A stretch of 64,000 nt of DNA from Pseudomonas sp. R-28-1W-6 (GTDB lineage: Bacteria > Pseudomonadota > Gammaproteobacteria > Pseudomonadales > Pseudomonadaceae): the NCBI RefSeq assembly GCF_009799925.1, contig NZ_WELK01000001.1:434001-498000 (forward strand), read 5' to 3'. A program made the translations under genes and the position numbers. Every line of letters begins with the position of its first letter. Within the stretch, counting starts at the first letter, position 1. A model generated the notes under the pieces. That model made no database searches, was not told the origin of the DNA, and worked only from the letters and a program-made list of their open reading frames with translations. Below, one piece after another: positions 1-64,000 of the stretch.

Positions 1-15
1 GCCCCCTTTTGGCCG

Positions 16-2547
16 ATGCCGACCCTGTACCTGCGACCCAAACCCGAGTTCCGCACTGGTGACCAGACCACTCCCTCAGCTCCTGCGCCAGCACCGGCGG
101 CTGAATCACCTAAGGCACAAGTCAAACCGACGCTCAACTTCGAATATCCGATCCGTAACGCCAGTGGTCAGCAATACAGCGAAGCGGAAGAACTATTCGC
201 CCTTCTGGAAAAAGAGTCATCCGGGCGCTACCTGCTGGGAAATCATGGTTTCTGGCATGGCGGTATACATTTCAGCGAAGCCAGCGCCCCCCAGTGTGTC
301 CGACAGCACCCTGTGCGTTGCATCGCCGATGGCGAGGTCGTGGCCTATCGCCTAAACAATGACTATCTGGAATCTACGTATACAGGCAGTGCGCAGTGCA
401 CCAACCTACGTTATTCCAGCTCGTTCTGCCTGATCCGACACGAGTACTACTCTCCACCGAACCCGGCGAAAGACGCCAACAAAGACAAACAAAACAGCCT
501 GGTTTTCTACAGCCTCTACATGCACCTGCTGCCCTATTCGCGCTATGCGCCGGAAGAGGAGAAAGGACCGCAACGGGTCAAAGTCATCAACGGCGGCTGG
601 CCAGCGCGCAACCTGCCAATGGGCGAACCCGGCAGTGAGGTGCTGGGTGAAATTTCCAATGGCACCGAATTCGTGATTCTCGAAGAGCGTGACGGTACCG
701 ATAACAGCTATCGATTCTCTCGAGGCCGTATAGCGAAGGGAAAGGTCGGGGAGAAAAAGGAAGGTGACGAAGTTTGGTTCGCGTCCCAGCAGAACGGTCA
801 GCCGATCCAGAATAATGCCGGCAAGCAGCGCTTACAGAATGTTCCGGCTATCGAACGGATACGCCCGGGCTATTGGCAGGGCAAAGTTCGTGCGACTGTC
901 AGTACCTTGAACGGAATCAAGGTACGCAGCGCTCCTTCCGGCGAAAAGGGCGGCCCACAGCTGGCACCGAATCAGGTCCTGTGCCCGGGTAGCGTTGTCG
1001 AGTTCGATAGCGACAAGGTGCGTTGGCTTCAGCTGGAGGATGACAAGAACTACCCGATGGCCGAGTGCATTTTCGTTCCAGGCCAGGGTGGACTGAAGGG
1101 TGGGGGTACTCTGCCAGCGACTTTCTGGCTATGCGTGGATGACACGGGCAAAGGCAAGATGGTCAATCACGACAGCATTATTCCCAGCAGCTTCGACTCC
1201 GTAGTCACTCTAAAGACAGCCATCAAGGCCGGAGATCCGATCGGCTACATGGGCCTATACGAAACACCAACTGCTACGGGTGGCCGTGCCGGCAAGCACC
1301 AAGTGCATATCGAGGTGTTCAGCGGGGATGCACAGTTGCAGGCCTTCCTCGAAAACCAAGCCAAACTGGAACAAGGCCGCAAACATCTGCGCCTACCCGC
1401 CGGTACCGAACTGTTCGACCGCTCGATCCTGGACGCCAACTCGAGCCCTTTTTCCGCCAACAGCTACCAGCTAAAGCGCGAACATGTCGTGCCGGTAGAC
1501 AAGAGCCCGAGCATCAAGGACAGCAAAGGCCAGGAGTGGTACCAGGTCACCGTGTTGGAAAACCGGCAAAGCATCGCTGGCCTGGTGAAAAAGCCAACCG
1601 ACTCCTCCTCGGATCTGGAAATCATCTATCAGTACGATCTCAAGAAACATGGCTTTCGCATCGTCGAAGAACAAAACGAGAACGCTGACGGTTTCCTCGA
1701 TAAGGACAACATGCCAGCGTTCTTCAAGGAGCTGTACAACGAGATCGACAGCCTCGGCGATGCGAACGGAGAGGTAAGCCCACAGGAGCTGAAGACTGCC
1801 CTGCATGACCCTGACCTGCGCGAGCGCTGGTCGAAATTGATCGCGTTACACCCCACCGAATGGCAGGCCAAGTCCAGTGATACAAAATGGCAGCGTCTAA
1901 ATGCCCTGCTCAAGGACAACCAGGAACTGCTCAAGCACGAACAGAGGCGTATCGACGACCTGGTCTTCTGGGACGAGGTAAAAACGGCCGAGCTAAAAAC
2001 AGCAATTCACCACTTACATCCCATTGCCTTCATCCACCAATTGAAGAAGTACACTCCCGTCAGTGGCGTCGACTACACCGTTGAAGATGGCAAGTCTGCA
2101 CTGCGGATCATCTACGACAAGTACGGTAAGGACATGGCGGTAATCATCGAACGCATGTACCGCGATGAAACGCGCCACTTCCAGTCAATGCAGTACCGCC
2201 GCTGCGGTACCGGAGGCATGGAAGCCTTCGGCGAACCACCTTACTACGGCTGGGACGCCAGCTTCTTCGAAGCCAACCAAGACTTCACCCCGATTGGTAT
2301 ATGGGAGGCCTTCGAAAATCAGGGGATGAGCGGACAGGGCGGCAATCAGCAGGTGACTGATCACAAGAAGCGTTTCGTCGTACTGCCGTCGGTACTTGCC
2401 GGAATGGAATACAAAGCGAACTACATCAACAAGCACGGTGGCAACTGGGCGCGCTGGCACTCAACCGACACCAACGTACAGACCGTCTACCGAACACACA
2501 TTGAGGCGATTCGCGCCCGATTCGTCAACGAGTTCGAAGGAAACTAA
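16..2547 (+). CDS. Predicted secreted peptidoglycan hydrolase/toxin, T6SS-effector-like (843 aa)
   Basis: Large multidomain protein without a signal peptide. An M23 (LytM-like) fold appears split: the first half carries H81-G-G-I-H85 and a later YMHL, and the second half carries GDPIGYMG and H428-Q-V-H431-I-E. Between them are SH3-like segments. Against canonical M23 (HxxxD and HxH), the Asp is His and the first His of HxH is Gln, so zinc-peptidase activity is doubtful. An EF-hand-like loop (D582-A-N-G-E-V-S..E591) precedes a C-terminal domain with E718-T-R-H-F, possibly the catalytic part. No export signal plus a small exported partner gene 1 nt downstream suggests a type VI effector (inference; no vgrG is visible). 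The frame is open to the window edge and no ribosome site precedes this ATG, so the true start may lie upstream. Confidence 0.6.
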   Translation: MPTLYLRPKPEFRTGDQTTPSAPAPAPAAESPKAQVKPTLNFEYPIRNASGQQYSEAEELFALLEKESSGRYLLGNHGFWHGGIHFSEASAPQCVRQHPVRCIADGEVVAYRLNNDYLESTYTGSAQCTNLRYSSSFCLIRHEYYSPPNPAKDANKDKQNSLVFYSLYMHLLPYSRYAPEEEKGPQRVKVINGGWPARNLPMGEPGSEVLGEISNGTEFVILEERDGTDNSYRFSRGRIAKGKVGEKKEGDEVWFASQQNGQPIQNNAGKQRLQNVPAIERIRPGYWQGKVRATVSTLNGIKVRSAPSGEKGGPQLAPNQVLCPGSVVEFDSDKVRWLQLEDDKNYPMAECIFVPGQGGLKGGGTLPATFWLCVDDTGKGKMVNHDSIIPSSFDSVVTLKTAIKAGDPIGYMGLYETPTATGGRAGKHQVHIEVFSGDAQLQAFLENQAKLEQGRKHLRLPAGTELFDRSILDANSSPFSANSYQLKREHVVPVDKSPSIKDSKGQEWYQVTVLENRQSIAGLVKKPTDSSSDLEIIYQYDLKKHGFRIVEEQNENADGFLDKDNMPAFFKELYNEIDSLGDANGEVSPQELKTALHDPDLRERWSKLIALHPTEWQAKSSDTKWQRLNALLKDNQELLKHEQRRIDDLVFWDEVKTAELKTAIHHLHPIAFIHQLKKYTPVSGVDYTVEDGKSALRIIYDKYGKDMAVIIERMYRDETRHFQSMQYRRCGTGGMEAFGEPPYYGWDASFFEANQDFTPIGIWEAFENQGMSGQGGNQQVTDHKKRFVVLPSVLAGMEYKANYINKHGGNWARWHSTDTNVQTVYRTHIEAIRARFVNEFEGN

Positions 2548-2548
2548 C

Positions 2549-2926
2549 GTGATCACACGCTACACCCTCGTTCCACTCACCCTGTTCACCTTACTGTTCG
2601 GGGCGGCACAGGCTGACGTCAGCACACTCAAGAATGACCGCAGCCAGTGCTACGGCTATCTAACCGAACTGGTGCGCAGCAGCAATTTCCCCTTCACCTA
2701 CGTGACAAAGGATAAGGCGAATCTACTAATCGACGACGATCAGGGCGAGACGGTCTCTGCCCAGGTAGTGTTCGATACAGACGGTTCCGGCACGATGGGC
2801 TGGGTGCAGTACGACATCCAGACCCATCAGTTGCTCAACACATCCGCAGAGCTGGAAACACCGGAACCGCTGAATTTCGACAAGAAGTACGCAGGTCAGT
2901 ACGAGCGCTGCATCCGCGAGAACTGA
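2549..2926 (+). CDS. Small exported protein, candidate immunity protein (125 aa)
   Basis: A GTG start one base after the preceding stop gives a 125-residue protein. It begins MITRYTLVPLTLFTLLFGAAQA, a typical Sec signal peptide ending near residue 22, followed by a soluble domain of about 100 residues with two cysteines (C-Y-G-Y near the mature N-terminus, and C-I-R-E-N at the C-terminus) that could form a disulfide. I do not recognise a family. A periplasmic product coupled to a large hydrolase-like protein is the usual arrangement of immunity proteins for peptidoglycan-targeting effectors. That role is inferred from context only. An ATG further upstream in the same frame lies inside the neighbouring gene and is unlikely to be used. 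Confidence 0.6.
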   Translation: MITRYTLVPLTLFTLLFGAAQADVSTLKNDRSQCYGYLTELVRSSNFPFTYVTKDKANLLIDDDQGETVSAQVVFDTDGSGTMGWVQYDIQTHQLLNTSAELETPEPLNFDKKYAGQYERCIREN

Positions 2927-2947
2927 CCTGCTTCTGTCGTTTTGCCC

Positions 2948-4798
<1,851 letters not shown>

Positions 4799-4808
4799 GG
4801 CTGTTCTC

Positions 4809-5582
4809 CTAGGGTTGCACGGCGGCGAGGATCAGGGTGATGCCGCGCGCCTTTATCTGTTCGGCAGCCTGGGCATCCAGGCGGTCGTCGGTGATCAGGG
4901 TATGGACGCTGCTCCAGGGCAGCTCCAGGTTGGGAATCTTGCGGCCGATCTTGTCGCTCTCGACCATGACGATGACTTCGCGCGCCACCTCGGCCATGAC
5001 CCTTGAGAGGCCCAGCAGCTCGTTGAAGGTGGTGGTGCCACGCTGCAGGTCGATGCCGTCGGCGCCGATGAACAGCTGGTCGAAATCATAGGAGCGCAGC
5101 ACCTGTTCGGCGACCTGGCCCTGGAAGGACTCCGAGTGCGGATCCCAGGTGCCACCGGTCATCAGCAGCACCGGCTCGTGCTCGATGTCGCGCAGGGCGT
5201 TGGCCACGTTCAGCGAGTTGGTCATCACCACCAGGCCGGGTTTGTAGCCGAGCTGGGGGATCATCGCCGCCGTGGTGGTGCCGCTGTCGATGATGATCCG
5301 CGCATGTTCGCGAATGCGTTCGACGCCGGCACGGGCAATGGCCTGCTTGTGGCTGGATACCGGCTGCGCCGGCTCGCCGATCAGCTCCTGCGGCATGGAT
5401 ACCGCGCCGCCGTAGCAGCGCAGCAGCAGGCCGTTTTTCTCCAGGGCGGCGAGGTCCTTGCGGATGGTCACTTCGGAGGTGGCGAAGGCGCTGGCCAGCT
5501 GGTCGACACTGACCTCGCCCTGCTCGTTGAGCAGGGCGAGGATGGTGTGGCGGCGCTGTGGCGTATTGCGCTTGGAGATCAT
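4809..5582 (-). CDS. glmR: DeoR-family transcriptional regulator next to glmS
   Basis: A 257-residue repressor with an N-terminal DeoR winged helix ([24 protein letters not shown], then [16 protein letters not shown]) and a C-terminal sugar-phosphate sensor of the ISOCOT fold ([47 protein letters not shown]). It sits directly upstream of glmS in the same orientation, the position of GlmR in Pseudomonas, where it is linked to amino-sugar synthesis. Regulation of glmS in response to an amino-sugar phosphate is inferred. An inverted repeat immediately before the start suggests autoregulation. Confidence 0.85.
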
Positions 5583-5585
5583 TAA

Positions 5586-5620
5586 GTTTCGATTCGAAAG
5601 ATAAGTGTGCGAATCAAAAC
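5586..5620. promoter_or_regulatory. Inverted repeat before glmR, candidate operator
   Basis: GTTTCGATTCG (5586-5596) and CGAATCAAAAC (5610-5620) are inverted arms matching at 10 of 11 positions with a 13-bp spacer. They begin 4 bp upstream of the glmR start codon. The size and placement fit a DeoR-family autoregulatory operator. Confidence 0.45.
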
Positions 5621-5654
5621 CTAACGAAAGCTCAGGGTCAAGCCTGAAACGGAC

Positions 5655-5679
5655 AAAAGGCGGCCTGGGCCGCCTTTTT
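5655..5679 (-). terminator. Intrinsic terminator after glmU
   Basis: A perfect 7-bp GGCGGCC/GGCCGCC stem (5659-5665 and 5668-5674) is flanked by A-runs on the left and T-runs on the right. It can therefore act in both directions. It lies downstream of glmU and upstream of glmR. Confidence 0.75.
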
Positions 5680-5701
5680 CTAATCAGAGCTGGTGATGCC
5701 C

Positions 5702-5752
5702 ATTGGGCTTCTTCGCTTCGCGAATCAACCTACGCGGGCCGACCCAACCTAC
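5702..5752 (-). repeat. Degenerate GTAGGTTGGG palindromic repeat overlapping the glmU stop
   Basis: Read on the minus strand, the element starts GTAGGTTGGGTCGG, contains a second GTAGGTTGATTCG, and ends in AAGCCCAAT. This is a diverged member of the repeat seen intact at 50873-50985 and 55506-55584. Its first TAG (5749-5751) is the stop codon of glmU. Confidence 0.6.
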
Positions 5753-7107
5753 TTCTTGGTCGGACGCTTCCAGCCTTCGATATTGCGCTGCTTGGCCCGG
5801 CCCACGGCCAGGGTCTTGGCCGGTACGTCCTGGGTCACGGTCGAGCCGGCACCGGTGGTGGCGCCATCGCCCAGGGTCAGCGGTGCCACCAGGGAGCTGT
5901 TGGAGCCGATAAATACGTCCTCGCCCAGCACGGTGCGGAACTTGTTGGCGCCATCGTAGTTGCAGGTGATGGTGCCGGCGCCGATGTTGGTGCGCGCGCC
6001 GATCTCGGCATCGCCCAGGTAGCTCAGGTGGCCGGCCTTGGCGCCCGCTCCCAGCACCGCATTCTTCAGCTCGACGAAGTTGCCGACATGGGCCTTGGCG
6101 CCCAGCCTGGCCCCCGGGCGCAGGCGGGCGAACGGGCCGCAGTCGGCGCCCTCGCCCAGCTCGGCACCTTCCAGGTGGCTGTTGGCCTTGACGATGGCGC
6201 CGCGACGCAGGGTGCTGTTGTTGATCACGCAGTTGGGGCCGATCTGTACGCCGTCCTCGATCACCACCCGGCCTTCGAGGATCACGTTCACATCGATCAG
6301 CACGTCGCGGCCGACCGTCACTTCGCCACGCAGGTCGAAGCGGTCCGGGTCGAGCAGGGTCACGCCCTGGGCCATCAGGCGCCGGGCGGCGCGCTGCTGG
6401 TAATGGCGCTCCAGCTGGGACAGCTGCAGGCGGTCATTGGCGCCCTGCACTTCCATGGCATCCTGCGGCTGCTCGGTGGCCACCACCAGGCCGTCGGCCA
6501 CCGCCATGGCGATCACGTCGGTGAGGTAGTACTCGCCCTGGGCGTTGTGGTTGGACAGGCGGCCCAGCCAGTCGGCCAGGCGCTTGCCGGGTACGGCGAG
6601 GATGCCGGTGTTACCTTCCTTGATCGCCCGCTGCTCGGCGCTGGCGTCCTTCTGCTCGACGATGGCCTGCACCACGCCGGCGGCGTTGCGCAGGATACGG
6701 CCGTAGCCGGTCGGGTCGTCCAGCCGCACGGTCAGCAGCGCCAGTTGCTCGGGGCCGACCTGCTGCAGCAGACGCTGCAGGGTTTCCGCTTCGATCAGCG
6801 GCACATCGCCGTAGAGGATCAGCACCCGCTCGGCATCGATGAACGGCAGGGCCTGGGCCACGGCATGGCCGGTACCCAGCTGCTCGGCCTGCAAGACGAA
6901 ATTCAGGTCGGGGGCCGCCAGTCGCTCCTGCACCACCTCGGCGCCATGGCCGATCACCACATGGATGCGCTGCGGCTGCAACTGCCGGGCGCAATCGATG
7001 ACATGGCCGAGCATGGACTTGCCGGCCACCGGGTGCAGTACCTTCGGCAACGCCGAACGCATGCGGGTGCCCTGGCCGGCGGCGAGGATGACGATTTCAA
7101 GCGACAT
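5749..7107 (-). CDS. glmU: Bifunctional N-acetylglucosamine-1-phosphate uridyltransferase/glucosamine-1-phosphate acetyltransferase
   Basis: Performs the last two steps of UDP-GlcNAc synthesis: acetylation of GlcN-1-P, then uridylylation. The 452-aa protein starts [16 protein letters not shown], the nucleotidyltransferase signature; a farther upstream ATG would add 31 unconserved residues. The N-terminal pyrophosphorylase domain (about 1-228, with YGDVPL) is followed by a left-handed beta-helix of hexapeptide repeats holding the acetyltransferase site ([27 protein letters not shown]). glmS lies 2 kb downstream, so the pathway genes are clustered. The TAG stop is supplied by a dispersed palindromic repeat. 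Confidence 0.96.
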
Positions 7108-7185
7108 GGGGTGCGATCCTGAACTGATGCGGTCAGTCGACGGCGCTGCGTGAGCGGGACTGGCCGCGAATAAACGGCGGAAAAG

Positions 7186-7212
7186 AAAAAGGGTAGCCAA
7201 GGCTACCCTTTA
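7186..7212 (-). terminator. Terminator of the atp operon
   Basis: A perfect stem GGGTAGCC/GGCTACCC (7191-7198 and 7201-7208), extended by A-T pairs, is followed on the minus strand by TTTTTCTTTT. It lies 26 nt after the atpC stop and upstream of glmU. Confidence 0.85.
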
Positions 7213-7238
7213 TCCCAACGCTGTTGAAGCCGGTGGCC

Positions 7239-7664
7239 TTAGCCGCCGAACTTCTTGCGCAGTTGTTGCACGGTACGCAGCTGGGCTGCGACCTCGGCCA
7301 GATGGGCCGATGCGGAACCGTAGTCGAACTCCGCGCCATGCTGGTGCAGGGCCTTTTCGGCGGCCTTGAGGGCCTCCTGGGCTGCTGCTTCGTCGATGTC
7401 GCTAGCACGAGTGACGGTGTCGGCCAGGACCTTCACCATGTTCGGCTGCACTTCGAGGAAACCACCGGAGATGTAGTACACCTCCTGCTCACCGCCCTGT
7501 TTTACCAGACGGATCGGACCCGGCTTGAGGTCGGTGATCAGCGGGGCGTGGCCCGGAGCGATACCGAGATCGCCCAGGTTGCCGTGCGCGATAACCATCT
7601 CGACCAGACCGGAAAAGATCTCCGCTTCGGCACTGACGATATCGCAATGGACAGTAATGGCCAT
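7239..7664 (-). CDS. atpC: ATP synthase F1 subunit epsilon
   Basis: Central-stalk subunit that couples rotor rotation to catalysis and inhibits ATP hydrolysis. The 141-aa protein has the N-terminal beta-sandwich ([46 protein letters not shown]) and a C-terminal helical hairpin ending QQLRKKFGG. It is the last gene of the atp operon, 40 nt after atpD, with a perfect hairpin in the gap and an intrinsic terminator downstream. Confidence 0.97.
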
Positions 7665-7681
7665 ACGCTTGCCTCAGGTGA

Positions 7682-7699
7682 GCGCCCGTTGCCGGGCGC
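7682..7699 (-). other. Intercistronic hairpin between atpD and atpC
   Basis: The mRNA sense strand reads GCGCCCG-GCAA-CGGGCGC, a perfect 7-bp stem closed by a GNRA-type tetraloop. It starts 5 nt after the atpD stop. It lacks a U-run, so it looks like an mRNA-stabilising or processing element and not a terminator. Confidence 0.6.
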
Positions 7700-7704
7700 A
7701 CGGA

Positions 7705-9973
<2,269 letters not shown>

Positions 9974-9997
9974 GTAACACCTATCAGGTTAGCAAGC

Positions 9998-10015
9998 GGG
10001 GATCTTGCGATCCCC
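9998..10015 (-). other. Intercistronic hairpin between atpA and atpG
   Basis: The sense strand reads GGGGATC-GCAA-GATCCCC, a perfect 7-bp stem with the same GCAA loop as the atpD-atpC hairpin. It starts 8 nt after the atpA stop and is not followed by a U-run. Confidence 0.6.
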
Positions 10016-10023
10016 ACTGCGGC

Positions 10024-11568
10024 TTACCAGGTTTGAGTGGCCTTGAACTTCTCGATACCGGCTTTCAGCTGGCCATCGATGTCGTCATTGAAGTCGCCCT
10101 TCTCGTTGATCTTCGCCATCAGTGCGGCGTTCTCACGGTTGAAGTAGGCGATCAGGGCCTGCTCGAAGCTGATGATCTTGGCGACTTCGATGTCAGCCAG
10201 GAAGCCACGCTCGGCGGCGTACAGCGACAGAGCCATCTCGGCGATGGACATCGGCGCGTATTGCTTCTGCTTCATCAGCTCGGTTACACGCTGACCATGG
10301 TCAAGCTGCTTGCGAGTGGCTTCGTCCAGGTCAGAAGCGAACTGGGCGAAGGCCGCCAGTTCACGGTACTGAGCCAGAGCGGTACGGATACCACCGGAGA
10401 GCTTCTTGATGATCTTGGTCTGAGCCGCACCACCCACACGGGATACCGAGATACCGGCGTTGACCGCCGGACGCAGACCCGAGTTGAACATGGCCGATTC
10501 CAGGAAGATCTGACCGTCGGTGATCGAGATCACGTTGGTCGGAACGAACGCGGAAACGTCGCCAGCCTGGGTTTCGATGATCGGCAGAGCGGTCAGGGAA
10601 CCGGTCTTGCCAGTCACGGCGCCATTGGTGAACTTCTCGACGTACTCTTCGGAAACGCGGGAAGCGCGCTCCAGCAGACGGCTGTGGAGATAGAACACGT
10701 CGCCCGGGTAGGCTTCGCGGCCTGGCGGACGGCGCAGCAGCAGGGAGATCTGGCGGTAGGCCACGGCCTGCTTGGACAGGTCGTCGTACACGATCAGGGC
10801 GTCTTCACCGCGGTCGCGGAAGTATTCGCCCATGGTGCAACCGGCGTACGGTGCGATGAACTGCAGGGCAGCCGATTCGGAAGCGGACGCAGCCACCACG
10901 ATGGTGTTGGCCAGGGCGCCGTTCTCTTCCAGCTTGCGCACGATGTTGGCGATGGTCGATTGCTTCTGACCGATAGCCACGTAGACGCAACGGATGCCGC
11001 TGTCTTTCTGGTTGATGATGGCGTCGATGGCCAGAGCGGTTTTACCGATCTGACGGTCACCGATGATCAGCTCGCGCTGGCCACGGCCAACCGGGATCAT
11101 GGCATCGACCGACTTGTAACCGGTCTGCACCGGCTGGTCGACCGACTTACGCCAGATCACGCCCGGCGCAACCTTTTCAACCGCGTCGCTGGCGACGTTG
11201 TTCAGCGGGCCTTTGCCGTCGATCGGGTTACCCAGTGCGTCGACTACGCGACCCAGCAGTTCCGGACCAACCGGAACTTCCAGGATGCGGCCGGTGCACT
11301 TGGCGCTCATGCCTTCGGCCAGCGACTGGTAGGCACCCAGAACCACGGCGCCGACGGAGTCGCGCTCAAGGTTCATGGCCATGCCGTAGACGCCGCCCGG
11401 GAACTCGATCATTTCGCCGTACATGACGTCGGCGAGACCGTAGATCCGCACGATACCGTCAGACACGCTGACGATGGTGCCTTCGTTACGAGCCTGGGAA
11501 GAGACGTCGAGTTTCTCGATACGTCCCTTGATGATTTCACTAATTTCGGAAGGATTGAGTTGCTGCAT
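10024..11568 (-). CDS. atpA: ATP synthase F1 subunit alpha
   Basis: Nucleotide-binding regulatory subunit, three per F1. The 514-aa protein starts [21 protein letters not shown], the region that contacts the delta subunit. It carries the Walker A loop GDRQIGKT, a Walker B segment ([12 protein letters not shown]), and [17 protein letters not shown] with the arginine finger of the alpha subunit. It lies 21 nt after atpH and is followed by a hairpin before atpG. Confidence 0.98.
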
Positions 11569-11589
11569 TGCTCTGCTGCCCCTTCAAAC

Positions 11590-12126
11590 TCAAGATTTCA
11601 ACGCTTCGGCCAGTTTCGCGATTTTGCCGCGAACCGAGCCATCGATAACCAGGTCGCCCGCGCGGATCACGACGCCACCGATGAGGGTGGAGTCTTCCGT
11701 CGCGTGCAGACGCACTTCCCGGCTGAGCCGTGCGCTGAGAACCTTGGCGAGTTTGTCTTGCTGTTCTGTGCTCAATGCAAAGGCACTGGTCACTTCCACG
11801 TCCACCGACTTTTCCTGCTCGGCCTTGTACAGCTCGAACAGTGCGGCGATTTCCGGCAACAGGTCGAGACGACCGTGTTCGGAGACGATGGAAATGAAGT
11901 TGCGTGCCTGGGCATCGAACTTGTCACCACACACTTCATTAAAAGTGGTGGCCTTTTCTGTACTCGTCAGACGCGGGGCCTTGAGCACGCGTTGCAGGGT
12001 GTCGTCTTGCGACACCACTGCAGCCAGGCCGAGCATGGCTGACCAGGAGGCCAGTTGCTGGTGGGCCTGGGCGTGCTCGAAAGCAGCCTTGGCGTAAGGT
12101 CGGGCCAGCGTGGTCAGTTCTGCCAT
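11590..12126 (-). CDS. atpH: ATP synthase F1 subunit delta
   Basis: Part of the peripheral stator joining the b subunits to the top of F1. The 178-aa protein starts [20 protein letters not shown], the conserved N-terminal helical bundle, and ends in the OSCP/delta C-terminal domain ([25 protein letters not shown]-like). It lies 12 nt after atpF and 21 nt before atpA, as in other proteobacterial atp operons. Confidence 0.96.
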
Positions 12127-12138
12127 GATCGCCCTCGC

Positions 12139-12609
12139 TTAGATTTCGGCTGCCAGTTTGTTAACCAGCTCCGCATGCGCGTTTTGATCGATGGTGGCTC
12201 CCAGGATCTTCTCGGCACCGCCGACAGCCAGGGCACCCAGTTGGGCACGCAGGGCGTCTTTGACGCTGTTCAGTTCCTGTTCGATCTCGGCCTGAGCCTG
12301 AGCCTTCACACGGTCAGCTTCGACACGGGCCTGATCACGGGCTTCGTCGACGATCTGAGTACCGCGTTTCTTGGCCTGCTCGATGATTTCAGCAGCCTGG
12401 GTTTTGGCTTCGCGCAGTTGCTGGGCCACTTTCTCGTGGGCCAGCTCCAGATCACGAGCCGCACGGTTGGCGGCGTCCAGACCATCGGCGATCTTCTTCT
12501 GGCGTTCGCGCAAAGCCGTAATGACCGGAGGCCATACGAACTTCATGCAGAACAGCACGAAAATGAAGAACGCAACGGCCTGTCCAATCAGGGTTGCATT
12601 AATGTTCAC
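12139..12609 (-). CDS. atpF: ATP synthase Fo subunit b
   Basis: Peripheral-stalk subunit, two per enzyme. The 156-aa protein has one N-terminal membrane helix (about residues 5-25, starting [20 protein letters not shown]) and then a long charged coiled coil rich in Ala, Glu, Arg and Lys that dimerises and reaches F1. A 54-nt gap separates it from atpE and holds a perfect 9-bp hairpin that begins at the atpE stop codon. Confidence 0.97.
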
Positions 12610-12643
12610 GCCAACACCTCGCTCGTTCGTTGTTCGTCAAACC

Positions 12644-12663
12644 AATCACTCGGGAACGAGTGA

Positions 12664-12665
<2 letters not shown>
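12644..12665 (-). other. Intercistronic hairpin at the atpE stop codon
   Basis: The sense strand reads AATCACTCG-TTCC-CGAGTGATT, a perfect 9-bp stem with a 4-nt loop. Its first two bases are part of the atpE TAA. No U-run follows, so protection of the atpE message end or an RNase processing site is more likely than termination. Confidence 0.6.
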
Positions 12666-12951
<286 letters not shown>

Positions 12952-12996
12952 TTAGGGGTTTTCAAAGTGAAGCGGTAAAGCGTTTTTCGTTACCCA

Positions 12997-13012
12997 AAGA
13001 GGCAAGCGCCTC

Positions 13013-13014
<2 letters not shown>
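12997..13014 (-). other. Intercistronic hairpin at the atpB stop codon
   Basis: The sense strand reads AAGAGGC-GCTT-GCCTCTT, a perfect 7-bp stem beginning inside the atpB TAA. The rest of the 91-nt atpB-atpE gap contains a second imperfect inverted repeat and the atpE ribosome site. Confidence 0.5.
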
Positions 13015-14309
<1,295 letters not shown>

Positions 14310-14380
14310 TACTGTTCCTCTGGCGTCGGCCGCCTTAAATCAAGCACTTGGCATATTTTGTGCCGACAAAATGCGCGCAG

Positions 14381-14409
14381 AGTATAGGGGCGCTTCCCAC
14401 CCCGTTCAA
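14381..14409 (-). promoter_or_regulatory. Sigma-70 promoter of the atp operon
   Basis: On the minus strand TTGAAC (14404-14409) and TATACT (14381-14386) are separated by exactly 17 bp, close to the consensus. Transcription would start near 14374 and give a 5' leader of about 65 nt before atpI. Confidence 0.7.
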
Positions 14410-14464
14410 CTGGCCGGTAGTGAATTCCGACCATGCGCTACAGCGGCAACAATGAGCAATTGTG

Positions 14465-15337
14465 TCAGCGGATATGCGCCAGCACACCCTGCAACTCGTC
14501 CAGCGAGCTGTAGCGGATGACCAGCTGGCCCTTGCCCTTCTGACCATGCTTGATCTGCACCGGAGCCCCTAGCTTCTCGGCCAGGCGCTGTTCCAGGCGG
14601 TTGATGTCCGGGTCGGACTTGACCACCGCGGCGGGCTTTTCCTTGGTGTTCAGCCACTGGCGGACCAGGGCCTCGGTCTGGCGTACGGTGAGGCCGCGTG
14701 CGACAACGTGTCGCGCACCCTCGACCTGCTGTTCCAGGGGCAAACCGAGCAGGGCACGGGCATGACCCATTTCCAGGTCGCCATGGGACAGCAGGGTCTT
14801 GATCTCTTCCGGCAGGGCGATCAGGCGCAGCAGGTTGGTGATGGTCGCACGCGACTTGCCCACCGCATCGGCGACCTGCTGCTGGGTCAGCTCGAATTCC
14901 TGCTGCAGGCGCTGCAGGGCCACGGCTTCCTCAATCGGGTTGAGGTCTTCGCGCTGGATGTTCTCGATCAGCGCCATGGCGATGGCGGCCTCATCCGGCA
15001 CTTCGCGGACCATGGCCGGGATCTTCTCCAGCCCGGCCTGCTGGCTGGCACGCCAACGCCGCTCGCCGGCGATGATCTCGAAACGTCCGCCGCCGATGGG
15101 GCGCACCACGATCGGCTGCATCACGCCCTGGACCTTGATCGAATTGGCCAGTTCCTCGAGCGCGCCCGGGTCCATGTCGCGGCGCGGCTGGTACTTGCCG
15201 CGCTGGATCAGGTCCAGCGGCAGGTGCTGCAGCTCGCGGCTATCGGCTTGTACCGCCTGTTCTTCCAGGGCGGCGGCAGAGGTGCCGCCGAGCAGGGCGT
15301 CGAGCCCGCGGCCGAGTCCACGTTTCTTGATGGCCAT
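14465..15337 (-). CDS. parB: Chromosome-partitioning protein ParB
   Basis: CTPase clamp that loads at parS and spreads to organise the origin region for segregation. The 290-aa protein starts MAIKKRGLGRGLDALLGG, the motif that stimulates ParA ATPase. It has the CTP-binding boxes (QPIVVRP, AGERRWRASQQAGL, ALIENIQREDLNPIEEA), the helix-turn-helix (LTQQQVADAVGKSRATITNLLRL), and a C-terminal dimerisation domain. An ATG further upstream would add only residues from the wrong frame of parA. It lies 8 nt after parA. Two cognate parS sites lie in recF. Confidence 0.97.
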   Translation of the reverse strand: MAIKKRGLGRGLDALLGGTSAAALEEQAVQADSRELQHLPLDLIQRGKYQPRRDMDPGALEELANSIKVQGVMQPIVVRPIGGGRFEIIAGERRWRASQQAGLEKIPAMVREVPDEAAIAMALIENIQREDLNPIEEAVALQRLQQEFELTQQQVADAVGKSRATITNLLRLIALPEEIKTLLSHGDLEMGHARALLGLPLEQQVEGARHVVARGLTVRQTEALVRQWLNTKEKPAAVVKSDPDINRLEQRLAEKLGAPVQIKHGQKGKGQLVIRYSSLDELQGVLAHIR

Positions 15338-15345
15338 GGGATTCC

Positions 15346-16134
15346 TTATGCAGTAGCGGTTTTGGCGTTGCTGCGCTGGCGGCGCACCAGTTCGCCAGCC
15401 AGCGCCAGGTAGGCGATGGCGCCACGGGATTGCTTGTCGTAGACCAGCGCCGGCATGCCGAAGCTGGGCGCCTCGGCCAGGCGCACATTGCGTGGGATGA
15501 CCACGTCGTAAAGCTTGTCGCCGAAGTGTTGCTTGAGCTGCGCGCTGACATCGTTGGTCAGGCTGATGCGCGGATCGTACATGGTGCGCAGCAGGCCTTC
15601 GATCTTCAGGCTGGGGTTGAGCAGCTCGGCGATGCGCTGGATGCTGTTGACCAGGTCGCTCAGGCCTTCCAGGGCGTAGTACTCGCACTGCATGGGGATG
15701 ATCACCCCGTCGGCGGCGACCAGGGCGTTGACCGTGAGCATGGACAGCGCCGGCGGGCAATCGATGAGTATGTAATCGTAGTTCTCGCGGATCGGCGCCA
15801 GCGCATAGCGCAGGCGGCTTTCCTTCATCTTCATTTCCAGCAGGCCGACTTCGGCGGCGGTGAGGTCGCGGTTGGCCGGCAGCAGCTGGTAGCCGCCATG
15901 CTCGGAGAACTGCATGGCCTCGCCGACCGTGCTCTCGCCGATCAGCACGTCGTAGATCGAGTGTTCCAGGGTCTGCTTGTCGACGCCACTGCCCATGGTG
16001 GCGTTGCCCTGCGGGTCGAGGTCGATCAGCAGCACGCGGCGCTTGGTAGCGACCAGGGATGCCGCCAGATTGATGCAGGTGGTGGTCTTGCCGACCCCGC
16101 CTTTCTGGTTGGCGATCGCGAATACTTTAGCCAT
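15346..16134 (-). CDS. parA: Chromosome-partitioning ATPase ParA (Soj)
   Basis: Walker-type ATPase that binds DNA nonspecifically as an ATP dimer and moves ParB-parS complexes. The 262-aa protein has the deviant Walker A KGGVGKTT at residues 11-18, the RVLLIDLDPQGNAT switch segment, and Walker B (YILIDCPPALSMLT). It lacks the N-terminal helix-turn-helix of plasmid ParA proteins, so it is the chromosomal type. Order rsmG-parA-parB with short gaps indicates one operon. Confidence 0.97.
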   Translation of the reverse strand: MAKVFAIANQKGGVGKTTTCINLAASLVATKRRVLLIDLDPQGNATMGSGVDKQTLEHSIYDVLIGESTVGEAMQFSEHGGYQLLPANRDLTAAEVGLLEMKMKESRLRYALAPIRENYDYILIDCPPALSMLTVNALVAADGVIIPMQCEYYALEGLSDLVNSIQRIAELLNPSLKIEGLLRTMYDPRISLTNDVSAQLKQHFGDKLYDVVIPRNVRLAEAPSFGMPALVYDKQSRGAIAYLALAGELVRRQRSNAKTATA

Positions 16135-16147
16135 GCTGCCGTTCCCC

Positions 16148-16794
16148 CTAGACCAAGCGACGCAGTATCAACAGATGGCGCTGGCCTTGGCAACCGGGAA
16201 CCTTGAGCACGTGCGTGCTTTGCAGGCGAAAGTCCGCCGGCAGGGCCTGCAGCTCGTCGTCCGGGTGCACGCCTTTCATCGCCAGCCAGTGGGTATCGCC
16301 GTTGCCGAGGTGGCGGGTCCAGTCGGAAAAGTCCTGCAGCGAGCTGAACGCCCGCGAGCAGATGCCGCTGAACGGCTGCTCGGGACGGAACTCTTCGACC
16401 CGGCTGTGGATAACTTCCAGGTTGGCCAGCTTCAGCTCCAGCTTCACCTGGGTGAGGAAGCGGGTCTTCTTGCCGTTGGAATCAAGCAGGGTGAAGCGCC
16501 GCTCGGGGAACAGGATGGCCAGGGGAATCCCCGGCATGCCACCGCCGCTGCCGACGTCCAGCCAGTTATCGCCATGCTCGGCGACGAAGGGCACCACGCT
16601 GAGGCTGTCGAGCAGATGGCGCGAGACCATCTCGTCCGGGTTGCGCACGGCGGTCAGGTTGTAGGCCTTGTTCCACTTGATCAGCAGCGCCAGGTAGGCC
16701 AGCAGCTGTTCCTGCTGCTGGGCGGACAGTTCGACGCCAAGCATCTGCGCGCCTTGCGCGAGTTCTTCGGCATGGCGTTGGGTGACGGCAGACA

Positions 16795-16795
<1 letters not shown>
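16148..16795 (-). CDS. rsmG: 16S rRNA (guanine527-N7)-methyltransferase
   Basis: SAM-dependent methyltransferase for G527 of 16S rRNA; loss gives low-level streptomycin resistance in other bacteria. The 215-aa protein has the Rossmann SAM motif [15 protein letters not shown] and the family segments [15 protein letters not shown] and [10 protein letters not shown]. Its start overlaps the mnmG stop by one base (TGATG), which implies translational coupling. A perfect DnaA 9-mer lies inside the gene at 16405-16413. Confidence 0.96.
16405..16413 (-). promoter_or_regulatory. Perfect DnaA box inside rsmG
   Basis: TTATCCACA on the minus strand. It lies in coding sequence about 2.5 kb from the nearest origin-like region. 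Confidence 0.5.
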
Positions 16796-18690
<1,895 letters not shown>

Positions 18691-19152
18691 GCACCTCGTG
18701 CCTGTTGAAAAGGGGGAAAAGAGAAGGGGCGCAAGTATAGGGACTTAGCCGGAGTGAATGAAGCCTTCTGCACAAAAAATAGCCAGTCGGTAAGGCTTCA
18801 GGTTTATAGAGAATAAAAGAATGAATTTTTATAAAGCCTTATTTTTATGTTTATGTATGGTGAAGGCCATTTCTGTGGATAAAGCGCTACAGCCCATTGC
18901 TGGCAAGCTGTACAGCGGATGATAACCCTGTGCTGATCCTGGCACTTTCCACTGGGCAAGCTGCCCACTAGCTGTGGATGGAATGGCCAGTTATACACAG
19001 CGGGTTTTATCTTCAGCTTTCAAACCCAGTTATGGACTGGGCTTAGGCCGGGTTTTCCACAGGGCTTAGGTTCGCCTTTGCGGCTCATTGGATAACTGCC
19101 GGGCAGTGGCGATCCGCCTTGGGCCAGGCAGGCGGATGCGGCGTAAGCGGGT
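18691..19152. other. Second origin-like, DnaA-box-rich intergenic region (mnmG-mnmE)
   Basis: A 462-bp region without a credible gene. An AT-rich tract (about 18800-18860) is followed by perfect DnaA boxes at 18874-18882 (minus strand) and 18991-18999 (TTATACACA), a one-mismatch box at 19053-19061 (TTTTCCACA), and degraded boxes near 19007 and 19030. The block at 18981-19002 matches 23344-23365 of oriC at 20 of 22 positions, and box spacing is nearly identical in the two regions. It may be a second origin element, a DnaA titration site, or a relic. Confidence 0.75.
18734..18762 (-). promoter_or_regulatory. Predicted promoter of mnmG
   Basis: On the minus strand TTCATT (18757-18762) and TATACT (18734-18739) have a 17-bp spacer. 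The -10 is strong and the -35 weak. Transcription would start about 35-40 nt before the mnmG ATG. Confidence 0.5.
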
Positions 19153-20520
19153 TTATTTGCCGATGCAGAAGCTGGAGAAGATGCGCCCGAGCAGGTCGTC
19201 GGAGCTGAAGGCACCGGTGATCTCGCCTAGGGCTTGCTGGGCCTGACGCAGATCCTCGGCCAGCAGCTCGCCGGCCCCGGCCAGGGTCAGCTGGGCACGG
19301 CCGTGCTCGAGGTGGCCGGAGGCCTGGCGCAGGGCTTCCAGGTGGCGGCGGCGGGCGCTGAAGCTGTTCTCGGTGGTCTGCTGGTAGCCCATGCAGGCCT
19401 TGAGGTGTTCACGCAGCAGATCCAGACCGTCGTTGGACTTGGCCGACAGGCTGAGGGTGACATGGCCATCCGCGCAGGTATCCAGCGCCACGGCCTCGCC
19501 CGACAGGTCGGCCTTGTTGCGGATCAGGGTGACCCGTGCCGGATCGGGGCGCTGGTCGAGGAATTCCGGCCACAGGGCGAAGGGATCGGCGGCTTCCGGC
19601 GCAGTCGAGTCGACCACTAGCAGCACCCGGTCGGCCTCGCCGATGGCCTTCAGCGCCCGCTCCACGCCGATCTTCTCGACCTGGTCGTCGGTGTCGCGCA
19701 GGCCGGCGGTATCCACCACGTGCAGCGGCATGCCATCGATGTGGATATGTTCGCGCAGCACGTCGCGGGTGGTCCCGGCGATCTCGGTGACGATGGCCGC
19801 CTCGCGTCCGGCCAGGGCGTTGAGCAGGCTGGACTTGCCGGCGTTGGGCCGGCCGGCGATGACCACGGTCATGCCGTCGCGCAGCAGGGCGCCTTGCCCG
19901 GCTTCGCGCAGCACTGTGGATAAGTTGTCGCGCACGCCATCCAGCAGGCCGAGCACATGGCCGTCGGCGAGGAAGTCGATCTCTTCCTCGGGAAAATCGA
20001 TCGCCGCCTCCACGTAGATGCGCAGCTCGATCAGCTTCTCGGTCAGGCCGTGCACCCGGCGGGAGAACTCGCCCTGCAGGGAGCGCAGGGCATTGCGTGC
20101 GGCCTGGGCCGAGCTGGCTTCGATCAGGTCGGCGATGGCCTCGGCCTGGGCTAGGTCGAGCTTGTCGTTGAGGAAGGCGCGCTCGCTGAACTCGCCGGGC
20201 CGTGCCTGGCGGGCGCCGAGCTGCAGGCAGCGCTGCAGGAGCATGTCGAGCACTACCGGGCCGCCGTGGCCCTGCAGTTCCAGCACGTCTTCGCCGGTGA
20301 AGGAGTGCGGGCCGGGGAAGAACAGCTGCAGGCCCTGGTCGATCACCTCGCCTTGGTGGTCGTGCCAGGGCCCGTAGTGGGCATGCCTTGGCTTGGCTTC
20401 GAGGCCGCTCAGGGTGATGCCGATGGCCCGCGCCCGTGGCCCGGAGACCCGCACGATGCCGACTCCGCCACGACCCTGGGCAGTGGCGACGGCGACGATG
20501 GTTTCACGGGCGGCGTTCAT
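19153..20520 (-). CDS. mnmE: tRNA modification GTPase MnmE (TrmE)
   Basis: GTPase that works with MnmG in wobble-uridine modification. The 455-aa protein starts [21 protein letters not shown], the folate-binding N-terminal domain. The central G domain has [14 protein letters not shown] (G1), TTRD (G2), DTAGLRDT (G3) and NKADL (G4). It ends with the essential C-terminal motif FCIGK. A longer upstream start would add 15 unconserved residues. One perfect DnaA box lies inside the gene. Confidence 0.97.
19915..19923 (-). promoter_or_regulatory. Perfect DnaA box inside mnmE
   Basis: TTATCCACA on the minus strand, in coding sequence between the two origin-like regions. Confidence 0.5.
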
Positions 20521-20555
20521 GATTGGCTCTCTCGGCAGTAAATGACAGATAGCAA

Positions 20556-20576
20556 AACGCCCCACGAGGGGGCGTT
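20556..20576 (-). terminator. Terminator after yidC
   Basis: A perfect 8-bp stem AACGCCCC/GGGGCGTT has a 5-nt loop, followed on the minus strand by TTTTG. The U-run is short, so read-through into mnmE is possible. Confidence 0.6.
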
Positions 20577-20596
20577 CAGTGCAGCGGCGAGAACGG

Positions 20597-22270
20597 TCAG
20601 GCTTTCGCCGTAGCCGCCTCGATCTTGCGGGTAATGTACCACTGCTGGGCGATGGACAGGACGTTGTTGACCACCCAGTACAGCACCAGACCCGCCGGGA
20701 ACCAGAGGAAGAAGAAGGTGAAGATGATCGGCATCAGCTTCATCACCTTGGCCTGCATGGGGTCCGGCGGCGTCGGGTTGAGCTGCTGCTGGATGAACAT
20801 GGTGGCGCCCATGATGATCGGCAGGAGGAAGAACGGATCCTTGATCGACAGGTCGGTGATCCACAGCAGCCACGGGGCCTGGCGCATTTCCACGCTTTCC
20901 AGGAGGGTCCAGTAGAGGGCCAGGAATACCGGCATCTGCACCAGGATCGGCAGGCAGCCACCGAGCGGGTTGATCTTCTCCTTCTTGTACAGCTCCATCA
21001 TCGCCTGGGACATCTTCTGGCGATCGTCGCCAAACTGTTCCTTCAGCGCGGCCAGCTTCGGCGATACCGCACGCATGCGCGCCATCGACTTGTAGCTGGC
21101 GGCGGACAGCGGGAAGAACGCCAGTTTGATGATGATGGTCAGGACGATGATCGACCAGCCCCAGTTACCCAGGATGCTGTGGATATGTTCCAGCAGCCAG
21201 AAGATCGGCTGGGCGAGGAACCACAGGATGCCGTAGTCGACGGTCAGCTCCAGGCCCGGGGACAGCTCGCCCAGGTGCTTCTGGATCTTCGGGCCGGCGT
21301 ACAGGGTGGCGCTGGTTTCGGCCTGGGCACCGGCGGCGACGCTGAGGGTCGGCCCGGTGAAGCCGATGATGTAGTTGCCCTGGCTGTCCTTGCGGGTCTG
21401 CACCACGTTGCTGGAGTCCTTGGCCGGAATCCAGGCGGTGACGAAGTAGTGCTGCAGCCAGGCGACCCAGCCACCCTGCACGGTTTCCTTGTCGGCCTGC
21501 TTGTCGATGTCGCTCATCGACACTTTCTTGTACGGCTCCTCGCTGGTCCACATGGCGGCGCCCAGGTAGGTCGCGGTGCCGGTGGCAGTGGTCGAGGACG
21601 GATCACCGCTGCTGTCGCGCTTGAGCTGGGCAAACATGTTGCCGCTCCAGGCCTGGGCCGACTGGTTGTCGATCCGGTAGGCCACGCTCAGCTCGTACTG
21701 GCCGCGCTTGAAGCTGAAACGCTTGATGTAGTTGACTCCGGCTTCGCTGTAGTTCAGCTCGACCACCAGTTCGTCCTGGCCCTCGGCCAGTTGGTACTGC
21801 TGCTGGGCGCTGCTCCACAGGGCGCGGCCACTGCTCTTGTCCGGCGCGTTGCTGCCGATCAGGCCGCTCTGTGCCAGGTACAGGCGCTCGCCACCGTTGT
21901 CGAACAGCTGGAACGGAATCTCCGGATGATCCTGACGACGCGGGTAGGCCGGCAGGGTCAGCTGCACGATGTCACCACCGCGCGGGTCGATGGCCAGGTC
22001 GAGAACGTCGGTCTTCACCCGGATCAGCTGATCGCTGGTGGCCGCCACCGGGCTTTCCGGTTGCTGCTGCTCGGCATTGGCCGACGGAATGTCGTCGTGG
22101 TTGCTGGCGGCGGCCGGCGTATCCGGCAGAGCAGGCGTGCTGCCGTTGCTGGCGACGGCGGCACTCTGGGTCGGCAGAGCAGCCTGGCCGTAGTCCTGGT
22201 TCCACTGCAGAACCATCAGATAGGACACGACTGCCAGGGCGACGAGCAGGATCGAGCGTTGGATATCCAT
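20597..22270 (-). CDS. yidC: Membrane protein insertase YidC
   Basis: Inserts and folds inner-membrane proteins, alone or with SecYEG. The 557-aa protein has an N-terminal membrane anchor ([23 protein letters not shown]), a large periplasmic beta domain (about 55-340), then the conserved five-helix core with [38 protein letters not shown] and [20 protein letters not shown]. The C-terminus is basic. It is the last gene of rpmH-rnpA-yidD-yidC; yidD ends 3 nt upstream. Confidence 0.98.
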
Positions 22271-22273
22271 GGA

Positions 22274-22510
22274 TTACTCGGTCATCGAAGGGGAAGAAGG
22301 GGGCGGAACCGGGTCGTAACCACCGGGGTTCCAGGGATGACAGCGACTCAGGCGGCGAATGCCGAGCCAGCTACCCCGCAGGACGCCATGCAGTTCGATG
22401 GCTTCCTGGGTGTAGCAGGAACAGCTGGGATGGAAGCGGCAGTGACTGGCCATCAAAGGGCTGATGGCGTAGCGGTAAAACTGGATCGGAAGGATAGCCA
22501 GTTTACGCAT
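22274..22510 (-). CDS. yidD: Membrane protein insertion efficiency factor YidD
   Basis: Small 78-aa protein with the YidD signature: an amphipathic N-terminus ([20 protein letters not shown]), the cysteine-rich centre [19 protein letters not shown], and [18 protein letters not shown]. Members assist YidC-dependent insertion. The start overlaps the end of rnpA by 8 nt and the stop is 3 nt from yidC, so translation is probably coupled across all three. Confidence 0.95.
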
Positions 22511-22907
22511 GGGGACTGTCGCTCACCCCTGGTCCGAGTTCGGGTTCAGGGCTAGGTCGCTGGCGGGCCAGGCGTTTCCAGAGCTTGCTGAACTGCTGAT
22601 GCAGCTCCACGTTGTCCAGATCGCCAAGGCCCTTGCGTGCCACCACGACAATGTCCAGACCGCCCAATAATTCCTGGTGGTGCCGGAACGAATCCCGGAT
22701 CAGGCGTTTCAGGCGGTTACGCTCGACGGAAAGCTTGACGCTTTTCTTGCCGATCACCAAACCCAGGCGGGGATGGTTCAGATCGTTGCTGCGAGCGAGG
22801 AGCAGGACGTTTTTGCCAGGAGCCTTGCCGCTGGGTGAGTCGAAGACTGTCTTGAATTGCCGAGGAGTAAGCAGACGCTTTTCCCGGCTGAAGTCCTGAC
22901 TCACCAC
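22503..22907 (-). CDS. rnpA: Ribonuclease P protein component
   Basis: Protein subunit of the RNA enzyme that removes tRNA 5' leaders. The 134-aa basic protein has the family RNR signature ([21 protein letters not shown]-like, RNR near residue 63) and [11 protein letters not shown]. The C-terminal tail (about 110-134, [17 protein letters not shown]) is an unconserved extension. It lies 13 nt after rpmH and overlaps yidD. Confidence 0.97.
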
Positions 22908-22920
22908 CCGTTCCGGTTTA

Positions 22921-23055
22921 TCAGACGGTCAGGCGCTTGCGGCCCTTGGCGCGACGACGCGACAGGACGGCACGACCGTTCTTGGTGGCCATGCGTGCGC
23001 GGAAACCGTGGGTACGAGCGCGCTTGATAGTGCTGGGTTGGAAAGTGCGTTTCAT
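22921..23055 (-). CDS. rpmH: 50S ribosomal protein L34
   Basis: A 44-aa very basic protein: [18 protein letters not shown], then [20 protein letters not shown], then RKRLTV. This is the complete and highly conserved L34 sequence. It is the first gene of the rpmH-rnpA-yidD-yidC operon, divergent from dnaA across oriC, and downstream of a near-consensus promoter. Confidence 0.98.
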
Positions 23056-23114
23056 GGTGCTTACCTGGGTGGTCCACTACGGGCCGGAATGGCCCCCGTT
23101 TAAAGAGACCGGCG

Positions 23115-23143
23115 ATTCTAGTGAAAGCGCGGCCCCAGGTCAA
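23115..23143 (-). promoter_or_regulatory. Promoter of rpmH-rnpA-yidD-yidC
   Basis: On the minus strand TTGACC (23138-23143) and TAGAAT (23115-23120) are separated by exactly 17 bp, close to the sigma-70 consensus. The predicted transcription start is about 50 nt before rpmH. Confidence 0.7.
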
Positions 23144-23502
23144 TTTCCATCCAGGCTTCTGAGCATAAAGAAGATAAAAGGAAAGAAATTCTTAAAAGAC
23201 TTGTAGTGCTTATAAAGCTTTAAGCAACCGCTTTTCTGTGGACAACTCGTTGCAGGCCATGGTCTACGGGGCTTACCGCCGGGCAAAAGGCTGTCGGTAA
23301 CCGGTGCTGTGCCTGTGCCGGGGATGGGGATTGCCTGTGCAGCGAATGGCCAGTTACCCACAGCGAGGTTATCCAGAGGTTTTAGCCCCGTCTTATCCAC
23401 CAGGCTTATGGGTGCTTTATCCACAACCTTTAGCGGTACATTGCGTTACCCCTGGAAACAGCAATAAATCCTTGATTTTGCTGGCTTGAAAGGCGTTTTA
23501 CA

Positions 23503-23533
23503 TGTGGATAACTCGTGTCTCGGCGGCTACAAT
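23503..23533 (+). promoter_or_regulatory. Predicted dnaA promoter overlapped by a DnaA box
   Basis: TACAAT (23528-23533) is a plausible -10. The -35 position falls on the perfect DnaA box at 23503-23511, so DnaA bound there would block its own promoter. Confidence 0.45.
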
Positions 23534-23580
23534 GCGGACTGTTTTTTGCCTCGCCGATCGTAGCGACCTAGGGGATTTCC

Positions 23581-25020
23581 GTGTCCGTTGAACTTTGGCA
23601 GCAGTGTGTTGAGCTGCTTCGCGACGAATTGCCTGCCCAGCAATTCAACACCTGGATCCGCCCACTGCAGGTGGAAGCCGAAGGTGATGAACTGCGCGTC
23701 TACGCCCCCAACCGTTTCGTGCTCGACTGGGTCAACGAAAAATACCTGGTGCGCCTGCTGGAGCTGCTGGCCGAACGGGCCAACGGCCTGGCGCCTGCCC
23801 TGTCGATGCTGATCGGTAGCAAGCGCAGTGCGGCGGCGCGTGTTGCCCCCCAGGCCGCCCCGGCTCCCTCTATTAGTAGCCAGGTGCCCGTTGCGACTCC
23901 CGTGCCGGATGCCCCGGTCAGTGAGCCGGTCTCGCCTCAACCGGTCGCCGCGCCGCGCCCGACCGAGCGCTCGGTTCAGGTCGAGGGTGCGTTGAAGCAC
24001 ACCAGCTACCTCAACCGCACTTTCACCTTCGAGAACTTCGTCGAGGGCAAGTCCAACCAGATGGCCCGCGCGGCGGCCTGGCAGGTGGCGGACAACCTCA
24101 AGCACGGTTACAACCCGCTGTTCCTGTATGGCGGCGTCGGCCTGGGCAAGACCCACCTGATGCACGCCGTGGGTAATCACCTGCTGAAGAAGAATCCGAA
24201 TGCCAAGGTGGTCTACCTGCATTCCGAGCGCTTCGTCGCCGACATGGTCAAGGCGTTGCAGCTCAACGCGATCAACGAGTTCAAGCGCTTCTACCGTTCG
24301 GTCGACGCGCTGCTGATCGACGATATCCAGTTCTTCGCCAAGAAGGAGCGCTCCCAGGAGGAGTTCTTCCACACCTTCAACGCCCTGCTTGAAGGTGGCC
24401 AGCAGGTCATCCTCACCAGCGACCGTTATCCGAAGGAAATCGAAGGCCTGGAAGAACGTCTGAAGTCGCGCTTCGGCTGGGGCCTGACCGTGGCGGTGGA
24501 GCCGCCGGAACTGGAAACCCGTGTGGCCATCCTGATGAAGAAGGCCGAGCAGACCAAGGTCGACCTGCCGCATGACGCGGCCTTCTTCATCGCCCAGCGC
24601 ATCCGCTCCAACGTGCGTGAGCTGGAAGGCGCGCTGAAACGGGTGATCGCCCACTCGCACTTCACCAACCAGCCGATCACCATCGAGCTGATCCGCGAGT
24701 CGCTGAAGGATCTGCTGGCCCTGCAGGACAAGCTGGTCAGCGTCGACAATATCCAGCGCACCGTGGCCGAGTACTACAAGATCAAGATTTCCGATCTGCT
24801 GTCCAAGCGCCGCTCGCGTTCGGTCGCCCGCCCGCGCCAGGTGGCCATGGCCTTGTCGAAAGAATTGACCAACCACAGCCTGCCGGAAATCGGCGATGCA
24901 TTTGGCGGAAGAGACCACACCACAGTTCTGCACGCCTGTCGTAAGATTGCCGAACTGCGGGAATCCGACGCGGATATCCGCGAGGACTACAAGAACCTGC
25001 TGCGCACCCTGACTACCTGA
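23581..25020 (+). CDS. dnaA: Chromosomal replication initiator protein DnaA
   Basis: AAA+ initiator that binds the 9-mer boxes at oriC and melts the adjacent AT-rich DNA. The 479-aa protein has domain I ([29 protein letters not shown]), a Pro/Ala-rich linker (about 83-140), Walker [11 protein letters not shown], Walker [10 protein letters not shown], and the domain IV DNA-binding signature [15 protein letters not shown]. Translation starts at GTG with GGGGA upstream. It is the first gene of dnaA-dnaN-recF-gyrB. Confidence 0.98.
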
Positions 25021-25051
25021 CACGCAGCCTCATTAGGCAAGGGACTAGACC

Positions 25052-26155
25052 ATGCATTTCACCATTCAACGCGAAGCCCTGTTGAAACCCCTGCAACTGG
25101 TCGCCGGCGTCGTCGAACGCCGCCAGACCTTGCCGGTACTCTCCAATGTGCTGCTGGTGGTCGAAGGCCAACAGCTGTCGTTGACCGGTACCGACCTGGA
25201 AGTCGAACTGGTTGGCCGCGTGACCCTGGAAGACAGCGCCGAGCCGGGTGAGATCACCGTACCGGCACGCAAGCTGATGGACATCTGCAAGAGCCTGCCG
25301 AACGACGCGCTGATCGATATCCGCGTCGACGAGCAGAAGCTGGTGGTCAAGGCCGGGCGCAGCCGTTTCACCCTGTCGACCCTGCCGGCCAACGACTTCC
25401 CCACCGTGGAAGAAGGCCCGGGTTCGCTGACCTTCTCGCTGATCCAGAGCAAGCTGCGCCGTCTGATCGAGCGCACCAGTTTCGCCATGGCCCAGCAGGA
25501 CGTGCGCTACTACCTCAACGGGATGCTGATCGAAGTGCAGACCGGTGTGCTGCGCGCCGTCGCCACCGATGGTCACCGTCTGGCCATGTGCGCCATGGAA
25601 GCGGCCATCGAGAACACCGAGAAGCACCAGGTCATCGTGCCGCGCAAAGGCATCCTCGAACTGGCCCGCCTGCTCACCGAGCAGGATGGCGAAGTCGCCA
25701 TCGTCCTCGGCCAGCACCATATCCGCGCCACCACCGGCGAGTTCACCTTCACCTCGAAACTGGTCGACGGCAAGTTCCCGGATTACGAGCGTGTGCTGCC
25801 GCGCGGTGGCGACAAGCTGGTGGTCGGTGATCGTCAGGCCCTGCGTGAAGCCTTCAGCCGTACCTCGATTCTGTCCAACGAGAAGTACCGCGGCATCCGT
25901 CTGCAGCTGGCCAGCGGTCAGCTGAAGATCCAGGCGAACAACCCGGAGCAGGAAGAAGCGGAAGAAGAAGTGGCAGTCGACTACAACGGCGGCTCGCTGG
26001 AGATCGGTTTCAACGTCAGCTACCTGCTCGACGTACTGGGCGTGATGACCACCGAGCAGGTGCGTCTGATCCTCTCCGATGCCAACAGCAGTGCCCTGGT
26101 GCAGGAAGCCGGTAACGACGACTCGTCCTACGTTGTCATGCCGATGCGCCTGTAA
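25052..26155 (+). CDS. dnaN: DNA polymerase III subunit beta (sliding clamp)
   Basis: Ring-shaped processivity clamp. The 367-aa protein has three repeated clamp domains. It begins MHFTIQREALLKPLQLVAGVVERRQTLPVLSNVLL and ends with the family C-terminus YVVMPMRL, whose last residues line the peptide-binding pocket for polymerases and partners. It lies 31 nt after dnaA and 7 nt before recF, so cotranscription is likely. Confidence 0.98.
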   Translation: MHFTIQREALLKPLQLVAGVVERRQTLPVLSNVLLVVEGQQLSLTGTDLEVELVGRVTLEDSAEPGEITVPARKLMDICKSLPNDALIDIRVDEQKLVVKAGRSRFTLSTLPANDFPTVEEGPGSLTFSLIQSKLRRLIERTSFAMAQQDVRYYLNGMLIEVQTGVLRAVATDGHRLAMCAMEAAIENTEKHQVIVPRKGILELARLLTEQDGEVAIVLGQHHIRATTGEFTFTSKLVDGKFPDYERVLPRGGDKLVVGDRQALREAFSRTSILSNEKYRGIRLQLASGQLKIQANNPEQEEAEEEVAVDYNGGSLEIGFNVSYLLDVLGVMTTEQVRLILSDANSSALVQEAGNDDSSYVVMPMRL

Positions 26156-26162
26156 CGCCTGA

Positions 26163-29689
<3,527 letters not shown>

Positions 29690-29711
29690 CCGGCCCCTAA
29701 GCGGGAACAGA

Positions 29712-29752
29712 AATGCCCCGGCAGACTGCGCTCTGCCGGGGCATTTTTTTTT
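29712..29752 (+). terminator. Strong terminator after gyrB
   Basis: A perfect 14-bp stem (29712-29725 and 29732-29745) with a 6-nt loop runs into nine T residues. It closes the dnaA-dnaN-recF-gyrB unit and separates it from the convergent diguanylate cyclase gene. Confidence 0.92.
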
Positions 29753-29775
29753 GCGCCTCAGCCTACCCTGCCCGT

Positions 29776-30957
29776 TCAGGCCTGCGCTTGCAGGCGCTCT
29801 GGCGGTACCGACAGGCTCAGGCAGTTGCGTCCTCCGGCCTTGGCGGCGTAGAGCGCCTTGTCCGAGCGGGCGATGAGCTGATCGGTACTGTCGTCCGGGC
29901 CGGGTACGCCGCACCAGAGGCCGGCGCTGAAGCTCAGGGGGATGGTGGTTCCAGCGTAGTGCGCCGGGGTCTGTGCCAGGGCTTCGCGCAGGGCATCGAC
30001 GGCGACCATGGCACCTTCGGCGCTGGTCGCCGGCAGCAACAGGAGAAACTCCTCGCCCCCGTAGCGGCCGATGCAGTCGGACTGGCGCAGGCGCTGTTGC
30101 AGGTTGCGCACGCAGTGGCAGAGCACCTCGTCGCCGGCCAGGTGGCCGTGCTGGTCGTTGATCTGCTTGAAGTGATCGATGTCGATCATGGCGATGGCCA
30201 GCGTGCTGCCGCAACGGCGGGCGCGCTCCAGCTCCTCGGTGAGCTGTTCGAGGATGGCGCGGCGGTTGAGGATACCGGTGAGCACATCCTGGCGGGCCAT
30301 CTGCCGCAGGCGCGATTCGCTGCGTTCATTCGACAACAGCACCAGGCCCAGGGAGTACATCATCACGGTGACCGTGCCGATGCTGACGGAAATGGTCTGC
30401 TTCAGGTTGCTGACGTCGTACTGCATTTCCGTGGCGCCTCCCGCCAGGATGGCGATGATCCGCAGGGTCAGGCCGATCAGGCTGATGCCGCCGCCAATCA
30501 TCAGCAACATGTAGGAGCGGCCGGTCGAGCGGGCATGTCGGTAGGCCCAGTAGACGAGCAGCAGGCATTGCCCGGTGAGCACGCCCGAGGCGGCCAGCAT
30601 GCGCGGCTCGCGGGTGTCGATCAGCGTGGCCATCAGCAGCGCCATGAGCGCAGGCAGGCTGGCGATCAGCGGCCAGGGCACACGCAGTTCACGGATGCGG
30701 AAGATGCCGGCGGTGTACAGCGCCAGGGCCACGGACAGCAACAGATTGGCCAAGCCATAGGTGAGCCACAGTGCGGCCTGCCCGTAGAGGGTGTAGCAGA
30801 CATAGGCCAGGGCATGGGCGAGCAGGCCGCAGCCGGTGGTGAACAGGCCATCGCGTTTGTTCAGCTGCCCGACCAGGATCAGGCAGAACGCCATGATCGT
30901 GGCGACCAGGGCTACCGAGGCGAACAGGGTCGGGGTGTGGGCGATCATGCTGGTCAA
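29776..30957 (-). CDS. Membrane-bound diguanylate cyclase (GGDEF)
   Basis: Synthesises cyclic di-GMP. The 393-aa protein has about six membrane helices in the first 200 residues forming a sensor region, then a GGDEF domain starting RQDVLTGILNRRAILEQL. The active-site loop is GGEEF, an active variant. The autoinhibitory I-site RQSD lies five residues before it, so product feedback is expected. No EAL domain is present. It is convergent with gyrB and downstream of the lipid operon, separated by a terminator. A second ATG three codons in is an alternative start. Confidence 0.9.
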   Translation of the reverse strand: MTSMIAHTPTLFASVALVATIMAFCLILVGQLNKRDGLFTTGCGLLAHALAYVCYTLYGQAALWLTYGLANLLLSVALALYTAGIFRIRELRVPWPLIASLPALMALLMATLIDTREPRMLAASGVLTGQCLLLVYWAYRHARSTGRSYMLLMIGGGISLIGLTLRIIAILAGGATEMQYDVSNLKQTISVSIGTVTVMMYSLGLVLLSNERSESRLRQMARQDVLTGILNRRAILEQLTEELERARRCGSTLAIAMIDIDHFKQINDQHGHLAGDEVLCHCVRNLQQRLRQSDCIGRYGGEEFLLLLPATSAEGAMVAVDALREALAQTPAHYAGTTIPLSFSAGLWCGVPGPDDSTDQLIARSDKALYAAKAGGRNCLSLSVPPERLQAQA

Positions 30958-31094
30958 GCGGCTGTACTGGCATTAACCGAGGATGCTGCCAGTCTAGTGG
31001 CCACACTAAGATTGTGGGGATAATTTGCAGGCCGCTGAGTAAAACCAAGGTCGTCTTGCGCCGCTGCCCGGGTATTTGCCGTAAAGGCGGACAG

Positions 31095-31122
31095 AAAAAA
31101 CCCGGCAGGCGCCGGGTTTTTT
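31095..31122 (-). terminator. Terminator after the lipid operon
   Basis: Stem CCCGGC/GCCGGG (31101-31106 and 31111-31116) is flanked by six A and six T residues, so it works in either direction. It lies 12 nt after the stop of the CdsA-like gene. Confidence 0.85.
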
Positions 31123-31134
31123 CTCAGCTGTGAT

Positions 31135-32067
31135 TCACGCCCACCAGTAGCGCACCACATGGAAGAAGATCGGCGCAGCGAAGCACACCGAGTCGAGGCG
31201 GTCGAGCATGCCGCCGTGGCCTTCGATCATATGGCCCCAGTCCTTGACGCCGCGGTCGCGCTTGATCGCCGACATCACCAGGCCGCCGGCAAAGCCCAGC
31301 AGGTTGACCAGCAGGGCCAGCGCGGCGGCCTGCCAGAAGCCGAACGGGGTGATCCAGCACAGCAGCGCGCCCACCAGGGTGGCCAGGGCCACGCCACCGA
31401 CGAAGCCTTCGACGGTCTTCGACGGCGACAGCAGCGGGGCGATCTTGTGCTGGCCGAACAGTTTGCCGCAGACGTACTGCAGCACGTCGGACAGCTGCAC
31501 GACTATCACCAGCCAGGCGATCAGCAGCAGGTTGCGCCCCTCGTAGCCGGGGATATCCAGGGTCAGCAGGGCCGGCACCGCGGAGATGCAGTACACCGCG
31601 ATCATCAGCCCCCACTGCACCTTTGACGCACGTTCGAGGAAGCGCGTGGTATCGCCGCCGAGGGAGGCGAGGATCGGCAGGAGGAGGAACAGGTAGACCG
31701 GGATGAAGATGCTGAACATGCCATACCAGTCGATGCCGATCAGCAGGTACTGCACCGGCAAGGCGAAGTAGAAGGCGGCGACCAGGGCCGGGTAGTCGCT
31801 GCGCCGGGTCGGCGTGAGGGTCATGAACTCGCGCAGGGCGTAGAACGACACGCCGTAGAACAGCACGATTACCCCGGTCTTGCCGAATAGGAAGGCGATG
31901 CCGATCACCAGCACCATCACCCACCAGGCATTGATGCGCGCATTGAGGTTGTCGATCACCGCATTGGGCGCATCACCGGAGCGGCGCTTGAGGATGAAGC
32001 CGACCAGCGAGGCCAGCAGCAGTACGGCACCGATGCCGACGAACAACAGCAGGGTATTGCGATCCAT
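31135..32067 (-). CDS. CdsA-like phosphatidate cytidylyltransferase (lipid operon)
   Basis: Predicted to make CDP-diacylglycerol or a related CDP-lipid from CTP and phosphatidate. The 310-aa protein has about eight membrane helices and the C-terminal CDP-DAG synthase signature (SAIKRDRGVKDWGHMIEGHG, then GMLDRLDS), plus SPSKTVEGFVGG. Start MDRNTLLLFVGIG is chosen because it lies 1 nt after the upstream stop. It is the last gene of a six-gene operon resembling E. coli ynbABCD (YnbB equivalent) and P. aeruginosa PA2536-PA2541. It is presumably not the essential housekeeping CdsA. Confidence 0.88.
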   Translation of the reverse strand: MDRNTLLLFVGIGAVLLLASLVGFILKRRSGDAPNAVIDNLNARINAWWVMVLVIGIAFLFGKTGVIVLFYGVSFYALREFMTLTPTRRSDYPALVAAFYFALPVQYLLIGIDWYGMFSIFIPVYLFLLLPILASLGGDTTRFLERASKVQWGLMIAVYCISAVPALLTLDIPGYEGRNLLLIAWLVIVVQLSDVLQYVCGKLFGQHKIAPLLSPSKTVEGFVGGVALATLVGALLCWITPFGFWQAAALALLVNLLGFAGGLVMSAIKRDRGVKDWGHMIEGHGGMLDRLDSVCFAAPIFFHVVRYWWA

Positions 32068-32068
32068 C

Positions 32069-32698
32069 TCAGGCCTCCTCGGGCGCGAGTGCCAGCAGGG
32101 CGTTACGCGCACGTTCGAGGAACGCCGCCTTGTCTTCGTCGGCCAGGCGCTCCAGGGGCGCGCCAAAGCTCAGGGTGCACAGCAGCGGCAGCGGCAGCGC
32201 GCGGCCCTTGGGCATGACCCGGTTGAGGTTGGCGATCCACACCGGAACCAGCTCGACCTGCGGACGGGCCATGGCCAGGTGGAACAGGCCGCTCTTGAAC
32301 GGCAGCAGGGGCTCGTCGCCGAGGTTGCGCGTGCCTTCGGGGAAGAGGATCAGCGAGTCGCCATTGTCCAGGGCATCGAGCATGGGTTGCAGCGGGTTGC
32401 TCTCGGGGCTGCTGCGCTCGCGGTCGATCAGCACGCCGTTGAACACTTCGTTGATCACGTAGCGGCGCAGGCTGTCGCGCTGCCAGTAATCGGCGCCGGC
32501 CACCGGGCGGGTGCTGCGGCGCAGCTCGTCGGGCAGCGAGGCCCACAGCAGGACGAAGTCGCCGTGGCTGCTGTGGTTGGCGTAGTACAGGCGCTGTACC
32601 GGTTGCGCGGTGCAACCCAGCCACAGCGCGCGGGCGCCGGTGAGCAGGCGCGCCGCCGAGGTGATGGCAAAGGCAATCAATGAAGCAAGCATGGACAA
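32069..32698 (-). CDS. PlsC-type acyltransferase (lipid operon)
   Basis: Predicted 1-acylglycerol-3-phosphate acyltransferase family member. The 209-aa protein has the catalytic HX4D motif NHSSHGD and the phosphate-binding motif FPEGTRN, with one N-terminal hydrophobic segment. It is shorter than the separate PlsC-like protein at 37112-37885 and only distantly similar. Within the operon it could supply an acylated precursor to the CdsA-like enzyme, whose start lies 1 nt downstream. An internal ATG two codons in is an alternative start. Confidence 0.85.
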   Translation of the reverse strand: MSMLASLIAFAITSAARLLTGARALWLGCTAQPVQRLYYANHSSHGDFVLLWASLPDELRRSTRPVAGADYWQRDSLRRYVINEVFNGVLIDRERSSPESNPLQPMLDALDNGDSLILFPEGTRNLGDEPLLPFKSGLFHLAMARPQVELVPVWIANLNRVMPKGRALPLPLLCTLSFGAPLERLADEDKAAFLERARNALLALAPEEA

Positions 32699-32701
32699 CT
32701 C

Positions 32702-33157
32702 CTATCCAGCGAAGGAAAACCAGGGCATGGCCAGAATGGCGGCCAGGGCCAGTAGTACTTGGGCACCCAGCCACAGCACCTGCCGGCGCAACAGGTGCAG
32801 GGCGCCGCGGCTGCGCGCGTCCCAGTCGCGCCCGCCGGCCGTGGCCGGTTGCAGGCCGAGCCCGGCCAGGGCCTGATTGAGCTGCTGGGTGCGGGCCGCC
32901 AGCTGTTCCGGCTGCCGGGCCAGGCGGGTGAACAGTTCGCCATCCAGGGCGACCCGCACGGCCCAGTACTTCTGCGCCAGGCCGAGCATCACCAGCAGGC
33001 CGCAGAGCAGTGCGCTGGCGGGGTTGGGTTTGCCGCCGAGCAAGGGGGCGAGGCCGACGGCCAGGGCCAGCAGGGTCAGTCCACCGGACAGCCGGTCGAG
33101 CTGGCGCCCGCGGCGCAGCAGGCTGGCGACCAGCTGCAGTTGCATCTCAGAGGCCAT
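32702..33157 (-). CDS. Uncharacterised membrane protein of the lipid operon (151 aa)
   Basis: No family recognised. It has two N-terminal hydrophobic stretches (LSGGLTLLALAVGLAPLL and ALLCGLLVMLGLAQKYWAV), a soluble Gln/Leu-rich middle (FTRLARQPEQLAARTQQLNQ) that may be helical, and a C-terminal membrane segment (VLWLGAQVLLALAAILAMPWF). The chosen ATG has GGAGG six bases upstream and overlaps the previous gene by 11 nt; another ATG lies four codons in. Conserved placement between acyltransferase and phosphatase genes suggests a scaffolding or accessory role (inference). Confidence 0.7.
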   Translation of the reverse strand: MASEMQLQLVASLLRRGRQLDRLSGGLTLLALAVGLAPLLGGKPNPASALLCGLLVMLGLAQKYWAVRVALDGELFTRLARQPEQLAARTQQLNQALAGLGLQPATAGGRDWDARSRGALHLLRRQVLWLGAQVLLALAAILAMPWFSFAG

Positions 33158-34505
33158 GGGCGACCTCCAGCACGGGCTTTTCGGCCGTTCGTGGCAGGCG
33201 TTGCATGTCGCGCAGGGCCTGTTGCTGGGCGTGGCCGAGGACGATCCGGGGCCTGGCCTGGCGGATTCGCTGCAGCGCCGCCGGGACATCCTGGCAGTGG
33301 CCATGGTGCAGCAGCCAGGCCGCCACGGCGGTGGCGCTGCGCGAGTAACCGAGGGCGCAGCAGACCAGCAGTGGCCCGTGCCGACGCAGGTCCTCGACGG
33401 CTTCGGCCGCCTGCAGGCAGGCCTCGGGCGTGAGGGCGCAGAGGTCGAGCCAGGGCAGCGCGCGGTAGGCCTTGCCCTGGGGCTCGAGCGGCAGCTCGGC
33501 GCACAGGTCGAGCAGCGCGGCGAACGGCTGGACCTGCCCTGCCCCAGGCAAGCGTCCGAGCCAGATGCCCTCGACTATCTGATCCGCCTGCGGCTGGCGC
33601 CGGGTCCACAGCCGCGAGTTGAGCCAGGCTGCGGCCAGGTAGGGGGCGAACAACCACTGCGCCGCATGGCTCAGGCGCCCATTGGCCTGCTTCTGGAAGC
33701 CCTTGGCGCCGAAGCAGGCGTAGTTCAGCGCCACCAGCAGCAGCGCCAGGGCCGGCCACAGCAGCCACAGCCAGGCGCCGCCCAGGTTGAGCGCCAGGGT
33801 CATGCACAGCGCCGCGGCGAAGCCGTAGCCCAGGGCCAGCTGCCAGCGCCGGGCTTCGCGGGCCAGGCTGGCCTGCTGCAGCGGACTGCGCCCGGCCAGC
33901 GGCCACAGCCACACGCACAGCCAGCCGGCCAGGGCGCCGGTGGGCACATCGATGAAGTGGTGCTGCCAGGTGGTCAGCACCGACAGGCCGATCAGCGCCA
34001 TCCAGCCGTGCAGCAGGCCACGCAGCAGCACGCCACGGGTATGCCGGGCGAACATCGTCCAGATGATCACCAGCAGGGCGATATGCAGCGAAGGCGCCTG
34101 GTTGAAGGGTTTGTCGAAGCCCATCAGCACGTCGAACATCCAGCCGAACACCCCGCTCAGTTCCGGCCGTTCGACGGTGAAACGCAGCGGCCAGAGCAGG
34201 AAGCCGGCGACGCAGAGGATCTGTGCACTGAGCAGGCGCAGGGCGTGCCGGTCCATTTCCCGGCGGCTGGCCGGGAGCAGGAAGGACAGGCCGTAGAGCA
34301 GGTCGATCGACCAGTAGGGCACGATGCTCCAGGGCCACAGCGGTATCGCGCTTTCCCAGGCGAACACCAGGCTGCCGACATCCTCGCGCCGCACGGTCAG
34401 CCAGTTGGCGAAGCCGTAGCTGGCGAAGAACAGCGGGCCGAGCAGCAGCAGCCAGAGCCCCCCGCGTTTCCACAGCCCGGTTTCGCGGGGCGGGTGGGCG
34501 TCCAT
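33147..34505 (-). CDS. PAP2-type and dual-specificity phosphatase fusion (YnbD-like)
   Basis: A 452-aa protein. The N-terminal half is a membrane PAP2/inositol phosphorylceramide synthase-like domain with PSLHIALL and GLSVLTTWQHHFIDVPTGALAG (the S-x-H-x-D pattern of lipid phosphatases). The C-terminal half is a cytosolic dual-specificity phosphatase with the P-loop CALGYSRSAT. The usual His before the catalytic Cys is Cys here (VCCALGYSRS). The start overlaps the preceding stop as TGATG. The domain pair suggests removal or transfer of a phosphate or phospho-headgroup from a lipid intermediate; the substrate is unknown. Confidence 0.85.
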   Translation of the reverse strand: MDAHPPRETGLWKRGGLWLLLLGPLFFASYGFANWLTVRREDVGSLVFAWESAIPLWPWSIVPYWSIDLLYGLSFLLPASRREMDRHALRLLSAQILCVAGFLLWPLRFTVERPELSGVFGWMFDVLMGFDKPFNQAPSLHIALLVIIWTMFARHTRGVLLRGLLHGWMALIGLSVLTTWQHHFIDVPTGALAGWLCVWLWPLAGRSPLQQASLAREARRWQLALGYGFAAALCMTLALNLGGAWLWLLWPALALLLVALNYACFGAKGFQKQANGRLSHAAQWLFAPYLAAAWLNSRLWTRRQPQADQIVEGIWLGRLPGAGQVQPFAALLDLCAELPLEPQGKAYRALPWLDLCALTPEACLQAAEAVEDLRRHGPLLVCCALGYSRSATAVAAWLLHHGHCQDVPAALQRIRQARPRIVLGHAQQQALRDMQRLPRTAEKPVLEVAHGL

Positions 34506-36259
34506 CAGGACACCCGCTGGGCCAGGGATACGCTGAAGATGCCCCACTGGTCGATGCGCTGGGTCAGCTTGCGGAAACCGGCGGCCTCCACCAGTTGGTC
34601 CATCTCCGCCTGGCTGCGCCGGCGCATGACCCAGGGCTGGCCGTCGCGGTGGCTGGTCAGGGCGCGGGCGATCAGCTCCAGCTGCGGGTGCCAGGGCTGG
34701 CCGGTGTAGACCAGATAGCCGCCCTCCTCGACCGCCGCCGCCAGGCCGGCCAGCGAGTCGCCGACCATCTGGTTGCTGCCGAACAGTTCGTACAGGCCGG
34801 AGACCACCGCCAGCGTCGGCTTGGGATCGAGGGCGGCCAGGTCTGCCTTGTCGAAGGCATCGCCTTTGACGAAGCGGGCGATGGCGCCCAGGCCTTTCTG
34901 CTCGATCAGCGCGGCGCCGTCGCGCACGTTGATCTCGCTGTAGTCGCGCAGCAGGATCGCGTCCGGCTTGTGCTCCAGGCCTTCGAGGGATTCGAGGATG
35001 TAGCGGCCGTGGCCGGCGGCGATATCGACGATGCGCACCGCCCTGCCCGCCTCGCGCAGTTTGCCCATGGCCAGGCGCAGCAGTTCCTCGGCATGCACCT
35101 TGCGCTGGCGGATGCCGCGCCAGCCGATGGAGTCGAGGTAGTTCGCATCGATCAGCCGACCCAGGGCGCTGTTGCCGCTCGGGGTATTGCGGTAGACATA
35201 GTCCAGGGTGCTGCCGGAGTCGAAGCCGGTTTCGAAGCCCAGCCTGACCCCGTCGGACAGCCCGCTGCCGAGCTTGAGTCCGGCGCGGGTGGCACGCCAG
35301 TACAGGTCGCCGAGGGAATTGCGCGGCAGCGGCGCGGCCAGCTCCTCGGCTTCCGCGCAGGTGGCGCCAAGGCGGTCGGCATCCAGCAGCGTGGGGCGGT
35401 TCAGCGGTTCCTCGAAACTGCGCAGGATGAAGCGCCGCGCCCGTACCAGGGCATGGGCGCGGTCGCGCTCGCCGAGGGTATCGTGGAAGAAACCGGGGAG
35501 GATGTGCTTTTCCTTGCGCAGGCTGCCCAGGCGCTCGAAGAACTGTTCCTGCGGCTGGCGATGCACCACGAAGTCGGCCCCGGAAATCAGCAGCTGGGTG
35601 GGAATCTGGATCGCCTGGGCATCGGCGACCACGCGGTCGGCGGCTTCATACAGGCCCAGCAGCATGTTCACCGAGATCGGTCGGCTGATCAGCGGGTCGC
35701 TGTCGAACGAGGCGATGCGTGCCGGGTCATGGCTGAGGAACCTGGCCTTGACGTAGCTGTTGACGAAGAAGTTGCCGCGCCAGGCGCGCATCAGCTTCAG
35801 CCCCGGGCGGGCGAACGGCACGTAGAGCTTGACCTTGAACGCCGGCGAGGCGAGCACCAGGCAGCGGATCTTCGGCGCGTAGTCGTGGGCCCAGGTCGAC
35901 ACCAGCACGGCGCCGACGCTCTGCGCCAGCACGGCCAGGTCCGTTTCCGCGATGCCATGGCGGCTGCCGATATGCTCGATAAAGCTCTGCACGTCGCGCA
36001 CGCTGGTGGCGAAGCTCGGGCTGTCGCCGCGGGCGCCGGGGGACAGGCCGTGGCCGCGGGCATCCCAGGCGAAGAAGTCGAACTCGGGCAGATCCAGTTC
36101 GTCGACCAGGTGGGCCATGCGCCCGCCATGCTCGTGGCCGCGGTGGAACATCACCACGGCCTGGCGTGGGCCTGCAGTCGGTGTGGTGGCGGGCCAGTGG
36201 CGATAGAGCAGCTCGACGCCATCGTGGGTGGTGAAGATGTGGTTCTGAGCTTCACGCAT
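34505..36259 (-). CDS. Alpha/beta-hydrolase and SAM-methyltransferase fusion (YnbC-like)
   Basis: A 584-aa two-domain protein. Residues 1-300 form a monoacylglycerol-lipase-like hydrolase (FHRGHEHGGRMAHLVDEL, WDARGHGLSPG, nucleophile elbow AQSVGAV with Ala in place of the usual Gly, late ILPGFFHDTLGE). Residues 300-584 form a class I methyltransferase (VRIVDIAAGHGRYILESLEG, LRDYSEINV, AVVSGLYELFG). Start MREAQNHIFTTHDGVELLYRHW fits the family. It follows the CDP-alcohol transferase by 19 nt. The fusion suggests consecutive deacylation and methylation of one lipid; no substrate is known to me. Confidence 0.85.
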   Translation of the reverse strand: MREAQNHIFTTHDGVELLYRHWPATTPTAGPRQAVVMFHRGHEHGGRMAHLVDELDLPEFDFFAWDARGHGLSPGARGDSPSFATSVRDVQSFIEHIGSRHGIAETDLAVLAQSVGAVLVSTWAHDYAPKIRCLVLASPAFKVKLYVPFARPGLKLMRAWRGNFFVNSYVKARFLSHDPARIASFDSDPLISRPISVNMLLGLYEAADRVVADAQAIQIPTQLLISGADFVVHRQPQEQFFERLGSLRKEKHILPGFFHDTLGERDRAHALVRARRFILRSFEEPLNRPTLLDADRLGATCAEAEELAAPLPRNSLGDLYWRATRAGLKLGSGLSDGVRLGFETGFDSGSTLDYVYRNTPSGNSALGRLIDANYLDSIGWRGIRQRKVHAEELLRLAMGKLREAGRAVRIVDIAAGHGRYILESLEGLEHKPDAILLRDYSEINVRDGAALIEQKGLGAIARFVKGDAFDKADLAALDPKPTLAVVSGLYELFGSNQMVGDSLAGLAAAVEEGGYLVYTGQPWHPQLELIARALTSHRDGQPWVMRRRSQAEMDQLVEAAGFRKLTQRIDQWGIFSVSLAQRVS

Positions 36260-36278
36260 CGAAATATCCTTATTCCGA

Positions 36279-36893
36279 TCAGGAGGGTTGTGTCGCCTCG
36301 GCCAGACCTTGGCGCACGCGGTTGAACAGGGTGTACAGCAGCAGGGCCAGGATCACCGCGAGCAGCCCGTTTATCCAAGACGCCGCCAGCAGCCCGCACG
36401 CCACACCGGCACCCAGCACGCCGAAGCAGAAGGCGCGGTCGCTCTTGCCCATGGGCCCGTCGTAGCGCCGCGAGGCACCGACCATCGGCCCGAGCACGCC
36501 GGCGTATTCGCTGATCAGCGCAAACAGCACCACCAGCACCACCAGCAGCGGCGAGACGCCGGGCAGCAGGGCGAACGGCAGGTACAGGGCGCTGTCGGCG
36601 ATCACGTCGCACAATTCGTTGAGGTAGGCGCCGAGCCTGGACTGCTGGCCGAACTCGCGGGCGAGCATGCCGTCCACGGCATTCAGCGCCATGCGCAGGA
36701 GCATCCACAGCGGGATCAGGGCGAACAGCCAGACATGGCCGGGCAGCAGGGCGAGGAGGCCGCCGAGCAGCAGCGAGACGATGCCGGCGGCCAGGGTCAC
36801 CTGGTTGGCGGTGACGCCACGGTCGAACAGGCGTTGCACGCCGGGCCGCAGCAGATTCTGGAAACGCGGTTTGAGCTGATAGATCGACAGCAT
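36279..36893 (-). CDS. CDP-alcohol phosphatidyltransferase family protein (YnbA-like)
   Basis: Predicted to exchange CMP on a CDP-lipid for an alcohol headgroup. The 204-aa protein has about six membrane helices and the family motif as NAVDGMLAR-x8-GAYLNELCDVIAD. The canonical form is DxxDGxxAR-x8-GxxxDxxxD, so the first and third Asp are both Asn here. The remaining catalytic spacing is intact. From memory the E. coli YnbA motif looks similar, which would make this a subfamily feature. It is the first gene of the lipid operon. Confidence 0.85.
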   Translation of the reverse strand: MLSIYQLKPRFQNLLRPGVQRLFDRGVTANQVTLAAGIVSLLLGGLLALLPGHVWLFALIPLWMLLRMALNAVDGMLAREFGQQSRLGAYLNELCDVIADSALYLPFALLPGVSPLLVVLVVLFALISEYAGVLGPMVGASRRYDGPMGKSDRAFCFGVLGAGVACGLLAASWINGLLAVILALLLYTLFNRVRQGLAEATQPS

Positions 36894-37031
36894 GAACGAA
36901 ATTCCTTTTTCAGCGGGGCCGGCGGCCAGCTCCTAGCTTAGCCCGGTTGCCCTGGGTTCCAGCGTGCGCAATTCATGGATTTGCCCGCCCGGCGCGGCAG
37001 GGAAAAACTTATGCCCCGCCGCAGGTTAGCC

Positions 37032-37060
37032 ATAAATTGCAGTTAAACCTTGTATTTCAA
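37032..37060 (-). promoter_or_regulatory. Weak candidate promoter of the lipid operon
   Basis: On the minus strand TTGAAA (37055-37060) and ATTTAT (37032-37037) have 17-bp spacing; the -10 is poor. It lies in the 218-bp AT-richer gap between the PlsC-like gene and the lipid operon, about 140 nt before the first start codon. Confidence 0.35.
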
Positions 37061-37095
37061 TGACTTGTATCTATTGAGCGGATTTCGTGCACAGC

Positions 37096-37104
37096 TTATC
37101 CACA
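37096..37104 (+). promoter_or_regulatory. Isolated perfect DnaA box
   Basis: TTATCCACA lies 7 bp beyond the stop of the PlsC-like gene, 13.5 kb to the right of oriC, in the gap upstream of the lipid operon. Confidence 0.45.
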
Positions 37105-37111
37105 ATTGCCC

Positions 37112-37885
37112 TCAAACGACTTCGGAGGCCTCTGCCGGCTCGTCCTGCAGCGGCACGGCGGAGATTCGCTGCTGGGTCTGCTTGACCCAGGCGAAGGCCC
37201 GCTCGTTGAGTTCGGCGATGGCGCGCGGGCCACTGCCCTCGGCGTGCATGACCGGGCCGATGACCACCTTGATGGTGCCCGGGTACTTGGCCCAGCCCTG
37301 CTTGGGCCAGAACTCGCCGGCATTGTGGGCGACCGGCAGTACCGGCAGGCCGGCATTCACCGCCAGCGCCGCACCGCCGCGGGAGAACTTGCCGATATGC
37401 CCCGGCGGAATCCGCGTGCCTTCCGGGAACACCAGCACCCAGGCGCCCTGCTCCAGGCGCTCGTGGCCCTGCTTGGCCAGTTGCTTGAGCGCCGCCTTGG
37501 GGTTGCTGCGGTCGATGGCGATGGGCCTGAGCAGGGCCATCGCCCAGCCGAAGAACGGCACGTGCAGCAGCTCGCGCTTGACCACCTGCGACAGCGGCTC
37601 GAAGAAGGCGGAGAGGAAGAAGGTCTCCCAGGTGCTCTGGTGCTTGGCGAGGATCACGCAGGGCCGCTGCGGGATGTTCTCCACGCCTTCGACCTCATAG
37701 CGCAGGCCGACCACGGTTTTCGCCAGCCAGGTGGCGCAGCGGCACCAGGTCTGGATCACCAGGCGATAGCGGGCGCGGAACGGCAGCAGCGGCGCGATGA
37801 ACACGCACAGGGTGCACCAGACGAACGCGCTGGCGGACAGCAGCAGGTAGAAGAGGAAGGTTCTGAGGGCCTGCACTGTCGACAT
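37112..37885 (-). CDS. Lysophosphatidic acid acyltransferase (PlsC family)
   Basis: Makes phosphatidic acid by acylating the 2-position of lysophosphatidate. The 257-aa protein has an N-terminal membrane anchor (FLFYLLLSASAFVWCTLCVFIAPLL), the HX4D-type motif KHQSTWET (His and Glu/Asp-like spacing as in PlsC), FPEGTRIPPG, and a conserved late block (LPVLPVAHNAGEFWPK). In P. aeruginosa the equivalent gene is the direct neighbour of gyrB; here 7 kb of lipid and cyclic-di-GMP genes intervene. It follows gmhB by 12 nt. Confidence 0.93.
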   Translation of the reverse strand: MSTVQALRTFLFYLLLSASAFVWCTLCVFIAPLLPFRARYRLVIQTWCRCATWLAKTVVGLRYEVEGVENIPQRPCVILAKHQSTWETFFLSAFFEPLSQVVKRELLHVPFFGWAMALLRPIAIDRSNPKAALKQLAKQGHERLEQGAWVLVFPEGTRIPPGHIGKFSRGGAALAVNAGLPVLPVAHNAGEFWPKQGWAKYPGTIKVVIGPVMHAEGSGPRAIAELNERAFAWVKQTQQRISAVPLQDEPAEASEVV

Positions 37886-37897
37886 TGAGCTTTGACC

Positions 37898-38428
37898 TTA
37901 GAGAAGAAGCCGATCGGCGATGGCCGCCAGATCATCGAATACCAGGGTCCCCGCAGGCAATGGCTTGCCGAGGGTCCGTTCACCTTTGCCGGTCTTCACC
38001 AGAACCGGTTGGCAGTGGACGGCCAGCGCGGCCTCGAGGTCACCGCGACTGTCGCCGATGAACCAGACGCCGTCCAGTGGCACGGCGTAGTGTGCGGCGA
38101 TCTGCTGCAGCATGCCCGGTTTCGGCTTGCGGCAGGCACAGCCATCGTCCGGGCCGTGCGGGCAGTGCACGATCAGGCCGACTGCGCCGCCCTGCTCCGC
38201 CACCAGCTCACGCAGGCGCGCGTGCATGGCCTCGAGGGTGGCCAGGTCGTAGTAACCGCGAGCCAGGCCGGACTGGTTGGTGGCCACCGCCACGGTCCAG
38301 CCGGCCTTGCTCAGGCGGGCGATGGCCTCGACCGCGCCGGGCAGTGGAATCCACTCCTCCAGCGACTTGATGTAGGCGTCGGAGTCGTAATTGATCACGC
38401 CGTCGCGGTCGAGGATCAGCAGCTTCAT
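37898..38428 (-). CDS. gmhB: D-glycero-beta-D-manno-heptose-1,7-bisphosphate 7-phosphatase
   Basis: HAD-family phosphatase of ADP-heptose synthesis for the LPS core. The 176-aa protein has the HAD nucleophile motif ILDRDGVIN, the TNQSG motif (VAVATNQSGLARGYY), the zinc-binding CPHGPDDGCACRKPKPGM loop typical of GmhB, and GDSRGDLEAA. It lies 3 nt after glyS. Three similar HAD histidinol-type phosphatases exist, but the zinc loop and locus favour GmhB. Confidence 0.92.
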   Translation of the reverse strand: MKLLILDRDGVINYDSDAYIKSLEEWIPLPGAVEAIARLSKAGWTVAVATNQSGLARGYYDLATLEAMHARLRELVAEQGGAVGLIVHCPHGPDDGCACRKPKPGMLQQIAAHYAVPLDGVWFIGDSRGDLEAALAVHCQPVLVKTGKGERTLGKPLPAGTLVFDDLAAIADRLLL

Positions 38429-38431
38429 CGA

Positions 38432-40486
38432 TCAGCCCAGCAGCGAGATGTCGGCGACGCCGAGGAACAGCCCGCGCAGCTTGGCCAGCAGGGCGTAGCG
38501 GTTGGCCCGTACGGCGGCATCCTCGGCGTTGACCAGCACCGCCTCGAAGAACGCATCCACCGGCTCGCGCAGGCTGGCCAGTTGCTCCAGCGCCTCGCGG
38601 TAGCGGCGCGCGACTGCCAGCGGTGCCACGGCCTGTTCGGCGGCGGCCACGGCGGCGGCCAGGGTCTGCTCGGCACCGGCTTCGAGCAGGGCGTTGTCGA
38701 CGCTGGCCGGGATCTGCCCGTCGAACTTGCCCAGCAGGTTGGACACGCGCTTGTTGGCCGCGGCCAGGGCCTCGGCTTCGCTGCGCGCGCGGAAGGCCTG
38801 CACGGCCTGCACGCGCTGGTCGAAGTCCAGCGGCGCGGTCGGGTTGAGGGCGCGCACGGCCTGGTACACGGCGACGTCGACGCCTTCGTCTTCATAGCGC
38901 GCACGCAGGCGATCGAAGATGAAGTCCTGTACCTGAGCGGCCAGGCCGGCGGTCTTGACCTTGTCGCCATACTGATCGATGGCGAAGGCGATGGCTGCGC
39001 CCAGGTCCAGGTCCAGCTGCTTCTCGATCAGGATGCGCAGCACGCCCAGCGCGGCACGACGCAGGGCGTAGGGGTCCTTGGAGCCGGTGGGCAGCATGCC
39101 GATGCCGAAGATGCCGACCAGGGTGTCGAGCTTGTCGGCCACCGCCACGGCCGCGCCGGTGAGGGTCTGCGGCAGCTCGGCGCCGGCGCCGCGCGGCATG
39201 TACTGCTCATTCAGCGCCTGGGCCACGTCGTCGGCCTCGCCGTCGTGCTTGGCGTAGTAGTAGCCGGCGATGCCCTGCATTTCCGGGAACTCGCCGACCA
39301 TCTCGCTGGCCAGGTCGCACTTGGAGAGGATGCCGGCACGGGCCGCACGGGTGGCGTCGCCGCCGATGCGCTCGGCGATGAAACCGGCCAGGGCGGAAAC
39401 CCGCTCGGCCTTGTTGAACACGCTGCCGAGCTGGGCCTGGAACACCACGTTGGCCAGGCGCTCGTTGCGCTTCTCCAGTGGCTGGCGCTTGTCCTGCTTG
39501 AAGAAGAACTCGGCGTCGGTGAGGCGCGGGCGCACCACCTTCTCGTTGCCGGAAACGATCTGCGCCGGGTCTTTCGACTCGATGTTGGCCACGGTGATGA
39601 AGCGCGGCAGCAGCTTGCCGTTGGCGTCCAGCAGGCAGAAGTACTTCTGGTTGTCCTGCATGGTGGTGATCAGCGCTTCCTGCGGCACCTCGAGGAAACG
39701 TTCCTCGAACGAGCAGACCAGCGGCACCGGCCATTCGACCAGGGCGGCCACTTCATCCAGCAGCGCCGGCGGGACGATGGCGGTGCCGTTCTCGGCCTTG
39801 GCCAGTTCTGCCACGCGCGCGGCGATCTGCTCGCGGCGCTTGGCGAAGTCGGCGACCACGAAGGCGCCGCGCAGGTCGTGGGAGTAGCTGGCCGGGCTCT
39901 CGATCGCCACTTCGAAGTTGGCGTGGAAGCGGTGGCCGCGGGACATGCGCCCGGCCTTCTGGGCGAGGATTTCGCAATCGACCACGTGCTGGCCGAACAG
40001 CATCACCAGCCACTGGCTGGGGCGGACGAATTCGGTCTTGCCGGCGCCCCAGCGCATGCGCTTGGGGATCGGCAGGTCGTTCAGCGCTGCGGCGACTATG
40101 TCCGGCAGCAGGCTGACGGTCTTCTGCCCGGCGATCGACTGGCTGAACTTCAGCTTCGGCCCGCTCTGGTCGATCTGGCTCAGCTCGACGCCACACTTCT
40201 TGGCGAAGCCCAGGGCGGCCTGGGTCGGGTTGCCGTCCTTGTCGAAGGCGGCCTGCACCGGCGGGCCGTCGAGGTTGACGGTGCGGTCCGGCTGCTGGCT
40301 GGCCAGCGCTTCGACCTGCACGGCCAGGCGGCGCGGCGCGGCATAGTAGCGGGCCTTGACGTAGCCCAGGCCGGCGGCCTTGAGGCCCTTCTCGACACCG
40401 GCGAGGAAGGCTTCGCCGAGGCTCTTCAGGGCTTTCGGCGGCAGCTCTTCGGTGCCCAGTTCAACCAGGAAATCATGGGCGCTCAT
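38432..40486 (-). CDS. glyS: Glycine-tRNA ligase subunit beta
   Basis: Beta subunit of the tetrameric bacterial glycyl-tRNA synthetase; it binds tRNA and carries an HD-like and an anticodon-binding domain at the C-terminus. The 684-aa protein starts [20 protein letters not shown] and includes [24 protein letters not shown]. The start overlaps the glyQ stop by 4 nt (ATGA), which supports coupled, equimolar synthesis. Confidence 0.97.
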
Positions 40487-41430
40487 TCTGCAATCTCCAG
40501 CTTCGCCAGTACTTCGTCACGCAGTTCGGGGGTGGCCATCGGGAAGCCGAGCTTGGCGCGGGCCAGCAGGTAGCTCTGGGCGATATTCCGCGCCAGGGTG
40601 CGCACGCGCAGGATGTATTGCTGGCGCGCGGTCACCGAGATGGCGCGGCGGGCATCCAGCAGGTTGAAGCTGTGCGAGGCCTTGATCACCATTTCGTAGG
40701 CCGGCAGCGGCAGCTGCAGCTCCATCAGGCGGTTGGCCTCGGACTCGTAGAAGTCGAACAGGTCGAACAGCTTGTCGACGTTGGCGTGTTCGAAGTTGAA
40801 GGTGGACTGCTCCACTTCGTTCTGGTGGAACACGTCGCCGTAGGTGACCTTGCCGAACGGGCCGTCGGAGTAGACCAGGTCGTACACCGAGTCGACGCCC
40901 TGCAGGTACATGGCCAGGCGCTCCAGGCCGTAGGTGATCTCGCCGGTGACCGGGTAGCACTCGACGCCGCCGACCTGCTGGAAGTAGGTGAACTGGGTGA
41001 CTTCCATGCCGTTCAGCCAGACTTCCCAGCCCAGGCCCCAGGCGCCGAGGGTCGGCGATTCCCAGTTGTCCTCGACGAAGCGGATGTCGTGGACCAGGGT
41101 ATCGACGCCGATACGGCGCAGCGATTCCAGGTACAGGTCCTGGATGTTCGCCGGGTTCGGCTTGAGCACCACCTGGAACTGGTAGTAGTGCTGCAGGCGG
41201 TTGGGGTTCTCGCCGTAGCGGCCATCGGCGGGACGCCGGGACGGCTGCACGTAGGCGGCGTTCCAGGTCTCCGGGCCGATGGCGCGCAGGAAGGTGGCGG
41301 TGTGGAAGGTGCCGGCACCCATTTCCATGTCGTAGGGCTGCAGGATCACACACCCCTGCTCGGCCCAGTAACTCTGCAGGGCAAGGATCAGACCTTGGAA
41401 GGTGCTCACGTCGGGCGTAGTCTGGCTCAC
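40483..41430 (-). CDS. glyQ: Glycine-tRNA ligase subunit alpha
   Basis: Catalytic class II subunit. The 315-aa protein has [46 protein letters not shown] and [14 protein letters not shown]-type motifs of the class II fold. Start is GTG at 41428-41430 ([15 protein letters not shown]); an ATG 44 codons upstream would overlap the divergent tag gene and is not conserved. The 81-bp gap to tag must hold both promoters. Confidence 0.95.
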
Positions 41431-41511
41431 GAATTTCACCGGTATCGAGGCTTGGGCATAAAGCCGGGCAGTATACCCGATCAATTCTGCGGAAAGCGCA
41501 AGGAAGGCCCC

Positions 41512-42063
41512 ATGCCACGCTGCTTCTGGTGTAACGACGACCCGCTGTACATCGCCTATCACGACCTGGAATGGGGCGTGCCACTGTACGACGCCGAGCG
41601 CCTGTTCGAGCTGTTGTTACTGGAGGGCTTCCAGGCCGGCCTGGCGTGGATCACCGTGCTGAAAAAACGCGCGCGCTACCGCGAAGTGCTGTGGGGTTTC
41701 GATGTGCAGCGCCTGGCGCAGATGAGCGACGAGGAGATCGACGAGCTGATGCAGGACCCGGGCATCATCCGCAATCGCCTCAAGCTCAAGGCCGCGCGAC
41801 AGAATGCGCGGGCCTGGCTGGAGCTGGAGGATCCGGTGGCGCTGCTCTGGTCTTTCGTCGGTGGAGTGCCGAAGATCAACCACTTCGCCGGCCGTGGCGA
41901 AGTGCCGGCGGTGACCAGCGAGGCCGAGGCGATGAGCAAGGCGCTGAAGCAGCGCGGCTTCACCTTCGTCGGCCCGACCATCTGTTATGCCTACATGCAG
42001 GCGGCGGGGATGGTCATGGACCACACCATCGACTGTGACCGCTACCGCGCATTGCGTGGCTGA
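41512..42063 (+). CDS. tag: DNA-3-methyladenine glycosylase I
   Basis: Constitutive base-excision enzyme for 3-methyladenine. The 183-aa protein has the zinc-snap residues typical of Tag (MPRCFWC at the N-terminus with Cys4, YHDLEWGVP His17, and the C-terminal DHTIDCDRY His and Cys). The active-site region [20 protein letters not shown] is intact. An AAGGAAGG ribosome site sits just upstream of the ATG. It is divergent from glyQ. Confidence 0.96.
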
Positions 42064-42117
42064 ACCCGGCGGTCACACTGGTTACAATGCCCGCCCCTTT
42101 CCGTTCGGGAGTTGCTC

Positions 42118-43005
42118 GTGGAAAAGTTCAAAGGCGCCCTGGTCGTCGGTTTCCTGCGCTTGTTCGCCCTGCTGCCCTGGCGCGCCGTGCAGGCCGTGGG
42201 CAACACCATCGGCTGGCTGCTGTGGAAGCTGCCGAACGGCTCGCGCGAGGTGGTGCGCATCAACCTGGCCAAGTGCTTCCCGGAGCTGGATGCCCAGGCC
42301 CGCGAGGCACTGGTCGGGCAAAGCCTCAAGGACATCAGCAAGACCCTGACCGAGAGCGCCTGTGCCTGGATCTGGCCGGCGCAAAAGTCCCTCGCGCTGG
42401 TGCGCGAAGTCGAGGGCCTGGAGGTGCTGCAGCAGGCCCTGGCCAGTGGCAAGGGCGTGGTCGGCATCACCAGCCACCTGGGCAACTGGGAAGTGCTCAA
42501 CCACTTCTACTGTGCGCAGTGCAAGCCGATCATCTTCTACCGTCCGCCGAAGCTGAAGGCGGTGGACGAGCTGCTGCGCAAGCAGCGGGTGCAGATGGGC
42601 AACCGGGTGGCGCCGTCGACCAAGGAAGGCATCCTCAGCGTGATCAAGGAAGTCCGTCGTGGCGGTGCCGTGGGCATTCCGGCGGACCCCGAGCCGAGCC
42701 GCAGCAGCGGGGTGTTCGTGCCGTTCTGCGGCACCCAGGCGCTGACCAGCAAGTTCGTCCCGGGCATGCTGGCCGGCGGCAAGGCGGTCGGCGTATTCCT
42801 GCATGCGCTGCGCCTGGACGATGGTTCCGGATACAAGGTGATTCTCGAAGCGGCCCCCGCCGGCATGTACAGCGAGAATGTGGATGAAGGCGTAGCGGCC
42901 ATGAGCGCGGTGATCGAGCGCTACGTACGGCGCTACCCCAGCCAGTACATGTGGAGCATGAAGCGCTTCAAGAAGCGCCCGGACGGCGAGCAGAAATGGT
43001 ATTGA
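42118..43005 (+). CDS. Lipid A lauroyltransferase-type acyltransferase (LpxL/HtrB family)
   Basis: Adds a secondary acyl chain to lipid A at the inner membrane. The 295-aa protein has one N-terminal membrane segment, the catalytic HX4E motif SHLGNWEV, YRPPKLKAVDELL, and the late block YPSQYMWSMKRFKKRPDG typical of LpxL/LpxM. The GTG start (MEKFKGAL) is chosen because GGGAG lies 6 nt upstream; a TTG two codons earlier is too close to that site. The locus matches P. aeruginosa PA0011 (HtrB1). Confidence 0.9.
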   Translation: MEKFKGALVVGFLRLFALLPWRAVQAVGNTIGWLLWKLPNGSREVVRINLAKCFPELDAQAREALVGQSLKDISKTLTESACAWIWPAQKSLALVREVEGLEVLQQALASGKGVVGITSHLGNWEVLNHFYCAQCKPIIFYRPPKLKAVDELLRKQRVQMGNRVAPSTKEGILSVIKEVRRGGAVGIPADPEPSRSSGVFVPFCGTQALTSKFVPGMLAGGKAVGVFLHALRLDDGSGYKVILEAAPAGMYSENVDEGVAAMSAVIERYVRRYPSQYMWSMKRFKKRPDGEQKWY

Positions 43006-43066
43006 TGCCGGTGCCGTTAGCCAGTACCGTCAGCACAACTTTCCACGGCAAGGCTACAGGGTAGGC

Positions 43067-43333
43067 ATGGACAACAAGCGCGAGCACAACCGCACCCCGC
43101 TCAAGGTCCAGCTGCGCATCGACCATCCGGTGCACGGCCAGATGATGGTGACCACGCGCGACATTTCCGAGAGTGGCGTGTTCGTGGTGATCGACGATGC
43201 CCAGCGCCTGCTGCAGATCGGCGAGAAGGTCAGTGGCCAGGTGCAAGGCCTGCCCATGGAGGCGCCGGTGGTGCAGATGGAAGTGGTGCGCTTCGAACCC
43301 AGTGGGGTGGCGCTGATCTTCCAGCGCGATTAA
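43067..43333 (+). CDS. PilZ-domain cyclic-di-GMP-binding protein
   Basis: A stand-alone 88-aa PilZ domain with both ligand motifs: RxxxR (KREHNRTPL, residues 5-9) and DxSxxG (RDISESGVFV). It should bind a cyclic-di-GMP dimer and act through a partner. It lies 61 nt after the lipid A acyltransferase gene in the same direction and is followed by a palindromic repeat. The window also encodes a diguanylate cyclase, but no link is shown. Confidence 0.9.
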   Translation: MDNKREHNRTPLKVQLRIDHPVHGQMMVTTRDISESGVFVVIDDAQRLLQIGEKVSGQVQGLPMEAPVVQMEVVRFEPSGVALIFQRD

Positions 43334-43343
43334 GGGCTACGCG

Positions 43344-43403
43344 TAGGGTGCGCCGTGCGCACCGGGAGCCCGCAGCTGCCAATGGTGCGCACACCGCACC
43401 CTA
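43344..43403. repeat. Inverted pair of TAGGGTGCG palindromic repeats
   Basis: The left arm at 43344-43363 starts TAGGGTGCGCCGTGCGCACC. The right arm at 43384-43403 is its inverse, matching 18 of 20 positions. Together they form a large hairpin between two convergent genes. The right arm's TAG is the stop codon of the TPR gene. Confidence 0.75.
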
Positions 43404-43739
43404 AGGGGTTCCACCTTCCTGACCGGCCGCCTTCTCCAGACGCCGCAGAAACACCTGCATTTCCTTTTCCGTCTGCTTGTCGCCGCGCCTGCGCGCCACT
43501 TCCAGGCCGTTGTGCCAGGCCAGGCGCGCCTCCTCGAGCATGCCCTGGCGCAGGCAGGCCTGGCCCAGCAGTTTCCACGCCGCCGAATAGTTGGGGTCGA
43601 AGCCCAGGCACTTCTGCAGGTGCTCGGCGGCCAGCGCCGGCTCGCCGGCGTCGAGGTAGCCCTTGCCCAGGCCGAAACGCAGCAGGGCGTTGTCGACCCC
43701 CTTGGCCAGCAGCTTTTCCAGGGAACTTGGCGTGGTCAT
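43401..43739 (-). CDS. Tetratricopeptide-repeat protein (112 aa)
   Basis: Small soluble all-helical protein. Two to three TPR units are visible: ALLRFGLGKGYLDAGEPALAAEHLQKCLGFDPN, then YSAAWKLLGQACLRQGMLEEARLAWHNGLEVARRRGD. The TPR consensus W/L-G-Y-A-F-A-P positions are filled. It ends in a charged helix. It lies 9 nt after trkA in the same direction. The function is unknown; TPR units usually bind peptides or proteins. Its stop codon belongs to a palindromic repeat. Confidence 0.85.
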   Translation of the reverse strand: MTTPSSLEKLLAKGVDNALLRFGLGKGYLDAGEPALAAEHLQKCLGFDPNYSAAWKLLGQACLRQGMLEEARLAWHNGLEVARRRGDKQTEKEMQVFLRRLEKAAGQEGGTP

Positions 43740-43748
43740 GGCATGGGC

Positions 43749-45122
43749 TCAGAAGAAGGTCAGACCTACCTGGAACAGGCGTTCCACATCGCGAATGTAC
43801 TTCTTGTCGACCAGGAACAGGATCACATGGTCACCCGACTCGATCAGGGTGTCGTCGTGGGCGATCAGCACTTCCTCGTCGCGGATGATCGCGCCGATGG
43901 TGGTGCCCGGCGGCAGGGCGATCTCCTCGATCATCCGCCCGACCACCTTGCTCGACTTGGCGTCGCCGTGGGCGATGGCCTCGATGGCTTCCGCCGCACC
44001 GCGGCGCAGGGAGTGCACGCTCTCGATATCGCCGCGGCGCACATGGGTCAGCAGGGTGCCGATGGTGGCCAGCTGCGGGCTGATGGCGATGTCGATATCG
44101 CCGCCCTGGACCAGGTCGACATAGGCCGGGTTGTTGATGATGGTCATCACCTTGCGCGCGCCGAGGCGCTTGGCCAGCAGGGACGACATGATGTTGGCCT
44201 CGTCGTCGTTGGTCAGGGCCAGGAAGATGTCGGCGTCGTTGATGTTCTCTTCCACCAGCAGGTCGCGGTCGGAGGCGCTGCCCTGGAGGACGATGGTGCT
44301 TTCCAGGTTCTCCGAGAGGTAACGGCAGCGGGCCGGGTTCATCTCGATGATCTTCACCTGATAGCGGCTCTCGATGGCCTCGGCCAGGCGCTCGCCGATA
44401 TGTCCGCCGCCGGCGATCACCACCTTCTTGTAGCTGTCTTCCAGGCGGCGCATCTCGCTCATCACCGCACGGATATGCGCCTTGGCGGCGATGAAGAACA
44501 CCTCGTCGTCGGCTTCGATCACAGTGTCGCCCTGCGGCATGATCGGCCGGTTGCGGCGGAAGATCGCCGCCACCCGGGTGTCGACGTTGGGCATGTGCTG
44601 GCGCAGCTGCTTGAGCTGCTGGCCGACCAGCGGGCCGCCGTAGTAGGCCTTGACCGCCACCAGCTGGGCCTTGCCCTCGGCGAAGTCGATCACCTGCAGC
44701 GCACCGGGGTATTCGATCAGGCGCTTGATGTAGTTGGTCACCACCTGCTCGGGGCTGATCAGCACGTCGACCGGGATCGCCTCGTTGTCGAACAGGCCGG
44801 CGCGGGTCAGGTAGGCCGCCTCGCGCACCCGGGCGATCTTGGTCGGGGTGTGGAACAGGGTGTAGGCGACCTGGCAGGCGACCATGTTGGTCTCGTCGCT
44901 GTTGGTCACCGCCACCAGCATGTCGGCGTCGTCGGCGCCGGCCTGGCGCAGCACGGTGGGAAAGGAGCCGCGGCCGACCACGGTGCGGATATCCAGGCGG
45001 TCGCCGAGGTCGCGCAGGCGGTCGGCGTCGGTGTCGACCACGGTGATGTCGTTGGCTTCCCCGGACAGGTGTTCGGCCAATGTACCGCCGACCTGGCCGG
45101 CGCCGAGAATGATGATCTTCAC
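43749..45122 (-). CDS. trkA: Trk potassium uptake system peripheral protein TrkA
   Basis: Cytoplasmic NAD-binding regulator of the Trk potassium channel. The 457-aa protein consists of two tandem RCK units, each with a Rossmann NAD site ([17 protein letters not shown] at the start, [17 protein letters not shown] near residue 235) and a C-terminal RCK-C half. The membrane channel TrkH is not in the window, as is usual. It is 11 nt after rsmB, in the def, fmt, rsmB, trkA gene order. Confidence 0.97.
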
Positions 45123-45133
45123 TGATCGCTCCG

Positions 45134-46447
45134 TTAGCCGCGTGCTGAGGCGGCGATTTTTATCAGCTTGGCATAGTAGAAGCCGTCGTGGCCGTCGACT
45201 TGAGGCAGCAGTTGGCGCCCATGGGCCGTCTTGAGACCGAAGTCACCGCCGATATCCAGTTCGCGTGCACCTGGGGTACGGGCGAGGAAGGCGGCGATGT
45301 TGTCGCTGTTCTCCTGCGGCAGCACCGAGCAGGTGGCGTAGAGCAGCACGCCACCCACTTCCAGGGTCGGCCACAGGGCGTCCAGCAGTTCGCCTTGCAG
45401 TTGGGCCAGGGCGCCGATGTCGTCGGCCTGGCGGGTCAGCTTGATGTCCGGGTGGCGGCGGATCACTCCGGTGGCCGAGCAGGGCGCGTCCAGCAGGATG
45501 CGCTGGAACGGCTGGCCGTCCCACCAGGCGGCGGTGTCGCGGCCGTCGGCGGCGATCAGGGTGGCCTGCAGCTGCAGGCGTTCGAGATTTTCGCGCACGC
45601 GCAGCAGGCGACTTGGCTCCAGGTCGAGGGCGAGCACTTCGGCGAGGCCCGGTTCGACCTCGAGCAGGTGGCAGGTCTTGCCGCCTGGTGCGGCGCAGGC
45701 ATCCAGCACGCGCTGACCGGGGGCCAGGTCGAGCAGCTGGGCGGCCAGCTGGGCGGCTTCGTCCTGCACGCTGACGCGGCCGTCGGCGAAGCCCGGCAGG
45801 CTCTTCACATCGCAGGGCGCGAGCAGGCGGATGCCGTCGCGGCTGAAGCTGCAGGGTTCGGCCGCGAAGCCGGCGCCGCGCAGTTCGGCCAGGTAGGCGT
45901 CACGGCTGCCGTGGCGGCGGTTGACCCGCAGCAGCAGCGGTGGGTGTTCGTTGTTGGCGGCGCAGATGGCTTGCCAGTGCTCGGGCCAGTCGGCCTTCAG
46001 GCGCTTCTGCAGCCAGCGCGGGTGGGCGGTGTGCAGCACCGGGTCCTTGTCCAGGCTGGCGCAGAGCGCCTCGCCGTCGCGCTGGGCGTTGCGCAGCACG
46101 GCGTTGAGCAGGCCCTTGAGCGAGGACTTCTTCAGCTTGTCGACGCAGGCCACCGTCTCGCCGATCGCCGCGTGGGCCGGGATGCGGGTGTAGAACAGCT
46201 GGTACAGGCCGATCAGCAGCAGCGCCTCGACGTCGCGGTCGGCGGCCTTGAACGGCTTCTGCAGCAGCTTGTCCAGCAGCAGGGCCAGGCGCGGTTGCCA
46301 GCGCGCGGCGCCGAAGGCCAGGTCCTGGGCCAGGCCGCGGTCGCGCGCCTCGACCTTGTCCAGCAGCGGCGGCAGGCTGCTGCCCAGCGAGGCCTTGCCA
46401 TTGAGCACGGCGGCCAGGGCGCGGGCGGCGGCCAGGCGCGGATTCAT
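45134..46447 (-). CDS. rsmB: 16S rRNA (cytosine967-C5)-methyltransferase
   Basis: Methylates C967 of 16S rRNA. The 437-aa protein has an N-terminal NusB-like RNA-binding domain ([17 protein letters not shown] to about 135) and a SAM methyltransferase domain with [10 protein letters not shown], catalytic [15 protein letters not shown] and [11 protein letters not shown], giving the two catalytic cysteines. The chosen ATG overlaps the fmt stop by 4 nt (ATGA). Longer upstream frames only read through fmt out of frame. Confidence 0.96.
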
Positions 46448-47391
46448 TGTCCGAGCACCAGGCCGGGGGCGAACTGCTCGCGGCGGCTGTTGTACAGGTC
46501 GCTGAAGGCCAGCGGCTTGCCACCGGGCAGCTGCAGGCGGGTCAGGCGCAGGGCGCCCTCGCCGCAGGCCACGGTCAGGCCGTCCCTGCTGGCGGCGAGG
46601 ATCTGTCCGGGCTGGCCCGCGCCTTCGCCCAGCGTGGCGGCCAGCACTTTCAGCGGCTCGCCATGCAGCGTGCTGTGGCAGATCGGCCAGGGGTTGAAGG
46701 CGCGTACCAGGCGCTCCAGCTCGTCGGCCGGGCGGCTCCAGTCCAAGCGTGCCTCGTCCTTGTTCAGTTTGTGCGCGTAGGTGGCCTGGGTATCGTCCTG
46801 CACTTCGCCGCGCAGCGGGCCTGCGGCCAGCTTGCCCAGCGCCTCGACCACCGCCGCCGAACCCAGCCGGGCCAGGCGGTCGTGCAGGCTGCCGCCGGTA
46901 TCGTCGGCGGTGATGGGAGTGCTGACCTTGAGCAGCATCGGCCCGGTATCCAGGCCGGCCTCCATCTGCATCACGGTAACGCCGCTGCTGGCGTCGCCGG
47001 CCTGTACCGCGCGCTGGATCGGCGCCGCGCCGCGCCAGCGCGGCAACAGGGAGGCGTGGCTGTTGATGCAGCCCAGGCGCGGGGTGTCCAGCACCACCTG
47101 CGGCAGGATCAGGCCGTAGGCCACCACCACCATCAGGTCCGGCTGGAGCGCGGCCAGTTCGGCCTGGGCCGCCGGGTCGCGCAGGGTCTGCGGCTGGTAC
47201 ACGGCGATGCCGTGCTGCAGGGCCAGCTGCTTGACCGGGCTGGGCGCGAGCTTCTGCCCGCGCCCAGCCGGGCGGTCCGGCTGGGTGTAGACGGCGACGA
47301 TCTGGTGGCCAGCACCCTGGCGGCCGGCGTCGAGCAGGGTCTGCAGGTGCTGGGCGGCGAATTCCGGGGTGCCGGCAAAAACGATACGCAT
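46444..47391 (-). CDS. fmt: Methionyl-tRNA formyltransferase
   Basis: Formylates initiator Met-tRNA using 10-formyl-THF. The 315-aa protein has the N-terminal [15 protein letters not shown]-type start ([11 protein letters not shown]), the catalytic block [19 protein letters not shown], and [15 protein letters not shown]-terminal OB domain follows. def, which removes the formyl group after translation, lies 59 nt upstream, but an intrinsic-terminator-like hairpin separates the two. Confidence 0.97.
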
Positions 47392-47410
47392 GGATCACTC
47401 ACTGCTGGAA

Positions 47411-47439
47411 AAGAAAAAGGCTTGCCGGAGCAAGCCTTT
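47411..47439 (-). terminator. Terminator-like hairpin between def and fmt
   Basis: A perfect 10-bp stem AAAGGCTTGC/GCAAGCCTTT (47416-47425 and 47430-47439) has a 4-nt loop, followed on the minus strand by TTTTTCTTTT. It sits inside what is usually one def-fmt-rsmB-trkA operon. Confidence 0.8.
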
Positions 47440-47450
47440 GGAAATCGGGG

Positions 47451-47957
47451 TCAAGCTTGCTGGCGGTGCTGTTTTTCCAGCTTCTTCTTGATCCGGTCGC
47501 GCTTGAGGCTGGACAGGTAGTCGACGAACAGCTTGCCGTTGAGGTGGTCGCACTCGTGCTGGATGCACACCGCCAGCAGGCCCTCGGCGACCAGCTCGTA
47601 GGGCTGGCCGGTACGGTCCAGCGCCTTGATCCTGACCTTCTGCGGGCGGTCGACATTCTCGTAGAAGCCCGGCACCGACAGGCAGCCTTCCTGGTACTGG
47701 TCCATCTGTTCGGTGAGGGATTCGAACTCGGGGTTGATGAACACCCGTGGCTCGCTCTTGTCCTCGGACAGGTCCATCACCACCAGGCGCTTGTGTACGT
47801 TGACCTGGGTCGCGGCCAGGCCGATACCGGGCGCGGCGTACATGGTCTCGAACATGTCGTCGATCAGCTGTTGCAGCGCGTCATCGAACTGGGTGACCGG
47901 CTTGGCAATGGTGCGCAGGCGCGAGTCGGGAAATTCGAGGATGTTGAGAATCGCCAT
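47451..47957 (-). CDS. def: Peptide deformylase
   Basis: Fe(II)-dependent hydrolase that removes the N-formyl group from new proteins. The 168-aa protein has all three family motifs: [17 protein letters not shown] and QHECDHLNG, supplying Cys and two His metal ligands plus the catalytic Glu. The C-terminus is basic ([16 protein letters not shown]). It is divergent from the LysM gene; the 133-bp gap holds both promoters. Confidence 0.97.
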
Positions 47958-48090
47958 AGATGTTTGTGATGCACTTGTGGAATAAAGTCAAAAAGCGCTG
48001 CTAAGATGATGAACAGCTTTGAAAAACGGCTTTGAAGCCACGTATTCTGCGGCTTACAGGCGCCAGCCACATAATAAAGGGATTCACCGC

Positions 48091-49116
48091 ATGAGGAAAT
48101 CACTACTCGCCCTGCTGCTTCTCGCCGTTGGCGGTCTAGCCCAGGCAGAAGTGCAGCTCAAGGAAGGTCATCCAGACCGCTATACCGTCACCAAGGGTGA
48201 CACGCTCTGGGATATTTCGGGCAAGTTCCTCAGCCAGCCCTGGAAGTGGCCGGAACTCTGGCACGCCAACCCGCAGATCGAGAACCCGCACCTGATCTAC
48301 CCGGGCGATACCCTGAGCCTCATCTACATCGATGGCCAGCCGCGCCTGACCCTCAATCGCGGTGCCTCGCGCGGCACCATCAAGCTGTCGCCGCAGGTGC
48401 GCAGCACGCCGATTGCCGAGGCGATTCCCGCCATTCCGCTGGAGGCGATCAACAGCTTCCTGTTGACCAATCGCATCGTCGACACTCCGGAAGAGTTCAC
48501 CCAGCGGCCTTACATTGTGGCCGGCAACGCCGAGCGTGTGGTCAGCGGCGCTGGCGATCGCATCTATGCCCGCGGAACCTTCGACCAGGCCGACCCGGTG
48601 TATGGCATCTTCCGCCAAGGCAAGGCCTATACCGATCCTGAGACCAAGGAGTTCCTCGGCATCAATGCCGACGATATCGCCAGCGGTGAGGTGGTGGCTC
48701 AGGAAGGCGATATTGCCACTGTCAGCCTGAGTCGCACGACCCAGGAAGTGCGCCTGGGCGACCGTCTGTTCCCCACCGAGGAACGTGCGGTCAACTCGAC
48801 CTTCATGCCCAGCGAACCGGCGACCGAGGTCGATGGCGTGATCCTCGATGTGCCGCGCGGCGTGGCCCGCATCGGCCAGTTCGATGTGGTGACCCTGAAC
48901 AAGGGCAAGATCGACGGCCTCAGCGAAGGCAACGTCCTGGCGATCTACAAGACCGGTGAAACCGTGCGCGATCGCATTACCGGCGAGTCGGTGAAGATCC
49001 CGGACGAGCGTTCCGGCCTGCTGATGGTGTTCCGCACCTACGAGAAGCTCAGCTACGGGCTGGTGCTGTATGCCACCCGCGACCTGGCGGTGATGGACAA
49101 GGTGAAGAACCCGTAA
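48091..49116 (+). CDS. Exported LysM-domain protein
   Basis: A 341-aa protein with a clear signal peptide (MRKSLLALLLLAVGGLAQA). One LysM peptidoglycan-binding domain follows at about 30-85 (YTVTKGDTLWDISGKFL, PWKWPELWHANPQIENPHLIYPGD). The remaining 250 residues are a beta-rich region without recognised catalytic residues. Start ATG at 48091 has AAAGGG upstream; an earlier in-frame ATG would bury the signal peptide. The def-LysM-dprA order is conserved in Pseudomonas. It is probably a periplasmic cell-wall-associated structural factor. Confidence 0.9.
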   Translation: MRKSLLALLLLAVGGLAQAEVQLKEGHPDRYTVTKGDTLWDISGKFLSQPWKWPELWHANPQIENPHLIYPGDTLSLIYIDGQPRLTLNRGASRGTIKLSPQVRSTPIAEAIPAIPLEAINSFLLTNRIVDTPEEFTQRPYIVAGNAERVVSGAGDRIYARGTFDQADPVYGIFRQGKAYTDPETKEFLGINADDIASGEVVAQEGDIATVSLSRTTQEVRLGDRLFPTEERAVNSTFMPSEPATEVDGVILDVPRGVARIGQFDVVTLNKGKIDGLSEGNVLAIYKTGETVRDRITGESVKIPDERSGLLMVFRTYEKLSYGLVLYATRDLAVMDKVKNP

Positions 49117-49122
49117 TACCCG

Positions 49123-49150
49123 GAACCCCCGCCACTGCGGGGGTTCTGCT
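49123..49150 (+). terminator. Hairpin after the LysM gene
   Basis: A perfect 10-bp stem GAACCCCCGC/GCGGGGGTTC with loop CACT (49123-49146) is followed by a poor T-run (TGCTTTC). It is a weak terminator or attenuator before dprA. Confidence 0.6.
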
Positions 49151-49180
49151 TTCTGTCTGCGCTTCGTCAATCGATCAAGG

Positions 49181-50278
49181 ATGATCGCCGTGACTACCAC
49201 CTCGCCTGCCGAACTCGAGGCGCGCCTGCGCCTGCACTGCCTGCCCGAACTGGGCCCCCGGCGTTTTCGTCGTCTGCTCGATGCCTTCGGTTCGGCATCC
49301 GCCGCCCTCAGCGCGCCGGCTTCGGCCTGGCGCTCACTGGGCTTGCCGCCAGCCTGCGCGGAACTGCGGCGTGCCGCGAAAACCCGTGAACGGGCGGCGC
49401 AGGCGCTGGCCTGGTTGGGGCAAACCAACCAGCATCTGCTGATGTGGGATCAGCCGGCCTACCCGGCCCTGCTCGCCGAACTGCACGATGCCCCGCCGTT
49501 GCTGTTCGTCGCCGGTGATCCGGGCATTCTCGAACTGCCGCAACTGGCGGTGGTCGGCAGCCGCCGTGCCTCGCGCCCGGGGCTGGATACCGCCCAGTCC
49601 TTTGCCCGCAGTCTGGCCGGCGGCGGCTTCGTGATCACCAGCGGCCTGGCCCTGGGCATCGATGGCGCGGCCCATCAGGGGGCGCTGGATGCTCCCGGCA
49701 AGACGGTGGCGGTGCTCGGCACCGGCCTGCTGCGGCCATATCCGCAACGCCATGTCGGCCTGGCCGCACGTATCGTCGAGGGCGGTGGCGCGCTGGTCTC
49801 CGAGCTGCCGCTGGACTGCCCGCCGCAGGCCAGCAACTTCCCCCGGCGCAATCGCATCATCAGCGGCCTGGCTCTGGGCGTGCTGGTGGTCGAGGCCAGC
49901 CCGTCCAGCGGCTCGCTGATCACCGCCAAGCTGGCCGCCGAACAGGGCCGCGAAGTCTACGCGATTCCCGGCTCGATCCATCATCCCTGTGCGCGTGGCT
50001 GCCACCAGTTGATCCGCGACGGCGCGACGCTGGTTGAGAGCGTCGAGCATATCCTCGAGGCCCTGCGTGGCTGGCAGAATGCGCCGCCCGCGCTCAGCAG
50101 TCAGCCGGCCGACGAGCATCCGCTGCTGCTGCACCTGCGCGCGGCGCCGCAGAGCAGCGAAAGCCTGGCGCAGGCCTGCGGCTTGGCGCTGGGCGAAACT
50201 CTGGCGCTGCTGACCGAGCTGGAGCTGGAGGGCCGCGTGGTGTGCGAGTCGGGTCGCTGGCTACACCGCGCCGGCTGA
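49181..50278 (+). CDS. dprA: DNA-processing protein DprA (Smf)
   Basis: Binds incoming single-stranded DNA and loads RecA in natural transformation. The 365-aa protein has an N-terminal SAM-like helical region (LRLHCLPELGPRRFRRLLDAFGS), the Rossmann DprA core (VVGSRRASRPGLDTA, ITSGLALGIDGAAHQGAL, FPRRNRIISGLALGVLVVEA), and a C-terminal winged helix (LAQACGLALGETLALLTELELEG). It starts with AAGG just before the ATG. It lies 64 nt after the LysM gene and 41 nt before tsaC. Confidence 0.95.
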   Translation: MIAVTTTSPAELEARLRLHCLPELGPRRFRRLLDAFGSASAALSAPASAWRSLGLPPACAELRRAAKTRERAAQALAWLGQTNQHLLMWDQPAYPALLAELHDAPPLLFVAGDPGILELPQLAVVGSRRASRPGLDTAQSFARSLAGGGFVITSGLALGIDGAAHQGALDAPGKTVAVLGTGLLRPYPQRHVGLAARIVEGGGALVSELPLDCPPQASNFPRRNRIISGLALGVLVVEASPSSGSLITAKLAAEQGREVYAIPGSIHHPCARGCHQLIRDGATLVESVEHILEALRGWQNAPPALSSQPADEHPLLLHLRAAPQSSESLAQACGLALGETLALLTELELEGRVVCESGRWLHRAG

Positions 50279-50319
50279 GGCCGGTACACTCGCGCCAGTG
50301 ATTCTGGTCGGGGGTAGGC

Positions 50320-50877
50320 ATGCACAGCAGTTGGCAGGTAAAGCGCATCGCGCAGATCGTTCGTCAGGGCGGGGTGATCGCCTACCCGACCGAGGCCGTC
50401 TGGGGCCTGGGTTGCGACCCGTGGAACGGGGAAGCGGTGGAACGCCTGCTGGCGCTCAAGGATCGTCCGCTGCACAAGGGTCTGATCCTGGTGGCAGACA
50501 ACATTCGCCAGTTCGATTTCCTCCTCGAAGATCTGCCCGAGCGCTGGGTCGACCGCCTGGCCAGCACCTGGCCGGGGCCGAACACCTGGCTGGTGCCGCA
50601 CCAGGACCGCCTGCCCGCGTGGATCACCGGACAGCACAACAGCGTGGCCCTGCGCGTTAGCGACCATCCGCTGGTGCGCGACCTCTGCGCCCTCACCGGC
50701 CCGCTGGTGTCGACCTCGGCCAATCCGGCCGGCCGCCCCTCCGCCCGTTCGCGCCTGCGCGTCGAGCAGTACTTCCACGACCAGCTCGACGGCGTGCTCG
50801 GCGGCGCCCTCGGCGGGCGGCGCAATCCCAGCCTGATCCGCGACCTGCAGACCGGTGATGTGATACGACCGTCGTAG
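50320..50877 (+). CDS. tsaC: Threonylcarbamoyl-AMP synthase
   Basis: Makes threonylcarbamoyl-adenylate for the t6A modification at position 37 of ANN-decoding tRNAs. The 185-aa YrdC-fold protein has [33 protein letters not shown] (the Lys-Arg substrate loop), [10 protein letters not shown], and VALRVSDHP followed by STSANPAG. It lacks the C-terminal Sua5 domain, so it is the short TsaC type. The TAG stop is the beginning of a palindromic repeat. Confidence 0.95.
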
Positions 50878-50981
50878 GTTGGGTTGAGGAGCAACGCGAC
50901 GAAGCCCAACGGACGATCACTGGCTCAGCCGCAGAGTCGCCAGCTGGATCGCCCGTTGGGCTTCGCTGCGCTCAACCCAAC

Positions 50982-50985
<4 letters not shown>
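50873..50985. repeat. Inverted pair of GTAGGTTGGG palindromic repeats
   Basis: The left arm at 50873-50911 starts CGTAGGTTGGGTTGAG and ends GAAGCCCAACG. The right arm (about 50954-50985) is its inverse, ending CTCAACCCAACCTAC. Between convergent tsaC and qor they can form a large hairpin. The outer TAG of each arm is the stop codon of the adjacent gene (50875-50877 for tsaC, 50982-50984 on the minus strand for qor). Confidence 0.85.
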
Positions 50986-53817
<2,832 letters not shown>

Positions 53818-53830
53818 AAAACCGCCCGCC

Positions 53831-54364
53831 CTAGGGCATGCGCGAGGTCAGAGTGATCTCCGCGCCGGCTACCATGAAGGTGCCGTAGCCACGGTGATGC
53901 AGGGTCTGCGGCTGGCTCACGCTGGGGTCGTGCCAGGCCTTGAGCACTTCCACCACGAAGAAGTTGTAGGTGTTCACTAGGCGCGTATCGACCACCCGGC
54001 ATTCCAGGTTGGCGAAGCACTCGGCGATCAGCGGCGCCTGGACCAGGCTGGCCGGCTCGGCGTGCAGGCCGAAGGCGGCGAACTTGTCGAGGTTGCGCCC
54101 GGAGCTGTTGCCGCAGGCCACCACCTGCTCGGCCAGGTCGCGCTGGGGGATGTTCAGCGTGCAGGCACGGCGGTTCTTCAGCGCGGCGAAGGAGAAGTCG
54201 TTGCCGCTGACCACGCAGCCGATCAGCGGCGGCTCGAACTCCATCATGCAGTGCCAGGACATCGGCATGACATTGGGTACGCCACGGCGCTGGGTGCCGA
54301 GCAGCAGCACCGGGCCCGGCTCGATCAGGCGGTAGACCTCGGCTAACGGCAGCGGGCTTTTCAT
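53831..54364 (-). CDS. Flavin reductase-like domain protein
   Basis: A 177-aa protein of the FMN-binding flavin reductase-like split-barrel family (VLLLGTQRRGVPNVMPMSWHCMMEFEPPLIGCVVSG, RACTLNIP, FAAFGLHAEPASLVQAPLIAECFANLECRVVD). Such proteins reduce flavin with NAD(P)H for a partner monooxygenase or act alone. The chosen ATG has GAGG upstream; a longer start would add 17 unconserved residues. No monooxygenase gene is adjacent, so the physiological partner is unknown. Confidence 0.85.
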   Translation of the reverse strand: MKSPLPLAEVYRLIEPGPVLLLGTQRRGVPNVMPMSWHCMMEFEPPLIGCVVSGNDFSFAALKNRRACTLNIPQRDLAEQVVACGNSSGRNLDKFAAFGLHAEPASLVQAPLIAECFANLECRVVDTRLVNTYNFFVVEVLKAWHDPSVSQPQTLHHRGYGTFMVAGAEITLTSRMP

Positions 54365-54527
54365 GGCGGGCCTCGGCGGTGACGGATAGCGTTCCCCCAC
54401 TCTAGTCCGCGCCACGCCGCCTGCCAGCCGGGAAAAAGCGCTGCCGGCCTGTCATCGGCCTGACTTATACTGACAAGGCCTGCACGGACGCCCTGGCTTT
54501 CCATTCCTAATCCAGGGGACCGTCTCC

Positions 54528-55442
54528 GTGAATATCCGTCATTCGCTCGTTGGCCTGCTGCTCGCCGGCCTCGCCATGGTTGCCTCGTCCGTCAGCGCGG
54601 TCGAACGCAGCGGCGCGACCCAGGAGCTCGCCTCCGGCAGCGCCCTGCTGGTCGACCTCAAGACCAACCAGATCCTCTATTCGAGCAACCCCGACCTGCA
54701 GGTGCCGATCGCCTCGGTCACCAAGCTGATGACCGCCATGGTCACCCTGGATGCCCAGCTGCCCATGGAGCAGACCCTGCCCATCGTGATCAAGGACGTG
54801 CACGAGATGCGCGGGGTCTATTCGCGGGTGCGCATCGGCAGCGAGCTGAGCCGCCGCGACATGCTCCGGCTGACCCTGATGTCCTCGGAAAACCGCGCCG
54901 CCTCCAGCCTGGCCCACCACTACCCGGGCGGCGTGCCGGCCTTCGTCGCGGCGATGAACGCCAAGGCCCGGGCCCTGGGCATGACGCGTACCCGCTACAG
55001 CGAGCCGACCGGGCTGTCGGAAGGCAACGTGTCCACCGCCAACGACCTGGTCAAGCTGGTCAAGGCCAGCGCCCAGTACCCGCTGATCGGCCAGTTCAGC
55101 AGCACCCGCGAGCACACCCAGGCCTTCCGCAAGCCGGCCTATACCCTGGGTTTTCGCAACACCAACGGCCTGGTGCACAAGCCCAACTGGAGCATCCAGC
55201 TGACCAAGACCGGCTTCACCAACGCCGCCGGCCACTGCCTGGTGATGCGCACGCAGATGGCCGGCAAGTCGGTGGCCTTCGTGGTGCTGGATGCCTTCGG
55301 CAAGTACACCCACATGGCCGATGCCAATCGCCTGAAGAAGTGGCTGGAAACCGGCCAGGTGACCAAGGTGGCGCCGGCGGCGCTGGCCTACAAGAAGCAG
55401 AGGCAGATCGAGCGGGCGCGCACCATGCAGGCGGCGCAGTAA
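54528..55442 (+). CDS. pbpG: D-alanyl-D-alanine endopeptidase (PBP7 type)
   Basis: Periplasmic low-molecular-weight penicillin-binding protein that cuts peptidoglycan cross-links. The 304-aa protein starts at GTG with a signal peptide ([24 protein letters not shown]). The serine peptidase S11 motifs are S63-V-T-K, SEN ([19 protein letters not shown]) and KTG ([13 protein letters not shown]). It lacks the C-terminal membrane anchor domain of DacA-type enzymes, as expected for PbpG. A good terminator follows. Confidence 0.92.
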
Positions 55443-55455
55443 CTCCCTACATGCA

Positions 55456-55483
55456 AAAATCCCGGCAATCGCCGGGATTTTTT
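55456..55483 (+). terminator. Terminator after pbpG
   Basis: Stem AATCCCGGC/GCCGGGATT, with core arms 55461-55466 and 55471-55476, is preceded by an A-run and followed by TTTTTT. Confidence 0.85.
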
Positions 55484-55505
55484 GTTCTAGGGGCCGAGTT
55501 AGCGC

Positions 55506-55584
55506 GTAGGTTGGGTTGAGAAGCGTAGCGACGAAGCCCAACGCAAGGATTCCGCCGCCACCATTGGGCTTCGCTGCGCTCAAC
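55506..55584. repeat. Inverted pair of GTAGGTTGGG repeats between pbpG and the glutamine synthetase-like gene
   Basis: The left arm at 55506-55542 starts GTAGGTTGGGTTGAGAAGC and ends GAAGCCCAACG. The right arm from 55563 reads ATTGGGCTTCGCTGCGCTCAAC and then degenerates. It is the same family as 50873-50985; here the right-arm end is lost and neither flanking stop codon is involved. Confidence 0.8.
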
Positions 55585-55605
55585 GCCATACAGTCACGCG
55601 ATGCC

Positions 55606-56958
55606 TCAGAGGAACCAGCGGTACTCCCGCGCACTGACCTCATGCATGAAGTCCAGGTGGTCCTGGCGCTTGTTCTCGCAGTAGACGAAGACGAACTCGC
55701 TGCCCAGCTTGTCCTTGACCACCTGGTGCGAGGCCATCGCCGCCACGGCGGTGAGCATGTCCTTGGGAAAGTCGATGCCGCTGCGGCGGTCCTCATTGAG
55801 CGACGGGATCGGCTCGCGGGCCTGGTCCAGGCCGTATTCCATGCCGCTGAGGATGGCCGCCAGGACCAGGTAGGGGTTGGCGTCGGCGCCGGCCAGACGG
55901 TGCTCGATGCGCAGGTTCTTGCCGTCCGACTCGGGGATGCGGATGCATGCATCGCGGTCCTCGAAGCCCCAGCTGGCCTTGCTCGCCGAGTTGACCATGG
56001 CGCCGTAGCGGCGGAAGGCGTTGTGGTTGGCGGCGAAGATCGGCATGCAGTGCGGCAGCAGCTCCAGGCAGCCGGCCACGGCGTGGCGCAGCGGGCGCTG
56101 CTGGTCGCTGTCGAGCAGGTTGCGGCCATCGCGGTCGTACAGGCTGACATGCACGTGCATGCCGCTGCCCGGTGCCTGCAGGTAGGGCTTGCTCATGAAG
56201 CTGGCGCGGTAGCCATGCTGCATGGCCACGCCGCGGGTGCTGCGGCAGAACAGCGCGGCCTGGTCGGCGGCGTGCAGGCCGTCGTCGCAGTGGGCGAAGT
56301 TGATCTCGAACTGGCCGGGGCCGAGTTCGGCGGTGATCACGTTGGCGTCGACGCCCTGTTCCCGCGCCGCTTCCACGGTTTCATGGAGCACGTCGGAGAA
56401 GCGCGTCAGGCGCTCGATGTGCATGTTCGGCTGGTCGTCGGCATCGCCGGTCAGCGGGTCGCGGGGGAACTGCGGCAGGCCGTTCTCCAACTTGCGGTCG
56501 AACAGGTAGAACTCCAGCTCGAACGCCACCACCGGGCGAATGCCCCGTGCCTCCAGGCGCTTGAGCACGCGGGCCAGCACTTCGCGCGGCTCGAACTCGA
56601 TCGGGGCCTCGGTGCCGTCGGAGCTGATCAGCATCTGCCCCATTGGCTGCTTTTCCCAGCGCACCGGCTTGAGGGTGCCGGGGATCAGCCGGCGCGGGGC
56701 ATCCGGGTCGCCGTCGTTGAAGCAGTAGTCGCCAATCGGGTGCAGGCCGCCCTGGGCGCCGAGCAGCACGCAGTTCTGCGGCACTTTCAGCGGGCCGCCG
56801 GCGGCGACCTTCTCCAGCATGTCCATGGGGTAGCGCTTGCCATAGAAGTGCCCGGGAATGTCCAGGCAGATCAGTTCGACATAGCGCACCTCGGGGTTGG
56901 CCGCGCGGAAGGCACGTACTTCGCTGAGCAGATCGGGGAATTTCGTTGTTGTTGTCAT
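55606..56958 (-). CDS. Glutamine synthetase-like gamma-glutamylpolyamine synthetase
   Basis: Predicted to ligate glutamate to a polyamine such as putrescine with ATP (PuuA/PauA type). The 450-aa protein has the GS fold: VAFELEFYLFD, ELGPGQFEINF, PGSGMHVHVSLYD (ATP/metal site), NSASKASWGFEDRDACIRIPES, and HRLAGADANPYLVLAAILSGM. It is shorter than GlnA and lacks the adenylylation-type C-terminus. Start MTTTTKFPDLL lies 17 nt after the regulator's stop. Polyamine use is inferred from its neighbours: a PuuR-like regulator and a PuuB-like oxidase. Confidence 0.88.
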   Translation of the reverse strand: MTTTTKFPDLLSEVRAFRAANPEVRYVELICLDIPGHFYGKRYPMDMLEKVAAGGPLKVPQNCVLLGAQGGLHPIGDYCFNDGDPDAPRRLIPGTLKPVRWEKQPMGQMLISSDGTEAPIEFEPREVLARVLKRLEARGIRPVVAFELEFYLFDRKLENGLPQFPRDPLTGDADDQPNMHIERLTRFSDVLHETVEAAREQGVDANVITAELGPGQFEINFAHCDDGLHAADQAALFCRSTRGVAMQHGYRASFMSKPYLQAPGSGMHVHVSLYDRDGRNLLDSDQQRPLRHAVAGCLELLPHCMPIFAANHNAFRRYGAMVNSASKASWGFEDRDACIRIPESDGKNLRIEHRLAGADANPYLVLAAILSGMEYGLDQAREPIPSLNEDRRSGIDFPKDMLTAVAAMASHQVVKDKLGSEFVFVYCENKRQDHLDFMHEVSAREYRWFL

Positions 56959-56975
56959 GGGGGTATCTGCGCGGG

Positions 56976-57533
56976 TCAGGTGAAGACCCAAAGCACTCTT
57001 GTGGGGAAATCGGTGAGGTTGGCGTAGCGGAACTGGGCATGCGGCGGCAGCTGGAAGCTATCGTTGGGGCCGAGGGTGACCGGTTCGGCAGCGTCGCCGT
57101 ACCAGAGGGTCAGCTCGCCCTCGAGGACGAAACCGCCCTGCTCGGAGCTGTCGTCCAGGTGGCCTTCGCCGCTGGTGGCGCCGGGTTCGAGGTGGCTTTC
57201 GAGCATGGAAAAGCCGCCGGACATGGTCGGCGAGGCCAGCACGTCGGTGATGCCGCCGGCGTAGTAGAGGGTGCGGCGCTCGTCCGGCCGGGTCACCCAG
57301 CGCACCTCGCGCGGCTTGCTCAGGCTGTAAAAATAGGTGGTCGGCACGCCCAGCGCTTCGCTGATGGCGGTGAGGTCGGCCACGGTCGGGCGCGACAGGC
57401 CACGCTCGACCTGGGACAGAAAGCCCACCGAGCGGCCGATGCGTTCGGCCAGTTCGTTGAGGGTGACGTTCTTGTGCTTGCGCAGGTCGCGCACCAGGAT
57501 CGCCAGCCCTTCTATTTCATCCTGCATGTCCAT
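56976..57533 (-). CDS. XRE-cupin transcriptional regulator (PuuR/PauR type)
   Basis: A 185-aa regulator. The N-terminal helix-turn-helix (LAILVRDLRKHKNVTLNELAERIGRSVGFLSQVERGLSRPTVADL region, about 10-65) is joined to a C-terminal cupin sensor (SMLESHLEPGATSGEGHLDD to FVLEGELTLWYGD and FQLPPHAQFRYAN). Length and architecture match PuuR and PauR, repressors of polyamine catabolism that respond to polyamine or its gamma-glutamyl derivative. AGGAA precedes the ATG. It lies between the oxidase gene and the synthetase gene. Confidence 0.88.
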   Translation of the reverse strand: MDMQDEIEGLAILVRDLRKHKNVTLNELAERIGRSVGFLSQVERGLSRPTVADLTAISEALGVPTTYFYSLSKPREVRWVTRPDERRTLYYAGGITDVLASPTMSGGFSMLESHLEPGATSGEGHLDDSSEQGGFVLEGELTLWYGDAAEPVTLGPNDSFQLPPHAQFRYANLTDFPTRVLWVFT

Positions 57534-57590
57534 CGGGTGTTCCTGTGTAGTCGTTGGGCCTTGTCGGGTGGCCATCCACCCTGCCCGGCA

Positions 57591-58877
57591 TCAGATCACA
57601 TCGCGCAGGCGGTACCAGGCCTTGCCCACCGCCTCGATCGGCGCGGCCAGCAGGTCGCCGCCGGGGAAGCGCGGGTTGTCGAGGGCCTGGTACAGGCCGA
57701 GCAGCTGTTCGTCGCCGAGGATCGCATCGCTCACCGCGCGGGCCGCGGCCAGGGTCGGCAGGATGCCGTGGCCGGAGAAGCCCTGCAGCCAGTACTTCTG
57801 GCCCTGGCGGCCGACGTCCGGGGTGCGGTGCATGGTGCAGTCGATGTGGCCGCCCCAGCCGTAGTCGATCTGCACCCCGCGCAGCTGCGGGAACACCCGC
57901 TCCAGGTAGGGCCGGGTGGCCGCCGCCACGTCCTTGGGGATGCCGCCCAGGTAGGTGCAGCCGCCGCCGAACAGCAGGCGGTTGTCCGGGGTGACGCGGA
58001 AGTAGTCGGGGACGAACTGGTTGTCGATGGCGCAGGTGCCACGCGGGAACAGCGAGTGCGCCAGTTCCGGGTCCAGCGGTGCGGTGGCCACCTGGTAGGA
58101 GCCGACCGGCAGCAGGCGTTTGGACAGCGTGCGGTCGAGGCGGTCGATGTAGGCGTTGCAGGCCAGCACCAGCACGTCACCGCGCACCTCGCCCTGGGCG
58201 GTGCGGGCCACGTAGCCCGAGCCGGTCTCGCGGTAGTCGAGCACCTGGCTCTGTTCGTAGATGCGCCCGCCGGCCGCCTCGATGGCGGCGGCCAGGCCCT
58301 GGGCCAGTTTCAGCGGGTTGAGGTGGGCGCCCCCGGCGTCATGCAGGGCAGCCAGGTAGCGCGGGCTGGCGATCCACTCCGGCAACTCTTCCTTGGGGAT
58401 GAAGCTCAGTTGCTCATAGCCCCATTTCTCCACGGCCTCTTCGAGGTTTTCCCGCAGCAGGCGCACGCGGCGCGGCAGCACGGCGGTGTAGATCGCGCCG
58501 CTGCGGTAGTCGATGTCGAAGCCGTGGCGCAGGGGCAGCTCGCGCATCTCGTTGGCGGCCCAGGTCATGCTGTCCCACAGCTGGCGGGCGCGCTCGGTGC
58601 CCAGGGCCTTTTCCAGCGGCGGCATGTCGCAGGACCAGCCCGGCAGCGCCTGGCCGCCGTTGCGCCCGGAAGCGGCCCAGGCCAGGCGGCTGGCCTCCAG
58701 CAGCACTACTTTTTTACCGGCCAGGGCCAGGCGTAATGCGGTGTGCAGGCCGCTGAAGCCACCACCGATGACTAGCACCTGGCACTCTTCGCTGCCGGCC
58801 TGGTGCGGGCGCAGCGGGATGCTGCCGTAGGTGGCGGCGTAATAGGTACCGATATGCTGAGCGGACTGTTTGAACAT
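57591..58877 (-). CDS. FAD-dependent gamma-glutamylpolyamine oxidase-like protein
   Basis: DAO-family amine oxidase (PuuB/PauB type) predicted to oxidise gamma-glutamylputrescine to the aldehyde, releasing ammonia and peroxide. The 428-aa protein has the FAD fold CQVLVIGGGFSGLHTALRLALAGKKVVLLEA, the SGRNGGQALPG flavin-contact segment, and C-terminal LFGGGCTYLGG and WLQGFSGHGILPTLAAARAVSDAI. It is the first gene of a three-gene minus-strand cluster and is preceded by a palindromic operator candidate. Confidence 0.9.
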   Translation of the reverse strand: MFKQSAQHIGTYYAATYGSIPLRPHQAGSEECQVLVIGGGFSGLHTALRLALAGKKVVLLEASRLAWAASGRNGGQALPGWSCDMPPLEKALGTERARQLWDSMTWAANEMRELPLRHGFDIDYRSGAIYTAVLPRRVRLLRENLEEAVEKWGYEQLSFIPKEELPEWIASPRYLAALHDAGGAHLNPLKLAQGLAAAIEAAGGRIYEQSQVLDYRETGSGYVARTAQGEVRGDVLVLACNAYIDRLDRTLSKRLLPVGSYQVATAPLDPELAHSLFPRGTCAIDNQFVPDYFRVTPDNRLLFGGGCTYLGGIPKDVAAATRPYLERVFPQLRGVQIDYGWGGHIDCTMHRTPDVGRQGQKYWLQGFSGHGILPTLAAARAVSDAILGDEQLLGLYQALDNPRFPGGDLLAAPIEAVGKAWYRLRDVI

Positions 58878-58886
58878 ACGCGCCTC

Positions 58887-58936
58887 GTGAAATTATCTGT
58901 TTTGTATTTCATGAAAAAATACACCAGATAATTCAC
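58887..58936. promoter_or_regulatory. Nested inverted repeats upstream of the polyamine cluster, candidate operator
   Basis: Outer arms AATTATCTG (58891-58899) and CAGATAATT (58925-58933) are perfect inverses. Inner arms TGTATTT (58903-58909) and AAATACA (58917-58923) are also perfect inverses. The tract is AT-rich and begins about 10 bp upstream of the oxidase start, a good position for repression by the neighbouring PuuR-like protein. Confidence 0.55.
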
Positions 58937-59078
58937 AAGGCCAAGCCCGGCCGATGGCTGGTACTGGCTGACGATCCACCGAGGCCGGTTTCGTCGCGTC
59001 GCGGGTGCCCGCGCGGTCGTGGTGCACGGGCTGGCGCGGGCGGTTATTCTGCCGCTATCCCCAGCGAGAGGCCCGGCC

Positions 59079-60203
59079 ATGCAGATTCGTAGCGACTTCG
59101 ACAGCGGCAATATCCAGGTGCTGGACGCCAGCAACCCGCAGCAGGTGCGTCTGGCGATCCGCAAGGACTTCGCCAGCGAGCACTTCCAGTGGTTCCACTT
59201 CCTCGCCGAGGGCCTGCTGCCCGGCCAGCGCCACGGCTTCAGCCTGGTCAACGCGCCGCAGTCCAGCTACAAGAACGCCTGGAGCGGCTACCAGGCGGTG
59301 GCCAGCTACGACGGGGTGGACTGGTTCCGCGTGCCGACCCGCTATGACGAGGGTGGCCTGCACTTCGAGCTGCTCGCCGAGCAGGCCCAGGCCTATTTCG
59401 CCTACTTCGAACCCTACCGCCGCGCGCGCCACGCCCAGCTGCTGGTGCGCGCCCTGGCCCTGGCCAACGTCGAGCTGCTGGCCTGCGGCAGCAGCCTGCA
59501 GGGCCGCGAGCTGCCGCTGCTGCGGGTGCGCGGCACGGCCGCCGCGCCGCGCAGGATCTGGCTGATCGCCCAGCAGCATCCGGGCGAACACATGGCCGAG
59601 TGGTTCATGGAGGGGCTGATCGAGCGGCTGGAGCAGGCCGATGAGGAACTGCGCGGGCTGCTGGCCCAGGCCGACCTGTACCTGGTGCCGCACATGAACC
59701 CGGACGGCGCCTTCCTCGGCAACCTGCGCACCAATGCCGCCGGCCAGGATCTCAACCGCGCCTGGCAGGCACCCAGCGCCGCGCTCAGCCCGGAAGTGCT
59801 GTTCGTCCAGCAGCAGATGGCCGCCCACGGCGTCGACTGCTTCCTGGATATCCACGGCGACGAGGAAATCCCCTACGTGTTCACCGCCGGCTGCGAAGGC
59901 AACCCCGGCTTCACGGCGCGCCTGGACGCGCTGGAGCAGGAGTTCCGCCAGCGCCTGATGGCCTGCGGCGAGTTTCAGGTGGAGCACGGCTACCCGCGTG
60001 ACGAGCCGGGCCACGCCAACCTGGCACTGGCCTGCAACTGGGTCGGGCAGGCCTACGACTGCCTGGCCTTTACGGTGGAGATGCCGTTCAAGGACCACGA
60101 CCTCAGCCCCGATCCGCGCACCGGCTGGAACGGTGCGCGCAGCAAGGGCTTGGCGCGCGCCGTGTTCAGCGTGCTGGCGGCGATGGTGAGCAAGTTGCGC
60201 TGA
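59079..60203 (+). CDS. M14 zinc carboxypeptidase, cytosolic-carboxypeptidase-like
   Basis: A 374-aa protein without a signal peptide. An N-terminal beta-sandwich (residues 1-125, MQIRSDFDSGNIQVLDAS, FHFLAEGLLPGQRHGFSLVN, AYFAYFEPY) precedes the M14 catalytic domain, the layout of the cytosolic carboxypeptidase (CCP/Nna1) group. Zinc ligands are H167-P-G-E170 and H259 (LDIHGDEE), and the catalytic glutamate is E334 (TVEMPFKD). NPDGAFLGNLRTNAAGQDLNRAW is the substrate loop. The eukaryotic relatives trim glutamate tails; the bacterial substrate is unknown. It is divergent from the polyamine cluster. Confidence 0.88.
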   Translation: MQIRSDFDSGNIQVLDASNPQQVRLAIRKDFASEHFQWFHFLAEGLLPGQRHGFSLVNAPQSSYKNAWSGYQAVASYDGVDWFRVPTRYDEGGLHFELLAEQAQAYFAYFEPYRRARHAQLLVRALALANVELLACGSSLQGRELPLLRVRGTAAAPRRIWLIAQQHPGEHMAEWFMEGLIERLEQADEELRGLLAQADLYLVPHMNPDGAFLGNLRTNAAGQDLNRAWQAPSAALSPEVLFVQQQMAAHGVDCFLDIHGDEEIPYVFTAGCEGNPGFTARLDALEQEFRQRLMACGEFQVEHGYPRDEPGHANLALACNWVGQAYDCLAFTVEMPFKDHDLSPDPRTGWNGARSKGLARAVFSVLAAMVSKLR

Positions 60204-60303
60204 AGGCTTGGCCGAATCGCACTGCAATCAGTCGTCTCCGACGCCTGCAATGCGCCGCGTCCGATGCTGCAATCGGGACGACTCCCGCAACGAGCGTCCC
60301 GCC

Positions 60304-61284
60304 ATGTCCGAGACCCGCACCCGCATCGCCGATATCCTCAGCCGTGACGAGATCAGGGCGCTCACCGAGCGCTCCGACTGGCGCGGCGGCTGGGCCGTGG
60401 CCTCGACCTGGGGCGTGCTGGCGCTGACCTTCGCCGCCCTGGCCTGGGCCCAGGCACATCTGCCGCTGTGGGCCTTCGCCCTGGCCCTGCCGCTTGGTCT
60501 CGCCGTCATCGCCGGGCGCCAGCTGTGCCTGGCCATACTGCAGCACGACGCGGCCCACGGCACTCTGTTCAAGAGCAAGTGGGGCAACGACGTGCTGGCC
60601 GACTGGCTGTGCGCGCGGCCGGTGTGGAACGAGTTGCACAAGTACCGGCCCTACCACCTGGTGCACCACGCCAAGACTTCCAGCGCGCAGGATCCGGACC
60701 TGTCGCTGGTGGCCGGCTTCCCGGCCACCCGCGTCTCGCTGGCGCGCAAACTGGCCCGCGACCTGTTCGGCGTCACCGGGCTGAAGTTCGTCCTCGGCCG
60801 GGTGCTGATGGATGCCGGCGTGCTCAAGTGGACGGTGGCCAACGACGTGCAGCGCCTGCCCCAGGAGGGGCGGCGCTGGTGGGACTATCCGCTGTGCTTC
60901 CTGGGCAACGCCGCCGGCATGCTGCTGACCAACGGCCTGTTGCTGGCCGCGCTCTGGGCCTGCGGCGAGGCCTGGCTGTATGGTATCTGGGCGCTGGCCT
61001 ATGTCACGCCCTTCCCGCTGTTCATCCGCATCCGTTCCATGGCCGAGCACGCCTGCCTGGAACCCAGTCGCGACACCCTGCGCAACACCCGCACCACCCG
61101 CGCCGGCTGGCTGGCTCGTGCCTTCGTCGCGCCGATCCGGGTCAACTACCACATCGAGCACCACCTGATGGCCTCGGTGCCCTACTTCCGCCTGCCGCAG
61201 CTGCACACGCTGCTGCGCCAGCGCGGCCTGGTGGCCGAACCACCGAGCTACTGGCAGGTGCTGGCGCTGGTCAGCGGGCGCTAG
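60304..61284 (+). CDS. Membrane fatty acid desaturase-type protein
   Basis: Predicted di-iron desaturase or hydroxylase. The 326-aa protein has four or more membrane helices and three histidine boxes: QHDAAHG, HLVHHAKT and NYHIEHH. The last has the form common in acyl-lipid desaturases. The start is MSETRTRIADILSRDEI; an upstream ATG 32 codons earlier adds an unlikely Cys/Arg-rich tail. It ends tail-to-tail with a small minus-strand gene, sharing CTAG. Substrate and position specificity cannot be read from the sequence. Confidence 0.85.
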   Translation: MSETRTRIADILSRDEIRALTERSDWRGGWAVASTWGVLALTFAALAWAQAHLPLWAFALALPLGLAVIAGRQLCLAILQHDAAHGTLFKSKWGNDVLADWLCARPVWNELHKYRPYHLVHHAKTSSAQDPDLSLVAGFPATRVSLARKLARDLFGVTGLKFVLGRVLMDAGVLKWTVANDVQRLPQEGRRWWDYPLCFLGNAAGMLLTNGLLLAALWACGEAWLYGIWALAYVTPFPLFIRIRSMAEHACLEPSRDTLRNTRTTRAGWLARAFVAPIRVNYHIEHHLMASVPYFRLPQLHTLLRQRGLVAEPPSYWQVLALVSGR

Positions 61285-61520
61285 ATATCGACCCCCGGCT
61301 TCCAGCCCTTCTGGTTGCCGGAGCGGCGATCCTGACCACTGCGCCGGTCGGCCTCGAAGCGCACGGTCTGGCGCCGCTCGCCGTTCTTGCGGCGTTCGCC
61401 CTGGTGGTTGTCGCGGGTGTCGATGGGGAAGCTGGCCTTCTGCCTGGGCGCATTCGGCGGCGGGGAGGACTCTTCCAGGGGCTCCAGGCTGAGTTCGAGA
61501 GGGGGGAGCTCGTCGTTCAT
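61281..61520 (-). CDS. Small arginine-rich hypothetical protein (79 aa)
   Basis: Unrecognised. The acidic, proline-rich N-terminal half (MNDELPPLELSLEPLEESSPPP) is followed by a basic half with near-repeated units GERRKNGERRQT and DRRSGQDRRSGNQ. It is probably disordered and could bind nucleic acid or membrane, but no fold is visible. GGAGG six bases before the ATG supports real translation. The stop overlaps the stop of the convergent desaturase gene by 4 nt. A long hairpin lies just upstream. Confidence 0.65.
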   Translation of the reverse strand: MNDELPPLELSLEPLEESSPPPNAPRQKASFPIDTRDNHQGERRKNGERRQTVRFEADRRSGQDRRSGNQKGWKPGVDI

Positions 61521-61532
61521 GCTACGCCTCCA

Positions 61533-61575
61533 GCCTCCGCCGCTCGCCCGGGGAGGGCGAACGGCTGGCGGAGGC
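61533..61575 (-). other. Long hairpin between the siderophore receptor and the 79-aa gene
   Basis: A 9-bp stem GCCTCCGCC/GGCGGAGGC (61533-61541 and 61567-61575) and an inner 6-bp stem TCGCCC/GGGCGA are separated by a small internal loop. No U-run follows. It could end or stabilise the receptor message, or lie in the 5' leader of the small gene. Confidence 0.5.
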
Positions 61576-61678
61576 CATCACCGCTCAGGCTAGACAGGCG
61601 CCATCGGGGCCGCCATGTCGTTCGTCCGGATGGGCGGGCCGGCTGTAGCCTGCCCTCGCCTGCTGGCGGTGCTGAGAC

Positions 61679-63784
61679 TCAGAAGCGGTAGTTGGCGCTC
61701 AGCTCCAGGGTGCGCGGCGCGCCGGGGGTGATCAGGTCAACCGAGCCGTGGGCGGAGGCGTAGTAGTCCTTGTTGGTCAGGTTGCTCAGGCGCAGCGCGG
61801 CGTCCCAGCTCGGCTCGTTGTACAGCAGGGCGGCGTCGAAGGTGGTGTAGCCGGGCATCACCGTCACGTTGTCCAGCGCGGTGTAGCGTTCGTCGACGTA
61901 GTTGGCACCCATGCCCAGGCGCCAGCGCGGGGCCAGCTGGCGCACCAGCCAGAGGTTGGCGCTGTTGCGCGGGGTCAGGCTCGGCGTCTGGCCTTCGTTG
62001 GCCACACCGTTGGTCTTGCTGTTGGATTTGGTGATCTCGGCGTCGAGGTAGGCGTAGCCGCCGTAGACCTGCCACTTGTCGGTCAGCTCGCCGCTGAAGG
62101 TGGCCTCGAAGCCATCGGTGCGCTGCTCCCCGGCGAGGACCAGCAGGGCCGGGTTGGCCGGGTCAGTGGTCTTCATGTTGGTGCGCTCGAGGCGAAACAC
62201 CGCCGCGGTGAGCGACAGGCGGCCGTCGAACAGCTCCCACTTGCTGCCCAGCTCGTAGTTGGTGGTCTCCTCCGGCTCCAGGCCGGCATTGGCCGCGCTG
62301 ACGGCGAACACTTCGCCCGAGGGCTGGTAGCCGCGGCTGACCGAGACGTAGTAGGACTGCACCTGGTCGGGCTGGTAGACCAGGCCGGCGCGTGGGCTCC
62401 AGGTCTTGTCGGTGCGGTCGAGATCGACGTTGGCCGCGCGCTCGTCGTCGTACTCCTGGCCGAAGATGTCGTAGCGCACGCCCAGCAGGGCCTTCCACTG
62501 TGCATTCAGCTCGATCAGGTCCTGCACGTAGAAGCCGGCAGTTTCCTGGAAGTTGGTGCCCTTGGTGGACAGGGTGCTGGCGTGCTCCGGCACGACGACC
62601 AGGGCGTCGCGATACACCGGCACCTGGGCCACATTGTTCTGGCTGAATACCCGCTGGTGCTTGTCCTGATGGCCCAGCTCGACGCCATACAGCAGGCTGT
62701 GCTGCAGGCCGGCCAGCCGGACCTGCTGCTTCAGCTCGGTCTGGTTGAAGATGCCGTATTCGTCGCGGGCGACGTTGCCGCGGTTCAGCTTGACCAGCAG
62801 CTCGCCGTTCGGCGCGGTGACGAAGCGTTTCGCGCCGGAGTCGGCCAGGGTGTTGTTGCGGTCCAGGTCGTAGCGGTAGTAACGGGTGTTGTTGCTCAGG
62901 CTGAGATCGTCGTCGATCTGGTAGTCGACACCGGCCGTGAGGGTGAATACCTCGCTGCGTGCATAGTCCTGATCCGGGTCGCCGGAACCGAAGCGCTTGT
63001 CGCGGTCGACATCCACCGGGCGGCCGTCACGGGCGGGGATGCCGAAGTCGATCAGGCGCTGGTCATACAGGTAGGTGGCGCCGAGGTTCAGCTCCAGGTC
63101 GTCGGACAGGCGGAAGTAGGCCGACGGCGCGATGGCCTTGCGGTCGGTGTAGCCGTCGTCGCGGAAGGTGTCGCTGTCCTCCAGCGCGCCAGTGATGCGC
63201 AAGGCCTTGTCGCCCTGCTGCTGGTCGGCCCAGCCGGCATCGAACTGGGTGCGGCGCTGGCCTTCGCTGTCGAAGCTGACGCCGACTTCCTGTTGCGGGG
63301 CGAAATTCGGCTTCTTGCTGACGTTGTTGATCAGCCCGCCGGAGGAGCCGCGACCGTAGAGCACGGCGGCCGGACCCTTGATCACCTCGACCCGCTCGAT
63401 GTTGGACAGGTCGCGGAAGTACAGGGCGTCGTCGCGGAAGCCGTCGACGAAGATGTCGCCGATGGCGCTGAAGCCGCGGATGGTGACCTGGTCGCGCTGG
63501 CCGTCGCCGTTGGACAGGCCGATGCCGGGCACGTTCTTCAGCACGTCCTCCATGGATTGGGCGCCCTGATCCTTGATCACGCTCGCGGGTATAACGTTCA
63601 CCGTCTGCGGGATGTCGCGCAGCGGGGCATCGATCTTCAGCGCCCCCTTGCTCTCGGTGGCCTGGTAGCTCTGTTGGGCATAGTCGCCTTGGATGGTGGT
63701 GGCCGGCAGGGTCGCGGCTGACAGGGCGGGAGCAACGAGTAGGCCGACCAGTGGCAGGGTCGAGGGGATGCGTGAGAAAGTCAC
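61679..63784 (-). CDS. TonB-dependent siderophore receptor
   Basis: Outer-membrane ferric-siderophore importer. The 701-aa protein has a signal peptide (to about residue 23, LVAPALSAATL), a plug domain (DIPQTVNVIPASVIKDQGAQSMEDVLKNVPG, VTIRGF, VDGFRDDALYFRDLSNIERVEVIKGPAAVLYGRGSSGGLIN) and a 22-strand barrel ending in NYRF with terminal Phe. There is no N-terminal signalling domain, so control is not by a FecR-type sigma system. The start codon is GTG, with GGAG seven bases upstream. It resembles catecholate or hydroxamate receptors such as Fiu and FhuA; the ligand is not assignable. Confidence 0.92.
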   Translation of the reverse strand: MTFSRIPSTLPLVGLLVAPALSAATLPATTIQGDYAQQSYQATESKGALKIDAPLRDIPQTVNVIPASVIKDQGAQSMEDVLKNVPGIGLSNGDGQRDQVTIRGFSAIGDIFVDGFRDDALYFRDLSNIERVEVIKGPAAVLYGRGSSGGLINNVSKKPNFAPQQEVGVSFDSEGQRRTQFDAGWADQQQGDKALRITGALEDSDTFRDDGYTDRKAIAPSAYFRLSDDLELNLGATYLYDQRLIDFGIPARDGRPVDVDRDKRFGSGDPDQDYARSEVFTLTAGVDYQIDDDLSLSNNTRYYRYDLDRNNTLADSGAKRFVTAPNGELLVKLNRGNVARDEYGIFNQTELKQQVRLAGLQHSLLYGVELGHQDKHQRVFSQNNVAQVPVYRDALVVVPEHASTLSTKGTNFQETAGFYVQDLIELNAQWKALLGVRYDIFGQEYDDERAANVDLDRTDKTWSPRAGLVYQPDQVQSYYVSVSRGYQPSGEVFAVSAANAGLEPEETTNYELGSKWELFDGRLSLTAAVFRLERTNMKTTDPANPALLVLAGEQRTDGFEATFSGELTDKWQVYGGYAYLDAEITKSNSKTNGVANEGQTPSLTPRNSANLWLVRQLAPRWRLGMGANYVDERYTALDNVTVMPGYTTFDAALLYNEPSWDAALRLSNLTNKDYYASAHGSVDLITPGAPRTLELSANYRF

Positions 63785-63794
63785 CAGAAAGCTC

Positions 63795-63840
63795 CATTTG
63801 CAAATTATTTGTAAATGGTAACAATTCTTATAATTATTGC
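63795..63840. promoter_or_regulatory. AT-rich palindrome and possible Fur site upstream of the receptor
   Basis: CATTTGCAAAT (63795-63805) and ATTTGTAAATG (63807-63817) are inverses with one mismatch around a single central T. An adjacent AT-rich stretch (63821-63840, with AATTATAAGAATTG on the minus strand) partly resembles Fur hexamer repeats. Iron repression is expected for such a receptor but the match is weak. Confidence 0.4.
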
Positions 63841-63896
63841 GAAGAGCTATATCACGGCGAATTTTCTGCCGGTCAGGTTCAGAGTGAAGGGCAGAA

Positions 63897-63931
63897 AAAA
63901 GCCGCTGCCTGCGCGAGCAGGACAGCGGCTT
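63897..63931 (-). terminator. Terminator of the gene entering from the right edge
   Basis: AAGCCGCTG and CAGCGGCTT form a 9-bp stem (63899-63907 and 63923-63931), extended by CCTGC/GCAGG around a bulged base, and followed on the minus strand by TTTTTTC. Confidence 0.8.
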
Positions 63932-63947
63932 CGGGGCGCGGGATGGC

Positions 63948-64000
63948 TTAGCGGCGCGCGGCGCGCACGCCCTCGGCCAGCTGGCGGCACAGGCCGAGCA
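63948..64000 (-). CDS. 3' end of a gene cut by the window edge
   Basis: The last 16 codons read LGLCRQLAEGVRAARR and then TAA on the minus strand, followed 16 nt later by a strong terminator. The length and codon use look coding, but the product cannot be named from this tail. Confidence 0.6.
   Translation of the reverse strand, partial: LGLCRQLAEGVRAARR

What the first reader, a model, noticed from the sequence alone, without database searches (positions are those of the whole stretch)
31135..36893. Six-gene phospholipid-type operon of unknown product between gyrB and the PlsC-like gene
CDP-alcohol transferase, hydrolase-methyltransferase fusion, PAP2-DSP phosphatase fusion, small membrane protein, acyltransferase and CdsA-like enzyme are packed with overlaps or gaps of 19 nt or less. 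It resembles ynbABCD of E. coli and PA2536-PA2541 of P. aeruginosa; I know of no established product. Together the parts could build a CDP-lipid, attach a headgroup, remove a phosphate, and deacylate or methylate the result. In P. aeruginosa this cluster lies far from the origin, so its place here between two conserved neighbours implies relocation or insertion.
Basis: partly seen in the sequence, partly recalled or inferred. Interest (0 to 1): 0.65.

Follow-up and report, generated by a model that had tools for sequence, protein, structure and literature searches.

The report
Arc1 phospholipid operon with altered transferase
This six-gene bacterial operon is a relative of the published Arc1 cluster that helps Pseudomonas survive lipid-cutting toxins from rival bacteria; its lipid product is still unknown, and its key transferase carries an unusual, strictly conserved active site.

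Summary
The six genes are real, at the stated coordinates and tightly packed. Gene content and order match arc1A-F (PA2541-36), published in 2022 as Gac/Rsm-induced defence against type VI secretion attack (PMC8926400); in 2025 arc1A was tied to resistance to lipase effectors (PMC12663445). I found no published product in the papers I could search. Three results go further. (1) Gene A and its relatives, E. coli YnbA included, have Asn at two of the four metal-binding Asp places of CDP-alcohol phosphotransferases: 130 of 131 loci, against 0 of 71 other PF01066 loci. (2) B-C-D is a dispensable cassette: four genomes with A-E-F show no B or C anywhere. (3) Inositol lipid is unlikely: the inositol-phosphate Arg is hydrophobic in 127 of 127 relatives, and no inositol-phosphate synthase was found. 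The gyrB-plsC site is shared by a Pseudomonas clade. Most likely: a dedicated, inducible phospholipid assembly line (CDP-diacylglycerol, phosphatidyl-X, tailoring) that blunts phospholipase damage. X is unknown.

The parts
36279..36893 (-). Gene A (arc1A/ynbA-like): CDP-alcohol phosphotransferase family, 204 aa, with Asn at the 1st and 3rd Asp positions of the signature (N71, D74, N92, D96)
   Evidence: PF01066; motif survey; 127 of 127 rows identical at N71, D74, N92, E93, D96, D100
34505..36259 (-). Gene B (ynbC-like): monoacylglycerol-lipase-like alpha/beta hydrolase (PF12146) fused to Methyltransf_20 (PF12147), 584 aa
   Evidence: Pfam; all 14 solved-structure matches are monoglyceride lipases, hydrolase half only; conserved QSVGAV and DIAAGHGRY stretches
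33147..34505 (-). Gene C (ynbD-like): membrane PAP2-type part (PSLH, QHHxxD) plus dual-specificity phosphatase part (CALGYSR), 452 aa
   Evidence: Pfam; invariant columns; predicted model matches DSP phosphatases including PTPMT1, Z 16.0, rmsd 2.8, 137 aligned
32702..33157 (-). Gene D: small helical protein, probably in the membrane (inference), 151 aa, no known family
   Evidence: No Pfam or NCBIfam match; among 18 relatives only chance-level Pfam matches, best E 0.015; model all helix, mean pLDDT 79.4; no Foldseek match at E<=0.001
32069..32692 (-). Gene E: PlsC-like acyltransferase, 207 aa, HX4D and FPEGTR present
   Evidence: PF01553; alignment
31135..32067 (-). Gene F (ynbB-like): CdsA paralogue, 310 aa, CDP-diacylglycerol synthase signature intact (signature from recall)
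   Evidence: PF01148 240.7 bits; alignment
31095..31122 (-). Strong intrinsic-terminator sequence after gene F
   Evidence: Read in the sequence printed; not listed
36897..36912 (-). Ribosome-binding GGA in the loop of a 5-pair hairpin (one G-T pair): possible RsmA site of gene A
   Evidence: of 77 distinct leaders with GGA, 42% have stems of 4 or more against 15% with shuffled flanks; leaders of B and E are enriched too

Best explanation
The operon is the Arc1 cluster of this Pseudomonas: an inducible, dedicated phospholipid assembly line used when neighbours inject phospholipases. Proposed flow: E acylates a lysophosphatidic acid to phosphatidic acid; F activates it with CTP to CDP-diacylglycerol; A moves the phosphatidyl group onto an acceptor X, probably not inositol phosphate, with an altered metal site. 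That gives a core lipid at which some bacteria stop. B (lipase-like hydrolase plus methyltransferase) and C (membrane phosphatase or phosphotransferase plus DSP phosphatase), helped by D, then trim, methylate and dephosphorylate it. The resulting lipid, or the removal of lysolipids along the way, protects the membrane. Shown here: gene content, conserved catalytic residues, the double Asn change, dispensability of B and C. Published for P. aeruginosa: Gac/Rsm induction and defence. Inferred: the order of steps, each substrate, the product, and that this genome uses it the same way.
For: Published: PA2541-36 = arc1A-F, Gac/Rsm-controlled, defensive against B. thailandensis T6SS, five of six genes predicted lipid enzymes (PMC8926400: abstract, sections 5 and 6, and passages). 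arc1A needed for full resistance to lipase effectors TseL and Tle1 (PMC12663445, passages). The F homologue YnbB makes CDP-DAG in vitro but cannot replace CdsA for bulk lipid (PMC6362211 and the review PMC7018664, passages), as expected of a dedicated supplier. Four whole genomes with A-E-F (G012, G008, G113, G589) show no C in a profile search in which the other five genomes rang, and no B: G012 and G008 at E<=1e-50 with protein B, G113 and G589 at E<=0.001 with PF12147. All 27 genomes of 398 with B also have A; 10 of 37 with A lack B. F lies near A in 127 of 133 loci. This genome has RsmY (92.9 bits) and an Arc3A-type DUF2339 protein. Catalytic residues are conserved in A, B, C, E and F.
Against: No product is known, so the assembly-line order is inference. 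The two Asn changes could mean that A does not catalyse the usual reaction, or any. arc1 was only auxiliary to arc3 against lipases in one study; in the other, no single B. thailandensis effector mutation relieved the Arc1 defect, although one Arc1 gene passed the cut-off in the Tle3 screen and one in the ColA screen. The Rsm-type hairpin is not special to gene A, and 11 distinct leaders in other Pseudomonas have no GGA in the 32 nt before A. I did not compare with PA2536-41 by sequence; the match rests on the papers, on gene order and on named relatives such as P. protegens FD6 (L145) and P. nitroreducens (L187).
Confidence: 0.5

Rival explanations
1. Repair route: the genes recycle lysophospholipids left by phospholipases (E reacylates, B hydrolyses the rest, F and A return the backbone to ordinary phosphatidylglycerol) without any new lipid.
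For: Defence is against lipases; B is closest to monoacylglycerol lipases and E is PlsC-like; Ting et al. say four products resemble phosphatidylglycerol-synthesis enzymes.
Against: A is not PgsA-like: TIGR00560 scores 20.4 bits against a cut-off of 109.1, and the genome has two other PF01066 genes with all Asp. A methyltransferase and two phosphatase parts are not needed for reacylation. YnbB cannot support bulk lipid synthesis.
Confidence: 0.2
2. F and its partners make a pyrophosphate-linked glycolipid of the MPIase kind rather than a phosphodiester lipid.
For: YnbB overproduction raises MPIase and can restore it.
Against: Deleting ynbB did not significantly change MPIase; no glycosyltransferase family matched the six proteins; F lies near a CDP-alcohol transferase in 127 of 133 loci, which is not part of the published MPIase scheme that I saw in passages.
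Confidence: 0.08
3. A is a phosphatidylinositol-phosphate-type synthase and C its phosphatase, giving phosphatidylinositol.
For: Best NCBIfam scores of A are archaetidylinositol-phosphate synthase (66.2 bits, cut-off 180) and PIP synthase (46.6, cut-off 170); best solved relative is the M. tuberculosis enzyme; the DSP part resembles PTPMT1 among many DUSPs.
Against: The Arg of inositol-phosphate users (R94, PMC6506517, passages) is V, I, L or M in 127 of 127 rows. No inositol-phosphate synthase (PF07994) in this genome, while 5 of 14 control genomes rang, 3 of them over the cut-off.
Confidence: 0.05
4. A is a pseudoenzyme or lipid-binding scaffold that lost the usual two-metal chemistry.
For: D1 and D3 are both Asn in 130 of 131 loci; in the M. 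tuberculosis enzyme D68 and D89 both hold metal and D89 can bridge the two ions (PMC6506517).
Against: D2, D4, G, A, R and further charged residues (E93, D100, K150, D152, R153, R192) are identical in 127 of 127 rows, and A is near its CDP-DAG supplier F in 127 of 133 loci.
Confidence: 0.15

Closest known systems
arc1A-F (PA2541-PA2536), antagonism resistance cluster 1 of P. aeruginosa
   Same: Six genes, lipid-enzyme content; the Gac/Rsm small RNA RsmY is present in this genome
   Different: Chromosomal position (beside gyrB here); expression and phenotype untested here; sequence not compared directly
ynbABCD of E. coli K-12
   Same: A, F, B and C homologues at 49, 37, 58 and 42% identity; same Asn changes in YnbA
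   Different: Order A-F-B-C, no match to E or D in the 12-kb stretch; function of the operon unknown
Class I CDP-alcohol phosphotransferases (PgsA, PssA, PIP synthase)
   Same: PF01066, DG..AR core and fourth Asp
   Different: First and third Asp are Asn; further invariant residues E93, K150, D152, R153
CdsA
   Same: PF01148 and C-terminal signature
   Different: PRK11624 scores 83.3 against a cut-off of 385; the E. coli homologue does not replace CdsA

Membership tests
Arc1 (arc1A-F) | Same six gene types in the same order in one operon | tested here: met
   which P. aeruginosa gene is which is taken from PMC8926400 in part and otherwise from recall
Arc1 (arc1A-F) | Gac/Rsm control | tested here: inconclusive
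   RsmY present; GGA hairpin at the start of A, enriched in relatives but also at B and E; no expression data
Arc1 (arc1A-F) | Defence against T6SS lipase effectors | not testable with these tools
   Published for P. aeruginosa
Canonical class I CDP-alcohol phosphotransferase | D-x2-D-G-x2-A-R ... G-x3-D-x3-D with four Asp | tested here: not met
   N at positions 1 and 3; family-level PF01066 cut-off is met
Phosphatidylinositol-phosphate synthase | Score over NCBIfam cut-off and R94 equivalent | tested here: not met
   46.6 of 170 bits; V/I/L/M at that place in 127 of 127
PgsA | Score over TIGR00560 cut-off | tested here: not met
   20.4 of 109.1 bits
CdsA (PRK11624) | Score over NCBIfam cut-off | tested here: not met
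   83.3 of 385 bits; PF01148 met
Dual-specificity phosphatase (C-terminal part of C) | CX5R loop and general-acid Asp, DSP fold | tested here: met
   C383, R389, D354 invariant in 20 of 20 rows (D354 as the acid is my inference); Z 16 group
PAP2 phosphatase (N-terminal part of C) | Three PAP2 motifs, first one KX6RP | tested here: inconclusive
   PSLH and QHHxxD present, KX6RP not seen by eye; 15 of 20 members match PAP2 and 15 of 20 PAP2_3 at E<=0.01; this part barely tested by the structure search

The most novel reading that the evidence does not exclude
The A proteins form a distinct class of CDP-alcohol phosphotransferase with a rebuilt metal site (Asn for Asp at two of four places) that makes an undescribed phospholipid. 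With E and F it is a portable core module across Pseudomonadota, and the hydrolase-methyltransferase and double-phosphatase cassette is an add-on that turns the lipid into an anti-phospholipase defence.
Probability: 0.25. Interest if true: 0.75.

Novelty: new member of a known kind. Interest (0 to 1): 0.45.

Why it matters
Arc1 is a lipid-enzyme cluster with a published role in defence of bacteria against bacteria, and its product is the missing piece. The conserved double Asn change and the separable A-E-F core give direct, small experiments: which lipid appears when three genes are expressed, and which acceptor the altered transferase uses. If a new lipid comes out, the phospholipid pathways of E. 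coli and Pseudomonas gain a branch.

Tried and rejected
Inositol lipid: rejected on R94 and the missing PF07994. Recent foreign origin or a relocation private to this genome: not supported. Ordinary phosphatidylglycerol synthesis by A: NCBIfam cut-off not met. C missing from the A-B-E-F locus of G498: withdrawn as evidence of absence, since C lies about 42 kb away in that genome; the other two ABEF loci (L146, L149) were not searched beyond their stretch. Function of D from fold: Foldseek gave no match at E<=0.001, so nothing is claimed. PAP2 part of C by fold: the lists were filled by DSP phosphatases, so no conclusion. A first search with C alone in four genomes had no positive control and was replaced by the profile search. 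In the M. tuberculosis alignment R153 falls one position off R155 without a gap, so I do not claim that this phosphate-binding Arg is kept. Passages of papers that mention YnbD, ynbA or ynbC gave no product. Literature on Asn in the DxxDGxxAR signature: I saw only the search listing, no paper read.

Full report
Observation. Six intact minus-strand genes fill 31135-36893, in the order A to F from 36893 downwards, with gaps of 19, -1, -11, 9 and 1 nt. Families: A PF01066; B PF12146 plus PF12147; C DSPc with a PAP2-type front half; D none; E PF01553; F PF01148. A strong terminator sequence follows F (31122-31095, read in the output, not listed), and 218 nt separate plsC from A. GC is 64.6-72.1% and GC3 87.5-91.3% in A-F, close to plsC (68.0, 91.9), gmhB (67.0, 84.2) and glyS (69.0, 91.7), so nothing points to recent foreign DNA.

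What is already known. PA2541-PA2536 of P. aeruginosa were named arc1A-F in 2022 (PMC8926400; abstract, sections 5 and 6 in full, passages elsewhere). They are Gac/Rsm-controlled, with very low basal expression, and defend against the B. thailandensis T6SS; the authors note homology of four products to phosphatidylglycerol-synthesis enzymes, and I saw no product in what I read. In 2025 arc1A was found necessary for full resistance to the lipase effectors TseL and Tle1, with an auxiliary role beside arc3 (PMC12663445, passages). For E. coli, YnbB makes CDP-DAG and the MPIase precursor but does not replace CdsA (PMC6362211, PMC7018664, passages), and YnbD had no assigned function in 2020 (PMC7413402, passages). 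My literature searches (full text of open PubMed Central papers; several listings were capped) showed no product; most subscription papers are not held.

Altered active site. In M. tuberculosis PgsA1 the four signature Asp (D68, D71, D89, D93) form a two-metal site; D68, D71 and D89 bind Mg-1, and D89 can bridge both ions (PMC6506517, passages). In A the places of D68 and D89 are Asn (N71, N92; alignment). A pattern survey that accepted only D or N at those two places gave N..N in 130 of 131 Arc1-type loci; the exception, L268, is a lone, diverged copy with Ala at the first place. Some Arc1-type loci are the same genome fetched twice. After dropping L268, identical rows and rows of 150 aa or less, 127 of 127 rows agree at R67, M68, N71, D74, G75, A78, R79, G88, N92, E93, D96, D100, E129, R142, Y144, G146, P147, G149-A154, T188 and R192; E80 is E in 126 and D in 1. 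Such constancy argues for a working, different site rather than decay, but activity is not shown.

Modular operon. With the A profile (E<=1e-25), 37 of 398 Pseudomonadota genomes ring; with PF12147, 27 of 398. All 27 have A, and 10 have A without B. Of those ten, eight are A-E-F, one (L262) keeps only fragments of A and F, one (L268) is A alone. In six of the eight (L263-L267, L269) E is matched at only 32-39% identity and F at 42-45%, and in four of these the PlsC query hits the same acyltransferase, so it is E-like by position more than by sequence. Four genomes with A-E-F (G012, G008, G113, G589) lack C in a profile search in which the other five genomes rang, and lack B (G012 and G008 at E<=1e-50; G113 and G589 at E<=0.001). 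Over 133 loci (the window and 132 fetched; chosen by A or by B, some cut by contig ends, so proportions are biased) the content within 8.5 kb is ABCDEF 92, AEF 17, ABCEF 11, ABEF 3, ABC 2, A 2 and six single cases. D is short and diverged and can be missed. On a quick tree of 88 of 128 distinct A rows, B changes state at least 13 times, C 12, E+F 6 (SH-aLRT only, long branches present). So A-E-F behaves as a core and B-C-D as a cassette gained or lost many times. That suggests, but does not prove, that B and C act after A.

Chemistry. F carries the CDP-DAG synthase signature, E the HX4D and FPEGTR motifs, B a lipase-type serine hydrolase core and a SAM motif, C a CX5R phosphatase loop plus PSLH and QHHxxD (motif names recalled). 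Inositol phosphate is an unlikely acceptor: R94, needed by inositol-phosphate users, is V, I, L or M in 127 of 127, and PF07994 is absent here while 5 of 14 controls ring, 3 over the cut-off. The DSP half of C has the fold of lipid and protein phosphatases alike: PTPMT1 Z 16.0, rmsd 2.8, 137 aligned, tied with many DUSPs. It cannot decide the substrate.

Regulation. RsmY is present (92.9 bits, gathering score 57; two weaker places fall below it). The GGA before A sits in the loop of a short hairpin. Among 77 distinct Pseudomonas-family leaders of A with GGA, 42% have a stem of 4 or more against 15% with shuffled flanks; B 46 against 13%, E 44 against 18%, while F (16, 28), D (25, 20), GmhB (18, 22; 11 leaders) and GyrB (0, 7; 12 leaders) show no clear excess. 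PlsC, C and RecF have too few leaders to judge. Eleven distinct A leaders have no GGA in those 32 nt. This fits Rsm control here but is weak.

Position. plsC and gyrB flank the cluster in 14 of 23 same-genus loci, with one flank visible in 3 and neither in 6; in the 80 named loci, the best 80 of 582, the figures are 8, 5 and 67. The eight include P. argentinensis, P. alcaligenes, P. chengduensis and P. segetis. Of 12 gyrB regions taken from genomes without B, two (L104, L105) hold A-E-F about 8 kb from gyrB, the rest show no A-F match, and in L111 plsC and gyrB lie about 340 nt apart. So the site is a shared clade feature; direction of movement was not tested.

Verdict. A new member of the published Arc1 kind, with a separable core and an active-site variant that I did not see described (one listing only). 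The product remains the open question.

Noticed in passing
L092 5741-9184 (same-genus genome G078): Gene C is split in two pieces by an insertion with a 517-aa frame (6482-8035) that looks like an IS66-type transposase (name from recall).
   Followed up: partly
L077 9208-11361 (G679): A 717-aa frame with a signal-like start (by eye) lies between B and C of the operon in this small-genome relative.
   Followed up: no
L262 8208-8932 (G406): A and F survive only as fragments, with a stop in A: a decaying copy in a 1.9-Mb genome.
   Followed up: no
L083, L160, L163, L166, L168, L172, L173, L176, L177, L179, L184: 32 nt before gene A: These Pseudomonas leaders have no GGA before A, so Rsm control at this site looks lost or absent there.
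   Followed up: no
G498 C1:420729-421949: Gene C sits about 42 kb from A-B-E-F, so the cluster can be split.
   Followed up: no
L268 8261-8815 (G578): A lone, very diverged A homologue without the usual motif or partners.
   Followed up: no
window 29776-30957: A GGDEF diguanylate cyclase gene lies between the operon and gyrB; a GGDEF hit is also seen next to F in some relatives (L085, L089, L091, L092).
   Followed up: no
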